NCBI RefSeq assembly: GCF_000230715.2
Contig: NC_019792.1
Location: 2,418,001-2,482,000 of the forward strand
Direction of reading: 5' to 3'
Origin: Natronobacterium gregoryi SP2
GTDB taxonomy: Archaea; Halobacteriota; Halobacteria; Halobacteriales; Natrialbaceae
Length of the DNA: 64,000 bases
Shown: positions 1 to 64,000 of the stretch, piece by piece
How positions within the stretch are numbered: position 1 is the stretch's first letter
Layout: the number at the start of each line of letters is the position of its first letter
Translations under genes and position numbers: made by a program
The notes under the pieces: model-generated
What the model was told of the DNA's origin: nothing
The model's database searches: none
What the model saw: the letters and a program-made list of their open reading frames with translations, nothing else

Positions 1-306
1 GTGATGACGCCGACCGAGGCTGTTACCGCGCTCGAGGCTGGTGCCGACGTTCTCAAGCTCTTCCCTGCGACGACTGTCGGGCCGGGTCACGTCGGTGCGA
101 TCCAGGGCCCCTTCGGGGACGTTCCCGTCATCCCCACTGGTGGTATCGGGCCGGACAACGTCGCGGCGTTCTTCGAGGCCGGCGCGTTCGCCGTCGGGAT
201 CGGCAGCTCGCTCGTCGATTACGACGCGATCGAGGCCGACGACATGGAACAGGTCCGACGGACCGCCGAGACTGTCGTCGAGGCGGTTGCTGACGCTCGC
301 CCGTAG
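1..306 (+). CDS. KDPG/KHG aldolase, C-terminal part (5-prime cut by window edge)
   Basis: The reading frame is open from the first base, so only the last 101 residues are visible. They match the Eda/KdgA class I aldolase family, which cleaves 2-keto-3-deoxy-6-phosphogluconate to pyruvate and glyceraldehyde 3-phosphate in the semiphosphorylative Entner-Doudoroff route of haloarchaea. VLKLFPA at about residues 17-23 carries the Schiff-base lysine, and PTGGIGPDN at about 45-53 is the phosphate-binding loop. The end AVGIGSSLVD is also typical. The stop is TAG at 304-306. The true start and N-terminal half lie outside the window. Confidence 0.85.
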   Translation: MMTPTEAVTALEAGADVLKLFPATTVGPGHVGAIQGPFGDVPVIPTGGIGPDNVAAFFEAGAFAVGIGSSLVDYDAIEADDMEQVRRTAETVVEAVADARP

Positions 307-720
307 ACGATAGCTCGACGCCAGTGTGTCGATCGCGCTCGAGTTTCTCCTCGGCCGAACTCACCTTGCCGGGGAGAGCCGTCTTCGACACGACGAGCGT
401 TTCGTTACTGTTGGTCTCGTCCGAGAGATGGCGCTTTGCATTTACTGGCCTGTGTTTCGCGGCTGACGACGGGTAAACGCTGTAAGCGACGCCTGATCCT
501 GCCCGGTTCTCCCGCCGATGCGGACTTCTATATAGCAGTATGTGGTTTACTAGATGGTCGCGTGACGCTGCAACGGTGCGGCTGCGTCGTGTCACGAACG
601 CAGCGATCGACTGGTGATTGGATCAGTGTCGCTGATCGGGTCCAGTCTTCTTTCGGCACCGGACTAATGTAGCGGCTTCCCGGTGCACCGCTTTGGAGCG
701 GTGACACCGAAATAACTCAG
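307..720. other. Intergenic stretch without recognisable gene
   Basis: Between the aldolase stop and the first palindromic repeat I see no reading frame with credible protein features. The Rio2 gene faces this region from the other side, so it is a convergent spacer. A few AT-rich patches (for example near 528-550) are present but no promoter can be assigned. Confidence 0.5.
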
Positions 721-799
721 ACGGTTTGCTGTCAGTCAGTTTCGGCGTGACCGCGATCCCTTCTGCGGTCCCGCCGGTCCATCGGGACACCACTCCGTA
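721..799 (+). repeat. Palindromic element P, copy 1
   Basis: Begins ACGGTTTGCTGT and ends ACACCACTCCGTA, with inner arms GGCGTGACCGC and GCGGTCCCGCC around a short loop. It matches eleven other copies in this window in length, end sequence and arm position. It lies between two convergent genes, about 48 bp from the Rio2 stop. Confidence 0.8.
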
Positions 800-846
800 C
801 CAGTAACCCGTATAGGAGTTCGACCTGCCGAACTCGCCGTGAGGAC

Positions 847-1755
847 TTAGACGTGCGTTTCGACGGTTTCGAACGCACCGCCTTCGATCGCCGCTGCAAC
901 GCTCTCTTCGTCGATCTCGTCGGGAACGATCTGGGGGTACTTCCGCCGGAAGTAGCCGATCAGGTTCCGGAGATCGCGCCGGAGGAACTCGCTTGCGTTC
1001 TCGTGATCGGTAGGCACTGCCTGGGGCCAGTCGAAGATCGTCACTCCGTCCTCGCCGACGAAGACGTTGTATTCGCTCATGTCGGCGTGCACGTAGCCGA
1101 TCTCGTAAGCCGTCGCGAGTTCCGAGAGCAGCAGATCGAGCACCCCGATTACCTGTTCGTCTTCGAGTTTCGCCCGCGAGAGTTCGACGCCGTCCATCTT
1201 CTCCATGACGATGGCGTGGCGATTCTGGTCGATCGGCCGCGGAACCGAGACATCGGGGTACAGCGCTTCGAGGATGTCGTACTCCCGTTCGGCCGCTTTT
1301 CGAGCGGTGTACATCCAGGAGACGTGCTCTCTGTCTGCAGTGTAGTCTCGCTCCTTGTGGACCTCCCGGAAATTCGTATATCCCTCGCGGTGATACTTCA
1401 GCGCCAGCGGCTTGTACGAGCGCACCTCGTAGACGTCGCTCTCCTTGCCGACGCCCAGTGGCGAACCGAACTCACCGATCGTCTCCCGCTGGACCAGCGT
1501 CCGCAACGCCAGAGCGTCGTATCCCTCGAACTGGAGCGTGTACCCCTCGTACTGGATCGTCTTCTTCTCGACGAGGCCGCGCTTGAGACAGCGCTCGAGA
1601 CGGTAATCGATCTCCTCTTCGGTGAGGTCGGCGAACTTCGGGAGCTTCTCGCGTTGTACCCACTCCGAGAAGCGCATCCCCTGTTCGACTCCTGAAAGGA
1701 GATAGAAATCGGCCTCCTCGAGTTCCGGCAGCAACTCGGCGACGTTCCGCACCAT
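847..1755 (-). CDS. rio2: Rio2-type serine/threonine protein kinase
   Basis: About 302 residues. An N-terminal winged-helix region (roughly residues 1-80) precedes a RIO kinase fold. A glycine-rich loop reads GVGKESDVYEV, the catalytic segment reads YVHADMSEYN, and the metal-binding segment is IFDWPQAV. Archaeal Rio2 is a cytoplasmic atypical kinase/ATPase involved in small ribosomal subunit maturation. I chose the ATG at 1755 because MVRNVAELLPEL is the usual archaeal beginning. An upstream ATG at 1839 would add 28 residues and overlap the stop of the recombinase gene. The two genes are read in the same direction and may be co-transcribed. Confidence 0.9.
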   Translation of the reverse strand: MVRNVAELLPELEEADFYLLSGVEQGMRFSEWVQREKLPKFADLTEEEIDYRLERCLKRGLVEKKTIQYEGYTLQFEGYDALALRTLVQRETIGEFGSPLGVGKESDVYEVRSYKPLALKYHREGYTNFREVHKERDYTADREHVSWMYTARKAAEREYDILEALYPDVSVPRPIDQNRHAIVMEKMDGVELSRAKLEDEQVIGVLDLLLSELATAYEIGYVHADMSEYNVFVGEDGVTIFDWPQAVPTDHENASEFLRRDLRNLIGYFRRKYPQIVPDEIDEESVAAAIEGGAFETVETHV

Positions 1756-1835
1756 AAGACGAGATAACTGGTGAGTACGTAAAAACGTCGTGACCCGCAC
1801 GGCCCCGGCGACTGCGCCGCTGCCTTCGAAGCCAC

Positions 1836-3065
1836 TCACTCCTCGAAGACGTCTTCGAGTCGTTCGCGCATGAACTGTCTCCGATACTGCCGCCGTTCCG
1901 TCTCCGAGAGGTAGTTCTTCAGGACCACCGAGGAGTCGGAACTGCCCTGCTCGGCCGCGATTACGTCCAGATTCTCCCGCAGGTCCTTCATCGCCTGGTT
2001 GTACGTGGTATACCAGAACCGCCGTCCCATCTTCGAGGTTGGTAGTTCTCCCTGCACGCGGACGCCAGCGTCTTCGGCGAGTCGCTGGAACCGAGCCTGG
2101 ACCGTCTCGCCTGTAATGTGGCCGCTCGCGGACCGACTCGAGGGGAACAGATAGCCTGCCCAGTCGAGGTCACCCTCGAGTCGGTCGACTCGGGCGGTCA
2201 GGTTCGGCGTGCCGTAAATCAGTGCGACCGTCCCTGGCCCGTTCTTTCGTTCGTCACCAAAGGCGATGTGAGGGTCCTCACCTTCGAGGACCAGTTGTGA
2301 GGTATGCAGTGCTGCGACCTCGTTGCGTCGCAGACCCCACGCACAGAGTGCGAGGACGACGAGTTGTTCGGCCTCCGTCTCGGAAGCGTCGTACAGCCGA
2401 CTTACCTGTCGGCCCGTGAGAGCGGCGTTGTCGGGTTCTTCGCGAGACCAGTTGTACTCCTCGTCGATGTGCTCGACGGGGTTGAACGCGGCCTTGGCCC
2501 GTCGCCCGAGGTGCTCGTAGAACTGGCTGACGTCGCTGAGATACCGTAGCTTCGAAGCGTCGGTCCCCAGTTTGTAGTTGAGTTCGTCGAACACGACTAG
2601 CGCACGCCGAATCTCGTCGCTCTCGCTCGTCGCGTCGTCGACGCGATCCACGAGATCGGCTTGCCCGTGTACCTCCCGGTAGATTCGGACGTAGGTCGCC
2701 AGGCGGGACTGTTTTGTCTGGACTGTCGACGTCGCGAGTTGCCGCCGTCGCTCGAGCGTCTCGAGATACGACTCGAGTTCGTCGATGGTCGTTTCGTCTT
2801 CGATACCCCACTGGTACGACGTCGAGGAACCGGGCTCCTCGTAGCCGACCGTCGCCAGGAACTCCGTCAGCGTCGTGTCGTGGTGTTCCCGCAAAGCGTA
2901 GGCGATCCCGGAGTAGCCCGCGTCGGCGACTTGCTGGTAGGCTGGGCGCTCTTCGCGGCCGATCCCGGACCGCTCGAGAGCGGGTTCGATTTCGTCGCTC
3001 CAAAACGACTGGAGTTCCTCGAGAGACATCTGCGACCAGCGGATCGTCGTCCCGTCGTTGCTCAT
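1836..3065 (-). CDS. Tyrosine recombinase/integrase family protein with atypical box II
   Basis: 409 residues with the layout of a tyrosine site-specific recombinase: a helical core-binding domain (about residues 90-190) and a catalytic domain. Visible candidate residues are Arg246 in WGLRRNEVAAL, Lys274 in DERKNGPG, Arg348 in SKMGRRFWY, and the nucleophile Tyr385 in LKNYLSETE. The usual HxxR box has Lys at the His position, so catalytic competence is uncertain. It lies directly upstream of Rio2 in the same direction and no tRNA is near, so it need not mark an integrated element. It could instead be a chromosomal recombinase. Start ATG 3065. Confidence 0.75.
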   Translation of the reverse strand: MSNDGTTIRWSQMSLEELQSFWSDEIEPALERSGIGREERPAYQQVADAGYSGIAYALREHHDTTLTEFLATVGYEEPGSSTSYQWGIEDETTIDELESYLETLERRRQLATSTVQTKQSRLATYVRIYREVHGQADLVDRVDDATSESDEIRRALVVFDELNYKLGTDASKLRYLSDVSQFYEHLGRRAKAAFNPVEHIDEEYNWSREEPDNAALTGRQVSRLYDASETEAEQLVVLALCAWGLRRNEVAALHTSQLVLEGEDPHIAFGDERKNGPGTVALIYGTPNLTARVDRLEGDLDWAGYLFPSSRSASGHITGETVQARFQRLAEDAGVRVQGELPTSKMGRRFWYTTYNQAMKDLRENLDVIAAEQGSSDSSVVLKNYLSETERRQYRRQFMRERLEDVFEE

Positions 3066-3268
3066 CGGTCGCCCTCACTGGCGTTGGGTTCGCGGGTTTC
3101 GTCCGTCGGTGTTCTCCCTCTCGCAGTGCCGGTCCGTTTCCGGGAAAATCCGGGTTGTCTGTCCCAGAGTGGACTCTCGTTTTCACCGGCTCGACCCCAG
3201 GGGTTGTGTCCGGAAGAGACACCTCGAGACGATGGTCGTTCGACCCGGACTGACTCGGTGTTCGACAT
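3062..3268 (-). CDS. Possible small charged protein upstream of the recombinase
   Basis: A 68-codon frame whose TGA overlaps the recombinase ATG in an ATGA arrangement, which suggests translational coupling. The product is rich in Arg, Ser, Glu and Gly and resembles no family I know. An AT-rich stretch about 25-50 bp upstream (near 3295-3320) could hold the operon promoter. The composition is also what a random frame in GC-rich DNA would give, so support is mainly positional. Confidence 0.3.
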   Translation of the reverse strand: MSNTESVRVERPSSRGVSSGHNPWGRAGENESPLWDRQPGFSRKRTGTARGRTPTDETREPNASEGDR

Positions 3269-5256
3269 CTCGTACCGTCACGTACTCATGACAGTCACGT
3301 AAAGATATTGCTTAATCGGTTGTCGTGTAGTGGACAAACGATTCAAGCAATAATCGGGCCTGAGCCAAAACCTCTCTCTTAGGCGCTTTGCATCCGGTTT
3401 ATAGCATACTCGGTGGTGGACCGGAGGTGGGGTGGTTCGGAAGACCGGTTCGTCGGGGACTCATCGCTGCACGGCTGTCGCCGATCACAGCCGTCCCACT
3501 CAGGAGAGAGCCACTAAGACGAGAGTGAACCAGCGATCGTGACCGGGGGCCACGATAGGTGCCGTATCGGCTCTCCCTCTCCCACAGCAGGTGGGCCTGT
3601 CAGTCGCCAACCGTCGGGATCGTTCCCTCGAGCGAACTGCGTCCCCGGTGATCGGGGCCTGACTACACCCCAGTACCCGAACGACGCCGGTGACGAAACG
3701 ACGCGGAAGAGCGACGAACGGACACCGGAAGACACGTGGTGAAGACGTGATCCCCGACTGCAGCGCCTCGAGACCGTTGTCGCGTGACAGGGTCGTAGAA
3801 CTCACGAAGACGCCAGGGGAGCTCACGACCCGCTGGTGGGCTGCGGACGGTTACGTGCCGGCTACGGCCACAGCCAGCCCCCTCGAGTTCGTCTCTCGGT
3901 CGCCGACGAACGAAGTGCCGTCGTTTCCGCCCGGTGACCGCAGACGGAGCGGGCACGAGGCCCGATCCGTTTCGATTCGAGTACCGATCGACAGAGAGAC
4001 AGCGGGTGTGTCTCGGGGTCGTGCGAAACTCGAAGCGTTTCGTGACGAGGAGACTCAGACGGCGTCTCGAACCACGCGGCCCCGAGGCCGAATCGTGTCT
4101 CTATGACTGATTCTGCCGTAAGATCCTCTTGCTTTGGAGCCCACATCGAAGCGATTCACGCCGCTGACGACTGGCGAAAGCGGCGGCGGATCTCGTTTCG
4201 GGACCGCCCGCAACTCATACGCTTGGCTTTAGTCGACTCGAGAGCACACCCAGCGAGCGAGTCGCGACAGTGAGTGATCGCTTCCCGCCGTGAACAGAGC
4301 GGGACCGAAGATCACTCGGGCAGTCCGGTGTAGCTCGACGACAGCGAGGGTGCCAACGATACCGCACCGTCGAGTTGGGATCGTTGCTGCTAGACGGTGG
4401 TTGTGTCGACGTTGTCGGATTCACGGCCGTCGAGCAAGCTGACGGTTTGTGATACCCAGCAGAACGCGGGGCGTCCTGTGGATATCGTAAACAGCGTGGC
4501 GTCGGAGACGCCACGAATAGACAACGCACCGTCGACGACGGGATGCTCTCTTGCAAAAAGAGAGATTAGCGACAGCCAAGAGAACCGAATACAGAGACGG
4601 AGCCACAATTCCGGATTCTTGCAACCGTGACGTGTTCGTCTACGGAGAGCAGCGAAACCCTTTCCTCACGTCTTTCTGTGCTGATCGCTGCTCTGTTGGA
4701 TGCCTGCGAACAGGAGTCCGTCACGATGAGCGGCGGTCGAATAAACTTTATATTGCTATATCAATTTCGGAGGGTGTGCTCCACAGATTCTGCGTTTGGA
4801 TTTCTACAAACCGCCAACTGGGAAACATATTTTGCAGACTCCGAACTAATTCAGTGCTTCGTAAGCGTTAGTCGACACGCCTCTCTCAAGAGTAAACTAA
4901 GAGAATGTTGGGTTATCAGCCCGTTTTGTAGTAGGATAGATCCTAAATCGATCAGTTCCCACTACAATTCCACCCACGGAGGATGGGATTGATGCGCACC
5001 TTACTTGCGGCGTTGTGAGGAGTGAACCCGCTGATCAGTAGGGGCAAGCAATTGTCAAAAAAAGGTGATCAAGCACTCCGATAGCTGTTAAACTCTACCC
5101 TCTGCATACAGAGGACGTATTCCGCAATCTGAGTTTGATCTATCTTCAAGAAGCTGGCGTTTCTATAGGCACCCTGCGGCCAGGGGATGTTCTACCAGCA
5201 CTGAACCCCGGGTGAGTCATCACCATTTCACTTATGTCACAACAATCTGCTTCTAT
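3269..5256. other. Two-kilobase region without recognisable genes
   Basis: No reading frame here shows a known motif, a convincing start or haloarchaeal codon bias. Composition changes inside it: 3400-4300 is GC-rich, whereas 4500-5250 is clearly AT-richer and continues into the low-GC patch that holds the IS element. A 121-codon frame at 4627-4992 on the plus strand is the longest in the AT-rich part but is Ser/Cys-rich and unlike known proteins. I see no SRP RNA, RNase P RNA or tRNA hallmarks. Decayed foreign DNA is the simplest reading. Confidence 0.45.
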
Positions 5257-5547
5257 TCAAAGTCCTTTCATTATCACCCTCCAAACTATCCAAAACCCCA
5301 CAAAAGCAATGAAGAATCCGCCAACAAGGCTTGAAACAGTTTCATTGTTAACTGCTAAACTTCCCACCCAAATAATACCGCTGACAACCGTGATGATTGT
5401 AAGTAATGGCGGGAGAGATAACCCCTCAATTCCTTTGCGAATTAGTCTTTGAATAGTTTCATTCTTCTTCTCCCCTTGTTCTCTTGCGTTTTTAATCTCC
5501 TCATACAGTTCGTCTGACACCTCAACGACGATTTCCTTTTTTCCCAT
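5257..5547 (-). CDS. Small membrane protein with RHH-like N-terminus
   Basis: 96 residues from ATG 5547 (an upstream ATG at 5574 would add nine). The first 45 residues read like a ribbon-helix-helix segment: a beta strand EIVVEV followed by two helices rich in Glu and Lys. Two hydrophobic segments follow at about 50-70 and 74-95, so the protein is probably anchored in the membrane by its C-terminal half. Codon use is AT-rich compared with the neighbours, which suggests acquired DNA. The IS6-type element inserted about 40 bp upstream of the start and may have separated the gene from its promoter. Function unknown. Confidence 0.6.
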   Translation of the reverse strand: MGKKEIVVEVSDELYEEIKNAREQGEKKNETIQRLIRKGIEGLSLPPLLTIITVVSGIIWVGSLAVNNETVSSLVGGFFIAFVGFWIVWRVIMKGL

Positions 5548-5595
5548 AATGAACCACACCCGTTTAGCTCTCAAAAACCTATTGTAACCTTTGCT

Positions 5596-6292
5596 GGTCG
5601 TGTTTAGTTAAGGCTGAAGGATGAGGCGAGGAGATTTTCAGCTGGGCTATGGCGAAAATCGCTCGCCTCAGTGGTCGTAGCGACTGGATCGAATTAGACT
5701 TTGTGGAGCGAGAGCGGACACCGCGCCAGCTGATGAAGCTCGGTATTCGGCTACATCTTGCGGGGTTATCGCTTTCGAATACAGTTCGGGAATTAGAGAA
5801 GTTCGGTGTCAAACGGTCGCGGAAAGCTGTTCACGACTGGGTACAGAAAGCAGATCTACAGCTGGCCAGCAACGCGAGTCCGGATCACGTTGCGCTCGAC
5901 GAGACGGTGATCCGAATCAACGGCCAACAGTTCTGGCTGTATGCTGCGGTTGATCCCGACACAAACGATTTCCTGCACGTGCGGCTGTTTACAACGACTA
6001 CGACGGCATTGACACAGCGGTTCCTGCAAGAACTTCGTGAGAAACACGACGTCGATGACGCCGTGTTTCTCGTCGATCATGCCCATCATCTAGCGACAGC
6101 ACTCCAGCGAATCGGGCTCCGATTTCGACCCGAGCGACACGGAAATCGGAACGCTATCGAACGTGTTTTTCGGGAGATAAAACGACGCACCTCCTCGTTC
6201 AGTAATAGCTTCAGCCACGTCGATCCATCAACCGCCGAAACGTGGTTGCAAGCCTTCGCTGTCTGGTGGAATTTGCGTAACTAAACACGATG
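5596..6292 (+). mobile_element. Intact IS6-family insertion sequence
   Basis: A 697-bp element. Terminal inverted repeats share TCGTGTTTAGTTA (5598-5610, and its complement at 6278-6290). Perfect 8-bp direct repeats CCTTTGCT flank it at 5588-5595 and 6293-6300; 8 bp is the length IS6-family elements duplicate. It carries one transposase gene. Identical flanks and an open frame imply a recent insertion. Confidence 0.93.
5649..6284 (+). CDS. IS6-family DDE transposase
   Basis: 211 residues, full length for the haloarchaeal IS6 group. An N-terminal helix-turn-helix-like region (about 25-65, RTPRQLMKLGIRLHLAG and RSRKAVHDWV) precedes the RNase-H-like catalytic core. The catalytic acids can be seen: Asp in VALDETVIRI, Asp in VFLVDHAHHL, and Glu in GNRNAIERVFREIK. 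The enzyme would move the surrounding 697-bp element by replicative transposition. The stop at 6282-6284 lies 6 bp after the start of the right inverted repeat. Confidence 0.93.
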   Translation: MAKIARLSGRSDWIELDFVERERTPRQLMKLGIRLHLAGLSLSNTVRELEKFGVKRSRKAVHDWVQKADLQLASNASPDHVALDETVIRINGQQFWLYAAVDPDTNDFLHVRLFTTTTTALTQRFLQELREKHDVDDAVFLVDHAHHLATALQRIGLRFRPERHGNRNAIERVFREIKRRTSSFSNSFSHVDPSTAETWLQAFAVWWNLRN

Positions 6293-6374
6293 CCTTTGCT
6301 TGGGAAAACCGGGAAATAGACAGGAGACAGAATAGATCGGTGGGGTTTACAGTCTCGGATGACTATCCGAAAAT

Positions 6375-6569
6375 ATGTCCGAATCGACTACTATAACGGG
6401 GATCGCGAAGAATCTCCTTATTTATGCCGTGGGCGTTGGCTTCGCCGTCACCGGTGCGCTAGGAATCGCGGAGGCATTTGACCTGCCCCTCCCACTCGCT
6501 GGCGTACTTTTTGTTGCAGGGTTAGCAGTCGTACTGTACGTTCATGAGTATCTCGGCGGGCCGCTTTAG
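6375..6569 (+). CDS. Small two-helix membrane protein
   Basis: 64 residues starting MSESTTITGIAK, with two hydrophobic stretches (about 12-32 and 36-55) and a short polar tail. Small integral membrane proteins of this type are common in haloarchaea, but I cannot name a function. The gene begins 75 bp downstream of the IS element's target duplication, so its original upstream context has been changed by the insertion. The frame has an ATG start and haloarchaeal composition. Confidence 0.6.
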   Translation: MSESTTITGIAKNLLIYAVGVGFAVTGALGIAEAFDLPLPLAGVLFVAGLAVVLYVHEYLGGPL

Positions 6570-6948
6570 GACCGTTGCGGAATCACGAACATAGTGTTAT
6601 GCAGATTCATTGCCATATAATAGAGTGAGTCTGGTCGTCGTTCCAGTAGTTGGATAGCAGTCCCCCTTTCGAAAAACAGCAGTCTATGACGCTCTACCGT
6701 GGTATCTTTATGTCTGAAAGCAAAGATAACTACATCCAATATTTACATCTGTCATTCGGGATAGAATATATAGTGGCGGAATTGACGTAATGAAGTCTCG
6801 TTTAAGAGTTGGTTAGTCAATGAATGTCCACTTTGATGAATTGATACTTTCAAGCCTCCCCATACGCAGTCTTGCGATTAGAAACTTGATATCCAACTAC
6901 AATTGGTGCTTGCTCGGGAAAAAGACACTTTGGCGAATAATCACAGCG
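6570..6948. other. AT-rich spacer upstream of the decayed USP gene
   Basis: This stretch contains several AT-rich runs (for example 6758-6775) that could act as promoters, but no gene of its own that I can support. A frame open from 6820 runs into the USP pseudogene. Its first 40 codons do not look like USP and are probably accidental. Confidence 0.4.
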
Positions 6949-7333
6949 ATGAACGCGAGAGCAGTTGTGATCAACAGTTCGACTGGAGACATTGACCGGC
7001 TTCTCGTCCCGCTGACCGGTATGGTCGATACAGACCGGATTTTCGAGTACGTTAGCAAGGTGATTGGACCCGTGACATCGGCGTTACGCTGTTCGCTTCC
7101 GGGGACGTGACGAAGGAGCCGATGGTTCACTCGAGGACGCTGCCGACGTTTTTCGTGATGGAGGAATAGACACTCACGTCAGACAGCCGTTCGGCGCGCT
7201 CGTTGACGCCGCATCAGACCATAACGTGATCGTCATTGGTGAGAGAGTACCCTCGCTGCGGTCGGTGCTGTTCGGTGACGAGGCCGAACGAGTCGCGACA
7301 GGATTTGTCTTCGTCGTTCGAACGGTCGAGTGA
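6949..7333 (+). pseudogene. Decayed universal-stress-protein domain gene
   Basis: Three pieces in three successive frames together spell a USP-like domain. They are VVINSSTGDIDRLLVPLTG (frame from 6949), a short DIGVTLF piece near 7074, and a long tail with DAASDHNVIVIGERVPSLR and ending FVFVVRTVE, stop TGA 7331-7333. This order (strand, ligand loop, GE.. motif, terminal VVR strand) is that of USP domains, often attached to haloarchaeal transporters. At least two frame changes and probably small deletions have removed function. It lies tail to tail with the antiporter operon. Confidence 0.7.
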
Positions 7334-7372
7334 AGGTGAGGTCGATCACCGGGTAAAGCAGGATTGGGAACG

Positions 7373-9052
7373 TTAGTCCCCCATTCGGCTCCCGAATCCC
7401 ATCCGCTCGAGGGTGACGAGCCTGTCGAGATGTTCCTCTCGAAGCTCTTCTTTGGCGTCGTCCTCAAGAACCCGATCAACGTTCTCGAGGAGCTGATCCG
7501 AGGCGAGGATGTTCGGGACGCTGACATAGATCGCGCCGCGCTCGAGCCACTCGCTGGCTTTCCAGGAGGACTGTGATCGCAAGATGACGTCGGCGTCGCT
7601 CTCGAACTCGAGGATATACTCGGAAGCGGGCTGGTGATCGACCGTCGAGACGATCAGCTGTGCGTTCTTGAGGTCGGCTTTCTCCCAGGGGTAGTCGGAC
7701 ATTGCGTCGCCGAAGACGTAGTTTCGACACTCAGCGCGCATGTCGTCCCAGAGGACGGGATCGTTCTCAATGACCACGTAGTCACGTTCGTTCTCTTCAC
7801 ACACCTCGACGACGTGGCGGCCCTGACGACCGTAGCCGACGACGATCACGTGATCGGTGAGGTCGTCTTTGACCTGGCTTCGCTCGTCAATCTTTCGGGT
7901 CTGTTGGCCCGAGACGAAATCCTCGAACAGGAGTCGGTAGATCTCGTCCTCGTAGCGGCGAGTAAACGTCGTCATGAGCATTGTCACCGCCGCCGCGAGG
8001 ATGATCGCGTCGAACATGACCGGTGAAATCGTCCCGAGCAACAGCGCCTGGATGGCGATGACGAGCGAGAGTTCACTCACCTGGTTCAGGTTCGTGGTCG
8101 TAAGAAAGGCCGTCCTGGCGTCGTACCCCTCGTAGGTAAAGGCGACCATCGTCACGAAGGGGTTGACGATCAGGACGAGGGCGACGAGCATGAGCGTGAC
8201 GACGAACACCTCGAAACTGGGGATCGAGACGAGTGCGCCGACGGTGACGAAGAAGATCGCGACGAAGAAGTCCCGGATCGAGTTAAGCCCGTTGATGACG
8301 CCGAGGGCTTCCGAGCCGTCCCGGCGGATCCCGATACCGGCGGCGAACGCCCCGACGACGATCGAGACGCCCGCAAGTTCGGCCGCTGCGAGGAAGACGA
8401 TGAGGATCGAGATACTTCCCATGAGGATCAGTTCCTCAAAGCCCTCCGTCAGCCGGACGAGAAGCGGGAAGCCGTGTCTGTAGACGAGCAAGCCGGCGAC
8501 CAGGAAGAGAACGCCGTAGCCGATCTTCGACGTAATTACCTCGGCGGTGAACACCTCCGCCGAGAGGATGAGGATGAGTCCGATGGCGACCAGGTCATCG
8601 AAGAAGTGGATCGACGACGCCAGCCGCCCGTAGACGAGGTTAGACCTGATCTCTCCCTTGAGCAGCCGGGAGCCGACGATGGTCGAACTCAAGGTCGCGG
8701 CAGCGGCGAAGTACACCGCGTTCAGGGTATCGAAGCCAAAGAGGGTCGCGACGACGAACGCGACCGGCGCGACGACGATGAGCTGGGCGACAGCGACGGC
8801 TTCGCTGTCACGGAGCACCGACTGAAGCTCACCAAAGTCGACCTGCGTCCCGAAGACGAACACGAGGAAGGCGATTCCCCACTGGGCGAGTTCGAGCAAC
8901 TGCCCCTCCTCGATCACCGTCCCCGAGAGCAACCCGGCGAGGATGAAAAACGGTACCGGGGACAGCGAAAAGTGATTTGCGACTATGAGCAGTACGCCCG
9001 CCGTGATGAAGATGATCGCCAGTGCGGTAATTACGTCAGTCATCGTCGTCAC
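7373..9052 (-). CDS. CPA2-type cation:proton antiporter with TrkA-N domain
   Basis: 559 residues. Residues about 5-380 form some 12-13 membrane helices of the KefB/NhaS CPA2 family. The segment LSSTIVGSRLLKG is followed by HFFDDLVAI, whose aspartates are candidate ion-binding residues. A cytoplasmic Rossmann (TrkA-N) domain follows, with an intact nucleotide motif VVGYGRQGRHVV. It probably exchanges Na+ or K+ for protons at the cell membrane under NAD(H) control. The start at 9052 overlaps the previous gene by 17 bp; ATG 9043 is an alternative. It forms an operon with the upstream antiporter. Confidence 0.85.
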   Translation of the reverse strand: MTTMTDVITALAIIFITAGVLLIVANHFSLSPVPFFILAGLLSGTVIEEGQLLELAQWGIAFLVFVFGTQVDFGELQSVLRDSEAVAVAQLIVVAPVAFVVATLFGFDTLNAVYFAAAATLSSTIVGSRLLKGEIRSNLVYGRLASSIHFFDDLVAIGLILILSAEVFTAEVITSKIGYGVLFLVAGLLVYRHGFPLLVRLTEGFEELILMGSISILIVFLAAAELAGVSIVVGAFAAGIGIRRDGSEALGVINGLNSIRDFFVAIFFVTVGALVSIPSFEVFVVTLMLVALVLIVNPFVTMVAFTYEGYDARTAFLTTTNLNQVSELSLVIAIQALLLGTISPVMFDAIILAAAVTMLMTTFTRRYEDEIYRLLFEDFVSGQQTRKIDERSQVKDDLTDHVIVVGYGRQGRHVVEVCEENERDYVVIENDPVLWDDMRAECRNYVFGDAMSDYPWEKADLKNAQLIVSTVDHQPASEYILEFESDADVILRSQSSWKASEWLERGAIYVSVPNILASDQLLENVDRVLEDDAKEELREEHLDRLVTLERMGFGSRMGD

Positions 9053-10784
9053 CTCCGACCTCAGCGCGGGTGGTATCAGTCACGTCGGCGGAGTCGATCA
9101 GTCGCCCGCGGCGCTGGATTCGTTCGACGTCCGGGCGGATCGCCTCTGTGAACGCACGACGGTCCTCGAAGTACGTTCGCAGGTAGTCGTTCATTTTCTC
9201 CGCGCTCAGGTACGTGCTCATGACGACGCAGTTCGCACCGCGATCGTAGAGGTCGCGAGCGTCGTCGATCCGTTCTGCTTCGACGAACACCGTCGCGTCG
9301 TCGTCGACCTCCTCGAGTAACACCTTGTTGACGTCGACTTCGACACTCGAGCTGAGGACGAAGTTCGCGTCCTTGAGGTTCGCGGCCTTGCGCACCTCGC
9401 GGTGGCGGAAGTCACCGAAGATGTAGTCGTACTCGTCTTCGGCCTCGAGTTCTTCGATGTGATCTGTCTTCCGGTCGATGACGACGACGTTGCCGTACTT
9501 CTCCTTAAGTAAGGAGAGTGCGCTCTCGGTGATCTCGTCGTAGCCGATCGCAATGGCATGATCCTCGTAGGTCTTGAGGTCGGTGTCTGTCTTCTCGTCG
9601 CTGTCGAAGCGCTCGAACCACGGCCGGACGCGCTCGTAGATCTCGTGGTTGTACATGACGATGTATGTCGAGACGCTCATTGTGAGCAACGCCATGAGGC
9701 TGAGGTAGCCGAGGATGTCCGAGCCGATGTATCCCTGCGTGAACGCGAGCGCGCCGACGACCAGTGAGAACTCACTGACCTGGACCATGTTGATCGAGCC
9801 GAGGAACGAGGTCTCGACGCTGAAGCCCTCTCGGTCGATGAGATAGAACATGATCCAGAAGTTCCCGACCATCAGGACGACCGAGGCGACGATCGCCTGC
9901 CACCAGTAGGCAAGCAGCGCGTTCACGCCGTCGATCTGGAGACCGATGCTCGCGAAGAACACGAGGATGAAGAAGTCCGTGATCGGCGTGATGCGGTCCT
10001 CGAGTTCCTTGCTGTAGGGCAGCTGTGCGAGGCTGATCCCGGCGAGGAATGCGCCGACCTCGACGGAGAGTTCGAACTCCTCGGCGATAAAAATAAAGAG
10101 GAACGCCCAAGCGATCGCCACGAGCAAGAAGACGTCCTTGTTGTCGGCGATGCGGCGGAACAGTCGCGGGAGGAAGTATCGGGAGGAAGCGATCGAGAAG
10201 ATGCCGATGAACGCCATCATGACGAAGATGACGCCAAGGGTCGTGGCAATCTCGGTACCAGTCTCGAGAGAGTCAGCCGCGAACAGCGCAAGAACGACGA
10301 CAAGATAGATGTCCTGAACGATAAGCACACCGACGTCGATCTTCCCTGGCAGGGAGGTGATCTCGTCTTTGTCGGTGAGGATCTTGACAATGATCGGCGT
10401 CGCACCGAAGACGGTCGCCAGCGCGATAACAAGGATTTCGGTCGTGTCGAATCCGAGTACCCAAGCTACGAGAAACGCGAGTGCAGTCTGGAGGACGGTC
10501 TGCCCGATGGCGACGTTCGTGATCGGGCGGAGGATCTCCCGAATGTCGTCGAAACGCATCTTCATACCAAGCAAGAAGAGTAGAAACCCAAGCCCGAGCT
10601 CGGCCATGCTTTCTACGAGGGGGTCTTCGGGGCCGACAATCCCGAACACTACAGGACCCAGGATGACACCCGTTAGGATGTAGGCGATGATCGTCGGCTG
10701 GCCGAACTGCCTGGCTAGGATGCCGATGACAGTCGCGACGACAACGATAATTGCGAAGTCTGCCGCAAGTGCGATTTGACTCAT
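9036..10784 (-). CDS. CPA2-type cation:proton antiporter with degenerate TrkA-N domain
   Basis: 582 residues: about 12 membrane helices (residues 5-385) and a C-terminal Rossmann-like domain. The helix pair carries FGATPIIVKILTDKDEI and VLIVQDIYLVV; the QD pair is where KefC-type antiporters place their ion-binding Asp. The nucleotide motif reads AIGYDEITESA and lacks the normal GxGxxG, unlike its downstream partner. First gene of a two-gene operon, with a TATA box 40-50 bp upstream of the ATG at 10784. The two products may form an unequal pair; that is inference. Confidence 0.85.
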   Translation of the reverse strand: MSQIALAADFAIIVVVATVIGILARQFGQPTIIAYILTGVILGPVVFGIVGPEDPLVESMAELGLGFLLFLLGMKMRFDDIREILRPITNVAIGQTVLQTALAFLVAWVLGFDTTEILVIALATVFGATPIIVKILTDKDEITSLPGKIDVGVLIVQDIYLVVVLALFAADSLETGTEIATTLGVIFVMMAFIGIFSIASSRYFLPRLFRRIADNKDVFLLVAIAWAFLFIFIAEEFELSVEVGAFLAGISLAQLPYSKELEDRITPITDFFILVFFASIGLQIDGVNALLAYWWQAIVASVVLMVGNFWIMFYLIDREGFSVETSFLGSINMVQVSEFSLVVGALAFTQGYIGSDILGYLSLMALLTMSVSTYIVMYNHEIYERVRPWFERFDSDEKTDTDLKTYEDHAIAIGYDEITESALSLLKEKYGNVVVIDRKTDHIEELEAEDEYDYIFGDFRHREVRKAANLKDANFVLSSSVEVDVNKVLLEEVDDDATVFVEAERIDDARDLYDRGANCVVMSTYLSAEKMNDYLRTYFEDRRAFTEAIRPDVERIQRRGRLIDSADVTDTTRAEVGGDDDD

Positions 10785-10825
10785 CGAAGGATCCGACTCT
10801 TTGGTGCGGATTTGGGAATCCGGCG

Positions 10826-10833
10826 TTTATATG
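10826..10833 (-). promoter_or_regulatory. TATA box of the antiporter operon
   Basis: On the minus strand the sequence reads CATATAAACG, a good archaeal TATA element, 42-49 bp before the ATG at 10784. Transcription would start near 10805, giving a leader of about 20 nt. Confidence 0.5.
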
Positions 10834-10992
10834 TTGTCTTTCCCGGTGACATCTGCGGAGAATATACTGACCGATCAATAATCCTCACAGATACCGCCAC
10901 AGTATGTGTCACATTCCCGCCCTCCAACCTTCACATTATTCAGAATATATATGTTTTGTGGAAAGATGTAGTTAGCGTTCAGGAGTTTGTCT

Positions 10993-11529
10993 TCACTCAC
11001 TATTCCCTTCGGATTGGTCGTCTGTGATGGACTCGAGGGATTCTTCCATCCGTTCGAAATGAGCTTCACGGAGCGCTTCCTCGGACGGCTCTTTCTGCAC
11101 GACAGATGTACCCTCGGGCAGATCTACGTCCTCATCCACCAATGGATCTACGTCGACTACCATTTTGCGAATCTCCATATCCCGATTGATTTTCCCGACC
11201 AGCTGCTCGAACGCCGTCTCACGTTCCTGTCGAACCCGCCGGAGCTCTCGGACCTTCCGCTCGAACTCCGTCTGTACTGCCCAATCATGCACCCGACGCC
11301 CGAGGATCGTGAGCGCATACCGCTTCTCTGTTCCATGCTCGGTTGGCCTGTGGCTCACCGTGAGCACCTCACGCTCAACACCTTCCGAGAGCCGCGAGGA
11401 CATCGTCGAGCCACTGACCGCGACCGCGTCGGCGAGTGTGTTAAACGTTGCTGTCCCCGTCCCGATCTCCGTGATAAGTTCTGCCGCGCCCTTCTTCCGA
11501 AGAAACGCCTCGAGTTCGTCCAATCCCAT
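10993..11529 (-). CDS. Winged-helix transcriptional regulator
   Basis: 178 residues. The first 90 form an ArsR/HxlR-like winged helix: the recognition region is TFNTLADAVAVSGSTMSSRL, followed by the wing at LTVSHRPTEHGTEKRYALT. Residues 90-130 are strongly charged and probably make a coiled coil for dimerisation, and the tail is acidic. It lies just upstream of the antiporter operon in the same direction, 208 bp away, so regulation of that operon is possible but unproven. Start ATG 11529. Confidence 0.75.
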   Translation of the reverse strand: MGLDELEAFLRKKGAAELITEIGTGTATFNTLADAVAVSGSTMSSRLSEGVEREVLTVSHRPTEHGTEKRYALTILGRRVHDWAVQTEFERKVRELRRVRQERETAFEQLVGKINRDMEIRKMVVDVDPLVDEDVDLPEGTSVVQKEPSEEALREAHFERMEESLESITDDQSEGNSE

Positions 11530-11826
11530 CGTACCTACCTGTTCTCAGTCCACTACTATAAGTCCAACCGATATTCGATTTATACTGATTCTTGATTCAC
11601 ATCGAATTGTAGCCACAATCAATTCTCCAAGTATAGCACGCATATCTCTTCATATGTCCCCCACCACAAGCTAAGAGCAGACAACCGACACTAATGCACA
11701 ATCAGATTTTCGCTCTATCCTATACTGATATTTACTCCTTCTCAGCAGACATTTCTACGCACTATCACTCCAGTATCTGGTCGAATACAGCCCAAGAATA
11801 GAGCAGTTCGTCTATGAGGTGGCTCA

Positions 11827-13557
11827 ATGTCGACTGATCCGTCGGCTGTCGCTGAGTCGATCATTGTCCACGCGGAGACGCTCTGTGAGCGTGAAGACCA
11901 CCTCTGGGATGTCATCCGGAAACTCTCAATACCCGTCGACGAACTGGAGGATGCCCGCGATCAGAACCGCGTAACCTTTGGAACTGACGAAATGTTTCGC
12001 ACGCTCCTGTTCAAAGGGATTCGAGGCATTTCACAGAACAAAATAGCGCAACGGCTCGGTCGGGAGCCGAGCTTAGTCAAGAGCTTCCACCTCGATATCA
12101 CCGATCTCTCGAATACGCCCACCCAACAGGAGCTTTCGTACGCGCACGCGAAGTTCAGCGAGAACACTCAGAAAATCCTCAATCGGACGGTTGCTGGCGT
12201 CCGGCAGGAGGCTCTCGATAACGGTGTTCTTACAGAAGGTCTCGTCCCCTCAGTCCCAGCCGAAACCGAGGAGGAATCACAAAGCGAGAACGAGTACAAG
12301 AAAGAGAAGGCCCAGAAGACGCTAACACTTGCTCGCAAACACGTCATTCCCGAGTTCGACACACACCGAGCGGCCCACAAGAAGTACTCAGACGAGGTGA
12401 TGCTGGATATGTTTGCGAGTATCTGCGCGAACAACGGCAGTGCCCACTCAGAAGCCGAGTACGGCTGGCTCACCGACGACGACCTCATCTGCGACGACTC
12501 GACCTTCCTACGGGCAATCAAGAAGATTGCCACGCCCGAGGATTCGGACGGCCAGCTCACGTTGGAGGACTTCGAGGACGATGATTCGATGCCCGAGATC
12601 GACCAGATTCGGGACACGATTATGACGGCGTTCAATGCTGCCACGGAAAACATCATTAACTCGATCCGTGGCGACGACCCCTTCGACTCACGCGAAACCG
12701 TCGCAGCGATCGACATCACCCACGAGCAGTTCCACGTCTGGCCGTGGGAAGACAAAGAAGCAGGCATCGCGAAGCCAGACTATCCGAAGATGGTGAGCGG
12801 GTACAAGAAAGACGGCGAGTACAAACGTGGGTACAAGTACGCTACCATCACGCTAGTTGGCGACCACGCACCGATCGTTCTTGGTATCGAGCCAGTCAAA
12901 GAGGACTCTGCGTGGGAGCCCGACGACTCTCCATCGTACTCGAAAGCCGATTTAGTGAGTCGATTGCTCGATCGAGCAGAGCAGTTCGTTGATCTGGATA
13001 TGGTGATGTTCGACCGCGGATTCTACGTGAATCGCGTGTACGCAGATGTCCACGAGCGCGGGCTCACGTATCTCTCGCCAGTTCCAACGTACGAGGATGA
13101 TTTAGAGGCGATCCAGGATATTCAAGAGCATCCAACGGCAAACGAAGCTGTCAAGCACAACGTCCCGTTCGGAATCGACGGTGAGATCCACCACGAGGCT
13201 GAGTTTCTCTATGCCCCAAGTACGAGCGACGATGCCGATGGAAAGTATGCAGTATTCGTGACGAACCAGGACCGCGTTGAGCCCGAGGAGATCTCAAGTG
13301 TCGTGAACGGATACAGTCGCCGCTGGGATATCGAGAACCAGTACAAGTCAATCAAGGACTTCATGCCGAAGACGTCGTCGACGGACTACCGCCTTCGCCT
13401 GTGTAACTTCGCGCTGTCGACGCTGATCTATAACCTGTGGCGGCTCACAGATTATCTAATCAAGGTCGCGCTTGACGAGCCGATCCGGTCACCGCCAGTG
13501 ATCACGGCGAAGACGTTCGTTCGAGCGTTGGGCGACTTCCTGCGTGAGTTCGGGTAA
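11827..13557 (+). CDS. Large DDE transposase of the haloarchaeal ISH3/ISH6-like kind
   Basis: 576 residues with the RNase-H-fold signature of IS4-like transposases: VAAIDITHEQF (first Asp), DMVMFDRGFY (second Asp), and SRRWDIENQYKSIKDFMP with the catalytic Glu (YREK-like region). The N-terminal third contains a charged linker near residues 135-160. The length is above that of most IS4-like enzymes. I could not find matching terminal inverted repeats or target duplications by eye, so this may be a solitary or old copy, although the frame is intact. Start ATG 11827. Confidence 0.8.
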   Translation: MSTDPSAVAESIIVHAETLCEREDHLWDVIRKLSIPVDELEDARDQNRVTFGTDEMFRTLLFKGIRGISQNKIAQRLGREPSLVKSFHLDITDLSNTPTQQELSYAHAKFSENTQKILNRTVAGVRQEALDNGVLTEGLVPSVPAETEEESQSENEYKKEKAQKTLTLARKHVIPEFDTHRAAHKKYSDEVMLDMFASICANNGSAHSEAEYGWLTDDDLICDDSTFLRAIKKIATPEDSDGQLTLEDFEDDDSMPEIDQIRDTIMTAFNAATENIINSIRGDDPFDSRETVAAIDITHEQFHVWPWEDKEAGIAKPDYPKMVSGYKKDGEYKRGYKYATITLVGDHAPIVLGIEPVKEDSAWEPDDSPSYSKADLVSRLLDRAEQFVDLDMVMFDRGFYVNRVYADVHERGLTYLSPVPTYEDDLEAIQDIQEHPTANEAVKHNVPFGIDGEIHHEAEFLYAPSTSDDADGKYAVFVTNQDRVEPEEISSVVNGYSRRWDIENQYKSIKDFMPKTSSTDYRLRLCNFALSTLIYNLWRLTDYLIKVALDEPIRSPPVITAKTFVRALGDFLREFG

Positions 13558-14207
13558 CGCTTTTTTCACTCCGAGTTCACCGATTCGGTAGCGGCTGCGC
13601 TGTCGGTTTTCTCGGATTTTCGCGACAACCGTCATATTGTTAATGATTCGTAGTTGCTAATTCGATCTCGTCCGATTTTCACACCGAATTTGGAGTCACC
13701 AGCTCGTGAATTTCCTAGTTTCATTTGTAGGTTTATAAGCACGCGAAGAATGTGGTGCTCGGAGTTGGTCGACAGGGCCTTTGGCTACCCGGACTGGGAT
13801 TGCCGGTCGGGTTCGACGAGCGTGCTCCTGGGGCGAGGACCCGGCGAGCACATCTCGAGTCCGGTAAGTTCGCCCTCGAGCAGGGTCAGAGGGAGACAGT
13901 GGCGACCGCTTCTTTTAGGGCAGTCGTTTTTCTTCCGGATGTCGGGAAGAGTTCGCGGCGGTCGTCTGCGCGGTCGACCTCGTATTGGATCGACCCGGAC
14001 GGCGACGGCAGGGATGTGCCTCGAGGACGTCGGGTGGCCGGCGGATCGACGTGCTGACCGAGCGCGGGAACGAGGCGCTACCAGGGTGGAGACGCCGAAT
14101 CGGAGAAGTTGCTGTTTGGTTCTCAGATGACTGCCGTGTGTCGATGCAGTCCGACCGTGACCAGCCGACGGTCGGTCAGGTCGAACTGGACAGCCGAGCG
14201 GCTCGAT
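13558..14207. other. Intergenic region downstream of the transposase
   Basis: The first 180 bp are AT-rich and may include the right end of the transposon. From about 13740 the sequence is GC-rich but no frame has protein-like features. It separates the transposase from the opsin-like gene, which ends facing it. Confidence 0.4.
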
Positions 14208-14957
14208 TCACTCCGTCGATCCAACGTCGGTAGTGGACGGTGCCGGTTGCTCGGCCGGTCGGCTGACGATCGACAGCGGTGAAGGGGCGTGCTCGCTCTC
14301 GAGTGCGTCGGCGTACCGAAGAACGAGCCCGCCGAAGCCGAGGAGCCAGACGAGATCGAGGTAGGTCGTAACCGTTTGCCCGACGAACGCGCTCGTGAGA
14401 CCGAGCTGTTGCTCCGAGACTGTGCCGAGCGTGAGCATGACGACGAAAACCAGCAGAATCAGGAACTTGAGCTTGGCATACAGCAGCGCTCGCTGTCCGC
14501 CGACGCGGGTCGCGTTGCGGGAGAACGGCCCGAGCAAGACGTATCCCATCCCCACCAGAGACCCGACGGCAACGAGCGAGACGGCCACGGCGGCAACTCC
14601 AGTGACGAACCAGCTCGCGAAGGCTGCCCACAGTGCGCCGAGAACGGTGGCGACGAGCGCGAACAAGGACTGCCGATCGGCGTCGACGATCGCTCCGAGA
14701 ACGAGGCAGACGGCGGACCAACCGACAGTGTACCCCAGGAAGCGCGTCACCGATTCGGTACGCCCTGCCAAATCGACTGTCAACACCCCGGTGGACATGA
14801 GGGCGTACGCGACGCTCATCGACCCACACGCGATCACGACCGCGTATCCGTGAGAGCGAGCGCCCACAGGAACTCGGAACGCCCACAGCAGGAACGCGAC
14901 CGTCATCGCGCCGAGCAATCCACTCGAGACCGCAAAGAGTGTGCCGTGTTCGATCAT
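14208..14957 (-). CDS. Opsin-like seven-helix protein lacking the retinal lysine (copy 1)
   Basis: 249 residues, seven membrane helices, clearly of the microbial rhodopsin fold. In helix C, TRFLGYTVGW ends before VDADR, which aligns with VDADQ of bacteriorhodopsin. Arg72 therefore matches Arg82, but the proton acceptor Asp85 is Gly75 and the donor Asp96 is a hydrophobic residue. In helix G, YLDLVWLLGFG aligns with VLDVSAKVGFG, so Asp201 (Asp212) is kept while the Schiff-base Lys216 is Leu205. Retinal cannot attach in the normal way, so pumping is unlikely; a class of type 1 opsins without the lysine is known. A GGAGG ribosome site lies at 14971-14975. Confidence 0.88.
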   Translation of the reverse strand: MIEHGTLFAVSSGLLGAMTVAFLLWAFRVPVGARSHGYAVVIACGSMSVAYALMSTGVLTVDLAGRTESVTRFLGYTVGWSAVCLVLGAIVDADRQSLFALVATVLGALWAAFASWFVTGVAAVAVSLVAVGSLVGMGYVLLGPFSRNATRVGGQRALLYAKLKFLILLVFVVMLTLGTVSEQQLGLTSAFVGQTVTTYLDLVWLLGFGGLVLRYADALESEHAPSPLSIVSRPAEQPAPSTTDVGSTE

Positions 14958-15513
14958 CGTCGCTGTCTTTCCTCCGAGTCGGATTGCACGTGTTTCGGCC
15001 GATACGACTGCCGTCTCCGCTGGACGTGGAACGATTGTGGTTTCATTGTCTTTCGTTCCCGTATGAGGTTTGTATACACCGCATCACGAAATTCACGTGT
15101 CAGATACAATAAAGACTGTTGCCGATTTCTTCGAAGACTGTGCAGATCCGAGTTTGAAGGAGCGAAACAATTGCCTTCTCTCTTCAGAGTCTGAAATTTA
15201 TATGGGGCGCACTACTCTGCAGTGGCGTTTTGTTAGAATTAGGGAATGTAATGTGCTCCGTGCGGGCTGTTGTGTTCGAGCATTCAACCTCAACTGCACG
15301 GACGATTCGTTCCGGATACTGTCTTTCTCCTGTATACGTTCGGTCTCGAGCGGGTGTCGTCTACGATCCGTGACTGATACTGCCGGACAGACCGACGTGA
15401 CGATCGGTCGCTCTGTTGGGGCCGTCACCGGTGGAGGCGGCCGCGAATCCGCGACCGACTTCGTATTGACTTTTGTCCGACAGTATGAACACGAGAATCG
15501 AGAAAGTAGTCGA
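14958..15513. other. Spacer between the two opsin-like genes
   Basis: 556 bp separate the two paralogues, so they are probably transcribed separately. 15060-15250 is AT-rich and may hold the promoter of copy 1, implying a long leader. No coding frame in the spacer is convincing. Confidence 0.4.
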
Positions 15514-16239
15514 TCAGTCGGGCTGTCCGTGAGTACCGCCGCGTGTGACTTTCGAAAACGGTGACGGAACCTCTTCTGCCTCGAGTGTGTCGGCGTACTG
15601 GAGCACGAGTGCTCCAAAGCCGGCGAGCCAGATCAGGTCGACATACGTTGCGACAGTTTGGCCGACGAAAGCCCCAGTCAGACCGAGATTCTGTTCGGAG
15701 ACGGCGCCAGTCAGGATCAGGCCCGTGAAGACAAGTAGGATCAGCCGCTTTACCTTCGTATACAGCAGGGCTCGCTCTCCAGACACAGTCTCGGCGACGC
15801 TCGAGAGTGGCCCCACCAGAAGATAGACCATCCCGCCCAGCGAAACGAGAAGAACGAGGGAAGCGACTGCCGCGATTGTCCCGTCGAAAACCCAACTGGC
15901 GAGTGTCGCCCAGGGCGCGGCGAGGACGGGTCCGATGAGCGCGAGCGTCGTCCGGCGGTCGGCATCGACGATCGCGCCGAGAACGAAACAGACGACCGAC
16001 CAGCTGACGGTGTACCCGAGGAATCGAACGACAGACTCCGTCCGTCCAGTCGTCTCGACTGTCAGCAAGCCAGCGGCCATGAGCGCGTAGGAGATGCTCA
16101 TCGATCCACAGGCGACTAACACCGCGTATCCGTACGGTCGAGCACCAGTCGGCACTCGTAGCGTCCACAGTGCGAACGCAACCGTCATGCCCGCGAGCAA
16201 TGCACTCGTGGCCGCAAACAGGGTTCCGTGCTCGATCAC
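15514..16239 (-). CDS. Opsin-like seven-helix protein lacking the retinal lysine (copy 2)
   Basis: 241 residues from a GTG at 16239, chosen because it gives MIEHGTLF, the same beginning as the neighbouring paralogue, and has an AGGTGG ribosome site just upstream. More than half of the residues match copy 1. The same replacements occur: RFLGYTVSW with Gly at the Asp85 position, and YVDLIWLAGFG with Asp201 kept and Leu205 in place of the Schiff-base lysine. The GRTESV loop and AFVGQTV helix start are shared. Conservation of both genes as full-length frames argues for function, perhaps sensing or membrane structure, not light-driven transport. Partners are not evident nearby. Confidence 0.87.
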   Translation of the reverse strand: MIEHGTLFAATSALLAGMTVAFALWTLRVPTGARPYGYAVLVACGSMSISYALMAAGLLTVETTGRTESVVRFLGYTVSWSVVCFVLGAIVDADRRTTLALIGPVLAAPWATLASWVFDGTIAAVASLVLLVSLGGMVYLLVGPLSSVAETVSGERALLYTKVKRLILLVFTGLILTGAVSEQNLGLTGAFVGQTVATYVDLIWLAGFGALVLQYADTLEAEEVPSPFSKVTRGGTHGQPD

Positions 16240-16659
16240 TGCCAACCACCTGCCCGAGTTGTCGGGTTCGACGCCAGGCCCGCCAGTCGAGACGACGGTG
16301 TCGACCGGCGCGTGGTCGACGCTCTCTGTCCGTGAGCCAGCGGTAGTGATCGGAAACGATACTGTCGATCTCGAGCGATAGCGGTTATGACGTTCGAACT
16401 CATCTGTTGGTCGTCACGATCGCAGACACCAGTGGTGCGTCGCTGGTGTGGCGCGATCGCGTCTCGTCAGATACGTCGGCGGTATGAACATATAGGTGTT
16501 GTTGCAGATGGTGTCGCTATCCGAACTCCCGTCAGTCCGTGACGGCGGAACCGCAAACAGAGTGCAGTTGCGTAGATAAGGCATTACAGTCGGATCGTTT
16601 CACGGACTCGGCCGACGACCATCGGAATCGATTTGCACGTCGCTTGCGTGACTCGTCCC
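16240..16659. other. Divergent spacer between opsin-like gene 2 and the lipoate ligase gene
   Basis: 420 bp separating divergent genes; promoters for both must lie here. I see no coding frame of merit. The AT-rich tract near 16485-16500 is a weak candidate promoter. Confidence 0.35.
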
Positions 16660-17505
16660 ATGACCGAAACCGAACTCGCCGACCGAGAGTGGCGACTGCT
16701 CCGGGACGAACCCCGGGATGGAGCCACCCAGATGGCACTCGAAGAGGTTGCCGCCGAGCGCGCGCTCGAGCACGACCTGCGGACGGTCCGGGTCTACTCC
16801 TGGGAACCGAGTACGCTCTCGCTGGGCTATCGGCAAGACGCTGCGTCGGTCGACTGGGAGTATTGTGAGCGCGAGGGAATCGATGTCACTCGCCGACAAA
16901 CCGGTGGTGGCGGGATCTACCACGACCGCTACGCAGACATTTCGTACACGATCGTCGCACCGGCAGACGAAGTGCCTGGTGATCTGATGGACTGTTATGC
17001 GCTGTTTTGCGAGCCGGTCCTCGAAGCGTTCGATCAGATGGGTGTCGACGCGGACTTCGCAGCGGCCGAACAGGCGTCGATCTACCACCCCTCGTGTTAC
17101 TTGCGGGATATCAATCCAGCCCACGACGTCGTTGTGCCGGCAGGCGAGGCCGACGCGCAGAAAATTAGCGGCAACGCCCAGTACCGCCAGCGCGATGTCG
17201 TCATCCAGCACGGGTCGATCAGCTACGACCTGGAACCCGACCATCACGTCGGCGTCTTCGACGCCGGCCTCGAGCCCAGAACCGTCACGGATCGTGTGAC
17301 GAGCATCCGCGAGCAGGTCGGGATCGACCGCGAGGAGGCGGTCGAGACGCTCGCCGACGCGTTATGCGACTGGTGTGACGCCGCGGCGGGAGGATGGCAC
17401 GAAGACGAACTCGAGCGGGCGGCCGATCTCGCGGACCGGAAGTACGGATCGGGCGCGTGGGTTCGCAAGCGAGAGACGCTCGAGGGCGACGACGCACGGA
17501 CGTGA
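16660..17505 (+). CDS. Lipoate-protein ligase A family protein
   Basis: 281 residues from ATG 16660; an upstream ATG at 16633 would add nine residues unlike the family. The biotin/lipoate ligase fold is shown by TRRQTGGGGIYHDRYAD (substrate loop RRxTGGG) and by the lysine motif QKISGNAQYR. Such enzymes attach lipoate or octanoate to E2 and GcvH proteins through an adenylate. In archaea a separate small C-terminal domain protein is sometimes needed. Here the C-terminal part (about 215-281) may serve, with GVGS-like segment KYGSGAWVRK typical of LplA. Substrate specificity cannot be told from sequence. Confidence 0.85.
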   Translation: MTETELADREWRLLRDEPRDGATQMALEEVAAERALEHDLRTVRVYSWEPSTLSLGYRQDAASVDWEYCEREGIDVTRRQTGGGGIYHDRYADISYTIVAPADEVPGDLMDCYALFCEPVLEAFDQMGVDADFAAAEQASIYHPSCYLRDINPAHDVVVPAGEADAQKISGNAQYRQRDVVIQHGSISYDLEPDHHVGVFDAGLEPRTVTDRVTSIREQVGIDREEAVETLADALCDWCDAAAGGWHEDELERAADLADRKYGSGAWVRKRETLEGDDART

Positions 17506-17607
17506 GGGGCACAGAGCAACTCGTTCCCGGTACGGCTGGCAGTCTCGATCTCTCGGTGCAACCTTTCGGGTCGCGGCTGCGGCGGCACTGATAGACAGGA
17601 AACCGCC

Positions 17608-17885
17608 TCAGAGCGTCGGCTCACGGAGGTCGATCTGTTCGGGTTCGAGCGGTTTCGCTGCGAGCGTCAGGTCGCTCTCTTTCTGTTTACCCTCTCGGAC
17701 CACCTCGAGGGTGATATCGTCGACGACGCGCTCGAAGTACGGCCGATTCCTGCCGTTTCTGTCTCGTTCTCGTAGACGGTGCCAGCCGCGCTCGTGACTC
17801 CGCTGCTGGGTCGGCTCATACCCATCCCTGCCACTCCTTCGAGAACAGTACGCCTGGTGAGAAGAGTCGCTTTCGGATTGATCAT
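17608..17885 (-). pseudogene. Frameshifted small Tat-type exported protein gene
   Basis: From ATG 17885 the frame gives a plausible twin-arginine signal (LLTRRTVLEGVAGMGM) followed by a few polar residues. Near 17760 the coding sense jumps to another frame that continues NRPYFERVVDDITLEVVREG and ends DLREPTL at TGA 17608-17610. A TATA box (CTTATATAC on the plus strand, 17925-17933) sits about 40-48 bp upstream, which supports a real gene here. The total length, 278 bp, is not a multiple of three. Either a true pseudogene or a sequencing indel. Function unknown. Confidence 0.5.
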
Positions 17886-17924
17886 CCGTCTCGTCACTCC
17901 GTGGTGGAATACGGCACGTAGCGT

Positions 17925-17933
17925 CTTATATAC
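17925..17933 (-). promoter_or_regulatory. TATA box of the frameshifted Tat gene
   Basis: The minus strand reads GTATATAAG, a strong archaeal TATA element, placed to start transcription near 17900, 15-20 nt before the ATG at 17885. Confidence 0.45.
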
Positions 17934-18066
17934 GCGGGAATTGCGTAATCTCGCGGGACATCTGTCGAGCCGACCGGTTCGGAGACGGCTCGTTCTCGGC
18001 ATCGTCGGGTCGGTGGCGTCCGACGGCTTCGAAGTACCTTTCATCGCTCGGTACTGAGACGAAGCC

Positions 18067-18939
18067 ATGAACGTCGGTGCCCACGTATCTATCTCTGGAT
18101 CGCGCGTCTCTTCCGACGACGAAACACCTCCGTACGACGACATTCGTAACGCCGTTCACCGCCAGCGGTCCTTCGGCGGTAACTGCGGACAGATCTTCAC
18201 TACCTCGCCACAGGTCTGGGCCCAGCCCGAGATCAGCAACGAGGCTGCCGGCGGGTTCCGAGAGGAGAGCGACGAGTTACTCGAGGGGCCGTGGGTGATT
18301 CACTCTTCGTATCTGGTCAATCTCTGTACACCGAAAGAGGATCTCCGCCGGAAGTCCAAAGCGAGCATGCAAGCGGAACTCGACGCAGCAGAGAAACTGG
18401 GCGTTCCCTACGTGAACGTCCACCTCGGAGCCCACACCGGCGCGGGCGTCGAAGGCGGCCTGGACAACGCCGCGGGCGTCATCGACGACCTCGACGTGCC
18501 AGCGGATGTCCAGATCCTCATCGAGTCCGACGCTGGCAGTGGAACCAAACTCGGTGGCGAGTTCGAACACCTCGCGGGAATCATCGATCGAACGGAAACC
18601 GACATCGGCATCTGTATCGACACTGCCCACACGCTCGTCGCGGGCAACGACCTCACCACGCCCGAAGCGGTCGACGAGACTGTCGGGCGGTTCGACGACG
18701 TCGTCGGCCTCGAGTACCTCGAGTACATCCACCTCAACGACTCGAAACACGATGTCGGCACCCACAAGGACGAACACGCCCACATCGGCGAGGGCTACAT
18801 CGGCGAGGACGGCATACAGGCAATCGTCACCCATCCCGATCTGCGAGACCTGCCTTTCGCGCTCGAGACGCCGACCGAGGACGGGCGCGGGTTCGCCTGG
18901 AACATCGAGAAGGTAAAGGAGTTGCGAGATTCGAAGTGA
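18067..18939 (+). CDS. nfo: Endonuclease IV (AP endonuclease)
   Basis: 290 residues, full length for the Nfo family. This TIM-barrel enzyme cuts DNA 5-prime of abasic sites in base-excision repair using three metal ions. Metal-site motifs are visible in order: [10 protein letters not shown] (about 118-127), [10 protein letters not shown] (about 150), [11 protein letters not shown] (about 180), and [23 protein letters not shown] (about 225-245), followed by ALETPTEDG near the end. Start ATG 18067. The gene stands alone and is followed by a GC-skewed AGCGAGCGAGAA-rich spacer of the kind common after haloarchaeal genes. Confidence 0.93.
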
Positions 18940-19153
18940 GCGAAGCGAGCGAGAATCTCGATATACTGAGCAGGGAGGAACGACCCGCGAACTGCAAGAT
19001 TCGAGTTGAGTGCAGTCCGGAGCGAACGAAGTGAGCGAGAACTGCGGTATTGCGAACGGCGAGCGCCGCGAGCCGTGAGTGACCGGCTACGTCTCTTGTC
19101 GGGAAGCCGACAATTCGGAACGTATATGTATCAGACGATCGAAACGACGGCGG

Positions 19154-19316
19154 ATGAACGAGACTCTGTTTCGCCACCTCGTCTTGCTGGTGCTCGGGTA
19201 CATCCTCGCGTTCCAGTTCGTGATCGTGGTCGACTTGCTCGACCTCGAGGGGGGTACTCGGTGCCGTCGTCCTCGGGACGGCACTGGCACTCGTCGCGGT
19301 CGCGGTTGCGGACTGA
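19154..19316 (+). pseudogene. Frameshifted small two-helix membrane protein
   Basis: ATG 19154 opens MNETLFRHLVLLVLGYI and a first membrane helix up to VDLLDLE. At the run of six G (about 19249-19254) the frame breaks. Reading one base fewer restores GVLGAVVLGTALALVAVAVAD and a stop at 19314-19316. The length of 163 bp fits one extra base, so the intact form would have 53 residues and two helices. A homopolymer error in sequencing is as likely as a real mutation. Confidence 0.5.
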
Positions 19317-19383
19317 TGTCTTCGGTCCGAGACTCCGTTCGGTTCGGAACCGCTAACTTTCTCGACTCACGAGTGGAAGTCAG

Positions 19384-19755
19384 ATGGCGTCTACTACGAC
19401 CGATACGCCTGTGCTCGGCATCGCCCTCGGAGCAGTCCTCGTCGCCGTCGGAGTCGGCTCGTACGTGCTCTCGGACTTTGCGAGTGTCACGGCGCTCATC
19501 CCGGCCATCTTCGGCGTCGTCATCGTCGGCTTCGGCCTTGTAGCTGTGAAAACCCCACGGGAGAAACTCGCCGTTCTCAGCATCGGTGTCCTCTCGTTGT
19601 TGGGTGTGCTCGGCTCCCTGCGTGGCGTCCCCGACGTGATCGCGCTCCTGACCGGCGGCCCCGTGGACTCGACTGTCGCTGCCGTCGCACAGGGCTCGAT
19701 GATCCTGATCGGAATCGTTCTGTTCGTCGCTGCCGGACGCGACATCCTCGGTTGA
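19384..19755 (+). CDS. Small four-helix membrane protein
   Basis: 123 residues with four hydrophobic segments (about 10-30, 36-54, 62-80, 98-118) and short loops. A lysine-arginine loop KTPREK at about 57-62 is probably cytoplasmic. No catalytic or transport motif is recognisable. It lies between the frameshifted membrane gene and a methyltransferase, 51 bp before the latter, in the same direction. Start ATG 19384 follows a short leader. Function unknown. Confidence 0.7.
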   Translation: MASTTTDTPVLGIALGAVLVAVGVGSYVLSDFASVTALIPAIFGVVIVGFGLVAVKTPREKLAVLSIGVLSLLGVLGSLRGVPDVIALLTGGPVDSTVAAVAQGSMILIGIVLFVAAGRDILG

Positions 19756-19806
19756 GTACGCGACCGAATCGACTCGCTTTTACTCGAGAGCGCCCAACGA
19801 CGGCGC

Positions 19807-20601
19807 GTGCGCGAATTCTCCGAAGACTACTTGCAGCGAACTCGCCGGGGGATGTGGGACGACTCCCGCGAGGCGCTTGCACCCCTTCGACTCGAGTCCC
19901 GTGAGCGCATCCTCGACGTTGGCTGTGGCACCGGCGAACTGAGCCGTGTGCTCGCGACCGAATCCGGGGCCGAAGTCGTCGGTTGTGACGCCGACTCTCG
20001 GTTGCTCGAGGCCGCCGGAGAGCACGTTCCCGTCGTCTCCGGCGACGCCTGCCAGTTGCCGTTTCCCGACGACACGTTCGATCTGGTGATCTGCCAGGCG
20101 CTGTTGATCAACCTGCCCGAACCGACAGCCGCGATCACGGAGTTCGCGCGGGTCTCCTCGAACCTCGTCGCGGCGGTCGAACCCAACAACGCTGCCGTCT
20201 CGATCGACTCGAGCGTCGCGACAGAGGGCGACCTCGAGCGTCGAGCACGCCAGGCTTATCTCGACGGCGTCGAGACGGACATCGCGCTCGGTGCCGACGC
20301 CCGCGAGACGTTCGAGACCGCAGGGCTCGAGGAACTCGATACTCGCCAGTACGACCACGTTCGGACGGTCGAACCGCCCTACAACGAGGGGGCGGTCGTC
20401 GCGGCGCGGCGGAAAGCAACGGGTGCAGGGCTGGCGGACGACCGGGAAACGATGCTCTCCGGCGAACTGACCGAACGCGAGTACGACGAACTCCGCAGCG
20501 AGTGGCGGCGGATGGGACGGACCGTCGTCGAACAGATGGAAGCCCGCGAGTACGAACGTGAGGAAACGGTTCCGTTTTTCGTCACGGTAGGGCGAGTCTA
20601 G
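19807..20601 (+). CDS. Class I SAM-dependent methyltransferase
   Basis: 264 residues from a GTG start. The SAM-binding motif I reads ILDVGCGTGELSRV (about 36-49), followed by the acidic VGCDADSRLLE and motif IV/post-I segments SGDACQLPFPDDTFDLVICQALL. These place it with the UbiE/Methyltransf_11 group. The N-terminal FSEDYLQRTRRGMW is conserved among haloarchaeal homologues as far as I recall. The methyl acceptor is unknown. A palindromic element begins 11 bp after the stop. Confidence 0.82.
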   Translation: MREFSEDYLQRTRRGMWDDSREALAPLRLESRERILDVGCGTGELSRVLATESGAEVVGCDADSRLLEAAGEHVPVVSGDACQLPFPDDTFDLVICQALLINLPEPTAAITEFARVSSNLVAAVEPNNAAVSIDSSVATEGDLERRARQAYLDGVETDIALGADARETFETAGLEELDTRQYDHVRTVEPPYNEGAVVAARRKATGAGLADDRETMLSGELTEREYDELRSEWRRMGRTVVEQMEAREYEREETVPFFVTVGRV

Positions 20602-20611
20602 TACCGTTTCG

Positions 20612-20690
20612 TACGGTTTTCCGTCCGTCGTTGTTGGCACACCCGTCATCCGAAGCGATTGCACCGGGAGATCGGTACAGCGATCCGTAT
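20612..20690 (+). repeat. Palindromic element P, copy 2
   Basis: Reads TACGGTTTTCCGT at the left and ACAGCGATCCGTAT at the right, with inner arms around GGCACACCCG and CGATTGCACC. It follows the methyltransferase stop by 11 bp and lies between convergent genes. Confidence 0.75.
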
Positions 20691-20783
20691 CACACACCGA
20701 CCATTGTGTCGAACCGGCCAACACGACCAGGTTCGACTTATAGAGTCGGGTCAGAAGCCACCGAGCGTCGTCTTCGCTTCGGG

Positions 20784-21023
20784 CTACCCGTCGCCGCTCT
20801 CGTCTCTGTGATGCCCGTCGTCACGTTCTGTCGAACCGTGACCGACCAGTGACACGGCGATCCCGAGTAGCCCGACAGTGACGACGACAACCCCCGTCAC
20901 GAGGTCGAGGTAACCGACGAGAGCGAGCACAGACCCCGTCATCACGAGCGCGACGTTTGCGAGCAGCGCGACTCGAGGGGACCGAAACTCCTCGAGGGCG
21001 GCTCCGATCGAAGCCGAAACCAT
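20784..21023 (-). CDS. Small two-helix membrane protein
   Basis: 79 residues from ATG 21023 (MVSASIGAALEEF). A longer frame to 21158 exists, but its first 45 codons do not look like protein. Two hydrophobic segments at about 20-40 and 43-62 are followed by a His/Asp-rich charged tail. It is convergent with the methyltransferase. No family recognised. Confidence 0.55.
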   Translation of the reverse strand: MVSASIGAALEEFRSPRVALLANVALVMTGSVLALVGYLDLVTGVVVVTVGLLGIAVSLVGHGSTERDDGHHRDESGDG

Positions 21024-21081
21024 ACGGAACGAACCGACGCCGGAACCAAAGTGCTTCGTATCCGCCACTCTCGCGGTGACC

Positions 21082-21255
21082 GTGCCGACGCACCTGCCAC
21101 GCTCTCGAGACGTCAACGGCCGCGTATTTTTACTGCTCTCTATCGAGTCGGTCGTCATCGAGCGGGTCGCCGGATTCGCAGTTGCGACCGTCGTGGCCGC
21201 CGTTCTCGCGTCGATGGTGGTCTTGTTCGCGGTGAGCCTCCGCTGGTTCGAGTGA
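21082..21255 (+). CDS. Possible small single-helix membrane protein
   Basis: 57 codons from a GTG at 21082. The C-terminal half reads ERVAGFAVATVVAAVLASMV and then VLFAVSLRWFE, a convincing membrane helix with a polar end. A TATA-like TATTTTTAC at 21125-21133 lies inside the frame, so the true start may be further downstream on a non-standard codon. The gene is divergent from the small membrane gene at 20784-21023. Support is compositional only. Confidence 0.3.
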   Translation: MPTHLPRSRDVNGRVFLLLSIESVVIERVAGFAVATVVAAVLASMVVLFAVSLRWFE

Positions 21256-21267
21256 CGCGACGTCTGC

Positions 21268-21945
21268 TCAGACCACGTCTCCGCGAACCGTCACGCCCTC
21301 CTGGTCCTCTCGCCAGGCGTGGAGTTCTTGGGCGGCCTCGGTCGCCTCGTCGTCGTCCATGCCGAGCATCTCGAGAGCGTCGGAGAGCGTGGGGAGGGCG
21401 AGTTCACTCTCGCGGAGTTTGCGAAACGCCTCGTCGCTGCGGACGCCGTCGGCCCACAGACAGACGCCGCGCGGATCGAGCAGTTGCGTGTACTCGTCCC
21501 GTAGTTGTGCGCCCCGCAGTCGCTGGGTGACGTTGTCCTCGAAGGAGGCGTTACAGACCTCGAGGTGGACCGGATCGGAGTCGTCCTCGCCCAACAGGTG
21601 GGCCGCGAGACACTTTTCGGGAGCGGCGTGGCCGGCGGCGTTCGCGCGGAGATACTTGGAATACTCCGCCGCCCAGTCGGCCCTGACGGACTTGCCGACG
21701 CCCTCGATGCCGTGTGACTCGCGGAACCCCACGTCGGGGTCGTCGTCCGCCCCGCCGGCGCTGTCGTCGCGGACCAGTACGTCCTTCGTCAGGTAGACGT
21801 CCAGTCGTTCGACGGGGTCGAGTCCGAGCGCGACGTCACCGAAGGCCCACACCTCCCGAACCGGCACCGGCATTCGTTCGTCCTCGACTGTGTCGACGAC
21901 CGCTTCGAGCCGGTCGACCGCGTCCGCGCGGTCAAATCCACTCAT
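21268..21945 (-). CDS. DUF7095 family protein
   Basis: 225 residues from ATG 21945 (MSGFDRADAVDRLEAVVDT). Very acidic and soluble, with no membrane segment. I recognise it as a conserved haloarchaeal protein of unknown function. The segments REVWAFGDVALGLDPVERLDVYLTKD and DPRGVCLWADGVRSDEAFRK are the best-conserved-looking parts, the former recalling a nucleotidyltransferase-like strand pattern but without its acidic triad. It follows the DUF4442 gene in the same direction, 39 bp apart, so they may form an operon. Confidence 0.7.
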   Translation of the reverse strand: MSGFDRADAVDRLEAVVDTVEDERMPVPVREVWAFGDVALGLDPVERLDVYLTKDVLVRDDSAGGADDDPDVGFRESHGIEGVGKSVRADWAAEYSKYLRANAAGHAAPEKCLAAHLLGEDDSDPVHLEVCNASFEDNVTQRLRGAQLRDEYTQLLDPRGVCLWADGVRSDEAFRKLRESELALPTLSDALEMLGMDDDEATEAAQELHAWREDQEGVTVRGDVV

Positions 21946-21984
21946 TGACGGAGATGCGGGCTCGAGGCGCAAAACGGTTTCTCG

Positions 21985-22443
21985 TTACTCGGTCGTGACG
22001 TAGACCGTCTTTCGAACGGTCGCGTGGACGGTCCCCTCGTCGTCGACGAGTTCGACGGTGTAGTGGCGGTCGATCGCGTCGGTGTCCTCGTCGGCGAGTT
22101 CGGCTTTCACGGCGTCGATCTCCTCGTCGGAAAGCGTAAACGTCGCGTACAGCGTGTCACGGCCCGGTTTCTCGAACCGAATCTCGGCTTCCTTGTCCCA
22201 GACGACGTAGTCGTCGCCGAGCGTCTTCAACAGCATCATCATGTAGAAGGGGTCGACGGCGGCGTACATGCTGCCGCCGAAGGTCGTCCCGACGTAGTTC
22301 CGTGTCCGCCAGGAGTGGGGGAGTTTGACCCGGATCTCCTGCCAGTCTGGGGCGATGTAGGTCACTCGACCGCCGGTCCCCCGGTAGGCGGGAAAGAAAT
22401 TGAACCCGAGCCGGTAGAGCCGGGAACGGAACGCGTCGAACAT
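21985..22443 (-). CDS. DUF4442 (hotdog-fold thioesterase-like) protein
   Basis: 152 residues. The hotdog fold is suggested by RNYVGTTFGGSMYAAVDPFYMMMLL (the long central helix preceded by the GT.FGG turn) and by alternating strands afterwards. DUF4442 proteins are related to acyl-CoA thioesterases (PaaI/YiiD group), but the substrate is unknown and the usual acidic catalytic residue cannot be assigned with certainty. Upstream gene of a likely two-gene operon with the DUF7095 gene. Divergent from the hydrolase gene, with a 125-bp shared promoter region. Confidence 0.78.
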   Translation of the reverse strand: MFDAFRSRLYRLGFNFFPAYRGTGGRVTYIAPDWQEIRVKLPHSWRTRNYVGTTFGGSMYAAVDPFYMMMLLKTLGDDYVVWDKEAEIRFEKPGRDTLYATFTLSDEEIDAVKAELADEDTDAIDRHYTVELVDDEGTVHATVRKTVYVTTE

Positions 22444-22568
22444 GACTCGAATCGACCGCCGGGGCTCAAAACCGTTGGCAAACGGCAGGTCCGTGGTCGA
22501 GCGTTGGGCGACCGTGGACGTCCTGTCAAGAGAGCAGATTTTTACCGGTTCCCGTGGAAGCTCCGCAT

Positions 22569-23291
22569 ATGCGACACCGCGTCTTCAACGAGGACGGCGA
22601 CGACGAGCTCGTCTTCGTCATGGGCTGGGGTAACCGCTGGACTCACGAGAACGTCAGCTGGCTCATCGGGAAACTGACCGACGCCGGCTATCGGGTCCAC
22701 GCGTTCGAACTCCCGACGAACGTCGAGGACTTCAAAGCCGACTGGCTCGAGCCGATCGCCGAGTACGTCCTCGACCTGGAGGGGTACCAGCTACTGGCTC
22801 ACAGTGCGGGTGCGCTGGTCGCACAGGCGCTCGACGGCGCGGACAACCACGTCTACCTGAGCCCGTGGTGGGGGTACGGACACGACTACCCCGACCTCGC
22901 GCTCGAGGCGGCTGCAAAGATTCCGACGGCGTTTCCGTTTCTTCCTGCCGGAGAGATGGATCGCTCGGTGCTCGGCGAGCGAGCGACCGACCACCAGATC
23001 GCGACGACACCCCACTGGGTCTCCCCGGCGTTCGTCCGCGAGACGCGACACGCCCAGGCGGAACTGCTGACCATCGACCACGACGCCGTCGTCTTCTGCT
23101 CGCTCCGAGATCCGGTCGTCGACCACACGGCGATCGGTCGGCGCGTCCCCGCCAAACACGTCGTCCTCTACGACGGCGGTCACGAACTGTTCTCCTCACG
23201 GCTGCGGGACCGATACGTCGACGTTGTGCTCGAGGCGCTCGAGGACGGCGCTCGAGCGGTCGAGAAGCGAACGGTCGCACCAATCCAGTGA
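22569..23291 (+). CDS. Alpha/beta hydrolase family protein
   Basis: 240 residues from ATG 22569 (MRHRVFNEDGDDELVFVMGWG); an in-frame ATG 15 bp upstream is less likely. The catalytic triad can be proposed: Ser in LLAHSAGALVAQ (GxSxG-like, first Gly replaced by Ala), Asp in FCSLRDPVVDH, and His in YDGGHELFSSRL. Cytoplasmic, no signal peptide. Substrate unknown. It is followed by ncsA in the same direction, 105 bp downstream. Confidence 0.78.
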   Translation: MRHRVFNEDGDDELVFVMGWGNRWTHENVSWLIGKLTDAGYRVHAFELPTNVEDFKADWLEPIAEYVLDLEGYQLLAHSAGALVAQALDGADNHVYLSPWWGYGHDYPDLALEAAAKIPTAFPFLPAGEMDRSVLGERATDHQIATTPHWVSPAFVRETRHAQAELLTIDHDAVVFCSLRDPVVDHTAIGRRVPAKHVVLYDGGHELFSSRLRDRYVDVVLEALEDGARAVEKRTVAPIQ

Positions 23292-23396
23292 CCGGGATTC
23301 GAACCGCCACCGAGACGAAAGCGCCGCAGGTGACGCTGCAGTTTTCGAGTCGTGCAGACGAAACCGTGATGAGCACTCGTCGACAACGCCTTTCTG

Positions 23397-24359
23397 ATGG
23401 ATTGTAACCGGTGTGGCGAGGAGGCGGTCATGCACGCCGCCTACTCGGGGCAACACCTCTGTGCCGACCACTTCCGCGAGTCGGTCGAGAAGCGAGTGCG
23501 TCGCCGGATACGGCGAGACGACCTCGTCCCGCAGGACGCAACGCCCGAGAACCCCGAGACGTGGGTGATCGGCCTCTCTGGCGGCAAGGACAGCGTCGTC
23601 CTCACCAAGATCCTCCACGACACGTTCGCCGAAGACCCCCGCATCGAACTCGTCGGACTGACGATCCACGAGGGGATCGACGGCTACCGCGACAAGTCCG
23701 TCGACGCCTGTGTCGCACTGACCGAACGTCTGAGTATCCACCACGAGGTCGTCGGCTACGAAGAGGAGTTCGGCATCCGGATGGACGACGTCGTCGAGGA
23801 CGACCCCGAGAACATGGCCGCCTGTGCCTACTGTGGCGTCTTCCGCAGAGACGTCCTCTCGCGGTACGCAGACGACCTCGAGGCCGACCTCCTGCTGACG
23901 GGCCACAACCTGGACGACGAGGCCCAGACTGCACTCATGAACTTCCTCGAGGGCGATGTCGAACAGATCGCGAAACACTTCGACGCGAGCCTCGGCCCGC
24001 TCTCGGAACGAGAGGAACAAGACGAGTTCGTCCCGCGCGCGAAGCCGCTACGGGACGTCCCCGAGAAGGAAGTTGCCCTCTACGCTCACGTCGAAGACCT
24101 GCCAGCACACATCACCGAGTGCCCCCACGCCAGCGAGGCCTACCGCGGCGAGATCCAGCAGTTACTCTACGAACTCGAGGAGAATCATCCAGGAACCCGT
24201 CACTCGATCATCGCGGGGTACGAAGAACTCGCCAGCATCGCCACCGAAGAGTACAGCGGCGACGACGGAGTCGACCTTCAGGAGTGTACCCAGTGCGGAT
24301 CGACGACGACGCGAGAGATCTGTCGGAAATGTTCGTTGCTCGAGTCACTGGCCGAATAA
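23397..24359 (+). CDS. ncsA: tRNA 2-thiolation enzyme NcsA/TtuA family
   Basis: 320 residues. The N-terminal zinc site CNRCGEEAVMHA...HLCADH, the ATP pyrophosphatase loop IGLSGGKDSVV, and the cysteine CAYCGVFRRDVL belong to the TIGR00269 family. A C-terminal zinc ribbon CTQCGSTTTREICRKC closes the protein. LTGHNLDDEAQT is also a hallmark. In Haloferax, NcsA works with the ubiquitin-like SAMP2 in thiolation of wobble uridine of tRNA-Lys. The gene is monocistronic here. Confidence 0.92.
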   Translation: MDCNRCGEEAVMHAAYSGQHLCADHFRESVEKRVRRRIRRDDLVPQDATPENPETWVIGLSGGKDSVVLTKILHDTFAEDPRIELVGLTIHEGIDGYRDKSVDACVALTERLSIHHEVVGYEEEFGIRMDDVVEDDPENMAACAYCGVFRRDVLSRYADDLEADLLLTGHNLDDEAQTALMNFLEGDVEQIAKHFDASLGPLSEREEQDEFVPRAKPLRDVPEKEVALYAHVEDLPAHITECPHASEAYRGEIQQLLYELEENHPGTRHSIIAGYEELASIATEEYSGDDGVDLQECTQCGSTTTREICRKCSLLESLAE

Positions 24360-24553
24360 TCGTCGCCGGCGTGTACGACACGTCATACGCAGACGGCATC
24401 GGGTCGTACGCTGTCAGACGGCTCGTCCGTATACGGCCGTAAACGACCGTTGAGCTCGGCCAGGAAGAGAACGCGTGTGCGAGCAACACAATCGCTACTG
24501 CGTCACGACCGGTTCGGCCGAACAGTACGAGTTTCGAAGGCGAACCGACGTCG

Positions 24554-25777
24554 CTACCGGATCACGTCGACGCCATTTTGTCGTTCGACCTCGTTTCGTC
24601 CCCCGTCACTCTGGGCACCGTAGTCCGTGTTCGAACGAGTACGCGATCGAGAACCCGAAGACGACTGTACGTTCTCGACGTGGTTGCTCGCGTCGAAGTC
24701 TCCGTCGTCGACTCCTTCGATACTCGCACGCGACCTGTCGGCCTGTTTCTGGGTCGTCGGACCGAGCACCTGCGCGCTCTGGACGCCAGTCATGATCGCC
24801 ATCACGCGAACCTTGCCCTTGTAGTCCTCCTGGATACGAGCGCCCCAGATGACGTTCGCGGAGGCCTCGAGGCGTTCGGTGATGTTGTCGGCGATCCCTT
24901 CGGCCTCTTTCAGCGTGAGGTCGGGGCCGCCGGTGATGTGGACCAGACCACCCGACGCGCCGCGGTAGTCGACGTCGAGCAGCGGGTGGTTCATCGCGTC
25001 CTTGACGACCTCGTCAGTCTTGTTCTTGTCCTGGGTCTCTCCGACGAGCATCACGGCGACGCCGCCCTGATTCATGATCGTGGACATGTCCGCGTAGTCC
25101 AGGTTGATCAGCGAGGGCTGTGTAATCGTCTCCGAGATACCCTTGACCGTCTCGGCGATGATCTGGTCCATGACCGAAAAGGCCTTGCCGATCGGGAGGT
25201 TCGGGACGTAGTCCAGCAGCCGGTTGTTGTCGAGGACGATGATCGAGTCGGCCTGTTCTCGCAGTCGCTCGAGGCCTTCTTCGGCTTTGACCGTCCGCGC
25301 ACGCTCGACGTTGAACGGCGTCGAAACCATGCCGACGACGATCGCGCCCTGCTCTTTGGCGATCTCCGAGACCACGGGAGCGGCACCCGTCCCGGTGCCA
25401 CCACCCATCCCCGCAGTGACGAACACGAGGTCTGCATCCCCGAGAACCTCTTTGATAGTCCCCTGGGCCATCTCGGTGGCGCGTTCGCCCATCGATGGAT
25501 CGCCGCCCGCGCCGAGACCGCTGGTGAGTGATTTGCCGATCAGAATCTTCGTATCGGCTTCGATCATCTTCAGGTGCTGTTTGTCCGTGTTGATCGCGAC
25601 GGTGTCAGCACCTTCGACGCCGATATTGTACAGTCGGTTGACCGTGTTGTTACCCGCGCCACCACAGCCGACGATGACGATACGTGGATCACCGAACTCG
25701 TCGCTGTCGAGTTCGACGTCCATCTTCTGGGCTTCCTCTTCCGCGTTGTCGAGTGCGTCCTGAACGATATCTTGCAT
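24554..25777 (-). CDS. ftsZ2: Cell division GTPase FtsZ, FtsZ2 type
   Basis: 407 residues. The tubulin-signature GTP loop GGGTGTG lies at residues 125-131 ([15 protein letters not shown]), the first G-rich loop [15 protein letters not shown] at 36-50, and the T7 catalytic loop NLDYADM at 225-231. The beginning [15 protein letters not shown] and the segment [17 protein letters not shown] match haloarchaeal FtsZ2, not FtsZ1. The tail after residue 335 is acidic, Ser/Arg-rich and disordered. FtsZ2 forms the midcell ring needed for constriction. It follows cdrS with a 2-nt gap and must share its transcript. Confidence 0.95.
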
Positions 25778-25779
25778 CG

Positions 25780-25962
25780 TTACACCTTTGCCCAGTTACG
25801 TTCGCGGGGCTGTTGCTCCGGCTGCTCGTCGTACTCCTCGTTGATCATCTCTCGCACGGCCGATCGGATCGCTTCGCTACGGTTTGGAAACTTCCCCGAA
25901 TCGACTAGTTGTTCGACCTCTTCGATTTGCTGTTTCGGAATTCGCAGTGTCACACGCTCCAT
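25780..25962 (-). CDS. cdrS: Cell division regulator CdrS (short ribbon-helix-helix protein)
   Basis: 60 residues. [19 protein letters not shown], then [16 protein letters not shown], is a full CopG-like ribbon-helix-helix domain: one DNA-contacting strand and two helices for dimerisation. The tail is polar. In Halobacterium salinarum and Haloferax the gene before ftsZ2 encodes CdrS, a regulator of ftsZ2 and cell division. The same arrangement here (RHH gene, 2-nt gap, ftsZ2) supports the name. A cluster of GTAAGAC sites upstream is the likely operator. Confidence 0.9.
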
Positions 25963-25981
25963 GGTTGTATTCCCCGATTGG

Positions 25982-26150
25982 GTAAGACGGCGCGCGCCCC
26001 TGTCTGACGCACGTGTCTTACACCGGAGCAGCCCGACGTCGGGCGATTTTCGCTATTTCGCTCCGTTGTAAGACGACCGTCTTACGCGATTGTACCGATC
26101 GCTATCCAGTATAATAAAAGTTCCGCCGATCTTCAATCTCCGTGTCTTAC
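25982..26150. promoter_or_regulatory. cdrS-ftsZ2 control region with repeated GTAAGAC/GTCTTAC sites
   Basis: The heptamer GTAAGAC or its complement occurs five times in 170 bp: 25982-25988, 26015-26021, 26068-26074, 26079-26085 and 26144-26150. Two of them form a perfect palindrome GTAAGAC-GACC-GTCTTAC at 26068-26085. GTCTGAC at 26002-26008 is a near match. On the minus strand a TATA element (TTTTATTATAC, 26108-26118) precedes the palindrome, so the palindrome falls at or just after the transcription start. This is the layout expected for control by a ribbon-helix-helix dimer such as CdrL or CdrS. Confidence 0.7.
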
Positions 26151-26155
26151 GATTA

Positions 26156-26767
26156 TCAGTCTCGTTGAACGTCGGGCTCGAGCACGTCCGCAGACGGCGT
26201 CCGACGACCACAGCTCGGGCAGAACGCCCAGTCCGATCGCAACTCGTCGCCACAGTCACAGAACAGCCGCCGAGACGCTTTCTCTCCGCAGTTAGGACAG
26301 TAGACGTGGTCGTCGGCGACGTGTTCACCACACTGTCCGCAGGTCGTCCCTTCGGGCTGGCCCCGCCGTGCCCGGTCTTCTCCACGGCGTTCACGGTCAG
26401 CGTTCGTCTCCCGCGTGCGCTCGGAAACGGAATCCGGGGTATCGGTCCGGAGAGACTCCCCCTCGAGAGAGATGGAGACAGTTACATCCTGTGGCTGTTC
26501 CGCTCTCACGGCCCCACGAGAGCGCGGGCCGTCATCCGCCGGCGCGTGGCCGCGACGCCGCTCCTCGCGGAGCCGCTTTTCGATGAGTTCGTCCACGCGC
26601 TCGCGAACGACGTCGTCGACGGCCGTCGACGATCCTCCCATCTTCCGTTCCGGCCGCTCGTCGATGTAGGCCCGAAGCGCCTGCCGCATCGCCTCGCTCT
26701 TCGAGAGCTCGAGCGACTCGAGCGCTTCGACGAGGTCGTCGTCGGCACGGAACGTGATCTTGCTCAT
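26156..26767 (-). CDS. cdrL: Cell division regulator CdrL (RHH plus double zinc ribbon)
   Basis: 203 residues from ATG 26767 (MSKITFRADDDLVEALESL); an upstream ATG at 26785 adds six unusual residues. The N-terminal 45 residues are a ribbon-helix-helix domain (ELSKSEAMRQALRAYIDERP). A long charged and probably disordered linker (about 55-140) follows. The C-terminus carries zinc ribbons, seen as CGQCGEHVADDHVYCPNCG and CDCGDELRSDWAFCPSCG. This is the architecture of haloarchaeal CdrL, encoded upstream of cdrS-ftsZ2. It has its own promoter region, and the 193-bp gap before cdrS holds the operator sites. Confidence 0.88.
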   Translation of the reverse strand: MSKITFRADDDLVEALESLELSKSEAMRQALRAYIDERPERKMGGSSTAVDDVVRERVDELIEKRLREERRRGHAPADDGPRSRGAVRAEQPQDVTVSISLEGESLRTDTPDSVSERTRETNADRERRGEDRARRGQPEGTTCGQCGEHVADDHVYCPNCGEKASRRLFCDCGDELRSDWAFCPSCGRRTPSADVLEPDVQRD

Positions 26768-26896
26768 GAGCCAGTATATTCTCACGTACTCTTTCGCTCC
26801 ATATCAATCCTTCTGCCTTTCACCGTCGATTACATGCCGGCGTCGGCTTCGAATGATAACCCTTATGTTTCCCTCGGCGGCTACGTACGAGTGCAA

Positions 26897-26970
26897 CCGC
26901 CCTTAGCTCAGACTGGTAGAGCAGTCGACTGTAGATCGACTTGCCCCCCGTTCAAATCGGGGAGGGCGGA
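26897..26970 (+). tRNA. tRNA-Tyr (anticodon GUA)
   Basis: A complete cloverleaf can be folded: acceptor CCGCCCT pairs with AGGGCGG, the D arm contains AGCTCAGACTGGTAGAGC, anticodon stem GTCGA/TCGAC encloses the loop CTGTAGA with anticodon GTA, and the T arm is CCCCGTTCAAATCGGGG. The discriminator base is A at 26970. No intron and no encoded CCA. Confidence 0.95.
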
Positions 26971-27264
26971 CTCGAATTCTCGCCAAAGTGTAGTCGAATC
27001 AGAGAGTGATGTTTCCAGCCTCGATAGCGTCTCTACTCGAGGGCGTGGACCTGAAAACGCCCCAGGCTGTCGCGGGGCGAGGACAATGCGTGACGAGTTC
27101 GTCTCTCGAGTCGGTCGGCCTCGAGAGCGGGGTGTTGATCGGCCAGCCAGCCTACCGGGCAGACGAGGGTTCCAGAAAATTCTCGCGGATTGTGAGGGTC
27201 TGGCCGACGGTGGTCTGTCCCCCGTAGCGATCGGTCATCGCTCACTGTGGTGTCGATGACTCAG
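26971..27264. other. Spacer downstream of tRNA-Tyr
   Basis: No gene or known RNA recognised. It leads into a tandem pair of palindromic elements. Confidence 0.4.
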
Positions 27265-27343
27265 ACGGATTGTTGTAACTATTTACCGCCAATCGCCAGA
27301 ACGGGATCGACGATCGGCGGTAATTGAATACAACAAACCGTAT
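27265..27343 (+). repeat. Palindromic element P, copy 3a (variant arms)
   Basis: Ends ACGGATTGTTGTA and TACAACAAACCGTAT pair with each other; the inner arms are TTACCGCC and GGCGGTAA. The arm sequence is unlike that of other copies but the palindrome is kept. Three bases (CAG) separate it from the next copy. Confidence 0.7.
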
Positions 27344-27346
27344 CAG

Positions 27347-27424
27347 ACGGTTTACTGTCAGTCAGTTCCGGCGTGACCGCGCGCTCCTGCGGTCGCGCCG
27401 GTCCATCGGGACACCACTCGGTAT
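27347..27424 (+). repeat. Palindromic element P, copy 3b
   Basis: Begins ACGGTTTACTGTCAGTCAG and ends ACACCACTCGGTAT, with inner arms GGCGTGACCGC and GCGGTCGCGCC. Very close to copy 1, including the segment GGTCCATCGGGACACCACT. In tandem with copy 3a. Confidence 0.8.
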
Positions 27425-27540
27425 CAGAGAACGACGAGTTCGTACTGCCAGGGAGACTGTAGCGGTCGCTGTCCGATGCCATCGGTGGGTTCGATCACGA
27501 TCGACTCTGGGGCCACAAGGACCTCACGCCGAGTGTATCG

Positions 27541-28329
27541 TTAATTCACGGCGTCTAAACGACGTGAGGCAGCCGCCGTGATGATGATATGGCGCTCCCG
27601 GAGGGCCACCCCGCCGTCGGCTACGTCGTCGAGAAGCGCAGCCAGACCGGCGAGATACTCTCGATTTCGTTGTTCCTGAATGCAGAGTGTATCCTTCCCC
27701 CGATATTCGACCGCGCGGTGCTCGAGGTACACATCGACGAACTGCTTGCGAACGTCCGCCGGTGCGTCCTCAAGGTAGCTCGGCAGCGAGAGAGGCTGTG
27801 CTGCCTTCGGTCCCGTCGGAGCGCCCAGCACAGTCAGCACACGACCTAAAACAGTTCCATCGTCAGTGGGACGGACTTCGTCGGCACGCCCGTCGCGGTC
27901 CTCGATGATCTCGTACTCGACGTCGGTCAACTCGAGTGCATCGACGACGCGATTATCTTGGTCGTCGAGTGGGAACGATGGCTGGTAGTGATCGGCCGTG
28001 ATCGAGCCGCCGGAGAAGACGCTGGCGACGAGGGTGTTTAGCGGGTCGAATGCGGGACTATCGTAGGTGCACTCGAGCCAGCCGTAGTTGCGAGCGGTTT
28101 CGATTGCGCGGACGGGGTTGGGTTTCGAGTCGTCGAGCCACGGCCGGATACGGCTTCGCGGGAGCTCGAGCGCCGTCGACACGGCACCCGAGCCTTTCCG
28201 GGGGTGGTCACTCGCATACTGGGTGACGCGGCGGTAGTCCTCGACGGCTTCGTAGGCGTCAGTGTAGGAGCGGCTGTGGTAGGTGCGTGCAAGCGCACGT
28301 TCGGATGCTAGCCCTCGGTCGGACGGCAT
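27541..28329 (-). CDS. HTH plus LAGLIDADG-like domain protein
   Basis: 262 residues, soluble. The N-terminal part (about 40-85, KGSGAVSTALELPRSRIRPW) looks like a helix-turn-helix; WLDDSKPNPVRAIETARNYGWL would be its wing or linker. Two later segments, LNTLVASVFSGGSI and LPSYLEDAPADVRKQFVDVYL, follow the spacing of LAGLIDADG-type folds as in WhiA-like regulators and homing endonucleases. The catalytic acidic residues of the LAGLIDADG motif are not kept. A host regulator is therefore likelier than a nuclease, though both assignments are inference. Start ATG 28329. Confidence 0.55.
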   Translation of the reverse strand: MPSDRGLASERALARTYHSRSYTDAYEAVEDYRRVTQYASDHPRKGSGAVSTALELPRSRIRPWLDDSKPNPVRAIETARNYGWLECTYDSPAFDPLNTLVASVFSGGSITADHYQPSFPLDDQDNRVVDALELTDVEYEIIEDRDGRADEVRPTDDGTVLGRVLTVLGAPTGPKAAQPLSLPSYLEDAPADVRKQFVDVYLEHRAVEYRGKDTLCIQEQRNREYLAGLAALLDDVADGGVALRERHIIITAAASRRLDAVN

Positions 28330-28630
28330 GATAGAAGGTCACGGTGTTCGATAGAAAAACATGTTGGTAGAATATACTTTCACTACTACCAAGGTTTGTC
28401 GCGCCGTTCTGCAGGTACGTGATCGGGAGCAAGAAGATACAAGCAGTTACAGCGTTGATTCAAGCAATCACTCTAAGAGTTGATTATATATGTGGACAGT
28501 TCAAACGACTGACCGCATCATCACGGCAGCAAGAAGGGTGATCGGAACGATGTGGTGGTTCCGTCCGACCAGCGCGTACGCTCTGTCGCTGGAAGACGCC
28601 TTCGAACTGTCCATCGGTGCGTGAATCTCC
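28330..28630. other. Divergent spacer with AT-rich promoter upstream of the pilin gene
   Basis: The strong AT element ATTATATATG at 28484-28493 is a likely TATA box for the pilin gene; transcription would begin near 28515 and leave a leader of about 115 nt. The promoter of the minus-strand gene must lie in 28330-28420, where the sequence is also AT-rich. Confidence 0.45.
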
Positions 28631-29161
28631 ATGTTCGAACTCGAGTACACATTTGGAAGCGGCGAATCGTCAAACGAACGCGCTGTCTCACCAGTTATAG
28701 GCGTAATACTGATGGTTGCGATTACTGTGATTCTCGCCGCGGTGATCGCGACCTTCGTTCTCGGAATTGGCGACGATATGCAGCAAGACCCACAGGCTGG
28801 TGTCAACATTGACGACGCTAGTGAAGAGGAAGTGATGGTTTCAGTAACTTCCCTTGGGAATGCTGACGGAGTTGCGCTAGTGGACGCAACCGATGGAGAG
28901 GTGCTGTTTGATAACAAAGATTTTGACGGTCAGGTCGATGCGTTTACAGTCACACCCGATGAAGCGACATTAGAGGCCACCGGGACTGAGGTGACTGTTG
29001 AGCTAGACGCTGACAGTGATGGGGAACGTGTCAGCGTAAATGTCGTTGCATACCTTGGAGATGGAATTGATGCAGATGACGACGAACCTCCGCTAAGTGA
29101 GCAGGCAGAAGCTTCCGCAACAATCGGTAGCTTTGAGGTCTTAGACCCAGACGAAGACTAA
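28631..29161 (+). CDS. Type IV pilin (PilA-like, DUF1628 N-terminus)
   Basis: 176 residues. A short charged leader MFELEYTFGSGESSNER is followed by AVSPVIGVILMVAITVILAA, the archaeal class III signal. Prepilin peptidase would cut just before AVSP and the hydrophobic helix would form the filament core. The rest is an acidic beta-rich domain (about residues 60-165), as in secreted haloarchaeal pilins. Base composition is lower in GC than its neighbours. No pilus assembly genes (pilB, pilC) are near, so it is an orphan pilin using machinery encoded elsewhere. Confidence 0.85.
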   Translation: MFELEYTFGSGESSNERAVSPVIGVILMVAITVILAAVIATFVLGIGDDMQQDPQAGVNIDDASEEEVMVSVTSLGNADGVALVDATDGEVLFDNKDFDGQVDAFTVTPDEATLEATGTEVTVELDADSDGERVSVNVVAYLGDGIDADDDEPPLSEQAEASATIGSFEVLDPDED

Positions 29162-30060
29162 GCCTCATACTGACTCTCTCCTAATTTTTGACTATCTCAT
29201 TCGATCTGTGAGTCGTACACAACTTATTGGAATGAGGTATCACCATAGCCCCAACGATCAGTGTACCGCTATCGCTTTCTCGTCGGCAACCACTCGAGCA
29301 GAGTTCTGAGCGTCGGTGTCCTGTTCGAGTTCACGAATCTCGCCGTCGGAGCAGGCCATATCGACGGTTCATCGAAGACTTCTTCGTGTCTTCCTCGCAC
29401 GCTTCACGAACCAGCCGTTCGGCTCGACTTTCAGCCCGCTCGAGCGTGCATACCGTTCGTTTTCGTGACGTCGATGCGGTTGCGTTCGGAGTCAGTCAGT
29501 GGTTTTTGGCCGTAGCCTTCCGTATCGGTCCGGGAGTCGGCTGGTTTTCGGAGGCGAGCGTTTGGGGTGACACACTGGCGTCTGCTGCCAGGACGATCGT
29601 CTGTCGGTGCGGGTTCGTCGTCTTCGGGCCGCTAGCTTGACGTACCGTCTCGTGACAGGTCGACTGCTTTACTGTGGCTCCGTTGTCGGAGGTTGGACAA
29701 AACGAGCGTCGTCGCTGACACTGGGAAACAACCTCGGCCGCTGGCAACCCACGTTTGTCAGCAGGCGTTCGACTCGCGGTGTCGGAGCGTTGCCGCTGCC
29801 TCGAGAGTCGAGCGACCCTGGGAAGAGGTAGCCGTCGGGCAACGCGCCACCTGCCAGGGTCGTCCTCGGGTTGGGACCGGAGACAAATAAGCGGTGGCTG
29901 AATATAGCAAACGGGTTGGCGTTCGCCTCGCTACCGCTGTAACGGCGGTGTGTTTTCCTCTTAAAGCCTTTCGGTATTCGTCTTTCGCTCTTGTGAAGTA
30001 GATTGTTGCTACCGAGAGCTGCAGCTGACAGTCAAAGAGGACAAGGACACCGCGGCAGCG
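29162..30060. other. Intergenic region with coding-like fragments
   Basis: About 900 bp with no intact gene. On the minus strand near 29300-29460, fragments in different frames read like protein (for example ERAESRAERLVREACEEDT) but are broken by stops. This suggests an old disrupted gene that I cannot name. The segment from about 29940 may include the left end of the IS1595 remnant. Confidence 0.4.
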
Positions 30061-30933
30061 GTGCCCGATATGTTCCCAATGCACCGCTTTGTGTCTGAAT
30101 CGGACGCTGCGGACCTGTTGGAGCAGGTTCGCTGGCGAAACGGTGTTGAACCTCCCCGCTGCCGTTCTGACCGCACGGTCAGAAATGGCAGCTATCGAGT
30201 CTATCAACGGTCTCTGTGTCTGAATTGCGGTCGTTCGCTCAATGACAAGACTGGTACAATCTTCGCCCATTCCAGTTGAAGCTCAAAGAGTGGGACTTCA
30301 TGATTTACACGTTCTTACGGTTTAACACAAACATTTGCCACCTTGAGGCTGAACTTGGTCTCTCGTACCGGGCACTGAAAGAGTGCGTCGAGCAGTTCGC
30401 CAGAACGCTCGACGCGCCCTCAATCACACTCTCAGGTCCGGTCGAAATCGACGAACTGTATCTCTCCGCAGGACTCAAAGCCGCGCTCGCGTGGCCTCGC
30501 CGCGCGTGAGCGCGGCTCGTACGCAGGCGGCAAACCGCCAGTATTCACACTCATTGATCGTGGCGCGGACAACCGCTACGTGGTCCCTACGAAATCCGCC
30601 GACGAATCGACTGTGCGACTCCTGCTCGACAACCACGAGCAGGAGTCGCTAACCGTCTATGCCGACGGATTTCGAGCATACGAGCCACTCGATGACGACG
30701 ACATCTTCAACCGCGAATACGTCGTCCACAGCGACGGTGAATACGCTGACGAAGACGCTCACATCAACACCTGCGAGAGCCACGGGTCGCTGCTGCGACC
30801 GTGGCTCTTGCCTCATCGAGGAATTTCAAAAGACAAACTGACGCCGTATCTCAGAGCCTTTCAACTCCGCAGAGCTCTCTACAGAAAACCGGGTGACGAA
30901 CCACTCAAACAAGCCATCGATGTTGTGCTCTGA
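30061..30933 (+). pseudogene. Frameshifted IS1595-family (ISXO2-like) transposase
   Basis: Three consecutive fragments spell one transposase. The first holds a damaged zinc ribbon (PPRCRS...CLNCGRSLNDKTGTIFAH). The second gives FLRFNTNICHLEAELGLSYR and VEIDELYLSAGL, with the first catalytic Asp. The third gives GSYAGGKPPVFTLIDRGADN, YADGFRAYEPL and HVNTCE-like HINTCESHGSLLRPWL. Frame changes occur near 30276 and 30505-30530, and one Cys pair of the zinc ribbon is incomplete. The intact protein would have about 290 residues. The element is dead, and its terminal repeats were not identified. Confidence 0.8.
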
Positions 30934-30985
30934 AATCAACAGTGTACTTCCGAAGAGCGATTGTGCTTGGCCTGCAGAGTACCAA

Positions 30986-31095
30986 CTAGTACTGTCCCAA
31001 GTGTGGACCGACTAGTTAAGAGTTGGCTCAAACCGATCACGATTCTCGGTCAGAAGTGCAGCGCACTAGTCAGAGTAGACTTGGGACGCTACTAG
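30986..31095 (+). repeat. CTAG-bounded element A, copy 1 (110 bp)
   Basis: Terminal inverted repeats CTAGTACTGTCCCAAG and CTTGGGACGCTACTAG. A second copy of the same length and orientation is at 31961-32070. The last CTAG is shared with element B1. Confidence 0.8.
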
Positions 31096-31179
31096 TGGCG
31101 GGCCAAGCCTGAACTGATGGGTCGAATCTGGCGGTGTGGCTCGATTCGACCCGTCAGTCGACGGTTGGGACGGTACTAG
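31092..31179 (+). repeat. CTAG-bounded element B, copy 1 (88 bp)
   Basis: Begins CTAGTGGCGGGCCAAGCCT and ends ACGGTTGGGACGGTACTAG, with internal inverted repeat ACTGATGGGTCGAATC / GATTCGACCCGTCAGT. Nearly identical 88-bp copies occur at 31877-31964 (inverted) and 44817-44904. Confidence 0.85.
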
Positions 31180-31262
31180 TTCCACCGGTACGGTAGGCAG
31201 ATCAATTCTCAGGGCGCAGGAATTCGGCACGTACTCATAACGGTCGTGTGCTGAGTCCATCT

Positions 31263-31880
31263 ATGAGCGTCAGGAAAGAGGATCGATCTACCAAGGAAAG
31301 CGACGGGCAGCGAAAACTCCGTGCCGAGATCGGGATCACCACTGGAGATTGCCGCTGCCCGTTAGAAAAAATCGACAGCAGTTCTCTCATCTCACACAAG
31401 ATCCTGAACGACACGTGCCACATACTCGTATCGGAGGAGCCGGGCGAATCGTGCCCGAAACAGGTCGAGACGCAGTTGTCCTCTCACTGTCTCTGCACTG
31501 CGTTTATCGATCACAACTGCGTTCCGATTCCGGAAACAGCCCACGACGACTACGTCGTCATCTCGACGTATCTCTCCGATCGGAGCGTGTTGAAGAGCGT
31601 CATCAGCGACCTGCGAGAGATCGCAGACGACGTCTCACTGAAACGACTCTCGACTCCCGGTGACAGCGCGACGAGTGATCTCAGATCGGTCGACCTGTCG
31701 CTGTTGACCCGCTGTGAACAGCACACTCTGACCGTCGCGATCGAATCCGGCTACTACTGCTCCCCCCGAAAGATCAGTTTCGACGAACTGTCCTCAGAAC
31801 TCGAGGTTTCCAAGTCGACACTCTCACAGCGACTCAGTGCCGCGGAATCGAAACTGCTGCTGGATCTGCTTGAGCACTAG
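31263..31880 (+). CDS. Bat-type HTH regulator, probable DmsR-like activator
   Basis: 205 residues from ATG 31263. The C-terminal 60 residues form the HTH_10 domain of the Bat family: LTRCEQHTLTVAIESGYY followed by ISFDELSSELEVSKSTLSQR. The N-terminal part has seven or more cysteines (CRCPL, DTCHIL, ESCPKQ, HCLCTAF), which suggests a redox or metal sensor. In Haloferax and Halobacterium a similar protein, DmsR, switches on the DMSO reductase operon under low oxygen. Here the reductase operon starts 400 bp downstream, so the same role is likely. The TAG stop lies in the CTAG that begins element B2. Confidence 0.8.
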   Translation: MSVRKEDRSTKESDGQRKLRAEIGITTGDCRCPLEKIDSSSLISHKILNDTCHILVSEEPGESCPKQVETQLSSHCLCTAFIDHNCVPIPETAHDDYVVISTYLSDRSVLKSVISDLREIADDVSLKRLSTPGDSATSDLRSVDLSLLTRCEQHTLTVAIESGYYCSPRKISFDELSSELEVSKSTLSQRLSAAESKLLLDLLEH

Positions 31881-31964
31881 TACCGTCCCAACCGTCGACT
31901 GACGGGTCGAATCGAGCCACACCGACAGATTCGACCCATCAGTGTAGGCTTGGCCCGCCACTAG
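31877..31964 (-). repeat. CTAG-bounded element B, copy 2 (88 bp, inverted)
   Basis: The reverse complement of copies 1 and 4, with the same ends. Its first CTAG contains the stop codon of the Bat-type regulator, and its last CTAG is the first of element A2. With B1 it brackets the regulator gene as an inverted pair. Confidence 0.85.
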
Positions 31965-32070
31965 TACCATCCCAAGCGTGGACCGACTAGTTGAGAGTTG
32001 GCCCAAACCGATCACGATTCTCGATCAGAAGTCGAGTGCACTAGTCAGAGTAAACTTGGGACGCTACTAG
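31961..32070 (+). repeat. CTAG-bounded element A, copy 2 (110 bp)
   Basis: Same length and orientation as copy 1, with about 10 differences. Ends CTAGTACCATCCCAAG and CTTGGGACGCTACTAG. Internal CTAG sites occur at the same places as in copy 1. Confidence 0.8.
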
Positions 32071-32135
32071 TACCGTCCCAGGCGTCGATTGATGTGTCGC
32101 ATCTGATCGTGTGGGTCGGTTCGACGTAGTAATCG
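32067..32135 (-). repeat. Degenerate or truncated element B (copy 3)
   Basis: CTAGTACCGTCCCAGGCGTC, then GATTGATGTGTCGCATCTG, resembles the first two thirds of element B in the orientation of copy 2, but the far end is missing. It touches element A2 through a shared CTAG and ends shortly before the reductase promoter. Confidence 0.5.
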
Positions 32136-32208
32136 CGGTGGAACGATACGACGCTTCCAACGACCGCCAGCTCGTCGCTTCCGTGCTGGCTCTCGAGCGC
32201 TCGGCCCC

Positions 32209-32218
32209 TTTATAAAAG
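32209..32218 (+). promoter_or_regulatory. TATA box of the DMSO-reductase-family operon
   Basis: CCCCTTTATAAAAGGC is a near-ideal haloarchaeal TATA element. It would start transcription near 32242, 40 nt before the first ATG at 32282. It is the only strong promoter between the regulator and the operon. Confidence 0.65.
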
Positions 32219-32281
32219 GCTGAACTGTTCGCCGACGGGTGGAGGGGTGAATCGGTCGTAGAAGTAACTGGAGGGGGACTA

Positions 32282-32542
32282 ATGGACGACGAATCCGATG
32301 AGGAGTCGACCGGTGAGGACGTCGACGGGATCGATCCCGCAATATGGGAAGAAACCGCCGACGAGATACTTGATTCAGGGCCTTACGATGCGGAACTCGG
32401 GAAGCGGATGAGTCGAGACGCCGTTCGAGTGACTCTCGGACACCTGTCCGAAGAGGAGTTTTACGAAAAGTACCACGACGACGTGATCGCCGAATTCGGC
32501 ATCGACGAACGACCAATAGAGGAAGACGATACACATGAGTAA
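32282..32542 (+). CDS. Small acidic protein of haloarchaeal molybdoenzyme operons
   Basis: 86 residues, strongly acidic, no cysteines. The segment ELGKRMSRDAVRVTLGHLSEEEFYEKYHDDVIAEFG matches a small protein I recall at the head of DMSO-reductase-like operons in haloarchaea, annotated elsewhere as a ferredoxin N-terminal domain. Its role is unknown; a chaperone or subunit-like function for the following enzyme is a guess. The stop overlaps the start of the catalytic subunit gene by 8 bp, so translation is probably coupled. Confidence 0.65.
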   Translation: MDDESDEESTGEDVDGIDPAIWEETADEILDSGPYDAELGKRMSRDAVRVTLGHLSEEEFYEKYHDDVIAEFGIDERPIEEDDTHE

Positions 32543-35006
32543 CAACGACGAAAACGGCTTGAGCAGGCGTTCCGTGCTGTTATCCGCCGGCGCAACAGCC
32601 GGTGTGCTGGGGTACGGTGGAACGAACGTCCTCCGCTCGCTCGGAGAGGGCGAGGAGGTCCACGACGTCGAGCGGTTCCTCGACGAGAACACGGTGGTAA
32701 GTGGCTACTGTTCCCCGAACTGTCGGGGCCACTGTCCACTCGACATTCACGTCAGAGACGGCCAGATCAGGAAAGTCGAACCGCAGGTCCCCGAACGGGA
32801 GGAGTTCAGGCGCGCGTGTACGCTCGGACAGAGCCACGTCCACCGAACCTACAATCCGAATCGGCTGAAGTACCCGATGGTCCGCAGTGACTGGTCGCCG
32901 GACGATCCGAACCCAGAGGGACGCGGACCCGACGCGGAGTTCGAGCAGGTCACGTGGGACGAGGCGCTCGATTACGTCGCCGACGGGATGGAGCGCGTCC
33001 GCGACGAGTACGCGCCGGAGAGCGTCTACTTCGAACTCGGGTCCGGCGGGAGCGGTATCAACGGAACAATCTTCTCACGGCTCGCCAACCTGTTTGGCGG
33101 GACGATGAAGTCGTGGTCGATCGACATCAACGTCGGACTCGGGTTCCGCCGGATCACGGGCGACGGCTACTTCAACACGCCCACGAACATGCGGACCGAC
33201 ATCAAAAACGCCAACACGATCATCATCTGGGGCGGGAACGTGTTCCGGAGTCGGCTCAACCCCGACGCCCGGTTCCTCCTCGATGCGATCGAAAACGGCG
33301 CGAAAGTCGTCGCCATCGACCCCGTCTACAACCAGACGACGGCGAAAGCCGATCTCTGGCTCCCGATCGAGCCGGGCAAAGACATCCACCTCGCGATGGC
33401 GATGATCCATGCCGTCCTCGAGGAAGGTCTCGAGGATCGGGAGTTCCTGCGCGAGCGGACCCTTGCCCCAGCGCTCGTCCGCTCCGACACTGACGAACTC
33501 CTCAAGACTGGCGATGTCTTCGAGGACGGCGACGACGAGACGCCGGTCGCGATCGACGAGGAGACCGGCGAACCGGTCGCCCTCGAGCCCGAGACCCACG
33601 GCGAGTACGCGCTCTTCGGCGAGTACGAGGTCGACGGCTACGACGTGACGACCGGCCTCACCGAGATCGAGGCTGCCGTCGCCGACTACTCGCCCGAAGC
33701 CGTCGAGGAGACGGTTGGCGTCGACGCAGGGAACGTTCGACAGACCGTCCGCTGGCTCACGTCGCGTGGCCCGGGCGGTGTGATGACCGGACTGGGCGTC
33801 GACCGCTACGTCTACGGCCACATCTTCGGTCAGGCGTACGCGATCCTGCTCGCACTGACTGGCGATTACGGTCGAAGCGGTTCGATCACCGGCGGACGGT
33901 TCGCTGGCTCCGGGTTCGCCAGCGATTACGGTACGGTCGAGGGGAGCCCGGGTGCGCGCAGCCTTCAGCAGAAAGGCATCCTGTCGGCGATGGAAGGTGA
34001 CGAGGACCCGCCGATCAAGATGATGTACGCTCAGTCGTCGAACTTCGTCGCCAACCAGATGCCGGATCGCCAGCGCTGGCTCGATGCACTCGAGAATCTC
34101 GATCTCGTCGCTGTCGCCGACATCCACCACACGCCGAACGTCCAGTACTCCGACATCGCGTTGCCGGCCTCTCACTGGACCGAGCGCGAAGATGTCACTG
34201 GCGCAGGCGAACATCCGCACGTGATGTACCGCGAGCCGGCCCACGAACCGCTCTGGGACTCCAGAAGCGACAACTGGATGCTCGCCGGACTCGCCGAGCG
34301 ACTCGGCTACGGCGAGCACTTCACACGGGAACGAACCGAGCTGCTCCGGGAGATTCTCGACGCCGAGGACCGATTCACCTTCGAAGAACTGCAGGAGAAG
34401 GGGACGGTCCACGTCGAAACCGACGAGGTCGTCTTCACCGACGAGTTCAACACGCCGACCGGCCGCCTCGAGATCTACGACGAGGACGCTCCGTCCGAGG
34501 GAGACATCTCACTCGAGGTGCCGGTGCCGATGGAGGACCGAACGGCCGACGATCACGAACTCGCGGACGAGTATCCATTGGTGTTCATGCAGGGTCACTC
34601 GCGATGGCGTATCCACTCCCAGTGGGCCGAGAATCCGGCCGTCCGAGAGATCAACCCCGAACCGCAACTCGACATCAATCCGAAGGACGCGAAAGAACGG
34701 GGCATCGAGGACGGCGACTACGTCCGCGTTCACAACGAACGCGGTGAGATGGTCGTGAAAGCGAAGTACAACGACGGCTACCGGCCAGGGCTCGTGAACA
34801 CGGATCAGGGCTGGTGGGGCGACGACTTCGTCGCCGGCCACCTCAACGACCTCACGCACACGGAGGTCAGCGACGCGATCGAGAACTTCGCGTTCTACGA
34901 CACCCGCGTCGAGGTCGAGCCCGCCCCGGAAGTCGACACGAGCAGATACGACGACCCAGAGCCGACGGAGTGGCTCGAGGAACGTCCAGCTGGAGGTGAC
35001 GACTGA
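32535..35006 (+). CDS. DMSO reductase family molybdopterin oxidoreductase, catalytic subunit
   Basis: 823 residues with a Tat signal (LSRRSVLLSAGATAGVLGY), so the enzyme is exported folded. A 4Fe-4S site is formed by Cys59, Cys63, Cys67 and Cys95 (YCSPNCRGHC...RRACTLG). The molybdopterin domains follow (IIWGGNVFRS about 231-240, GDYGRSGSITGGRF, and the C-terminal molydopterin dinucleotide-binding fold with SRWRIHSQW and VRVHNERGEM). The probable metal ligand lies in SWSIDINVG, where Asp197 falls at or next to the position of the DmsA serine. Operon context (DmsB, NrfD) suggests anaerobic respiration on DMSO, TMAO or another oxyanion; substrate not decided. Confidence 0.85.
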   Translation: MSNNDENGLSRRSVLLSAGATAGVLGYGGTNVLRSLGEGEEVHDVERFLDENTVVSGYCSPNCRGHCPLDIHVRDGQIRKVEPQVPEREEFRRACTLGQSHVHRTYNPNRLKYPMVRSDWSPDDPNPEGRGPDAEFEQVTWDEALDYVADGMERVRDEYAPESVYFELGSGGSGINGTIFSRLANLFGGTMKSWSIDINVGLGFRRITGDGYFNTPTNMRTDIKNANTIIIWGGNVFRSRLNPDARFLLDAIENGAKVVAIDPVYNQTTAKADLWLPIEPGKDIHLAMAMIHAVLEEGLEDREFLRERTLAPALVRSDTDELLKTGDVFEDGDDETPVAIDEETGEPVALEPETHGEYALFGEYEVDGYDVTTGLTEIEAAVADYSPEAVEETVGVDAGNVRQTVRWLTSRGPGGVMTGLGVDRYVYGHIFGQAYAILLALTGDYGRSGSITGGRFAGSGFASDYGTVEGSPGARSLQQKGILSAMEGDEDPPIKMMYAQSSNFVANQMPDRQRWLDALENLDLVAVADIHHTPNVQYSDIALPASHWTEREDVTGAGEHPHVMYREPAHEPLWDSRSDNWMLAGLAERLGYGEHFTRERTELLREILDAEDRFTFEELQEKGTVHVETDEVVFTDEFNTPTGRLEIYDEDAPSEGDISLEVPVPMEDRTADDHELADEYPLVFMQGHSRWRIHSQWAENPAVREINPEPQLDINPKDAKERGIEDGDYVRVHNERGEMVVKAKYNDGYRPGLVNTDQGWWGDDFVAGHLNDLTHTEVSDAIENFAFYDTRVEVEPAPEVDTSRYDDPEPTEWLEERPAGGDD

Positions 35007-35773
35007 TGGTAAACTACGGGATGGTGATCGATCAGGAACGGTGTATCGGCTGTCACGCCTGCGCCGTGGCCTGCAAGGACGAGAACAACGTCTCGATGGG
35101 GAACGCCTGGAATCGAATCCTGACCGTCGGCGGCGACGCGATGGACACGCCGGCAGGTAAGTTCCCGGAAGACGGTGGTGACGGGACGCTGTCGATGGAC
35201 TACCAGCCGACGGCGTGTCAACACTGCCAGAACGCACCCTGCGTGAAGGTGTGCCCGGTCAACGCCACCTACAAGCGCGACGACGGCATCGTCGAGATCG
35301 ACTACGACAAGTGTATTGGCTGTCGCTACTGTATGAGCGCCTGTCCGTACAACGCTCGCGTGTTCAACTACGACGAACCCGAGACCGTCCCGCCGGACGG
35401 CACGGGCAACGTCGAACAGCGCGAGCAAGGCGTCGTCGAGAAGTGTACCTTCTGTAGCCACCGCCTCGACGAGGGGCTGGACCCGGCCTGTACGATCGCG
35501 TGTCCGTCGAGTGCCCGCATCTTCGGCGATCTCGACGATCCGGAGAGCACCGTCTCCCGGTACGTCAACCAGTACGACACAGACCGACTGCTCGAGGAAC
35601 TCGACACCGATCCGAACACCCACTACGTCAACGGGGAGATGACGCCCGGCAGAAACCACCTGGGTGACGAGATGGAAAGCGAACTCGAGGACCCGCCACG
35701 ACGCCGCGAGGAAATCACGTACGAGGCGCCCGGTGGCGGAGACGCTGAAGAGGAATCGGGAGGTGACGACTGA
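35006..35773 (+). CDS. 4Fe-4S electron-transfer subunit (DmsB/NrfC-like)
   Basis: 255 residues with four cysteine clusters: CIGCHACAVACKDEN, CQHCQNAPCVKVCP, CIGCRYCMSACPYNAR, and CTFCSHRLDEGLDPACTIACP. This is the set that holds four 4Fe-4S clusters in the DmsB family. It passes electrons from the membrane anchor to the molybdenum subunit and has no signal of its own, so it would be exported with the catalytic subunit. ATG and the previous TGA overlap (TGATG), which indicates translational coupling. The tail after residue 215 is acidic. Confidence 0.92.
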   Translation: MVNYGMVIDQERCIGCHACAVACKDENNVSMGNAWNRILTVGGDAMDTPAGKFPEDGGDGTLSMDYQPTACQHCQNAPCVKVCPVNATYKRDDGIVEIDYDKCIGCRYCMSACPYNARVFNYDEPETVPPDGTGNVEQREQGVVEKCTFCSHRLDEGLDPACTIACPSSARIFGDLDDPESTVSRYVNQYDTDRLLEELDTDPNTHYVNGEMTPGRNHLGDEMESELEDPPRRREEITYEAPGGGDAEEESGGDD

Positions 35774-37149
35774 TGAGTACGAGAGAGGAGAAAGCCGAGG
35801 CAGGGGTCGTCGTCCCCGAGTTCGGCACGCGCGGAAAGGCCTGGATTGGTGTGCTCGTGCTGGCGATCGTCGTCGGCCTGGGCGCGTGGGCCTACCAGCT
35901 CAGTCAGGGGCTTGCAGTCACCGGGATGGACAACGTCTTCTCCTGGGGGCTGTACATCATGCTGTTTGTCCTCTTCATCGGCCTCTCGGCTGGTGGGTTG
36001 ATCATCTCGAGTGCGCCGAAGTTTTTCCACTCGGATCGGTACGCGACGCTGGCTCCGTTGGGAGTGTTGTTGAGCCTGGCGTGTATCGCTGTTGCCGGGT
36101 TGTTGCTCTTGCCCGATCTGGGTCGGCCGAGCCGAATAACTGGCTTTTTGACGTCGCCAGACTTCCGGTCGCCACTGGTGTGGGACTTCGGGATCGTCGT
36201 TCTCTACGGGCTGTTCAGCGCCGGTTATCTCTGGCTGCTGACGCGACGCGACCTCGCGAAGCTGGGGTCGCGGCTGGCGTTTGGCACCGAAGACACGGAA
36301 GACGGGCGCGAAAAAGACCGGAAACTGGCGTTCTGGGCTGCCGCGATAGCGATCCCGCTTGCGATCGCGCTGCACTCGGTGACGGGCTGGATCTTTGCGA
36401 CCCAGATCGGTCGTGGTGACTGGTTCAACCCACTGGTCGCGCCGATGTTCATCATGAAGGCACTGGTGTCGGGACTGGCGCTGTTGCTGGTGACGGCGAT
36501 CCTGATCGATCGGTTCACCCAGTATCGGCTGCCGAAAGAACTCGTTCCCGAGTTAGGGAAAGTGCTGGGCGTGTTCGTGGCAGTCCACGTCGTCTACTTG
36601 GTGGCAGCCGAACGACTGCCTCACGCGTGGGCGGCCGAGTTCGAGTTCTGGGCGATCACGAGCGCGTTCCTGGTGGGCGATACGTTCCACTTCTGGCTGT
36701 GGACGGTCGTCGGCGGGGCGATTCCGATCGTCCTGCTGGCGGTTCCGTCGCTGCGGCAGAAACTGTGGGCGGTGTTCACCGCGAGCGTGTTGGCGATCGT
36801 CGGCATCCTCTTCGAGGGCGTCTATCTCATCTTCACGGGGTATCAAGACCTGAACATCGCCGACGCACCGGGCGTGGCAAGCGGCACCGACTACGCCGGC
36901 ATCGGCTCGGACGTCTGGGTCACCGCCGGCAACTACACGCCGACGCTGATCGAACTGCTGGTGACGATCGGAATCGTCGCGATCGGAGCCCTGATCGTCA
37001 CGCTCGGGCTCCGATTCCTCCCGCTCCAGCCCGGCGGCGGCGAACCAGTTAGCGTCGGTTCGACCGAGCGAGCGACTGCTAATCCAGACGCAACCACCGC
37101 CACCGACGGCGGCCACGATGTCCCCGACGAGAAAACCCCACATAAGTAA
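35773..37149 (+). CDS. NrfD/PsrC-type membrane anchor subunit
   Basis: 458 residues with about ten hydrophobic helices, full length for the NrfD/PsrC family. These proteins oxidise menaquinol in the membrane and hand electrons to the FeS subunit. The family look is given by FSWGLYIMLFVLFIGLSAGG near residue 60, HSVTGWIFATQ near 205, and NPLVAPMFIMKALVSG near 220-235. The C-terminal 45 residues are polar. The start overlaps the FeS subunit stop (TGATG). It is the DmsC counterpart, although unrelated in sequence to E. coli DmsC. Confidence 0.88.
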   Translation: MSTREEKAEAGVVVPEFGTRGKAWIGVLVLAIVVGLGAWAYQLSQGLAVTGMDNVFSWGLYIMLFVLFIGLSAGGLIISSAPKFFHSDRYATLAPLGVLLSLACIAVAGLLLLPDLGRPSRITGFLTSPDFRSPLVWDFGIVVLYGLFSAGYLWLLTRRDLAKLGSRLAFGTEDTEDGREKDRKLAFWAAAIAIPLAIALHSVTGWIFATQIGRGDWFNPLVAPMFIMKALVSGLALLLVTAILIDRFTQYRLPKELVPELGKVLGVFVAVHVVYLVAAERLPHAWAAEFEFWAITSAFLVGDTFHFWLWTVVGGAIPIVLLAVPSLRQKLWAVFTASVLAIVGILFEGVYLIFTGYQDLNIADAPGVASGTDYAGIGSDVWVTAGNYTPTLIELLVTIGIVAIGALIVTLGLRFLPLQPGGGEPVSVGSTERATANPDATTATDGGHDVPDEKTPHK

Positions 37150-37366
37150 ATCCGTACTCCCCTCGACCGACGATCGAGAGCGAACCAAACTGGCCGAGGG
37201 GTACGCCGTGCTGGCGGAGTGCTGGCGACGGCCGACCGAAACTCTGCTCGAGGCGGCGGTGGCTGGAGAAGCGCCTGCCTGTCCGCCCTGCGCGAGCATC
37301 TCTCGCGACGTAGCGGCTGCCATCTTGAGGTCGCCGAAGGCAGTCGGCACGTGGTGGCGGACGTAG
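37118..37366 (+). pseudogene. Truncated TorD/DmsD-type chaperone
   Basis: The frame of 82 codons overlaps the NrfD gene by 32 bp. DDRERTKLAEGYAVLAECWRRP, then TETLLEAAVAGE, is the first helix region of TorD-family chaperones, which fold and load molybdoenzymes. The following residues (PACPPCASISRDVAAAILRS) do not resemble the family and the frame stops where about 120 more residues would be expected. No continuation is seen in the other frames, so the rest is deleted. A palindromic element lies about 50 bp after the stop. Confidence 0.6.
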
Positions 37367-37414
37367 CATAATCAGCACTGCCGATGAACGCACTTGTAGA
37401 GGTGACGGCGAGCG

Positions 37415-37494
37415 CGCCAGTGCTGTGCCGATGTCCCGGCGCGACCGTGAGCCCTTCTGGGGTCGCGACGGAACTGACTGACAGCAAACCGTAT
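37415..37494 (-). repeat. Palindromic element P, copy 4
   Basis: In reverse orientation: the right end reads GACTGACAGCAAACCGTAT and the inner arms are CCGGCGCGACC and GGTCGCGACGG. The left end (CAGTGCTGTGCCGATGTCCC) is partly degenerate. It lies downstream of the truncated TorD gene. Confidence 0.75.
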
Positions 37495-37670
37495 GAGACG
37501 CCCCAGTCGTCGCTCTCGTATACCGACCAAACGGTGTGCCGTGGCGCGTCGCCGTCCACCGTAAGTCACATTTGATTTCGAAGCATAACGGCTGCGTATA
37601 TTATTCGAGTTCGTGACAGTCCCGTCGACATCAAAAATGATTGATTAGTCCGGACAGCCAACGCGACGGT

Positions 37671-38012
37671 ATGGCAGACGTGGTCAGCGTCGACTTTCTG
37701 GACTGCGAGACGGTTCGGATCGAAGGCACGCCCGTGGACGTGATCCTCTCTGCGTTCTGGTGGGACGAGTCCCGGACCGTCGGAACGATTTCGGAACCGA
37801 TCGGCGGCGTCGACGGTCGACGGGTTGTCGCCGCTTCCGAGGCGTTCGGCGAGTTCGCTTACGGCCCGATCGTCAGCGAGGTCGAAGGGTTCGAACCGGG
37901 AACGCCGAGAATTCCAGGCAACGGCGACTGGTCGGTCTCGAACCCGGATCTCGAGGACTGTGTGGCCGCCGTTCGGGACCGGTACGATCTCCCGGCACCG
38001 TTCCCGACGTAG
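37671..38012 (+). CDS. Conserved-looking small soluble protein, function unknown
   Basis: 113 residues from ATG 37671 (MADVVSVDFLDCETVRIEG). Acidic, no membrane segment. The order of strands (VSVDFLDCETVRI, VDVILSAFWWDES, RVVAASEAF) suggests a small beta-rich domain. I do not recognise the family. Upstream, ATATTATTCG near 37595-37605 is AT-rich and may contain the promoter. An alternative start at 37641 adds ten residues with no support. Confidence 0.55.
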   Translation: MADVVSVDFLDCETVRIEGTPVDVILSAFWWDESRTVGTISEPIGGVDGRRVVAASEAFGEFAYGPIVSEVEGFEPGTPRIPGNGDWSVSNPDLEDCVAAVRDRYDLPAPFPT

Positions 38013-38217
38013 GACCAACGAGGGGACGGGGCCGACCGTCACGGACCAAAGCACGGCCTCGAGCGGGGTTCGCTACAACGTCTCGAGCCGGGTCGGCGAG
38101 TCTCTCGTCGTGTAACGACAGCGCACACCACGGGGAGATGTATCGATTCGAAACCGGTTCCGTCTGCCGCCTCGAGAAGGTCTTTTAACTGGACGTGACT
38201 ACGCCGATTCGATTCCC

Positions 38218-39729
38218 GTGGGACGGCGTTTTCCAAACCCGATTCGGCTCGCCATCCTCTGGATCGGGCTCGCGCTCGCGAAACTCGGTCTGATCGAGGC
38301 CGAGCGTGCACGCCGAACCACCGATCTCGCCTGGCCACGAGTCGTCACGGGTCTGGCCCGGATGTCGAAGAACGCAGTCGACGTTGCGATGGTCGGCATC
38401 GGCGTCGGTTCCGCTGCCATCGCCGGCGTCGGCTTCGCCACCCCGTTCTGGGGGCTCGCTTTCGCTCTCGGTGGCGGCGTCGCGGGCGGGACGATAGCGC
38501 TCGTTTCGCAGCGATACGGTGCCGAGGCGTTCGATCAACTCGGCCAGGCCATTCGCTCGAGCGCATTGCTGGTCGTCGGAATAACGTTGCCGATCACTGT
38601 GACGTTCTGGTACGTCCCGACGGAACTGATCTCGTTACTCAGCTCCAATCCCGAAGCGATCGAACCGGGGGCGACGTATCTCCAGATCGTCGGACTCGGC
38701 GTTCCCTTTGCTGGACTCAATCTCATTGGAAGCCGGACGTTCGTCGGGATGGACGACGCCTGGACGCCGATGGTCGTTCGTGCTGGCGGTGCCGTCGTCA
38801 ACATCGTCCTCAACGCCGCGTTGATCTTCGGACTCGGCATGGGCGTCTCCGGGGCGGCGATCGGGACGGTCCTCGCTAACGTCGCGGTGACGGCGACCTT
38901 CGCGGTCGGGCTGGTCGCAGGCTGGCTACCGGGTGCCGGGAAGTTCCCCGTCAGCGTCGATCCACTCGGGAGTTACCTCCACGAGTCGACGATCCGGGAC
39001 CTGACGGCGATCGGGCTCCCGGTGCTCGGAACGAAACTCGTCTGGACGGCCGCGGAGTTCCCGCTGCTCGCTATCGTCGACCTCTTTGGCCAGGACACCG
39101 TCTCGGCCTACGTCATCGCCCGCCGGATCTGGGGGTTGATGAACACGCCCGGCTGGGGCTTCGGACTCGCGGCCTCGAGTCTCGTCGGCCAGGAACTCGG
39201 TACCGGCGACGAGCGACGCGCCGAACGGTTCGGCACGGAGATCGTCCTGTTCGCTACTGCAGTCTACGCGGTCGGTGCCGTGATCGTCTTTGCGTTCGCC
39301 GAGCCGATCGTCCTCCTGTTTACCGACGACCCTGCCGAGCTCGCCGTCGGGACGACGGTGGCGCTCGTCCAGGTCGCCTGTTTCGCTATCCTCCTGAAAG
39401 GCGTCGCGACGGGGGCCTCGGGTGCGCTCAAGGCCAGTGGCGACACCAAGTGGCCGTTTTACAGCCAGTTGCTCGGCATGTTCGGACTCGCAATTCCGTT
39501 CGCCTATCTCGGTGCGGCCGGACTCACGCTCCCGTCGGCAACGGTTCCGGTCCTCGAGGTGACAGTTCCCGGCGTCTCGATCGCACCGATCGGTCTGCTA
39601 GGGCTGTATCTGGCTTTCCTCGCCGAAACGCTCGTTCCAGCGGTGATCAACTACTACCGGTTCTGGACCGGCCGCTGGAAGGAGATCAGTCGAGGCTACC
39701 GACCGGATGCAGCCCCCAGTGACGACTGA
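38218..39729 (+). CDS. MATE-family multidrug exporter
   Basis: 503 residues from a GTG start, twelve membrane helices in two related halves. The family pattern is clear: MVGIGVGSAAIAGVGFATPFW in the first half and AYVIARRIWGLMNTPGWGFG in the second. Such exporters move cationic or metabolic compounds out of the cell in exchange for Na+ or H+. The first 30 residues are a short amphipathic extension. The TGA stop at 39727-39729 is immediately followed by, and part of, the TGATACGG end of palindromic element 5a. Confidence 0.88.
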   Translation: MGRRFPNPIRLAILWIGLALAKLGLIEAERARRTTDLAWPRVVTGLARMSKNAVDVAMVGIGVGSAAIAGVGFATPFWGLAFALGGGVAGGTIALVSQRYGAEAFDQLGQAIRSSALLVVGITLPITVTFWYVPTELISLLSSNPEAIEPGATYLQIVGLGVPFAGLNLIGSRTFVGMDDAWTPMVVRAGGAVVNIVLNAALIFGLGMGVSGAAIGTVLANVAVTATFAVGLVAGWLPGAGKFPVSVDPLGSYLHESTIRDLTAIGLPVLGTKLVWTAAEFPLLAIVDLFGQDTVSAYVIARRIWGLMNTPGWGFGLAASSLVGQELGTGDERRAERFGTEIVLFATAVYAVGAVIVFAFAEPIVLLFTDDPAELAVGTTVALVQVACFAILLKGVATGASGALKASGDTKWPFYSQLLGMFGLAIPFAYLGAAGLTLPSATVPVLEVTVPGVSIAPIGLLGLYLAFLAETLVPAVINYYRFWTGRWKEISRGYRPDAAPSDD

Positions 39730-39809
39730 TACGGTTTGCTGTCCGTTAGTTTCGGCGCGACCGCAGTCGGGCTCGCGGTCGCGCCGGGACATCGTACAGC
39801 ATTCCGTAT
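39729..39809 (+). repeat. Palindromic element P, copy 5a
   Basis: The best-preserved copy, 81 bp: ATACGGTTTGCTGT pairs with ACAGCATTCCGTAT, and GGCGCGACCGC pairs perfectly with GCGGTCGCGCC. Begins on the last base of the MATE stop codon. Confidence 0.88.
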
Positions 39810-39812
39810 GAG

Positions 39813-39890
39813 ACGGTTTCCTGTAACGACCCTCGACGCAACCGCAAGACGCCCCCGGTTGCACCGCCGATGGCTTACAGCAGTCCGTCT
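39813..39890 (+). repeat. Palindromic element P, copy 5b
   Basis: Follows copy 5a after three bases (GAG). Ends ACGGTTTCCTGTAA and TTACAGCAGTCCGTCT; inner arms CGCAACCG and CGGTTGCACC. A second tandem pair like copies 3a and 3b. Confidence 0.8.
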
Positions 39891-39898
39891 GACGCCTC

Positions 39899-40290
39899 TT
39901 ATCTGCGGTCCGATTCGAACCACTCGACCGCGAAGTCCACGAGCGGTCGCTGTTCGAGACGCCTCGCTTCGCCGACGCCGACGGAACCCGTCGTGACTAC
40001 GTCGGCGTGGTCGCGCTCGAACGCGACTCCACACCTCGGGAAGTCCTCGTCGTCGATAGCGAGATCCACCCACTCGAGTCACTCGAGTCACTCGCGGTCG
40101 CCGTCGACGAACACCGCGCTGGCGTGGTCGGTCACCTCGAGGTCGATCGTTGCGCGATACTCGGCGAGGTGAACCGAGGTGTTCGTCGCGTGGCTCGTCT
40201 CCAGAAACAACACGTCGCTTGCGAGGTCGTGAAGTATCTCGGGGACAAGCCCCGAAGCACTCGCCCTGCCCAACCTGTAGCGTCGGACAT
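39899..40290 (-). pseudogene. Frameshifted small soluble protein gene
   Basis: On the minus strand a coding-like frame reads LVPEILHDLASDVLFLETSHATN and on to TDHASAVFVDGDRE, where a TGA occurs. Another frame continues SLEWVDLAIDDEDFPRCGVAF and VVTTGSVGVGEARRLEQRP, and ends EWFESDRR at a TAA (39899-39901). The break falls in the tandem CACTCGAGTCACTCGAGT around 40070-40090, which suggests slippage. The start is not clear; 40290 is approximate. The protein family is unknown to me. Confidence 0.5.
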
Positions 40291-40500
40291 CCAGCCGGGA
40301 GTGTTCGACGCCTCGCTGTGGTGGCAGTGTTTGCCGCTCTCGTTCTATTCGGTCTCGGTCACAGCCGTCGAGTCGCCACCGGCTCTGCTGGTGACGGCTC
40401 GTCGACGTCACCCGATACGCGTTCCAACCGAACGAGCACCGTCAGCGAGACGATGACGGGAATACAGCGTGAACGCGTACGGGTGCGTCGTGGGAGACCG

Positions 40501-41256
40501 TCAGTCCGCCGTCGGCTCGAGCGAGACGAACTCGAGTCCGTGTTCGACGAGCAACCGTTGTGCGCGGTCGGTGACCGACGGTGCGACCAGTATCCCGCGA
40601 ACCGTGGCATCGGCGTGGAGATCTCGCTCGAGTGCGTCGACGTACCGCCGGAGTTGACTCACGGCGTCGGGACCGACGCGGCGGCGCTTGAGTTCGACGA
40701 CGACTGCCCGTCCGGCCGAGTCCTCACCGTAGACATCGACCGCTCCCGCGGGCGTAACGCGCTCGGTCGCAAGCGGCGTAAAGCCGGATTCGAGCAGGTC
40801 TGGCTCGTCGAGGATGCGCTTTCGAAGGTCTTCCTCGGTGCCAGAGAGAGCGAGTTCTGTCTCGTCGGAACCCGAAAACGCAGCGACCTGAAAGACGTCC
40901 CGAAAGCCGACCAGCAGTCGTTCGTCGGGCGTCGAGCGAACGCTCTCGAGGACGAGCCGGTCACTGTTCTGGTTGCTCTCACACCACACCAAGTGCTCAC
41001 AGCCCGGCGGCTGCCAGTTGACCGGCTGCTGGCCCTCGTCAGTGTGGACCAGTGCCGTCCCGTCCGGTTTGAGCAGCACGTGTCTGTCTCCGATCCCGAG
41101 CCGACTCGAGGCTCGCCCCTCGTAATCGACCGAGCATCGACCGAAGATCGTCACGAGTGCGCCGCGGTCGATTCCGTCGACGATCGCGTCTCGAGCCGAC
41201 TCGAGGGATGGGTGCTCGAGGGTGTCGACGTGGGCGTCCCGTTCGGAGCGTGTCAC
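40501..41256 (-). CDS. nucS: Endonuclease NucS (EndoMS)
   Basis: 251 residues, full length. The N-terminal DNA-binding and dimer domain (about 1-125) includes ALVTIFGRCSVDYEGRASSR. The C-terminal nuclease domain shows the PD-(D/E)xK core GAVDVYGEDSAGRAVVVELKRRRVGPDAVSQL, with Asp, Glu and Lys of the active site. NucS cuts double-stranded DNA at mismatches or branched ends and is the mismatch-repair nuclease of many archaea. The end EFVSLEP is also typical. Start ATG 41256; it is divergent from the lipoprotein gene. Confidence 0.93.
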   Translation of the reverse strand: MTRSERDAHVDTLEHPSLESARDAIVDGIDRGALVTIFGRCSVDYEGRASSRLGIGDRHVLLKPDGTALVHTDEGQQPVNWQPPGCEHLVWCESNQNSDRLVLESVRSTPDERLLVGFRDVFQVAAFSGSDETELALSGTEEDLRKRILDEPDLLESGFTPLATERVTPAGAVDVYGEDSAGRAVVVELKRRRVGPDAVSQLRRYVDALERDLHADATVRGILVAPSVTDRAQRLLVEHGLEFVSLEPTAD

Positions 41257-41357
41257 TGGCGGTTCCTACCCCGTCGGGACCTAAAAGCGCCCCGTCACCG
41301 CTCGGTACGGCACAGGTTGCGAGCTTTTAACCGTTCCCGTCCCCGAGTCAGGAGCAA

Positions 41358-41921
41358 ATGGAGACGAATCCAAGTCGTCGCCGCCTCCTCCAGTTGGGCG
41401 GCGTCGGTGCGACCGCGTCGCTCGCAGGCTGCAGCCAGTTCGACCTCTCAGACGACGATGACGGTCCCGATGTCGACGGGGAAACCGAACTCGAGGTGGA
41501 CCGCGAGCCAGAGATCGATCCCGAAGACGGAATCACGGGCCTCGTCCAACCAGGTCCGGAAGAGATGCAAGACCTCGAGGCCGAGATCATGGCAGAGATC
41601 GAAGCCGGCGACCTCGAGCAGATGGAAGCACAGGACGAGTTCGAGCGCCGGCGAACCGAACTGACAGTCGAGCGTGCCGTCGCGTTCGAGTCGGAGATAG
41701 AAGCCGACGACGAACTATCGATCGAGGCAGGGATGGCCAACAGGGGGGCGTTCCTGCTTGCTGGCCCCGACGAGCGCCTGATGGACGAACTCCGTGACGG
41801 GGACGTGAGCGGTCTGGTCCCCGGCGAAGAGTACGGTCTCATGCTAGAACAGCAGCTCCAGGCCGAGGCCGCACCGACACCGGGGCAGGGAGCGGAACCG
41901 GACCCCGAAGACGAGGACTGA
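41358..41921 (+). CDS. Acidic Tat lipoprotein of unknown function
   Basis: 187 residues. The N-terminus SRRRLLQLGGVGATASLAGC is a twin-arginine signal ending in a lipobox, so the mature protein would be lipid-anchored at Cys25 outside the cell. The mature part is extremely acidic, with a Glu-rich helical region (about 60-110) that may form a coiled coil, and a Pro/Glu tail. No known domain. The TGA stop at 41919-41921 is directly followed by palindromic element 6. Confidence 0.7.
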   Translation: METNPSRRRLLQLGGVGATASLAGCSQFDLSDDDDGPDVDGETELEVDREPEIDPEDGITGLVQPGPEEMQDLEAEIMAEIEAGDLEQMEAQDEFERRRTELTVERAVAFESEIEADDELSIEAGMANRGAFLLAGPDERLMDELRDGDVSGLVPGEEYGLMLEQQLQAEAAPTPGQGAEPDPEDED

Positions 41922-41922
41922 G

Positions 41923-42000
41923 ACGGACTGCTGCCCCGATGTCCCGGTGCGACCGCAGGAGTGCTCGCGGTCGCGTCGGAACTGACTGACAGCAAACCGT
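41923..42000 (-). repeat. Palindromic element P, copy 6
   Basis: Reverse orientation: left end ACGGACTGCTG, right end TGACTGACAGCAAACCGT, inner arms GTGCGACCGC and GCGGTCGCGTC. Starts one base after the lipoprotein stop and ends 15 bp before the stop of the next, convergent gene. Confidence 0.8.
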
Positions 42001-42014
42001 CTGGGCGGTCACAC

Positions 42015-42497
42015 TCACTCGAGGGCGAACGGACTCTCGCGTTCGGTCCAGTTCCAGCCGGAAATACGTTCTTGAAACCCGGCAGCGAGTGCGGCCTCGA
42101 GGTCGTCTACTCCCGCGTTTTCGTCGGCATCGCCGTGGACCTGCAGGTCCGCGTAGTGGAAAGTCGCCTCGCCAAGCGTTCGCAACGGCTGCGTGCCGGC
42201 GATCGTCGCGGCCAGTTCGCGGCCAAGCAGTTCGTCGACGACGAACCCAGGGTAGTCTCCCTCGACGTCTACGCTCCGGAGGATGGCAGTCATCGCTGCG
42301 ACGTTGACTGCGAGGTCGCCGTCGGCGAAGACTACGTCTACTTCCGTGACGTACTGCTCTCGGGTCACGTGATCGACGTCGGTGTCGAACACCTCGCCCA
42401 AGTCGTCGCGGACGTCGTTGATTACGGGGACAATCCTGTCGGCACGGTCGACGATCCAGTCACGCTCTGTAGCGACGCGTTCTGGTGTAAACTTCAT
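42015..42497 (-). CDS. Small acidic protein, function unknown
   Basis: 160 residues from ATG 42497 (MKFTPERVATERDWIVDRAD); a longer frame to 42731 is rejected because its first 78 codons do not look like protein. Soluble and acidic. The first half (VIPVINDVRDDLGEVFD, REQYVTEVDVVFADGDLAVN) may be a regulatory or binding domain, but I recognise no family. Ends AGFQERISGWNWTERESPFALE. Divergent from the aCPSF1 gene with a 250-bp spacer. Confidence 0.6.
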   Translation of the reverse strand: MKFTPERVATERDWIVDRADRIVPVINDVRDDLGEVFDTDVDHVTREQYVTEVDVVFADGDLAVNVAAMTAILRSVDVEGDYPGFVVDELLGRELAATIAGTQPLRTLGEATFHYADLQVHGDADENAGVDDLEAALAAGFQERISGWNWTERESPFALE

Positions 42498-42748
42498 ACA
42501 ACGCCTACGGCATGTGTCACCCTGTGCTTTGCGAAGGCTTTTATACGAAGCGAAGAATAAGCTCGAGTAAGCGGGTTCTCCCTGGAATCTTCCCGCACGG
42601 ACCAGGAACCAGGATAACCGACCTGGGGGCGTCTTCGTCACGGCACTACACAGAATGACACGAGATACGAGACGTATTGCGTCATCCTCGACTCGAGCCG
42701 GACATCTGCTCCCGTCGGCGAGTTCACGCAAGCCACATTTGGCGACTT

Positions 42749-44683
42749 ATGAGCACTGTAGAGCAGCAACTTGACGATCTGGAAGCAGAGATCACGAGCG
42801 AGTTACCGAGTGACATCTCGGTTTCCTCGGTGAAATACGAAGGCCCTGAGTTGGTCGTCTACACGCGAGATCCGAAGAAGTTCGCCCAGCAGGGCGACCT
42901 GATCCGGAAACTCGCGAGCAAACTCCGAAAACGGATCACAGTCCGGCCCGACCCCAGTGTTCTTTCGCGGCCAGAACAGGCCCGCGAACAGATCATGGAC
43001 GTCATCCCAGACGAGGCCGGCGTCACCGACCTAGACTTCCACGCCGACACCGGCGAGGTCGTCATCGAGGCCGAGAAACCCGGTATGGTGATCGGTCGCC
43101 ACGGGTCGACGCTCCGAGATATCACGAAAGACGTGGGCTGGACACCCGAAGTCGTCCGCACGCCCCCGATCGAGTCCTCGACCGTCTCGAACGTCCGGAG
43201 TTTCCTCAAACAGGAACGCGACGACCGACGGGACATCCTAGAGAAGGTGGGGCGACAAATCCACCGCGAAGAGATGTCCGACGACGAGTACGTCCGCATC
43301 TCGACGCTGGGCTGCTGTCGCGAGGTCGGCCGCGCTGCGTTCATCCTCTCGACGCCCGAGACCCGAATTCTCATCGACTGTGGTGACAAGCCCGGTGCCG
43401 AAGGCGAGGTCCCGTACCTGCATGCCCCCGAGGCGTTCGGTGCCGGCCCCGAGACGATCGACGCAGTCGTACTGACTCACGCCCACCTCGATCACTCCGC
43501 CTTTATCCCACTGCTGTTCAAGTACGGCTACGACGGCCCGATCTACTGTACCGAACCCACGCGAGACCTGATGGGACTGCTGACACTCGACTATCTCGAC
43601 GTCGCCGCCAAGGAAGGTCGCACGCCACCGTACGACTCCGAGCAAGTTCGGGAAGCGATCAAACACTGCATCCCGCTCGAGTACGGCGACGTGACTGACA
43701 TCGCACCCGACGTCAAGCTTACCTTCCACAACGCCGGCCACATTCTCGGTTCGGCCGTCTCGCACTTCCACATCGGCGATGGCCTCTACAACGTCTGTTT
43801 CTCTGGCGACATCCACTACGAGGACACCCGCCTGTTCAACGGTGCCGTCAACGACTTCCCCCGGGTCGAGACGCTCGTCCTCGAGTCGACCTACGGCGGT
43901 CGCAACGACTACCAGACCGACCAGGAAGACTCCGAGGAGAAACTCAAGCGTGTCATCAACGAGGCCTACGAGCAAGACGGGAAGGTCCTCATTCCCGCGT
44001 TCGCCGTCGGGCGCTCACAGGAGATCATGCTCGTCATCGAGGAAGCGATGCGCGAGGGTGAGATTCCCTCGATGCCGGTCCACCTGGACGGGATGATCTG
44101 GGAGGCGACGGCGATCCACACGACCTACCCCGAGTACCTGCGGGACGAACTGCGCGACCGCATCTTCCACGAGGACGAGAACCCGTTCCTCGCCGAGGAG
44201 TTCAACCACATCGACGCCGGCGAAGAGGAACGGCAAGACGTCGCCGACGGCGGCCCCTGCATCATCCTCTCGACGTCCGGTATGGTCACCGGCGGCCCGA
44301 TCATGTCCTGGCTCTCTCACATCGGCCCCGATCCGGACTCGAAACTGGTCTTCGTCGGCTACCAGGCTCAGGGAACTCTCGGTCGCCGCATCCAGAACGG
44401 CTGGGACGAAATTCCGACCAGCGAAGTCGGAGCGATGGGCGGGAACAACGGCCGCGGCACTCTCCAATTGAACGTCGACGTCGAAACCGTCGACGGCTTC
44501 TCCGGCCACGCCGACCGTGCCGGCCTCGAAAACTTCGTGAAGACGATGAATCCCCGCCCCGAGAAGGTGCTCTGTGTTCACGGTGACGAACGCTCCACGC
44601 AGGATCTGTCCTCCGCGCTGTACCACGACTACAACATGCGGACGTTCGCGCCGAAGAACCTCGAGACGTTCCGGTTCCTCTAG
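42749..44683 (+). CDS. Archaeal CPSF1 ribonuclease / termination factor FttA
   Basis: 644 residues from ATG 42749 (MSTVEQQLDDLEAEITSELP). Two KH-type domains occupy the first 180 residues, the second with KPGMVIGRHGSTLRDIT. A metallo-beta-lactamase domain follows with the zinc motif THAHLDHSAF near residue 245, and the beta-CASP part has IPAFAVGRSQEIMLVIEE and SGMVTGGP. The last zinc ligands lie in CVHGDERSTQDL. The enzyme cleaves nascent RNA and drives termination of transcription in archaea. Its start is preceded by a long AT-poor leader. Confidence 0.94.
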   Translation: MSTVEQQLDDLEAEITSELPSDISVSSVKYEGPELVVYTRDPKKFAQQGDLIRKLASKLRKRITVRPDPSVLSRPEQAREQIMDVIPDEAGVTDLDFHADTGEVVIEAEKPGMVIGRHGSTLRDITKDVGWTPEVVRTPPIESSTVSNVRSFLKQERDDRRDILEKVGRQIHREEMSDDEYVRISTLGCCREVGRAAFILSTPETRILIDCGDKPGAEGEVPYLHAPEAFGAGPETIDAVVLTHAHLDHSAFIPLLFKYGYDGPIYCTEPTRDLMGLLTLDYLDVAAKEGRTPPYDSEQVREAIKHCIPLEYGDVTDIAPDVKLTFHNAGHILGSAVSHFHIGDGLYNVCFSGDIHYEDTRLFNGAVNDFPRVETLVLESTYGGRNDYQTDQEDSEEKLKRVINEAYEQDGKVLIPAFAVGRSQEIMLVIEEAMREGEIPSMPVHLDGMIWEATAIHTTYPEYLRDELRDRIFHEDENPFLAEEFNHIDAGEEERQDVADGGPCIILSTSGMVTGGPIMSWLSHIGPDPDSKLVFVGYQAQGTLGRRIQNGWDEIPTSEVGAMGGNNGRGTLQLNVDVETVDGFSGHADRAGLENFVKTMNPRPEKVLCVHGDERSTQDLSSALYHDYNMRTFAPKNLETFRFL

Positions 44684-44816
44684 GGCCGTCTCGCTCCGTC
44701 TCTGTCCGCCTCGAGCGTTCTCGCATTTCTGTCACTCCGCTCCGAACTGTCGTTGTCGACGGTGCGAGTCGACCGTGAGCCAGTCGTTTCCCGCCGGCAG
44801 CACCTTCCCACCAGCG

Positions 44817-44904
44817 CTAGTGGCGGGCCAAGCCTGCACTGATGGGTCGAATCTGGCGGTGTCGCTCGATTCGACCCGTCAGTCGACGGTTGGGACGGTA
44901 CTAG
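44817..44904 (+). repeat. CTAG-bounded element B, copy 4 (88 bp)
   Basis: Same length, ends and orientation as copy 1 at 31092-31179 with only about three substitutions, 13.7 kb away. Solitary here, in the spacer between aCPSF1 and the decayed ABC operon. CTAG on both sides is compatible with a duplicated 4-bp target. Confidence 0.88.
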
Positions 44905-45085
44905 TGGTGCCGTCGGGGTCGAGTGTCTGGTAGTCCTCGAGCAGCGCTCGTTCTCGACACTGTTCGACGCGTCGCCCGGCCGTCGCGGATCGACCTCGCA
45001 ACCGTCGGCTTGTCGTCTTTCGTCCTCGTCGCGTTCACAATCTCCACCGAGGGCTCGAGGATAGCAGCCACCGGTTGCGAGAGAG

Positions 45086-46806
45086 CTACGTCTGTCGATA
45101 CCGGTAGACGAATGCGGCAGCAAGTGCCAGCAGCCCGATTCCGCCGAACAGCAGTGGCATAGTCGTTCCAGCGGTCTCCGACGTTGCACCGGCGAAATCG
45201 AGTTCCGGGACGCCGTTGAGAGGCCCCACGTACCACAACAGCAGGTACGTCAGTTCGAACAGTCGTCTCGTCCCGGTCCAGCACCCCATCGCCTGTGCAA
45301 GTGATGGAACGAACAGGACGGCTCCGACGAGAACGGCCGCGCCGCTCGCTCCTGTCTCGAGGAGCAGTAGCCAGAGAGCGACGCCGAAAAACGCCGTCGC
45401 GACAATCGCGCCGGCCATCCATTCTGCGGCGAGTTGTCCGTAGGGATGCTTCGACGAGACGATAAACGGCGTCACCCCGTGTCGGGTTGGCCGGGACCCC
45501 ATCGACGACCAGAGGAACACCGGCCAGATTGCTGCGGCGACGACGACGCCGAAACTGGCCGCCAAACTGGAGAGACCGGCGACACAGATCGCGAGCGCCC
45601 CGGCGTACCACCACCAGGGGTGGCCACGGACCAGCAGCCGTAGCTCCTGCAAAACGAGCCGTCCCATTCCTCCGGCAGTTCGGTCCGATACGGGTGTCAG
45701 AGACGCATCTTCGACGTTTCGGCTGTCGGGCGTCTGGCTCATCGTCGAACGAATCGAGAGAAGGACCCGGCGCAGTCTGCGACCGATCCCGTCTCCGTCC
45801 GTCGCTCGACTGCGATCGAACCGTTCGTACGGGACGGTCGCAAGCACCGCGAATCCGATCCCCAAGAGGAGCAACCCGAAGCGGTTCACGTAGAACCAGA
45901 GCGGCAGCCAGTCGCCACCCCAGTGGAACCGGACGATCTCGGCGCTTGCGCTACCGGCCCCGAAGTTCGCGACGCCCAGCCCCTCGTACTCCGGGGCGAC
46001 CGAGTATAGCGCCTCTGCAGTCAGTTCGGCCGAAACGAACATCCCGACAGTATCGGTCAGCTGGAGCCAGACAGGGATTTCGTCGGGAGCGTAGTCGCCC
46101 GTCGTAGCGGCGACCGCCAATGCCATCGCTGCCACGAAGAAGTAGACGACGTTCCCGATCGTCCCGTCGAGCCAATCCGTCGACTGATACGGTTTCCTGT
46201 AAGTCATTTTCGGCACAACCGCGACCCGGGCGGCGGTTGCGCCGGTAAATCGTTACAGTAATCCGTATGAAACAGGAGCGTGACACCAGCGACGAGACAC
46301 CCAACTGGGAGCCCGAGCAGAAATACCGCCCCGAGAATCCAGACAGGATCTGTCGTTCCTGTCCCGTGAACGTGGTGGTTGATGACCGCCGCGACTCCGA
46401 GCGTTCCGAGCACGACGGCGACGTATCCGACGTGACTAACCCACTTTCCGACGAGGACCGTCCGAGTGGCGACGCCCGTGCTCGCGGCGAGTCGATCGAC
46501 GTCGTGTGTTCGGTCGCGCTCGAGCGAGCCCGCGAGAAGGTAGTACCCGAGGACAAGCAGGACCGACGCACCCGTCATTCCGGCGGTGAGCCCGATGTAC
46601 GCCAATGTCGGCTCGCCGGTGTACTGGACCGTCTCCCCGTTGCTCGAGTCTAGGTAGAATAGCTCGACGGTGCCGACGTTGACCAGATAGCCGAGAGACG
46701 CGATTACGGCCAGGACGACGAGCACCTGTCGAGACCGGAGTCGCTGGTAGAAATCCGCCCGCGCGACGTGGAAGACGCGACGCACCCTCACTCGCTCGGT
46801 GTCCAT
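45086..46806 (-). pseudogene. ABC-2 type permease gene split by a palindromic element
   Basis: The N-terminal part runs from ATG 46806 (MDTERVRVRRVFHVARADFY) to TLLF at 46269, with four or five membrane helices. The C-terminal part resumes at 46186 as QSTDWLDGTIGNVVYFF and ends FVYRYRQT at 45086. Between them sits element P. Removing 83 bp joins GVTLLF directly to QSTDWLDG and leaves 1638 bp, an exact 546 codons. The restored 545-residue protein would be the membrane half of an exporter fed by the adjacent ATPase. Each half alone is unlikely to work. Confidence 0.85.
46187..46268 (+). repeat. Palindromic element P inserted in the ABC permease gene
   Basis: 82 bp: ATACGGTTTCCTGTAA pairs with TTACAGTAATCCGTAT; inner arms GGCACAACCGC and GCGGTTGCGCC. 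One G on each side (46186, 46269) is the only possible target duplication. This copy proves that the family can insert into genes. Confidence 0.88.
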
Positions 46807-46902
46807 ACTACACTCCTCCCCGGCGGTCGATTCGATGGAGGTAGGCGTCCTCGAGCGTCGGTGTGACCGACTTCGCGTCGGGATCTGGTCGTTCATCGGC
46901 GA

Positions 46903-47697
46903 TCACTCTGACACTGACGCTGTCGGCCCGCTGGACCGTACTCGAGACCTGATACTGGTCTCTGACCGCCTCTCGAGGTCGGCACGCGAAACGAGATACT
47001 CGTAGACGCTTCCCGCGGTCGCTTCGACGAGTGACTCGGGACCTGTATGTGTCACCAGTTCGCCGTCCTCGAGGAGGGCGACGCTGTTCGCCGTCGCCTC
47101 GATGTCCGGAACGATGTGTGTCGAGAGCAAGACGATGCGATCGCTCGCGATGGAGGAAAGGACGTTCCGGAAGCGGACTCGTTTCTCCGGATCGAGACCG
47201 ACCGTCGGTTCGTCGACGATCAGCAGGCTCGGATCGTTCACCAGTGCCTGTGCGATGCCCACTCGCTGGCGCATCCCGCCGGAAAACGTCTGTATCTTTT
47301 CGTCACGGACGTGTTCGAGGTTCGTCAGTGCGAGCAGCTCGTCGATCCTGGCGTCAGCAGTCTCACGGTCCAGGCCACGCAGTGCAGCCACGTACTCGAG
47401 AAATTCCGTGGCGGTAAGATCCGGATAGACGCCGAAACTCTGGGGGAGATATCCCAGTTCGTCGCGGACGGCCGAGGGCGTTTCGACGACGTCGGTCCCG
47501 TTCCAGTAGACGGTCCCGGTCGTCGGTTTCAGAACCGTCGTGACGATTTGCATCAGCGTCGACTTGCCGGCACCGTTCGGGCCGAGTAGGCCGTGTATTC
47601 CCTCCCCAAACTCGAGGTCGATTCCTCGAACACCCTAGACATCCGTTGCGTATCGTTTGCCGAGGTTCTCGAACCGCAACTGCATCGATACTGTCAT
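46903..47697 (-). pseudogene. ABC transporter ATPase gene with an in-frame amber codon
   Basis: Translation from ATG 47697 gives MTVSMQLRFENLGKRYATDV and then TAG (47635-47637, codon 21). The same frame continues GVRGIDLEFGEGIHGLLG and LGPNGAGKSTL (Walker A), TFSGGMRQRVGIAQAL (signature) and LLIVDEPTVGLDP (Walker B), to the stop at 46903. A TGG to TAG change would explain the stop, since aromatic residues are common there. Reinitiation downstream would lose the Walker A lysine. Together with the split permease, this makes the whole exporter inactive. Confidence 0.82.
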
Positions 47698-47719
47698 TGG
47701 AAATTAGTTGGAATATGTA

Positions 47720-47727
47720 CATATAAA
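47720..47727 (-). promoter_or_regulatory. TATA box of the decayed ABC operon
   Basis: The minus strand reads TATTTATATG, centred about 26 bp before the ATG at 47697. Transcripts would be leaderless, as is usual in haloarchaea, which supports 47697 over the internal ATG at 47685. Confidence 0.55.
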
Positions 47728-47843
47728 TACGTTCGCCCTCTCGTGTTCTGCAGTGGCAAGTAGTCCCGTAGCCTCGCTGTCGGCGGACGCGTCATCGTCG
47801 CGGCCGACGTATTTGTGGCCGAAGAAACACCGTGAGGTGTCGG

Positions 47844-48662
47844 TTAGGACAACTGCTTCGATACCCACTCGAGGTTCGTCGCGAGCACGGCGAGTGCGAG
47901 CGCGACGAGCGAAAACAGGATGAGAAACGTCGAGACGACGCTGACCATCGGGTCGAGTGCCTGTCGGATCTCCGTCCAGGCCAACACCGGAATGGTTTCG
48001 GTGCTGCCCGTCGAGAGGAAAAGCGCCATCACGAACTCCTGAAGACTGATGATAAAGGCGAGCAAGGCACCGACGAAGACGCCTTGTTTGACGTTCGGCA
48101 AGACGACGTGGACGAACGCCTGGACCGGTCCCGCCCCGAGGTCGTAGGCGGCGTCTAGCTGTTGCCAGTCGAATCGGCTGAACACCGACCGCATCACGAA
48201 GTAGACCAGCGGCGTCGCCCACAGCGTGTGTGCGAGAACGAGCGTCGCATACGAGTCGCGAAGCCCGAGCTCACTGAAGTACATCAACAGCGTGATCCCC
48301 AGGATCACTGGCGGGATCAACAGGGGAAGCAACACCAGCGGGCCGACGATCGTCCCGAGCGTGCTCTCCTCGTCGAACTCCTGGCCGAACGCGGCCAGGA
48401 CGCCGAGGACGGTCGCGAACAACGCCGTCCCGACGCCGACTATAATGCTGTTCTCGAACGCTGTGAGCCAGCCAATGCTGTCGAAGAACTCACTGTACCA
48501 GACGAGCGAGTAGCTCTCCGGCGGGAACGCGAGTCGGCCGGACGCCGCAAACGACGTCACGACGACGACCAGCAACGGGAGCAGTAGCAGCGCGAACAAC
48601 GCGGCGTAACCGACGCGGAACGCGGCGGTCTCGAGTGTTTCCCTATGCAAGGTCGAACTCAC
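47844..48662 (-). CDS. ABC importer permease, PotC type
   Basis: 272 residues with six membrane helices. The EAA loop that contacts the ATPase is AAYDLGAGPVQAFVHVVLPNVKQG (about 168-191). This belongs to the spermidine/putrescine/iron class (PotC/CysW-like). It is the last gene of a four-gene operon in the order binding protein, ATPase, permease 1, permease 2, and its start overlaps the PotB-like gene by 20 bp. The substrate could be a polyamine or another small organic solute; sequence alone does not decide. Confidence 0.85.
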   Translation of the reverse strand: MSSTLHRETLETAAFRVGYAALFALLLLPLLVVVVTSFAASGRLAFPPESYSLVWYSEFFDSIGWLTAFENSIIVGVGTALFATVLGVLAAFGQEFDEESTLGTIVGPLVLLPLLIPPVILGITLLMYFSELGLRDSYATLVLAHTLWATPLVYFVMRSVFSRFDWQQLDAAYDLGAGPVQAFVHVVLPNVKQGVFVGALLAFIISLQEFVMALFLSTGSTETIPVLAWTEIRQALDPMVSVVSTFLILFSLVALALAVLATNLEWVSKQLS

Positions 48663-49560
48663 CTCCGAAGCGGTTGAGAACTGCGAAAATCACAGCGACA
48701 CCGACGAGCATCAACAGGAGCATAACGACCGACAGCGCGGCTGCAAGCGAGTAGTCCATGTAACCAAGCATCAGTTCCTCGGCGTGGACCGCGAACGTGA
48801 TGTCGTGTGAGAGGAGATCGGGAGCCGCGTAGGCGCCGACGCTCCAGGCGAACGAGATCACAGCGCCGACGATGATCCCCGGCATCGCCTGTGGCAACAC
48901 GACTTCGACGAACGACCGCGGCCTGCTCGCTCCGAGATCGCGTGCGGCCTCGACGATCCCCCAGTCCATCGTCGACAACACGCTGTAGATTGCCAACACT
49001 GCGTACGGAAGGACGATGTACAGTTGCCCGGCGACGGCTCCGACAGTCGCGGGGACGAACTGGACCGGCTCCGAGAGAACACCCAACGACAGAAGCGCGT
49101 CGTTGAGCGTTCCGGTCGGCGCTAACAGTGGATTGAACGCGTAGGTCCGGATGACCAGCGTCGTCAGAAGCGGCATGACGACCGACAGCAACAGCAACGA
49201 CTTGACGAGGCCACGCGAGCGCCAGATGGCGTACGCGTAGAACAGCCCGATGACGACCGAGAGGATCGTCACGATCACGCCGAGCTGGAACGACTCGACG
49301 ATGACACTCAACAGCAGGCCGTCGGTGAAGACTTCAACGTAGCTCTCGAGCGACCAGGTCCCTTCGGCGTAGACGTGGTCGGTCGACGACGCCGTGACGC
49401 TGATCCGAAGCAGGATGACAAACGGGACGACGAAAACCAGCAGTTCGAACGCGAGCAGCGGTGCCATCAACAACAGCGCGCGGGTCGAACTCGAGAGTGT
49501 CGACAGGTCCGGCACGGTGGCACCGATCGAATCCGGGAGTGCTGTGTTCGTGTCCGTCAT
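48643..49560 (-). CDS. ABC importer permease, PotB type
   Basis: 305 residues from ATG 49560 (MTDTNTALPDSIGATVPDL); the frame is open further upstream, but this start lies 2 nt after the ATPase stop, as expected in a tight operon. Six membrane helices; EAA loop AARDLGASRPRSFVEVVLPQAMPG. PotB/CysU-like; pairs with the PotC-like permease to form the transmembrane pore. The long periplasm-side loop after helix 1 (about 60-85) is typical. Confidence 0.85.
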   Translation of the reverse strand: MTDTNTALPDSIGATVPDLSTLSSSTRALLLMAPLLAFELLVFVVPFVILLRISVTASSTDHVYAEGTWSLESYVEVFTDGLLLSVIVESFQLGVIVTILSVVIGLFYAYAIWRSRGLVKSLLLLSVVMPLLTTLVIRTYAFNPLLAPTGTLNDALLSLGVLSEPVQFVPATVGAVAGQLYIVLPYAVLAIYSVLSTMDWGIVEAARDLGASRPRSFVEVVLPQAMPGIIVGAVISFAWSVGAYAAPDLLSHDITFAVHAEELMLGYMDYSLAAALSVVMLLLMLVGVAVIFAVLNRFGGEFDLA

Positions 49561-49562
49561 CG

Positions 49563-50690
49563 CTACAGGGGTATGCGCGTTCCGTCGGTGCGAAACGCGA
49601 GGACGTCGCTGCCGTTCCACTCGATACGGATCTCGTCGCCGACGGCCAGCGACTCCTCGGTCGTGTCGGTGCGTTCGACGAAGATCGACGTGTCGCCGGC
49701 CGAGACGGAGTACCGGACAGTCGAGCCACGGTAGAGGACGTTGTCGATCGTCCCGACGACGGCGTTTGCCGCGGCACCGTCGGCCAGTACCTGTCGCTGG
49801 CTGTCGTCAGCGGTCGGTCGCTCGATCGAGAAGATTTCGGGTCGCAGCGACAGCGTCAGCTCCGTCCCCTCATCCAGGTCGTGGGCGGTGTCGGCTGGAA
49901 TCGTGATCTCGCTGTCGAATTTCGTCTCGACGGCGACGCTGTCGGGTCCGACCGATCCCACCGTCCCGTCGACGAAGTTCGTGTCGCCGAGAAACCCTTC
50001 GATGAAGCGGTTCCTGGGGTTCTCGTAGATCTCGTCGGGGTCGCCGACCTGGATCAACTGTCCTTCGTTCATGATTCCGATGCGGTCGGCAAGCGTGAAC
50101 GCCTCGTCCTGGTCGTGAGTGACGTGGACGAACGTCTCTTCTAGGTCCTCGTGGATCTCACGGAGTTCGATCTGCATGTCCTCCCGGAGTCGCTTGTCGA
50201 GGTTCGACAGCGGCTCGTCGAGCAACAGTACGTCGGGGTTGACGGCCAGCGAGCGGGCCAGTGCAACCCGCTGTTTCTGTCCGCCGCTCAGGTTCGTCGG
50301 ATCGTCGTCACCGTAGCCACCCATCTGGACACGCTCGAGCATCTCTTCGGCGCGTTCCGTGCGTTCTTCTCTCGATACGCCGCGCATCTTCAGTCCGAAC
50401 GCGACGTTCTCGCGCACCGTCTTGTGTGGAAACAGCGCCCAGTCCTGGAACACGGTGGACGTGTTTCGGTCGTAGGCCGGCTGGTCGGTGACGTCCTCGT
50501 CGTCGATCCGGATCGATCCGGCGGTCGGCGTCTCGAGGCCGGCGATCATCCGCAGCGTCGTCGACTTCCCGCTGCCGCTGGGCCCGAGCAGGCACAGCAG
50601 TTCGCCGTCCGCTATTTCGACCGAGACGTCTTCGACCGCGGTCGTCTCGCCGTACTGTTTCTCGAGTCCCTGCAACGTAATTTCGGACAT
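49563..50690 (-). CDS. ABC importer ATPase, PotA type
   Basis: 375 residues. Walker A is LLGPSGSGKSTTLRMIAG (about 34-50), the Q loop TVFQDWALFPHKTV, the signature NLSGGQKQRVALARSL, and Walker B VLLLDEPLSNLD. HVTHDQDEAF holds the switch histidine. After residue 240 a TOBE domain follows (DTNFVDGTVGSVG onward), as in the PotA/FbpC/CysA group. It drives uptake through the two permeases encoded next in the operon. 18 bp separate it from the binding protein gene. Confidence 0.9.
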   Translation of the reverse strand: MSEITLQGLEKQYGETTAVEDVSVEIADGELLCLLGPSGSGKSTTLRMIAGLETPTAGSIRIDDEDVTDQPAYDRNTSTVFQDWALFPHKTVRENVAFGLKMRGVSREERTERAEEMLERVQMGGYGDDDPTNLSGGQKQRVALARSLAVNPDVLLLDEPLSNLDKRLREDMQIELREIHEDLEETFVHVTHDQDEAFTLADRIGIMNEGQLIQVGDPDEIYENPRNRFIEGFLGDTNFVDGTVGSVGPDSVAVETKFDSEITIPADTAHDLDEGTELTLSLRPEIFSIERPTADDSQRQVLADGAAANAVVGTIDNVLYRGSTVRYSVSAGDTSIFVERTDTTEESLAVGDEIRIEWNGSDVLAFRTDGTRIPL

Positions 50691-50708
50691 TGGTCTGGTT
50701 CAGTAACG

Positions 50709-51848
50709 TTAGGACTGCTGTTGCATTCGCGAGAACTCGTCGGCGAGGTCGTCGCTGTGCTCGGCGAGTTCGCTCCAGTTGGGGAACGCGATGTCGCGTG
50801 CCTCTTCGTCGGTCGTCGGGAGGTCGCCCTCGAGCTCGGCGGGGTAGTCGATGTTCTCGTTACTGAACATCATCGGATGGCTTTCAGCCCACTCGGACTG
50901 AACCTCGGCGTCGAGCAGGAAGTCGATGAACTCCTCTGCCTCGTCGTGCATGTCGGTGCCGCGAACGATACACCAGTTGTTGATCCACCCAGTCGTCTGT
51001 TCGGGCAGCGTGTGGCTGAGGCCCTCGTAGTCGTCGATGTCGAAAGCGGTCTGGTCGTAGTACCACTGGGCGACGTCGATGACGCCGTTTTCGAACGCCT
51101 GCCAGATATCTTCGCCGGTGGATGCCCACTCTTCGATGCCCCAGTCTTCGATCCGGTCGAGGACATCGCCGTGGAGTGTCTCGTCGTACATCTCCTCGGC
51201 TGTCTCTTCTTCGCTCATTCCGATCGCGGCCGCGTACATCGGATACCACCAGAAGCCGGTGTCGATCCCGACGCCTTCGCTGTTAGCGACGGTCTCGGCG
51301 GAGAGATCGGCCCACGTCTCGGGGTCGACGTCCGCGTCGTCGCGGTGGATGATAGTACAGGGTGCGCCGTCGACGGGCATCCCGTACTCGGGATCGCGGA
51401 TCTCCGTGAAGAAATCCATGATCTCGTCGGCGTTCGAGATGTTGTCGACGTCGATCGGCTCGAACAGGTCGTCCTGGCGGCCGTAGTAGTAGAAATTCCC
51501 CTCGGCGACGGTGACGTCGAACGGCGGATCGTCCGCCGGTGCGTTCCGAATACTCTCGAGAATGCCGTCCCAACCACGTTCGAGTTCGATATCGATGTCG
51601 CGTTCTGCTTCCCACTGCGAAACGAGGCCGTCCTCGAACCGATCAGCGTAGTTACCGCTCCAGACCATCACCCGCAGTCGGTCCGTCGCGTCGTCGTCGC
51701 CCGCGAGGGTCTCCGCACAGCCCGCGAACGCGCTGACGGAGCCGACGGCCGTCGTTGCTAACAGCCGTCGACGGGAGGTCGCAGAACGGTCGTTCGACTC
51801 AGCGCCTGTCTTGCTCGTCTCTGCATCCCGGTAGGGGTCTGCAGCCAT
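50709..51848 (-). CDS. Extracellular solute-binding lipoprotein, PotD type
   Basis: 379 residues. The N-terminus SRRRLLATTAVGSVSAFAGC combines a Tat signal with a lipobox, so the mature protein is anchored outside the membrane at about Cys45. The mature part matches the type 2 periplasmic binding fold (VMVWSGNYADRFEDGLVSQW, WFNNWCIV-like GWINNWCIVRGT), similar to PotD/PotF polyamine binders. First gene of the operon. Its ATG at 51848 is preceded by AT-rich DNA (51880-51910) that may be the promoter. Confidence 0.87.
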   Translation of the reverse strand: MAADPYRDAETSKTGAESNDRSATSRRRLLATTAVGSVSAFAGCAETLAGDDDATDRLRVMVWSGNYADRFEDGLVSQWEAERDIDIELERGWDGILESIRNAPADDPPFDVTVAEGNFYYYGRQDDLFEPIDVDNISNADEIMDFFTEIRDPEYGMPVDGAPCTIIHRDDADVDPETWADLSAETVANSEGVGIDTGFWWYPMYAAAIGMSEEETAEEMYDETLHGDVLDRIEDWGIEEWASTGEDIWQAFENGVIDVAQWYYDQTAFDIDDYEGLSHTLPEQTTGWINNWCIVRGTDMHDEAEEFIDFLLDAEVQSEWAESHPMMFSNENIDYPAELEGDLPTTDEEARDIAFPNWSELAEHSDDLADEFSRMQQQS

Positions 51849-52234
51849 CGTGCCCCGGTTCTACCCCGACACTTGCATAAAACGGTTGTGAATCTTCACA
51901 GACATTTCTACAGACCGATACGTACGTGTGGCGTGGCCGTGTGCGTCTGACACGGCCGGTGAAGTCAAAAACAGTGCACACGCTTATCGTGTCACCACGT
52001 GACGCCGGCAGCCGCTTTCGGCGCTCGAGTCGGGAACTTCTTCGCGGTTCTGGACATGCCTGCAGGCTGTGGGCGTGCCCGCACTCGTGGCTGGTTCGAG
52101 CCGATCGCCGAATGAGGACGCGACCGGCGGTCACGAGCGAACGGTGAGCGACGCGGGCCAGGTCCCTACTCATGAGACGACGCGGCCGTCTCCACGGCGC
52201 GGAGTTCGTTGCCGACTCCCGAATGCAATCGGCG
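51849..52234. other. Spacer upstream of the Pot-type operon
   Basis: Holds the promoter region of the transporter operon (AT-rich at about 51880-51910) and, nearer 52234, the end of the convergently placed endonuclease III gene. No additional gene is supported. Confidence 0.4.
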
Positions 52235-53047
52235 TCACTCGAGCGTCTCGGCAGGATCGACGACGTCCTCCGTCGCGGGGTAGACACCGACCTGGTCGCA
52301 GCGGTCGCCCAGCGGGCAGGCGTCGGGGTCTTCGAGGCAGGCCGGCTTGCGCGCCGTGCAGTACTCCCGGCCGAACTGGATCGTCGCGGTGTGGCCGAAC
52401 CCACACTTTTTCGCCGGGACGACTTCCTCGAGCACCGTTCGCACTTCCTCGTGGTCGGCGTCGGGCGAGGCGATCCCGAGTCGGCGATAGATCCGGTGGA
52501 CGTGCGTGTCGACGGGGAAGACGCCAGTTCGCCCGCCGGCGAACAGCAACACGCAGTCGGCGGTCTTGGGACCGACGCCGCGGACCTCGAGTAGCGTCTC
52601 GCGGACGGTTTCGGGTGCTTTCTCCGTGACGAACTCGTCGAAGGCCGTTGCGGAGCCAAACTCCGAGACGACCCACTCGGCGGTCGTGATGAGAACCCTC
52701 GACTTCTGGTTGTAGAGGCCGGCCGAACTGATCGTCTCCGCGAGTGTCGACTGTTCGGCAGCGGCGAGTGTGTCAGCAAGATCGGCGTCTGTCGTGTCGT
52801 AGCGCTCGATCAACGCGTCGTGGGCTGGCTGGCTGGCCTTGTCGCTGGTGTTCTGGCTCAGGATCGTTCGGACGAGGCAGGTGAAGGCATCTCGACCGCC
52901 GTAGCGTTTCTGCCAGTACAGTTCCCCGAGGCGATCGACGACGTGTTCGGCGCGGGTGTCGGCAGTCGCCGGATCGAACTCCGCGGCGACGCCACCGCCC
53001 GCTTGGCCGCCGCTTACGTTGACCGCTGGCTCCGGGTCCTCGGTCAT
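52235..53047 (-). CDS. nth: Endonuclease III family DNA glycosylase
   Basis: 270 residues. The helix-hairpin-helix GPD motif reads LLEVRGVGPKTADCVLLFAGG, with the catalytic Lys, followed by FPVDTHVHRIYRRLG with the catalytic Asp. The C-terminal 4Fe-4S cluster is CTARKPACLEDPDACPLGDRC. It removes oxidised pyrimidines and nicks the abasic site in base-excision repair. The first 25 residues are a non-conserved acidic extension. Start ATG 53047. Confidence 0.93.
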   Translation of the reverse strand: MTEDPEPAVNVSGGQAGGGVAAEFDPATADTRAEHVVDRLGELYWQKRYGGRDAFTCLVRTILSQNTSDKASQPAHDALIERYDTTDADLADTLAAAEQSTLAETISSAGLYNQKSRVLITTAEWVVSEFGSATAFDEFVTEKAPETVRETLLEVRGVGPKTADCVLLFAGGRTGVFPVDTHVHRIYRRLGIASPDADHEEVRTVLEEVVPAKKCGFGHTATIQFGREYCTARKPACLEDPDACPLGDRCDQVGVYPATEDVVDPAETLE

Positions 53048-53128
53048 ATCGGAACCACAGGCTCGTAGCGTATTGGTCTTGTTCCTGTGCAGCGTCGAGA
53101 CGAAGACGGTGGAAGCGAAAGCCCAGGC

Positions 53129-53314
53129 TTACCGACGACGACGCGTCGGGTCCTCGACTTTACAGGCGAACTTCTCGTCACAGTCCGGGCAGACTGCGGA
53201 CCGATCGTAGCCGTCGTTGACGGAGCCGATCCGTCCTCTCGTTCTGAGGACCTTTCTATCGACGTCGATCGAGACTTTCTCCGAACAGTGAGGACAGATG
53301 ACTTTCTGTTTCAT
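53129..53314 (-). CDS. Small double CxxC zinc-ribbon protein
   Basis: 61 residues: VICPHCSEKVSIDV and SAVCPDCDEKFACKV form one zinc ribbon. The C-terminus DPTRRRR is basic. Small zinc-finger proteins of this size are abundant in haloarchaea and several affect growth or motility, but I cannot name the role of this one. Start ATG 53314, with AT-rich DNA (53330-53352) just upstream that can serve as a promoter of a nearly leaderless transcript. Confidence 0.75.
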   Translation of the reverse strand: MKQKVICPHCSEKVSIDVDRKVLRTRGRIGSVNDGYDRSAVCPDCDEKFACKVEDPTRRRR

Positions 53315-53419
53315 ACGAGGGTGTATCTACTATCGAACAATTATCTTTACGGTCTCTGTGGGGGCCCCAGCCGCTCTATGGCTGTGAACGGTAAGTGTCG
53401 GCGGTGATTCCCGATCGTG

Positions 53420-53839
53420 TCACTCGACGCGGAACGTCACCGTCACCTCGGCACCCTCGGTGAGCGCACCGACGAGGTCGCGGTCGAACCCCTCGGCGGC
53501 GAAGTCGGCCTCGAGTAGCATCGTCCGATCGTCGACGTACTCGCTCGTCCGCCCGACGGCGCTGCGTTCGTTCGTGAACTCGAGGGCGGGGTCGCCACGC
53601 CCCGTCACGGAGTCGACGTGGCCGGCGGTCTCGAGTTCGACCGTGATCGTCGCGTCGGCGTTCTGGCAGGCCGCGACGAAGTCGGGATCGAAGTCGGCGG
53701 GGGCTCGATCGGCCTCGATTGCGAGGATGCAATCTCCTGCGGGAGTCAGGTAGTCGTCAGTCGTCACCTCGAACGTACTCGCGTGTTCGGCCCGAACGTT
53801 CTCGTGGCCGCGAGCGTGGATCACTTCCTCGCGTTCCAT
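53420..53839 (-). CDS. DUF371 family protein
   Basis: 139 residues from ATG 53839 (MEREEVIHARGHENVRAEH). The opening HARGHENV and TTDDYLTPAGDCILAI are characteristic of DUF371, an archaeal family of unknown biochemical function with a predicted beta-rich fold. The frame is open further upstream, but those codons overlap palindromic element 7 and are not protein-like. The C-terminal strand VTVTFRVE ends at the TGA. No partner gene is evident. Confidence 0.82.
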   Translation of the reverse strand: MEREEVIHARGHENVRAEHASTFEVTTDDYLTPAGDCILAIEADRAPADFDPDFVAACQNADATITVELETAGHVDSVTGRGDPALEFTNERSAVGRTSEYVDDRTMLLEADFAAEGFDRDLVGALTEGAEVTVTFRVE

Positions 53840-53979
53840 CGTATGCCGAGAGTTGGTCCGGATTCGGAAAACGGGATCGAACCGGTATCGGTAGCGGTTA
53901 CGTTCGGTCCGGTGATCGGGTGGGGAGACGACTCCAGCAGACGGTTGCGGCGCGACGATGGTTGTGCGAACCGTCTCAT

Positions 53980-54052
53980 CCGGCTTGCTGTCCGTCATTG
54001 CCGCGCAACCGCGATCCGAGTTGTCCCGGTACGTCGGTACAGCAGTCCGTCT
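53980..54052 (+). repeat. Palindromic element P, copy 7
   Basis: CCGGCTTGCTGTCCGTCATT at the left and TACAGCAGTCCGTCTCGG at the right; the outer flanks GTCTCATCC and GGATGAGAC extend the palindrome to 53973-54062. It ends 5-15 bp after the stop of the phosphatase-superfamily gene. Confidence 0.75.
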
Positions 54053-54066
54053 CGGATGAGACGAGC

Positions 54067-55410
54067 CTACAGCAGACTTGCTCCGTCGAACTCGCCGCGA
54101 CTGTACTCGACGTCCATCAGGTCGAGAATCGTGGGCGCGATGTCGAGTAGGTCGGCACCGTCGATGTTCGCCCCCGGGTGGTCGATAAGGAGGGTGGTGT
54201 CGTCGAAACTGTGCATCCCATTTCGCGGCCCCCGCGTGAACACCTCGGAGTCGGCCGTGAACCCGGACTTGAGGTCGAATCCGGCCCGAGGGATCGCGAC
54301 CAGGTCCGGCGCGATGTCGTCGTGGTCGCCGCGAAACGCCTCCTCTTTCTCGACGACGCGGTCGACGACCTGTCGGCCGTCGGGGGCCTCGAGGTCGAGG
54401 ATGTCGGCTTTGAGTTCGTCACGCACGTCGTCGTACTCTTCCTCGGCAACCGAGCCGCGGGGTTCTCGCCCCTCGAGGTTGATGTAGAACCGTCCCGGGA
54501 TAAAGGAGTAGGCGGTCGTCTCGTCGGCGATATCGGCCAGTTCTTCGGGGGTGTTGCTCGTGAAAGAGAGCCAGCCCTCCTCGCGGAGCCACTCGTTGAA
54601 GTGGACCTCGTAGTCGAGGCTGGTAAAGCCGTGATCGGATGCGACGATCATCGTCACGTCCTCGGGCAGGGCCTCGCGCAGTCGGCCGATGTAGTCGTCG
54701 ATCTTCTGGTAGAACTCGAGGAATTCGTCTTTGTACTCGCCGTCTTCCGCGTAGTCTTTGAACAGGAAGTGGTTGACCCGGTCGGTCGTCATGAAGACGC
54801 CGAAAAAGAGGTCCCAGTCGTCTTCCTCGACGTACTGCTGGAATGCCTCGAACCGGGCGTCGACCGTGGCGTGGGCGTCCTCGACGAACTCGACTTTGTC
54901 CTCTTGGTGGCCGAGTTTCGGGTTCACGTCGATTCGGTACTCGATATCTTCGAGATACTCACGGAATCCGTCCGGATGTGCCGCTTTCTCGAGGCCAGGG
55001 GAGAGAAAGCCCGAGACCATTCGCTGGACGTTTCGCTGGGGCGGAAATGTGACTGGAACGTTCATGACGGTTGCCTGGCGACCGGCTTCCTGGACGCGAT
55101 CCCAGACGCGGTCAGCCTGGACTTCCCGTCCCATCGGCACGTACGTCTCGTAGGTGCCTACCTCACGGTCTTGAAAGCCATAGACGCCTGTTTCTCCGGG
55201 GTTCGTTCCGGTCGTCAGCGCAGGCCAGCAGGCGCTGGACTCGGGCGGGACGATACTCGAGATTTCACCTGCGGACCCGTCGTCGGCGAGCGACGCGATG
55301 TTGGGGAACAGCTCTTCGTTCTCGGCGAGAAGACTGTATGGCACGCCGTCAATTCCGATGAACGCGACGCGGGGTGCGCCGTCGCCCCGCAGCCGATCGA
55401 ACAGACCCAT
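54067..55410 (-). CDS. Alkaline phosphatase superfamily protein (type I phosphodiesterase-like)
   Basis: 447 residues from ATG 55410 (MGLFDRLRGDGAPRVAFIG); an upstream ATG adds nine residues. The superfamily metal site begins VAFIGIDGVPYSLL (first Asp), PPESSACWPALTTGT carries the nucleophile Ser/Thr region, and IVASDHGFTSLDYEVHFNEW contains the Asp-His metal ligands. The group (COG3379) is widespread in archaea, and some members act on nucleotide or sugar-phosphate esters. No signal peptide, so it is cytoplasmic. Substrate unknown. Confidence 0.82.
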   Translation of the reverse strand: MGLFDRLRGDGAPRVAFIGIDGVPYSLLAENEELFPNIASLADDGSAGEISSIVPPESSACWPALTTGTNPGETGVYGFQDREVGTYETYVPMGREVQADRVWDRVQEAGRQATVMNVPVTFPPQRNVQRMVSGFLSPGLEKAAHPDGFREYLEDIEYRIDVNPKLGHQEDKVEFVEDAHATVDARFEAFQQYVEEDDWDLFFGVFMTTDRVNHFLFKDYAEDGEYKDEFLEFYQKIDDYIGRLREALPEDVTMIVASDHGFTSLDYEVHFNEWLREEGWLSFTSNTPEELADIADETTAYSFIPGRFYINLEGREPRGSVAEEEYDDVRDELKADILDLEAPDGRQVVDRVVEKEEAFRGDHDDIAPDLVAIPRAGFDLKSGFTADSEVFTRGPRNGMHSFDDTTLLIDHPGANIDGADLLDIAPTILDLMDVEYSRGEFDGASLL

Positions 55411-55506
55411 AGAGGGCCGTAGACCGACCGTACACAAGAAGGTTCGTTTCAGGACACGCTACTGAGAAGTCGCGGGAGGCGGGATCGGTCGAGAAGCAGA
55501 AAGTGG

Positions 55507-55635
55507 CTACTCGTTTCGTTCGTCATCGGAGTCGAAATTCGTCGGGACCACGGTGAGGTGGGCCATGCCAGCGCCGGAATTGGCTGGCTCGTCGCCGGAT
55601 GCGGGCGTGCGTGGGGATCGGTTGCTGGCTGCCAT
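55507..55635 (-). CDS. Short leaderless gene for a 42-residue protein
   Basis: ATG 55635 opens MAASNRSPRTPASGDEPANS and ends GAGMAHLTVVPTNFDSDDERNE at TAG 55507-55509. The central HLTVVPTNFDSDD is protein-like and the codon use fits haloarchaea. A TATA-like AATAAAATT on the plus strand (55664-55672) lies about 30-37 bp before the ATG, so the transcript would have almost no leader. No domain known. A start at the internal Met (GMAHLTVV) is possible. Confidence 0.45.
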   Translation of the reverse strand: MAASNRSPRTPASGDEPANSGAGMAHLTVVPTNFDSDDERNE

Positions 55636-55754
55636 GACGTACAGTCGTACGTTCTACCACCCAATAAAATTACCCATGCTCATAACTCATCGGCGACGGA
55701 GCCGCAAATAACCACGGTGTATCCGGTCGGGAAAAACGAACGTCGGCAACGACG

Positions 55755-56288
55755 TTACTCGAAGTGCTCTTCGTAGAGGTCCTGGGCGTGTTCGATCGCG
55801 TCGTAGGCAGCCTGCCTGTCCTCCCAGCCCAGCGTCTCGACTTCTTTGCCTTCCTCTAAGTTCTTGTAGGTCGTGAAGAACTCGTCGATCTCGTCGCGTT
55901 GTTGCTGTGGAATGTCCTCGAGATCCTCGATGTGGTCGTATCGTGGGTCCTCGGAGGGGACGGCGATGACTTTGTCGTCCTGTTCGCCGTCGTCGTCCAT
56001 CTTCATCAGGGCGACGGGACGGGCTTCGATGACACAGCCGGGAAACGTCTGGTCCTCGACGAGCACGAGCACGTCGAATGGGTCCTCGTCGTCGTAGTAC
56101 GACTGCGGGATGAAACCGTAGTCGCTCGGGTAGTGGACGTTGCTGTGGAGTACTCGATCGAGGACGACGCCAGGAACGTCCTTGTCGTACTCGTATTTGT
56201 TGCGCTCGCCTTTGAGACACTCCACGACGGCGTAGATCTCTTCCGGCGGATTCGGTCCAGTCTCGAGGTCTTCCCAGAGGTTGACCAT
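55755..56288 (-). CDS. ppa: Inorganic pyrophosphatase, family I
   Basis: 177 residues from ATG 56288 (MVNLWEDLETGPNPPEEIYA), the normal beginning for archaeal enzymes. The signature DDEDPFDVLVLVE contains the three metal-binding aspartates, and ECLKGERNKYEYDKD and NVHYPSDYGFIPQ are the substrate-binding segments. The cytoplasmic enzyme hydrolyses pyrophosphate with Mg2+ and so pulls biosynthetic reactions forward. Length and all motifs are intact. Confidence 0.94.
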   Translation of the reverse strand: MVNLWEDLETGPNPPEEIYAVVECLKGERNKYEYDKDVPGVVLDRVLHSNVHYPSDYGFIPQSYYDDEDPFDVLVLVEDQTFPGCVIEARPVALMKMDDDGEQDDKVIAVPSEDPRYDHIEDLEDIPQQQRDEIDEFFTTYKNLEEGKEVETLGWEDRQAAYDAIEHAQDLYEEHFE

Positions 56289-56481
56289 ATATCCGACCAT
56301 CGTAGTCGATCAAAAAGTACTTTCCTAATCGAGTGTCAACGGTACTTGATGGCAACCAGACAACCGACGACTGTGATTCGGACGTAATCGTCCAGGAAAA
56401 CGATGCCGGCTAGACTCCGTCTACCGGTTGCGACGTGTAATGTTGGCAAGTCTTAAATAGTCTGGTGACATTTGCACAGGT

Positions 56482-56841
56482 ATGTCAGAGGCACAATCAA
56501 TTACCGGCGAACAGAGTATCGCGCGCGAGCTCACAGCGTTCCAGAACAACATCCTCGTCATCCTCGCCAAGGAGCCGATGTACGGCCTGGCGATCAAGCG
56601 GGAACTCGAGGATTACTACGGAACCGAGGTCAACCACGGCCGTCTCTACCCGAACCTCGACGAACTCGTCGAACTGGGACTGGTCGAAAAGAGTGAACTC
56701 GACAAACGAACCAACCAGTACGCACTGACCGACGACGGCTACGATGCCGTCCTCGACGGCGTCCGCTGGACGCTCTCGAACGTCGTCAGCGATGGAGACC
56801 GCGCGGACGAGATCCGCGACATCGTCGACGAAAGCTACTGA
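56482..56841 (+). CDS. PadR-family transcriptional regulator
   Basis: 119 residues. The winged helix is clear: AFQNNILVILAKEPMYGLAIKREL, then YYGTEVNHGRLYPNLDELVELGLV and the wing DKRTNQYALTDDG. The C-terminal helix VRWTLSNVVSD would serve dimerisation. The first 18 residues are a polar extension. A TATA-like AAATAGTCTG lies 25-30 bp before the ATG (about 56452-56461), giving a short leader. The gene converges with the RNase HI operon, one base from its end. The effector and targets are unknown. Confidence 0.88.
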   Translation: MSEAQSITGEQSIARELTAFQNNILVILAKEPMYGLAIKRELEDYYGTEVNHGRLYPNLDELVELGLVEKSELDKRTNQYALTDDGYDAVLDGVRWTLSNVVSDGDRADEIRDIVDESY

Positions 56842-56842
56842 T

Positions 56843-57451
56843 CTACTCCCCCGGAACGGCTTCACCGACCGTTTCGTAGATCAACTCGATCGATTCGTCG
56901 ATCACAGTCCGCTGTTTTTTTGACGGCCACGCGTTACGCACGAAATACTCCGTTCGGAACTCCGCGAGTTCCTCGGCCGTCAACGACTCGATCGACTTCG
57001 CGTAGTGGTTGCCGACGAAGTCCGCAAGCGCCGCTGCGTTGTCTCCGTGGACGCCGCCGTGGCGTTCCCTGACCACTGTGGCGATTTCGCGGTTGTGGGC
57101 GTCGACTTCGTTCCAGTCGTCCGGATCGCCCGTCCCCTCGAGTGGGATTTCGACCGCGCGAGAGGTATCCTCGACCCGGTCGGTCCTGACGAGTCCGTCT
57201 TCGATCCATGCCGCGGGATGACAGACCAATACGTCGTCGCCGTCGTCGTCCCGGATTCGGGACGTGAACCCGTGATTGTCCAACAGTTCCTCGCGCCGTT
57301 TGGCGTGAGCTGTGGCCTCGTTGTCGTCGGCGACCGTCCGCTCGAGACGCGTGAGCCGTTCTGCCTCCTCGACGACGTCGGCGGGCAGTTCCGCACTGTC
57401 GGCTCCGTCGTCACGCGCGTCAGTCGATTCCGATCCGTTCGACTCGCTCAT
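56843..57451 (-). CDS. rnhA operon protein (DUF7108-like)
   Basis: 202 residues from ATG 57451 (MSESNGSESTDARDDGAD). Acidic and soluble, predicted mainly helical; RTVADDNEATAHAKRREELL may be a coiled coil. I recognise it as the protein encoded after rnhA in many haloarchaea, with no known activity. VGNHYAKSIESLTAEELAEFRTEYFVRNAWPS is the most distinctive part. 59 bp follow the rnhA stop, so the two genes are probably one operon. Confidence 0.75.
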   Translation of the reverse strand: MSESNGSESTDARDDGADSAELPADVVEEAERLTRLERTVADDNEATAHAKRREELLDNHGFTSRIRDDDGDDVLVCHPAAWIEDGLVRTDRVEDTSRAVEIPLEGTGDPDDWNEVDAHNREIATVVRERHGGVHGDNAAALADFVGNHYAKSIESLTAEELAEFRTEYFVRNAWPSKKQRTVIDESIELIYETVGEAVPGE

Positions 57452-57510
57452 ACGCGACCGTTCGTGAGCGGCGGTTTTGCAATTGCCGATCGTCGGCCAG
57501 CACTCTCCAG

Positions 57511-58101
57511 TTAGCTCTCGAATGCCTCGTTTGCGAGTTCGTCCGCACGCTCGTTGACCTCGCGGGGGACGTGTTCGATCGCCCACTCGTCGAACGACGA
57601 GAGCAGTTCGTGGACGGTCACTCGCTTCTCGCGGAGTTCGGGATTGTTCGTGTCGTACTCGCCACGGACCTGCTTGACGATCAGTTCGGAATCGCCGCGA
57701 ATCTGCACTTCGTCGTAGCCGTAGTCGCGCGCGGCCTCGAGGACGGCGATCAGCGCCGCGTACTCGGCCTGGTTGTTCGTTGCACGGCCGATCCGCTCGC
57801 TCCCTTCCGCGACGATGCCGTCGCCGGTGACGATCACCCAGCCAATAGCCGCAGGTCCCGGATTGCCGCGCGCGCCGCCGTCGAAGTAGAGGTGGGCCCG
57901 CCCGCCGCCGCCCCGGAGCAGGGCCTCGAGATCCTGGGGCGACTCTCCCTGGATCACGACCTTGTCGTCGTAGGCGACGGCCGTCGCCGACCCGCGACTC
58001 GCCCGCCAGCGTTCGTGGTCCGTGTTCCCCGATTCGACGGCGACACCTGCCTCCTCGAGGCGGAGTCGCGCTCGCTCGATGTCACACTCGATGACCGGCA
58101 T
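57511..58101 (-). CDS. rnhA: Ribonuclease HI
   Basis: 196 residues from ATG 58101 (MPVIECDIERARLRLEEAG); the frame is open further but those codons lie in the promoter region. An N-terminal extension (about 1-65) precedes the RNase H domain. Catalytic acids are visible: Asp in YFDGGARGNPGPA, Glu in TNNQAEYAALIA, Asp in IRGDSELIVKQVRGEY, and Asp in NERADELANEA. It degrades RNA in RNA-DNA hybrids during replication and repair. Divergent from the TFB gene. Confidence 0.92.
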   Translation of the reverse strand: MPVIECDIERARLRLEEAGVAVESGNTDHERWRASRGSATAVAYDDKVVIQGESPQDLEALLRGGGGRAHLYFDGGARGNPGPAAIGWVIVTGDGIVAEGSERIGRATNNQAEYAALIAVLEAARDYGYDEVQIRGDSELIVKQVRGEYDTNNPELREKRVTVHELLSSFDEWAIEHVPREVNERADELANEAFES

Positions 58102-58226
58102 TCGTAGCCGTGCTCTGGCAGTTCCGGATAAAGTCTTTCTGGTTTTGTATCGCAAACTCACCGGTTGAGGCCCCATATCGGCCGTTTTGGCCATTATCTC
58201 TCTACAGCCGAAAGTAGCTACCAAAA

Positions 58227-58237
58227 GTTTATATATG
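58227..58237 (+). promoter_or_regulatory. TATA box of the TFB gene
   Basis: AAAAGTTTATATATG is a strong archaeal BRE/TATA pair about 26-36 bp before the ATG at 58263, so the transcript is nearly leaderless. Confidence 0.65.
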
Positions 58238-58262
58238 CTGGTGTTACTACTATAAAAGTGCG

Positions 58263-59225
58263 ATGACACGGTCCACCCGCCAGCGGGAGCGCACGCGTGA
58301 GACGGACGAGACCGAGGATCAGGAGGGGGTAAAAGCCTGTCCCGAGTGTGAATCGGACAATCTCGTGAAAGACTCCGACCGGGGTGAGCTCATCTGTGAA
58401 GACTGTGGGCTCGTCGTGGAGGAAGAAAAGATCGACCCCGGTCCTGAGTGGCGGGCGTTCAACCACCAGGAACGGCAGGAAAAGTCCCGGGTCGGTGCAC
58501 CGACGACCCAGACGATGCACGACAAGGGACTGACGACGACGATCGACTGGAAAGACAAAGACGCCTACGGACGCTCTATTTCTTCGAAGAAACGCAGCCA
58601 GATGCATCGGCTGCGAAAGTGGCAAGAGCGGATTCGAACGAAAGACGCCGGCGAACGAAATCTCCAGTTCGCACTGAGCGAAATCGACCGGATGGCCTCG
58701 GCACTCGGTGTCCCACGGTCGGTACGCGAGGTCGCCTCGGTGATCTATCGCCGCGCACTCAAAGAAGACCTCATCCGCGGTCGGTCGATCGAAGGCGTCG
58801 CGACATCGGCGCTGTACGCCGCCTGTCGAAAGGAGGGAATCCCACGGAGCCTCGAAGAAATCTCGGAAGTCTCACGCGTCGAACGAAAAGAGATCGGCCG
58901 GACGTATCGATACATCTCACAAGAACTCGGCCTCGAGATGCGACCCGTCGACCCGAAAAAGTACGTCCCTCGTTTCTGTTCCGAACTCGAACTGTCCGAA
59001 GAGGTCCAGACAAAGGCCAACGAAATCATCGAGAAGACGGCCGAGGAAGGGCTGCTCTCGGGCAAGTCTCCGACCGGATACGCCGCCGCTGCGATCTACG
59101 CTGCGTCGCTGCTCTGTAACGAGAAAAAGACCCAGCGTGAAGTCGCAGACGTCGCGCAGGTTACCGAAGTGACGATCCGGAATCGGTACCAGGAACAGAT
59201 CGAAGCGATGGGAATTCACGGCTAA
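58263..59225 (+). CDS. tfb: Transcription initiation factor IIB (TFB)
   Basis: 320 residues. The zinc ribbon is [12 protein letters not shown]...[12 protein letters not shown] (residues about 26-50), followed by the B-reader/linker [18 protein letters not shown]. Two cyclin-like repeats follow: [20 protein letters not shown] and [19 protein letters not shown]. The final [23 protein letters not shown], contacts the BRE. It recruits RNA polymerase to TBP-bound promoters. Haloarchaea have several TFB genes, so which paralogue this is cannot be told here. Confidence 0.95.
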
Positions 59226-59279
59226 CGCAACCGCTCACCGTCACGTTTTATTCGGTCGCCGGCGACTCTAGTACGCACG

Positions 59280-59705
59280 ATGACGGAATCGAACGACCCG
59301 ACGACGTACGAACTGACCGCCGACCGACTCAGTCCGAAACGAACTCGAATCGACACCGGCGACGCAGAGTTCGTCGTCGGCAAGGACGTAAACCCCGTCG
59401 AGTACTTTCTGGGTGCGGTTCTTGGCTGTCTGAACTCGACGGCGACGATGGTCGCGCGCGATATGGCCGTGCCGATCGACGAGATGACGGTATCGATCGA
59501 AGGAGATATCGACTACGCCAGCTACCGCGGCGAGCAGTCCGACGCCCGCCCAGGCCTCCAGGGCCTCGAGGTTACGGTCGAAGTCGAGTCGGACGCGACC
59601 GAAGACGAACTCGAGGCGTGGCTCGCAGCCGTCGAGGACCGCTGTCCGGTCACCGACAACGTCGAGAACGAAACGTCACTCGGCCTCACACTCGAGTCAG
59701 CCTGA
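59280..59705 (+). CDS. OsmC/Ohr family peroxiredoxin-like protein
   Basis: 141 residues. The two reactive cysteines are in AVLGCLNSTATMVARDM and AVEDRCPVTDNV, as in OsmC proteins that reduce organic hydroperoxides. NPVEYFLGAVLGC is the family motif before the first cysteine. The N-terminal strands are typical. The stop TGA at 59703-59705 is continuous with TACGG, the start of a degenerate palindromic element. Start ATG 59280. Confidence 0.87.
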   Translation: MTESNDPTTYELTADRLSPKRTRIDTGDAEFVVGKDVNPVEYFLGAVLGCLNSTATMVARDMAVPIDEMTVSIEGDIDYASYRGEQSDARPGLQGLEVTVEVESDATEDELEAWLAAVEDRCPVTDNVENETSLGLTLESA

Positions 59706-59787
59706 TACGGGTGACGAAGCATCAGTTTCGGCGCAACCGCAGGATGGGCCACGAGTGCGCTGGGGGATCGTCGCCGTAATTCGTCCG
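59704..59787 (+). repeat. Palindromic element P, copy 9 (degenerate)
   Basis: GATACGG, then AGTTTCGGCGCAACCGC as in other copies, but the right half (GTGCGCTGGGGGATCGTCGCCGTAATTCGTCCG) has drifted. It begins within the OsmC stop codon. Downstream to 59986 I see nothing else. Confidence 0.5.
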
Positions 59788-59992
59788 AGCAGGGCAAGTG
59801 ACAGCAGCGTCAAGAGCGGCCAGGACCGACAGTCTTTCCGCCGACGACGAACGCTGGGGTGAGCCAAGCGGCAGCCGACCTGCGCTGGTAACCCACGCCA
59901 CCGACGTTCTTACTTCGTGGGAGCAACCCGGCGACATATCAGAGGGGCGGACGAAGTGACGGCCGAGAGACCTGTCACTCGCCGAAATGCCA

Positions 59993-60469
59993 ATGAACGA
60001 TACACGCCGTCGAATCCACTCGTGCGTGGTGGAAAACGCTGGGGTTCACTTCAACGAACTCGTCAGGAGAACTGACGGCTCACCAGGGCAGGTACAGCAT
60101 CATCTTCAGCGACTGCTCGACCGGGAAAAGCTGGTTTCTGAAAAACTGTACGGGAAGGTCCACTACTATCCACCCGAGTACGACGAGTGGGAGCGGAAAG
60201 CCCTGGCACTGCTTCAGCGAGACGTATCTTGTGAAATAATCACGCGCCTGCTGAAAGACGACTCACCGACCCCCAGTGAGATAGCTGATTCCGTCGACAT
60301 CGCCCGAAGCTCACTCGAATATCACCTAGAGCGTCTTATCGACTGTGATGTCGTCGAAAAAGAGTATGGGCCGGGAAATCGGGTCCTCTTGGGACTTTCA
60401 CATCCCGAACAGACGGAGATACTGCTGGTAGAGGTCACCCCGCAATGCTCGTGTGACGTCTACTGTTGA
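59993..60469 (+). CDS. Double winged-helix transcriptional regulator
   Basis: 158 residues from ATG 59993 (MNDTRRRIHSCVVENAGVHF); an ATG two codons upstream is also possible. Two HTH units are visible: HFNELVRRTDGSPGQVQHHLQRL with wing VHYYPPEYD, then TPSEIADSVDIARSSLEYHLERL with wing KEYGPGNRVLLGL. This tandem MarR/ArsR-like layout is frequent in haloarchaea. The C-terminus PQCSCDVYC holds three cysteines that could bind metal or sense redox state. Target unknown. Confidence 0.78.
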   Translation: MNDTRRRIHSCVVENAGVHFNELVRRTDGSPGQVQHHLQRLLDREKLVSEKLYGKVHYYPPEYDEWERKALALLQRDVSCEIITRLLKDDSPTPSEIADSVDIARSSLEYHLERLIDCDVVEKEYGPGNRVLLGLSHPEQTEILLVEVTPQCSCDVYC

Positions 60470-60579
60470 TCTCACCGGCCCAGCAGGCGTCGGTCGAGAC
60501 GAGCTGGGAACCGTCATCGACGGGACGACCGCGACCTGGCCGACAGTGTGTGCCCACTCGATATCGTCGACCGTCTCGT

Positions 60580-60655
60580 CCGGTTTTCTGTCTGTCGTTG
60601 TCGGCACACCCGCGACCCGAAGCGGTTGCACCGGTAAATCGTTCCGCCCTCCGTC
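60580..60655 (+). repeat. Palindromic element P, copy 8
   Basis: CCGGTTTTCTGTCTGTCGTT at the left, CCGCCCTCCGTCTGG at the right, inner arms GGCACACCCGC and GCGGTTGCACC. It lies between convergent genes, 27 bp from the stop of the DUF7519-like gene, and resembles copy 2 most. Confidence 0.75.
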
Positions 60656-60681
60656 TGGATCGAACACTCACACGACGACTG

Positions 60682-61278
60682 CTAGTCTCTTCGACTCGAG
60701 CGCCAGTTTCTCTCCCGTTTTCCGGAGCCCAGCCCGATCGTGATGAAAAGCGCCGCGAGCAACAACAATACTAACGCTGGAACCGGCTGACTGCCAGTGC
60801 CGAAGACGTAGACGGCGTAGCCGACCGTTCCCGACAGCAGGCCGACCAGCAGACTCGAGGCGAAGCCGACGGCCTCGAGTCGGAGCGTCGGGGTTTCACG
60901 ACCGAGTTGTTCGCCGAGGTCGACAGCGGCGTGTGCGCGGTCCCAGGCGAGGACTGCCGCAATCGTCCCGACGAGTGTCGGTTCGACCGCAGCGACGCCG
61001 CCCTGAACTCCGGCGATCAAGACGCCAGCGAAGACGACGAACGCGCCCGCGTCGACGGCGTCACGATTGCCGATCGCGAGTGCAACAGCGAGGACGACGA
61101 TCCCTGTGGCACCGATAGCGAGCGCCATGGTGGAGACGAAACCTGCGACGAGCGCCGCGACGGCTCCCGTACCGACGGCGGCGGCGCTCGAGGCGAGCGT
61201 CGGCTTTCGCGTCAGGTCGACGCCAGCGTCGGGGTCGGGACGTTCGGCCGCCACGTCGGTAGCCGCAGGTTCGTTCAT
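60682..61278 (-). CDS. DUF7519-like membrane protein
   Basis: 198 residues, about five hydrophobic helices (from residue 28 to 190) rich in Ala, Val and Gly. It is the last gene after DUF4129 and DUF58 and its ATG overlaps the DUF58 stop (ATGA). This places it in the MoxR-DUF58-DUF4129 type operon, where haloarchaea regularly have this small membrane protein. The basic end KRERNWRSSRRD is probably cytoplasmic. No catalytic motif. Function unknown. Confidence 0.72.
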   Translation of the reverse strand: MNEPAATDVAAERPDPDAGVDLTRKPTLASSAAAVGTGAVAALVAGFVSTMALAIGATGIVVLAVALAIGNRDAVDAGAFVVFAGVLIAGVQGGVAAVEPTLVGTIAAVLAWDRAHAAVDLGEQLGRETPTLRLEAVGFASSLLVGLLSGTVGYAVYVFGTGSQPVPALVLLLLAALFITIGLGSGKRERNWRSSRRD

Positions 61279-63278
61279 CGAATCCCACCCCCACTGCGGG
61301 CATAACGGGCGACGGTCTCGTCGATCGGTTCGTCGTCGGGCCAGTCTACGACCCGGATACCGGCGCGCTCGAGGTCGAATCGGCGGACGCGGCGGGCGAC
61401 CCCTGCCAGCCGCTGGCCGGCGGTTTCGTCGGCGGTCGGGTCAGGGCTGACGACGGTGACCGGATGGCCACGCGCCTCGAGTCGGCGGGCGACGTCGGCC
61501 GAGCCGCCGTCACACAGCGGCGAGAGCAGGACGATCCCCGTCTCTGCCGAGAGGCGACGCCGGAGCGTTCGCAACTGGGTGAGCCACGGAACCTCTCGGT
61601 CCGGCGGGGAGGCGTCGAACTGTGAGTGAGTCGCGAGCAACTCCCGGAACTGCAGTTCGTGGTGGCGACCGGACGCGGGCGCGAGCCAGCAGGCCTCGTC
61701 GCTCCGTCGACGCTCACTTTCGGAGCCGACTGGACCGATACCTGCGAGCCCAATCGAGTGGCCGTCCTCGAGTAGGGTCGCACCGATTCGGCCCGCGGCG
61801 GCGATCGACCGGTCGACGGCGTGCGTTCCGTCGGCGGTCGGCGCGACGTAGGCCGACTTCCGGGCGTCGACGAGGACGACGACTCGTGCCGATCGCTCCT
61901 CGTGGAACTCGAGCGTCGTGAGTTCGCCGGTCTTCGCACGGCGGTTCCAGTCGATCCGTGAGAGCGGGTCGCTCGAGCGATACTCCCGGACCGAGTGAAA
62001 CGTCGTCCCGGAGCCGCCGTCGGCGGTCAGGAGTCGGCCGGAAAACGATGTCGCAGTCGCCCGTATCGGAACCGACGTGGCGATCGGCCGGAGGTCGGGC
62101 TCGCAGACGACGGTCGTCTCCCCGTGGTCGGCCCCCAGAAAGAACTCTCGTTCGGTCGACTGCGAGAGGTCGCGGGCGAGCACGAGCGCGGGATCGAACG
62201 CGTGGTTCCCGCGCTGGACGACGGTCGTGTACTCGAGTGTGGCCGACTCGCCGGGTCGGAGTGCCGTTCCGAGTCGACTCGAGCCCGTGGTGACGACCAT
62301 CCCCGGTGGGACGCCGTCGACGATCCGGAGGTCGGGGACGAACGATCCTCGTTCGTTCGTGATCGTGACGGTGACGTCGACCTCGTCGCCGGGTTCGGGG
62401 TCGGTCTCGCTGACTGATCGCTCGAGGGAGAGTTCGAGTGTCGGTGAGTCGAACGCGCGTGCAAAGCCCGCGTAGCCGACGCCGACGACGCCGGCGAGGA
62501 CGACGGCTGGGGATTCGGCGAGTGCACCGATGCCGACGGCGGCAAGCGCGACGACTCCGATCCCGGTCCAGTAGCCGGTCGCGATTTGCCGGGCCGGTTC
62601 GATTCCGTCGATCGGGTCGTCGTCGGCCCTCGTCCGTCGGGGTGGCTCGTCCTCCCGGCCGAATTGGCGGCCGAACCTGTACGTCGGGAGAGTGCGATCT
62701 CCGGCCGGTGTGTCGGACTCGTATCCGATCGCGGCGATTTCGGCGACCGCATGGGAGACTCCGGACTGGAAACGCGATCCGTTTCCGTATCCGAGAAGCC
62801 CGCCGACTCGATCCCGGATCGATCGGACCGGACGTTCGAGGTCCGGGGAGAGGAACGCGGCCGCAATCTGGTCGTCGGTCCAGGTTCCGTCCTCGAGTTG
62901 TTGCTTGGCGGCCTCGGGCGGGTCACCCTCGAATCGGGTGAGAACGGCGACGGCGACGTCCCGGAGGCTGTCGGCGATCCGCCGGTTGACGGTTCCGTGC
63001 CGCGAGGAGACTTGACGGAACGTCGAGAGCGCGTCGGAGACGGTCTCGCCGGGGACGGCGACGTGGACTGTTCGTTCGGGGTCAGGAGTTCCGAGTCGTG
63101 TGCGGACGCCGCGTCGCCGCGAGACGCTTCGGAAGGCGATTCCGAGGACGAGCAGGGCAACGAGGACGACGGCCGTCTCCGTCAGGCCGATCGTCAGGAG
63201 ACCACTGCTGACCGCGATCGCGCCGACGAACGCCAGAGTCCCAAGCACCAGGAAAGCGGTACGGCTGCTGGCGCTCAT
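61275..63278 (-). CDS. DUF58 domain protein
   Basis: 667 residues from ATG 63278 (MSASSRTAFLVLGTLAFVG). Two membrane helices near the N-terminus and another pair around 235-270 are followed by a domain-like repeat (VSETDPEPGDEVDVTVTITN, a CARDB/DUF11-like beta domain). The DUF58 core follows with YRSSDPLSRIDWNRRAKTGE and a von Willebrand-A-like segment RVVVLVDARKSA. DUF58 proteins act with MoxR ATPases in assembly of surface or metalloprotein complexes. Both ends overlap the neighbours by ATGA. Confidence 0.82.
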   Translation of the reverse strand: MSASSRTAFLVLGTLAFVGAIAVSSGLLTIGLTETAVVLVALLVLGIAFRSVSRRRGVRTRLGTPDPERTVHVAVPGETVSDALSTFRQVSSRHGTVNRRIADSLRDVAVAVLTRFEGDPPEAAKQQLEDGTWTDDQIAAAFLSPDLERPVRSIRDRVGGLLGYGNGSRFQSGVSHAVAEIAAIGYESDTPAGDRTLPTYRFGRQFGREDEPPRRTRADDDPIDGIEPARQIATGYWTGIGVVALAAVGIGALAESPAVVLAGVVGVGYAGFARAFDSPTLELSLERSVSETDPEPGDEVDVTVTITNERGSFVPDLRIVDGVPPGMVVTTGSSRLGTALRPGESATLEYTTVVQRGNHAFDPALVLARDLSQSTEREFFLGADHGETTVVCEPDLRPIATSVPIRATATSFSGRLLTADGGSGTTFHSVREYRSSDPLSRIDWNRRAKTGELTTLEFHEERSARVVVLVDARKSAYVAPTADGTHAVDRSIAAAGRIGATLLEDGHSIGLAGIGPVGSESERRRSDEACWLAPASGRHHELQFRELLATHSQFDASPPDREVPWLTQLRTLRRRLSAETGIVLLSPLCDGGSADVARRLEARGHPVTVVSPDPTADETAGQRLAGVARRVRRFDLERAGIRVVDWPDDEPIDETVARYARSGGGIR

Positions 63279-64000
63279 CGGTCGACCTCCCTGGCACCGT
63301 CTTCGCACACGGTCGCGTCACCGTCGCTCTCGGCGTAAACCAACTCTATCTCCCGGAGAACGGTCGTCGCCCGCCGTTCCATCTCCGGTGTCGGCTCCTC
63401 GTGACCGTATCTGACGTCCTCGAACAGACGCGTGAGTTCCTCGACGTGGTCCCGCTCGAGTCCGACGTCGATCGCGGCTTGCGCGAACTCCCGTGGCGTG
63501 CTCGACTCCGGCCTGTCGACCTCGAGTGGCCGAGTCATCTCTCGCCACGCGCGATAGATCTCGTTGTCGATGTCCGTCGCGTCGGAGAGTCGGTCTGCGG
63601 CTCGTCCGGCAGCGGAGCCGACGGCTGCGGCGCTGGCACCCCGTTCGTCGGGCTCGGCGGCGTCGGCTGCAGGCTCGCCGTCGGCCGTTTCCGATCCGTC
63701 GTGGCGACTGATGAGGAGTCCGCCGACGACGATCACAGTTACAACCACGAGAAAGGCGACGATCGGCTCGGCGGCGACTGCGTCGCCGTCTCCAGTTCCG
63801 AATCCGTCGTCTCCACCGCCCGCGAGAGCGCTACCGGGCTCTTCGACAGTCTCCTCTGGCGGGAACAACTCGGGGGCAACCTGGACGACCGCGAAAACGA
63901 ACAGCGCGACGAGGAGACAAAGCGCGAGTACGCGGAGCGCGTCGCGTCTGTGAGTGAGCAGGTACCAGACGACGACGATCGTCACGAAGATCAGGAGAGC
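63275..64000 (-). CDS. DUF4129 domain membrane protein (5-prime cut by window edge)
   Basis: The frame is open to the window end, so the N-terminus is missing; a GTG at 63985 is in frame but lies inside a membrane helix (LLIFVTIVVVWYLL). Two more hydrophobic segments follow near 20-40 and 75-95 of the visible part. The C-terminal cytoplasmic part matches DUF4129: YRAWREMTRPLEVDRPESST and PREFAQAAIDVGLERDHVEELTRLFEDVRYG. It precedes DUF58 with an ATGA overlap. In some bacteria DUF4129 is fused to a transglutaminase domain; none is visible here. Confidence 0.8.
   Translation of the reverse strand, partial: ALLIFVTIVVVWYLLTHRRDALRVLALCLLVALFVFAVVQVAPELFPPEETVEEPGSALAGGGDDGFGTGDGDAVAAEPIVAFLVVVTVIVVGGLLISRHDGSETADGEPAADAAEPDERGASAAAVGSAAGRAADRLSDATDIDNEIYRAWREMTRPLEVDRPESSTPREFAQAAIDVGLERDHVEELTRLFEDVRYGHEEPTPEMERRATTVLREIELVYAESDGDATVCEDGAREVDR

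Follow-up and report, generated by a model that had tools for sequence, protein, structure and literature searches.

In teaching, type-1 opsins figure as light-only proteins. Lysine-less opsin-related proteins (ORPs), with Leu or another hydrophobic residue at position 205, were described by Becker et al. (2016; PMC4915679), and the class was published without a demonstrated stimulus or partner. In their group B, an adjacent HAMP/MCP transducer is frequent (17/32) and not a defining feature (Becker et al., 2016). The fungal opsin-related proteins and algal Rh-noK can be likened to the ORPs by description, as relatives of type-1 opsins in which the Schiff-base lysine is missing; the fungal proteins lost it separately (Becker et al., 2016). 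In Natronomonas pharaonis sensory rhodopsin II (NpSRII), Y199 touches N74 in TM2 of the transducer HtrII, and T189 touches E43 and S62 (PMC6798134). A retinal-free proteo-opsin with bound decanoate is a precedent for a non-retinal, amphipathic or lipid-like ligand in an opsin pocket, although in that protein decanoate is a placeholder that the lysine, missing in ORPs, holds in position (PMC11322631; PDB 8cnk).

The window analysed here is a 64,000-nucleotide stretch of Natronobacterium gregoryi SP2 (NC_019792.1, positions 2,418,001 to 2,482,000) and belongs to a single contig of 3,788,356 bp. It contains two ORP genes with intact reading frames, ORP1 and ORP2, which are separated by 556 bases and whose products share 62% identity across 241 residues (Table 1). 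The orthologs of ORP2 begin at the same (M/V)IEHGT. The 94 bases immediately upstream of ORP1 share 73% identity with the Halobiforma nitratireducens locus (blastn), which is consistent with a promoter separate from that of ORP2. The match upstream of ORP2 to genome G083 reaches 74% over 150 bases and 72% over 280 bases including the gene start, and this region is likely the ORP2 promoter. The two genes are flanked by a lipoate ligase gene on one side and by a transposase gene and antiporter genes on the other; no partner-like gene was found in the ORP-side flanks inspected. A tblastn search for a decayed transducer, using all ORP-neighbouring transducers, gave no match in the window, and a tRNA was the sole match in Rfam.

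Table 1. Features of the ORP locus (window positions) and candidate transducer partners elsewhere in the genome (genome positions).
Feature	Position	Strand	Remarks
ORP1 (P0001)	14208..14957	(-)	ATG start at 14957; 249 aa; retinal-free opsin-related protein
ORP2 (P0002)	15514..16239	(-)	GTG start at 16239; 241 aa; retinal-free opsin-related protein
ORP1-ORP2 intergenic region	14958..15513	.	no transducer gene or remnant (MCP tblastn)
Region upstream of ORP2	16240..16463	(-)	likely ORP2 promoter; blastn match to the ORP2-ortholog locus in G083
Stretch downstream of ORP1, up to transposase gene	13558..14207	.	no transducer remnant
Lipoate ligase-type protein gene (context)	16660..17505	(+)	same neighbour in H. 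nitratireducens and G037
Orphan ORP-type transducer	3,105,530-3,107,161	(-)	intact, 543 aa
ORP-linked transducer (other candidate partner)	near 869 kb		
HtrII (other candidate partner)	near 1.794 Mb		

Homology to type-1 opsins spans all seven helices of ORP1 and ORP2 (Pfam, phmmer and the A2 alignment). ORP1 scores above the curated Pfam Bac_rhodopsin cut-off of 24.6 bits (25.6 bits) and ORP2 just below it (22.1 bits); an NCBIfam search matched no family. NpSRII is the nearest solved relative of ORP1 (phmmer E=8.2e-14, residues 13-229), a match that speaks against a fold unrelated to opsins and bears out the tandem opsin-fold pair proposed in the initial annotation. An AlphaFold model built from a three-sequence alignment has seven helices and is too weak for pocket inspection (pLDDT 50, pTM 0.44); a Foldseek search with it listed SRII at the top (TM 0.29, E 0.017), which is not counted as evidence.

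In NpSRII numbering, where R72 and D201 correspond to R82 and D212 of bacteriorhodopsin (BR), both proteins keep Y51, R72, Y199 and D201 and share the changes D75G, W76Y, T80W, F86V, F127S, W178G and K205L. Position 174, a Tyr in NpSRII, is Met in ORP1 and Leu in ORP2, and position 189, at which most ORPs conserve Asp, is Ser and Gly, respectively. The residues read earlier from the sequence (the retained Arg and Asp, Leu205 at the Lys216 position, Gly at Asp85, no donor Asp) all hold in this alignment. Lysine is restricted to K162 and K164, at the cytoplasmic E-F end, and to K230 in the ORP2 tail, and neither sequence has an alternative lysine in helix G. The hallmarks of sensory rhodopsin II, K205, D75 and an adjacent HtrII gene, are absent, whereas the true SRII of this genome (L001) does have an adjacent HtrII gene. 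Neither protein qualifies as a BR-type proton pump, with G75 at the acceptor position D85 and V86 at the donor position D96; the absence of a donor Asp is inherited, because sensory rhodopsins already have a non-donor, F86, at this position.

ORP1 and ORP2 could still be photoreceptors if they bound retinal or another carotenoid non-covalently. Retinal is available in this host, which has Brp/Blh and two canonical opsins, and Becker et al. (2016) left an alternative chromophore open. However, the pocket residues at positions 76, 80, 127, 174 and 178 are replaced, a purified Natrialba magadii ORP showed no retinal absorption, and two ORPs purified with excess retinal lacked absorption at 480-580 nm (Becker et al., 2016). 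Moreover, 26 of the 51 ORP-bearing genomes of the family have neither a canonical opsin nor Brp/Blh, which extends the eight species of Becker et al. (2016). Canonical opsins track Brp/Blh (63/72, p=3e-26, genomes treated as independent), whereas ORPs show no association with Brp/Blh across the family genomes (p=0.37), as expected for retinal independence. We consider a light-sensing role for ORP1 and ORP2 very improbable.

In a quick tree of 98 opsins (SH-aLRT supports, no bootstrap), all 83 lysine-less haloarchaeal rows fall on one branch with a support of 99, apart from the SRs, BRs and HRs. This clade stands beside the sensory rhodopsins and includes ORP1 and ORP2, which, judged by their sequences, are group-B haloarchaeal ORPs, a class already described, as the initial annotation had noted of lysine-less type-1 opsins in general. 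They resemble group B in the hydrophobic residue 205, the lost retinal pocket, the retained R72, Y51 and Y199 and the sister position to sensory rhodopsins, and they show its pocket marks (W178 to G, F127 to S/T, Y174 to L, with Y51 and R72 kept), save for Met174 in ORP1 (Becker et al., 2016). They differ from it in lying side by side without a transducer, in Ser/Gly at position 189 and in Phe171, which both share with their own 11-row clade.

The closest named relative of the source genome is H. nitratireducens. ORP1 groups with the single same-locus ORP of that species (L037, 81% identical, support 100), ORP2 with the single same-locus ORP of G083 (L040, 78% identical, support 95), and the four sequences form one group with a support of 97. 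The duplication therefore predates these species, and one or the other copy was lost in each sister, an old duplication followed by differential loss. The two genes are therefore not the conserved duplicated pair that had been supposed: of the 125 family genomes, this one alone has a pair of adjacent ORPs that lacks a transducer, and the other arrangements are ORP-transducer-ORP, transducer-ORP or a lone ORP.

Both copies are under purifying selection. Pairwise codon-model fits, in which more diverged pairs have high dS, gave an omega of 0.27 for ORP1 (against H. nitratireducens L037) and 0.17 for ORP2 (against G083 L040), with 2dlnL against neutrality of 37 and 80. ORP1 and ORP2 evolve faster than transducer-linked ORPs (omega 0.07-0.08), which could reflect relaxed partner contact. 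The faster rate, together with the loss of each copy in one sister species, would also suit dying duplicates, non-functional opsin copies that are intact by chance. This is already disfavoured and very improbable, given omega values well under 1 and intact frames with identical key residues that persist across different species. Furthermore, when nine ORPs from four species were tested, four of them from N. gregoryi, transcription was seen for eight (Becker et al., 2016). ORP1 and ORP2 were probably among the N. gregoryi ORPs tested, since this genome has exactly four ORPs, the same count.

Among the core ORPs, defined by G75, the residues F73, G75 and Y76 are present in 48/48 and W80 and G178 each in 41/48. 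Strict conservation of the altered pocket across these 48 sequences marks it as remodelled rather than decayed. These ORP-specific residues, the intact frames and the omega values below 1 show a constrained function, in agreement with the retained role suggested in the initial annotation. Glycine at position 75 occurs in 48 of the 50 rows with an uncharged residue 205 and in none of the 48 with a basic one. We claim no significance for this joint loss of the charges at positions 75 and 205, since the tree shows only one or two independent switches.

The remaining evidence concerns the transducers. Directly 3′ of an ORP-type transducer, often with a 4-nt overlap, lie 39 of the 67 ORPs examined, and these transducers align to solved HtrII chains (E ~1e-29). 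As in the NpSRII/HtrII complex, which the ORPs resemble in their seven-helix fold, R72 and D201, both sides of the Y199-N74 contact are retained. Y199 is invariant in 27 R205 ORPs, in 48 G75 ORPs and in 9/9 SRs, including ORPs unlinked to a transducer, and is V/A/M/L in BR and HR; the N74-equivalent Asn is kept in 11/12 ORP-type transducers, orphans included (A1, against NpHtrII chains). The T189-E43-S62 contact is not kept, the S62 equivalent being Ala; the ORP1/ORP2 system further differs from NpSRII/HtrII in lacking K205, D75, the retinal pocket and a transducer next door. D189 was considered as a marker of transducer linkage and rejected, as inspection showed no association.

ORP-type transducers are confined to ORP genomes, which is a new observation. 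Full-length copies occur in 27 of the 125 family genomes, all 27 of which have an ORP (Fisher p=1e-13, genomes treated as independent), and 26 of 27 core-ORP genomes encode one, the exception being an 85%-complete draft.

In four genomes (this one, here G000, and G080, G037 and G035), an intact ORP-type transducer stands without an adjacent ORP, and all four carry unlinked ORPs elsewhere. Synteny indicates loss of the adjacent ORP in G000, G080 and G037. The flanks of the N. gregoryi orphan match G083 and G081, where a transducer-ORP pair stands, and the ORP is gone without a remnant beside the transducer, as in the equally clean loss in G080. In G037, an ORP remnant comprising only helices F-G (L128:5725-5985) directly follows the intact transducer, so that this genome appears to be losing the ORP while the transducer stays; in G035, too, an ORP-type transducer lacks a neighbouring ORP. 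The two orphans measured have an omega of 0.064-0.070, nearly as constrained as a linked pair (0.048). The simplest reading, suggestive and not proof, is that orphan transducers serve ORPs encoded elsewhere; they occur in two genera only, and the decoupling events are few and give no independent statistical test.

We propose, with about an even chance of being right, that ORP1 and ORP2 are retinal-free sensor subunits of a two-protein receptor that signals through an HtrII-like transducer in trans. The ORP ancestor would have been SRII-like, losing retinal binding and keeping the face that holds the transducer. A non-retinal stimulus, either a small molecule from outside or a membrane state, would shift helices F and G; TM1 and TM2 of the methyl-accepting transducer would read the shift and pass it via CheA to the flagellar motor. 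The non-light stimulus, a ligand and its extracellular entry, the pairing in trans and the motility output are what we infer. The outer half of the sensor may form the stimulus side, with Y51, E68, R72, E182-Q183 and Q194 possibly clustered in an outer cleft, by analogy with bacteriorhodopsin numbering (R82, E194 region); Becker et al. (2016) modelled an outer pocket in ORPs. Any coupling would have to be in trans, because there is no transducer gene at the locus, and the best candidate partner would be the orphan transducer that lost its own ORP. The absence of a transducer or remnant beside ORP1 and ORP2, Ser/Gly in place of D189 and an omega above that of linked ORPs count against this proposal.

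The same absence of a local partner is compatible with ORPs that act without a transducer, for instance as a membrane regulator or scaffold or with a soluble partner, co-resident transducers being coincidental. Such action has been proposed for unlinked group-B ORPs, some of which have stress genes nearby (Becker et al., 2016), and of the 58 ORPs placed on the tree, 26 lack a transducer immediately upstream, linkage having changed seven times along its branches. However, neither the invariance of Y199 in unlinked ORPs nor the transducer in nearly every core-ORP genome fits well with coincidence, and the lipoate ligase, transposase and antiporter genes flanking ORP1 and ORP2 are not partner-like. 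This explanation is possible and, on balance, unlikely. As a tentative extension of signalling in trans, which we think unlikely, several unlinked ORP sensors may draw on a single HtrII-like transducer, or on a small number of them, in a mix-and-match system. Sharing would explain both the persistence of transducers after ORP loss and the presence of at least one in nearly every core-ORP genome.

If ORPs are non-light receptors and HtrII-like transducers relay their signals, the opsin fold of microbes would be a general sensor scaffold, like the GPCR fold. With the intact and constrained orphan transducer in the same genome, pairing in trans can be tested specifically, ORP1 and ORP2 serving as two diverged sensors.

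Other ORPs of the family differ at position 205. A Natrialbaceae branch (L080, L085, L086, L091-L093, L095 and L097) has Arg205 with Asp75 (Glu in one row), and each member lies just 3′ of a transducer of ~700-770 aa, the two genes in most cases overlapping by 4 nt. A further branch (L165-L168), in which residue 205 is His, falls outside the two groups of Becker et al. (2016), Arg and hydrophobic. Elsewhere in the N. gregoryi genome, a Piwi-domain gene with a 901-aa frame (G000:C1:2526851-2527672; L201) is probably the N. gregoryi Argonaute.

Several features lie between ORP1 and a tyrosine-recombinase-like gene (1836-3065) in the window. They comprise a DDE transposase (11827-13557), a pair of neighbouring Na+/H+ exchanger-TrkA_N genes (7373-10784) and another, putative transposase-like frame (5649-6284), and the genes at 5649-13557 are missing from the sister loci and look like inserted cargo. 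About 1.3 kb of a 4.3-kb gene-poor stretch (within 3041-4770) shares 69-72% identity with the H. nitratireducens locus; it matched nothing in Rfam, and the two loci showed no reading frame consistently in common. Upstream of the recombinase-like gene, identity to H. nitratireducens rises to 55/60 bases at 3279-3338.
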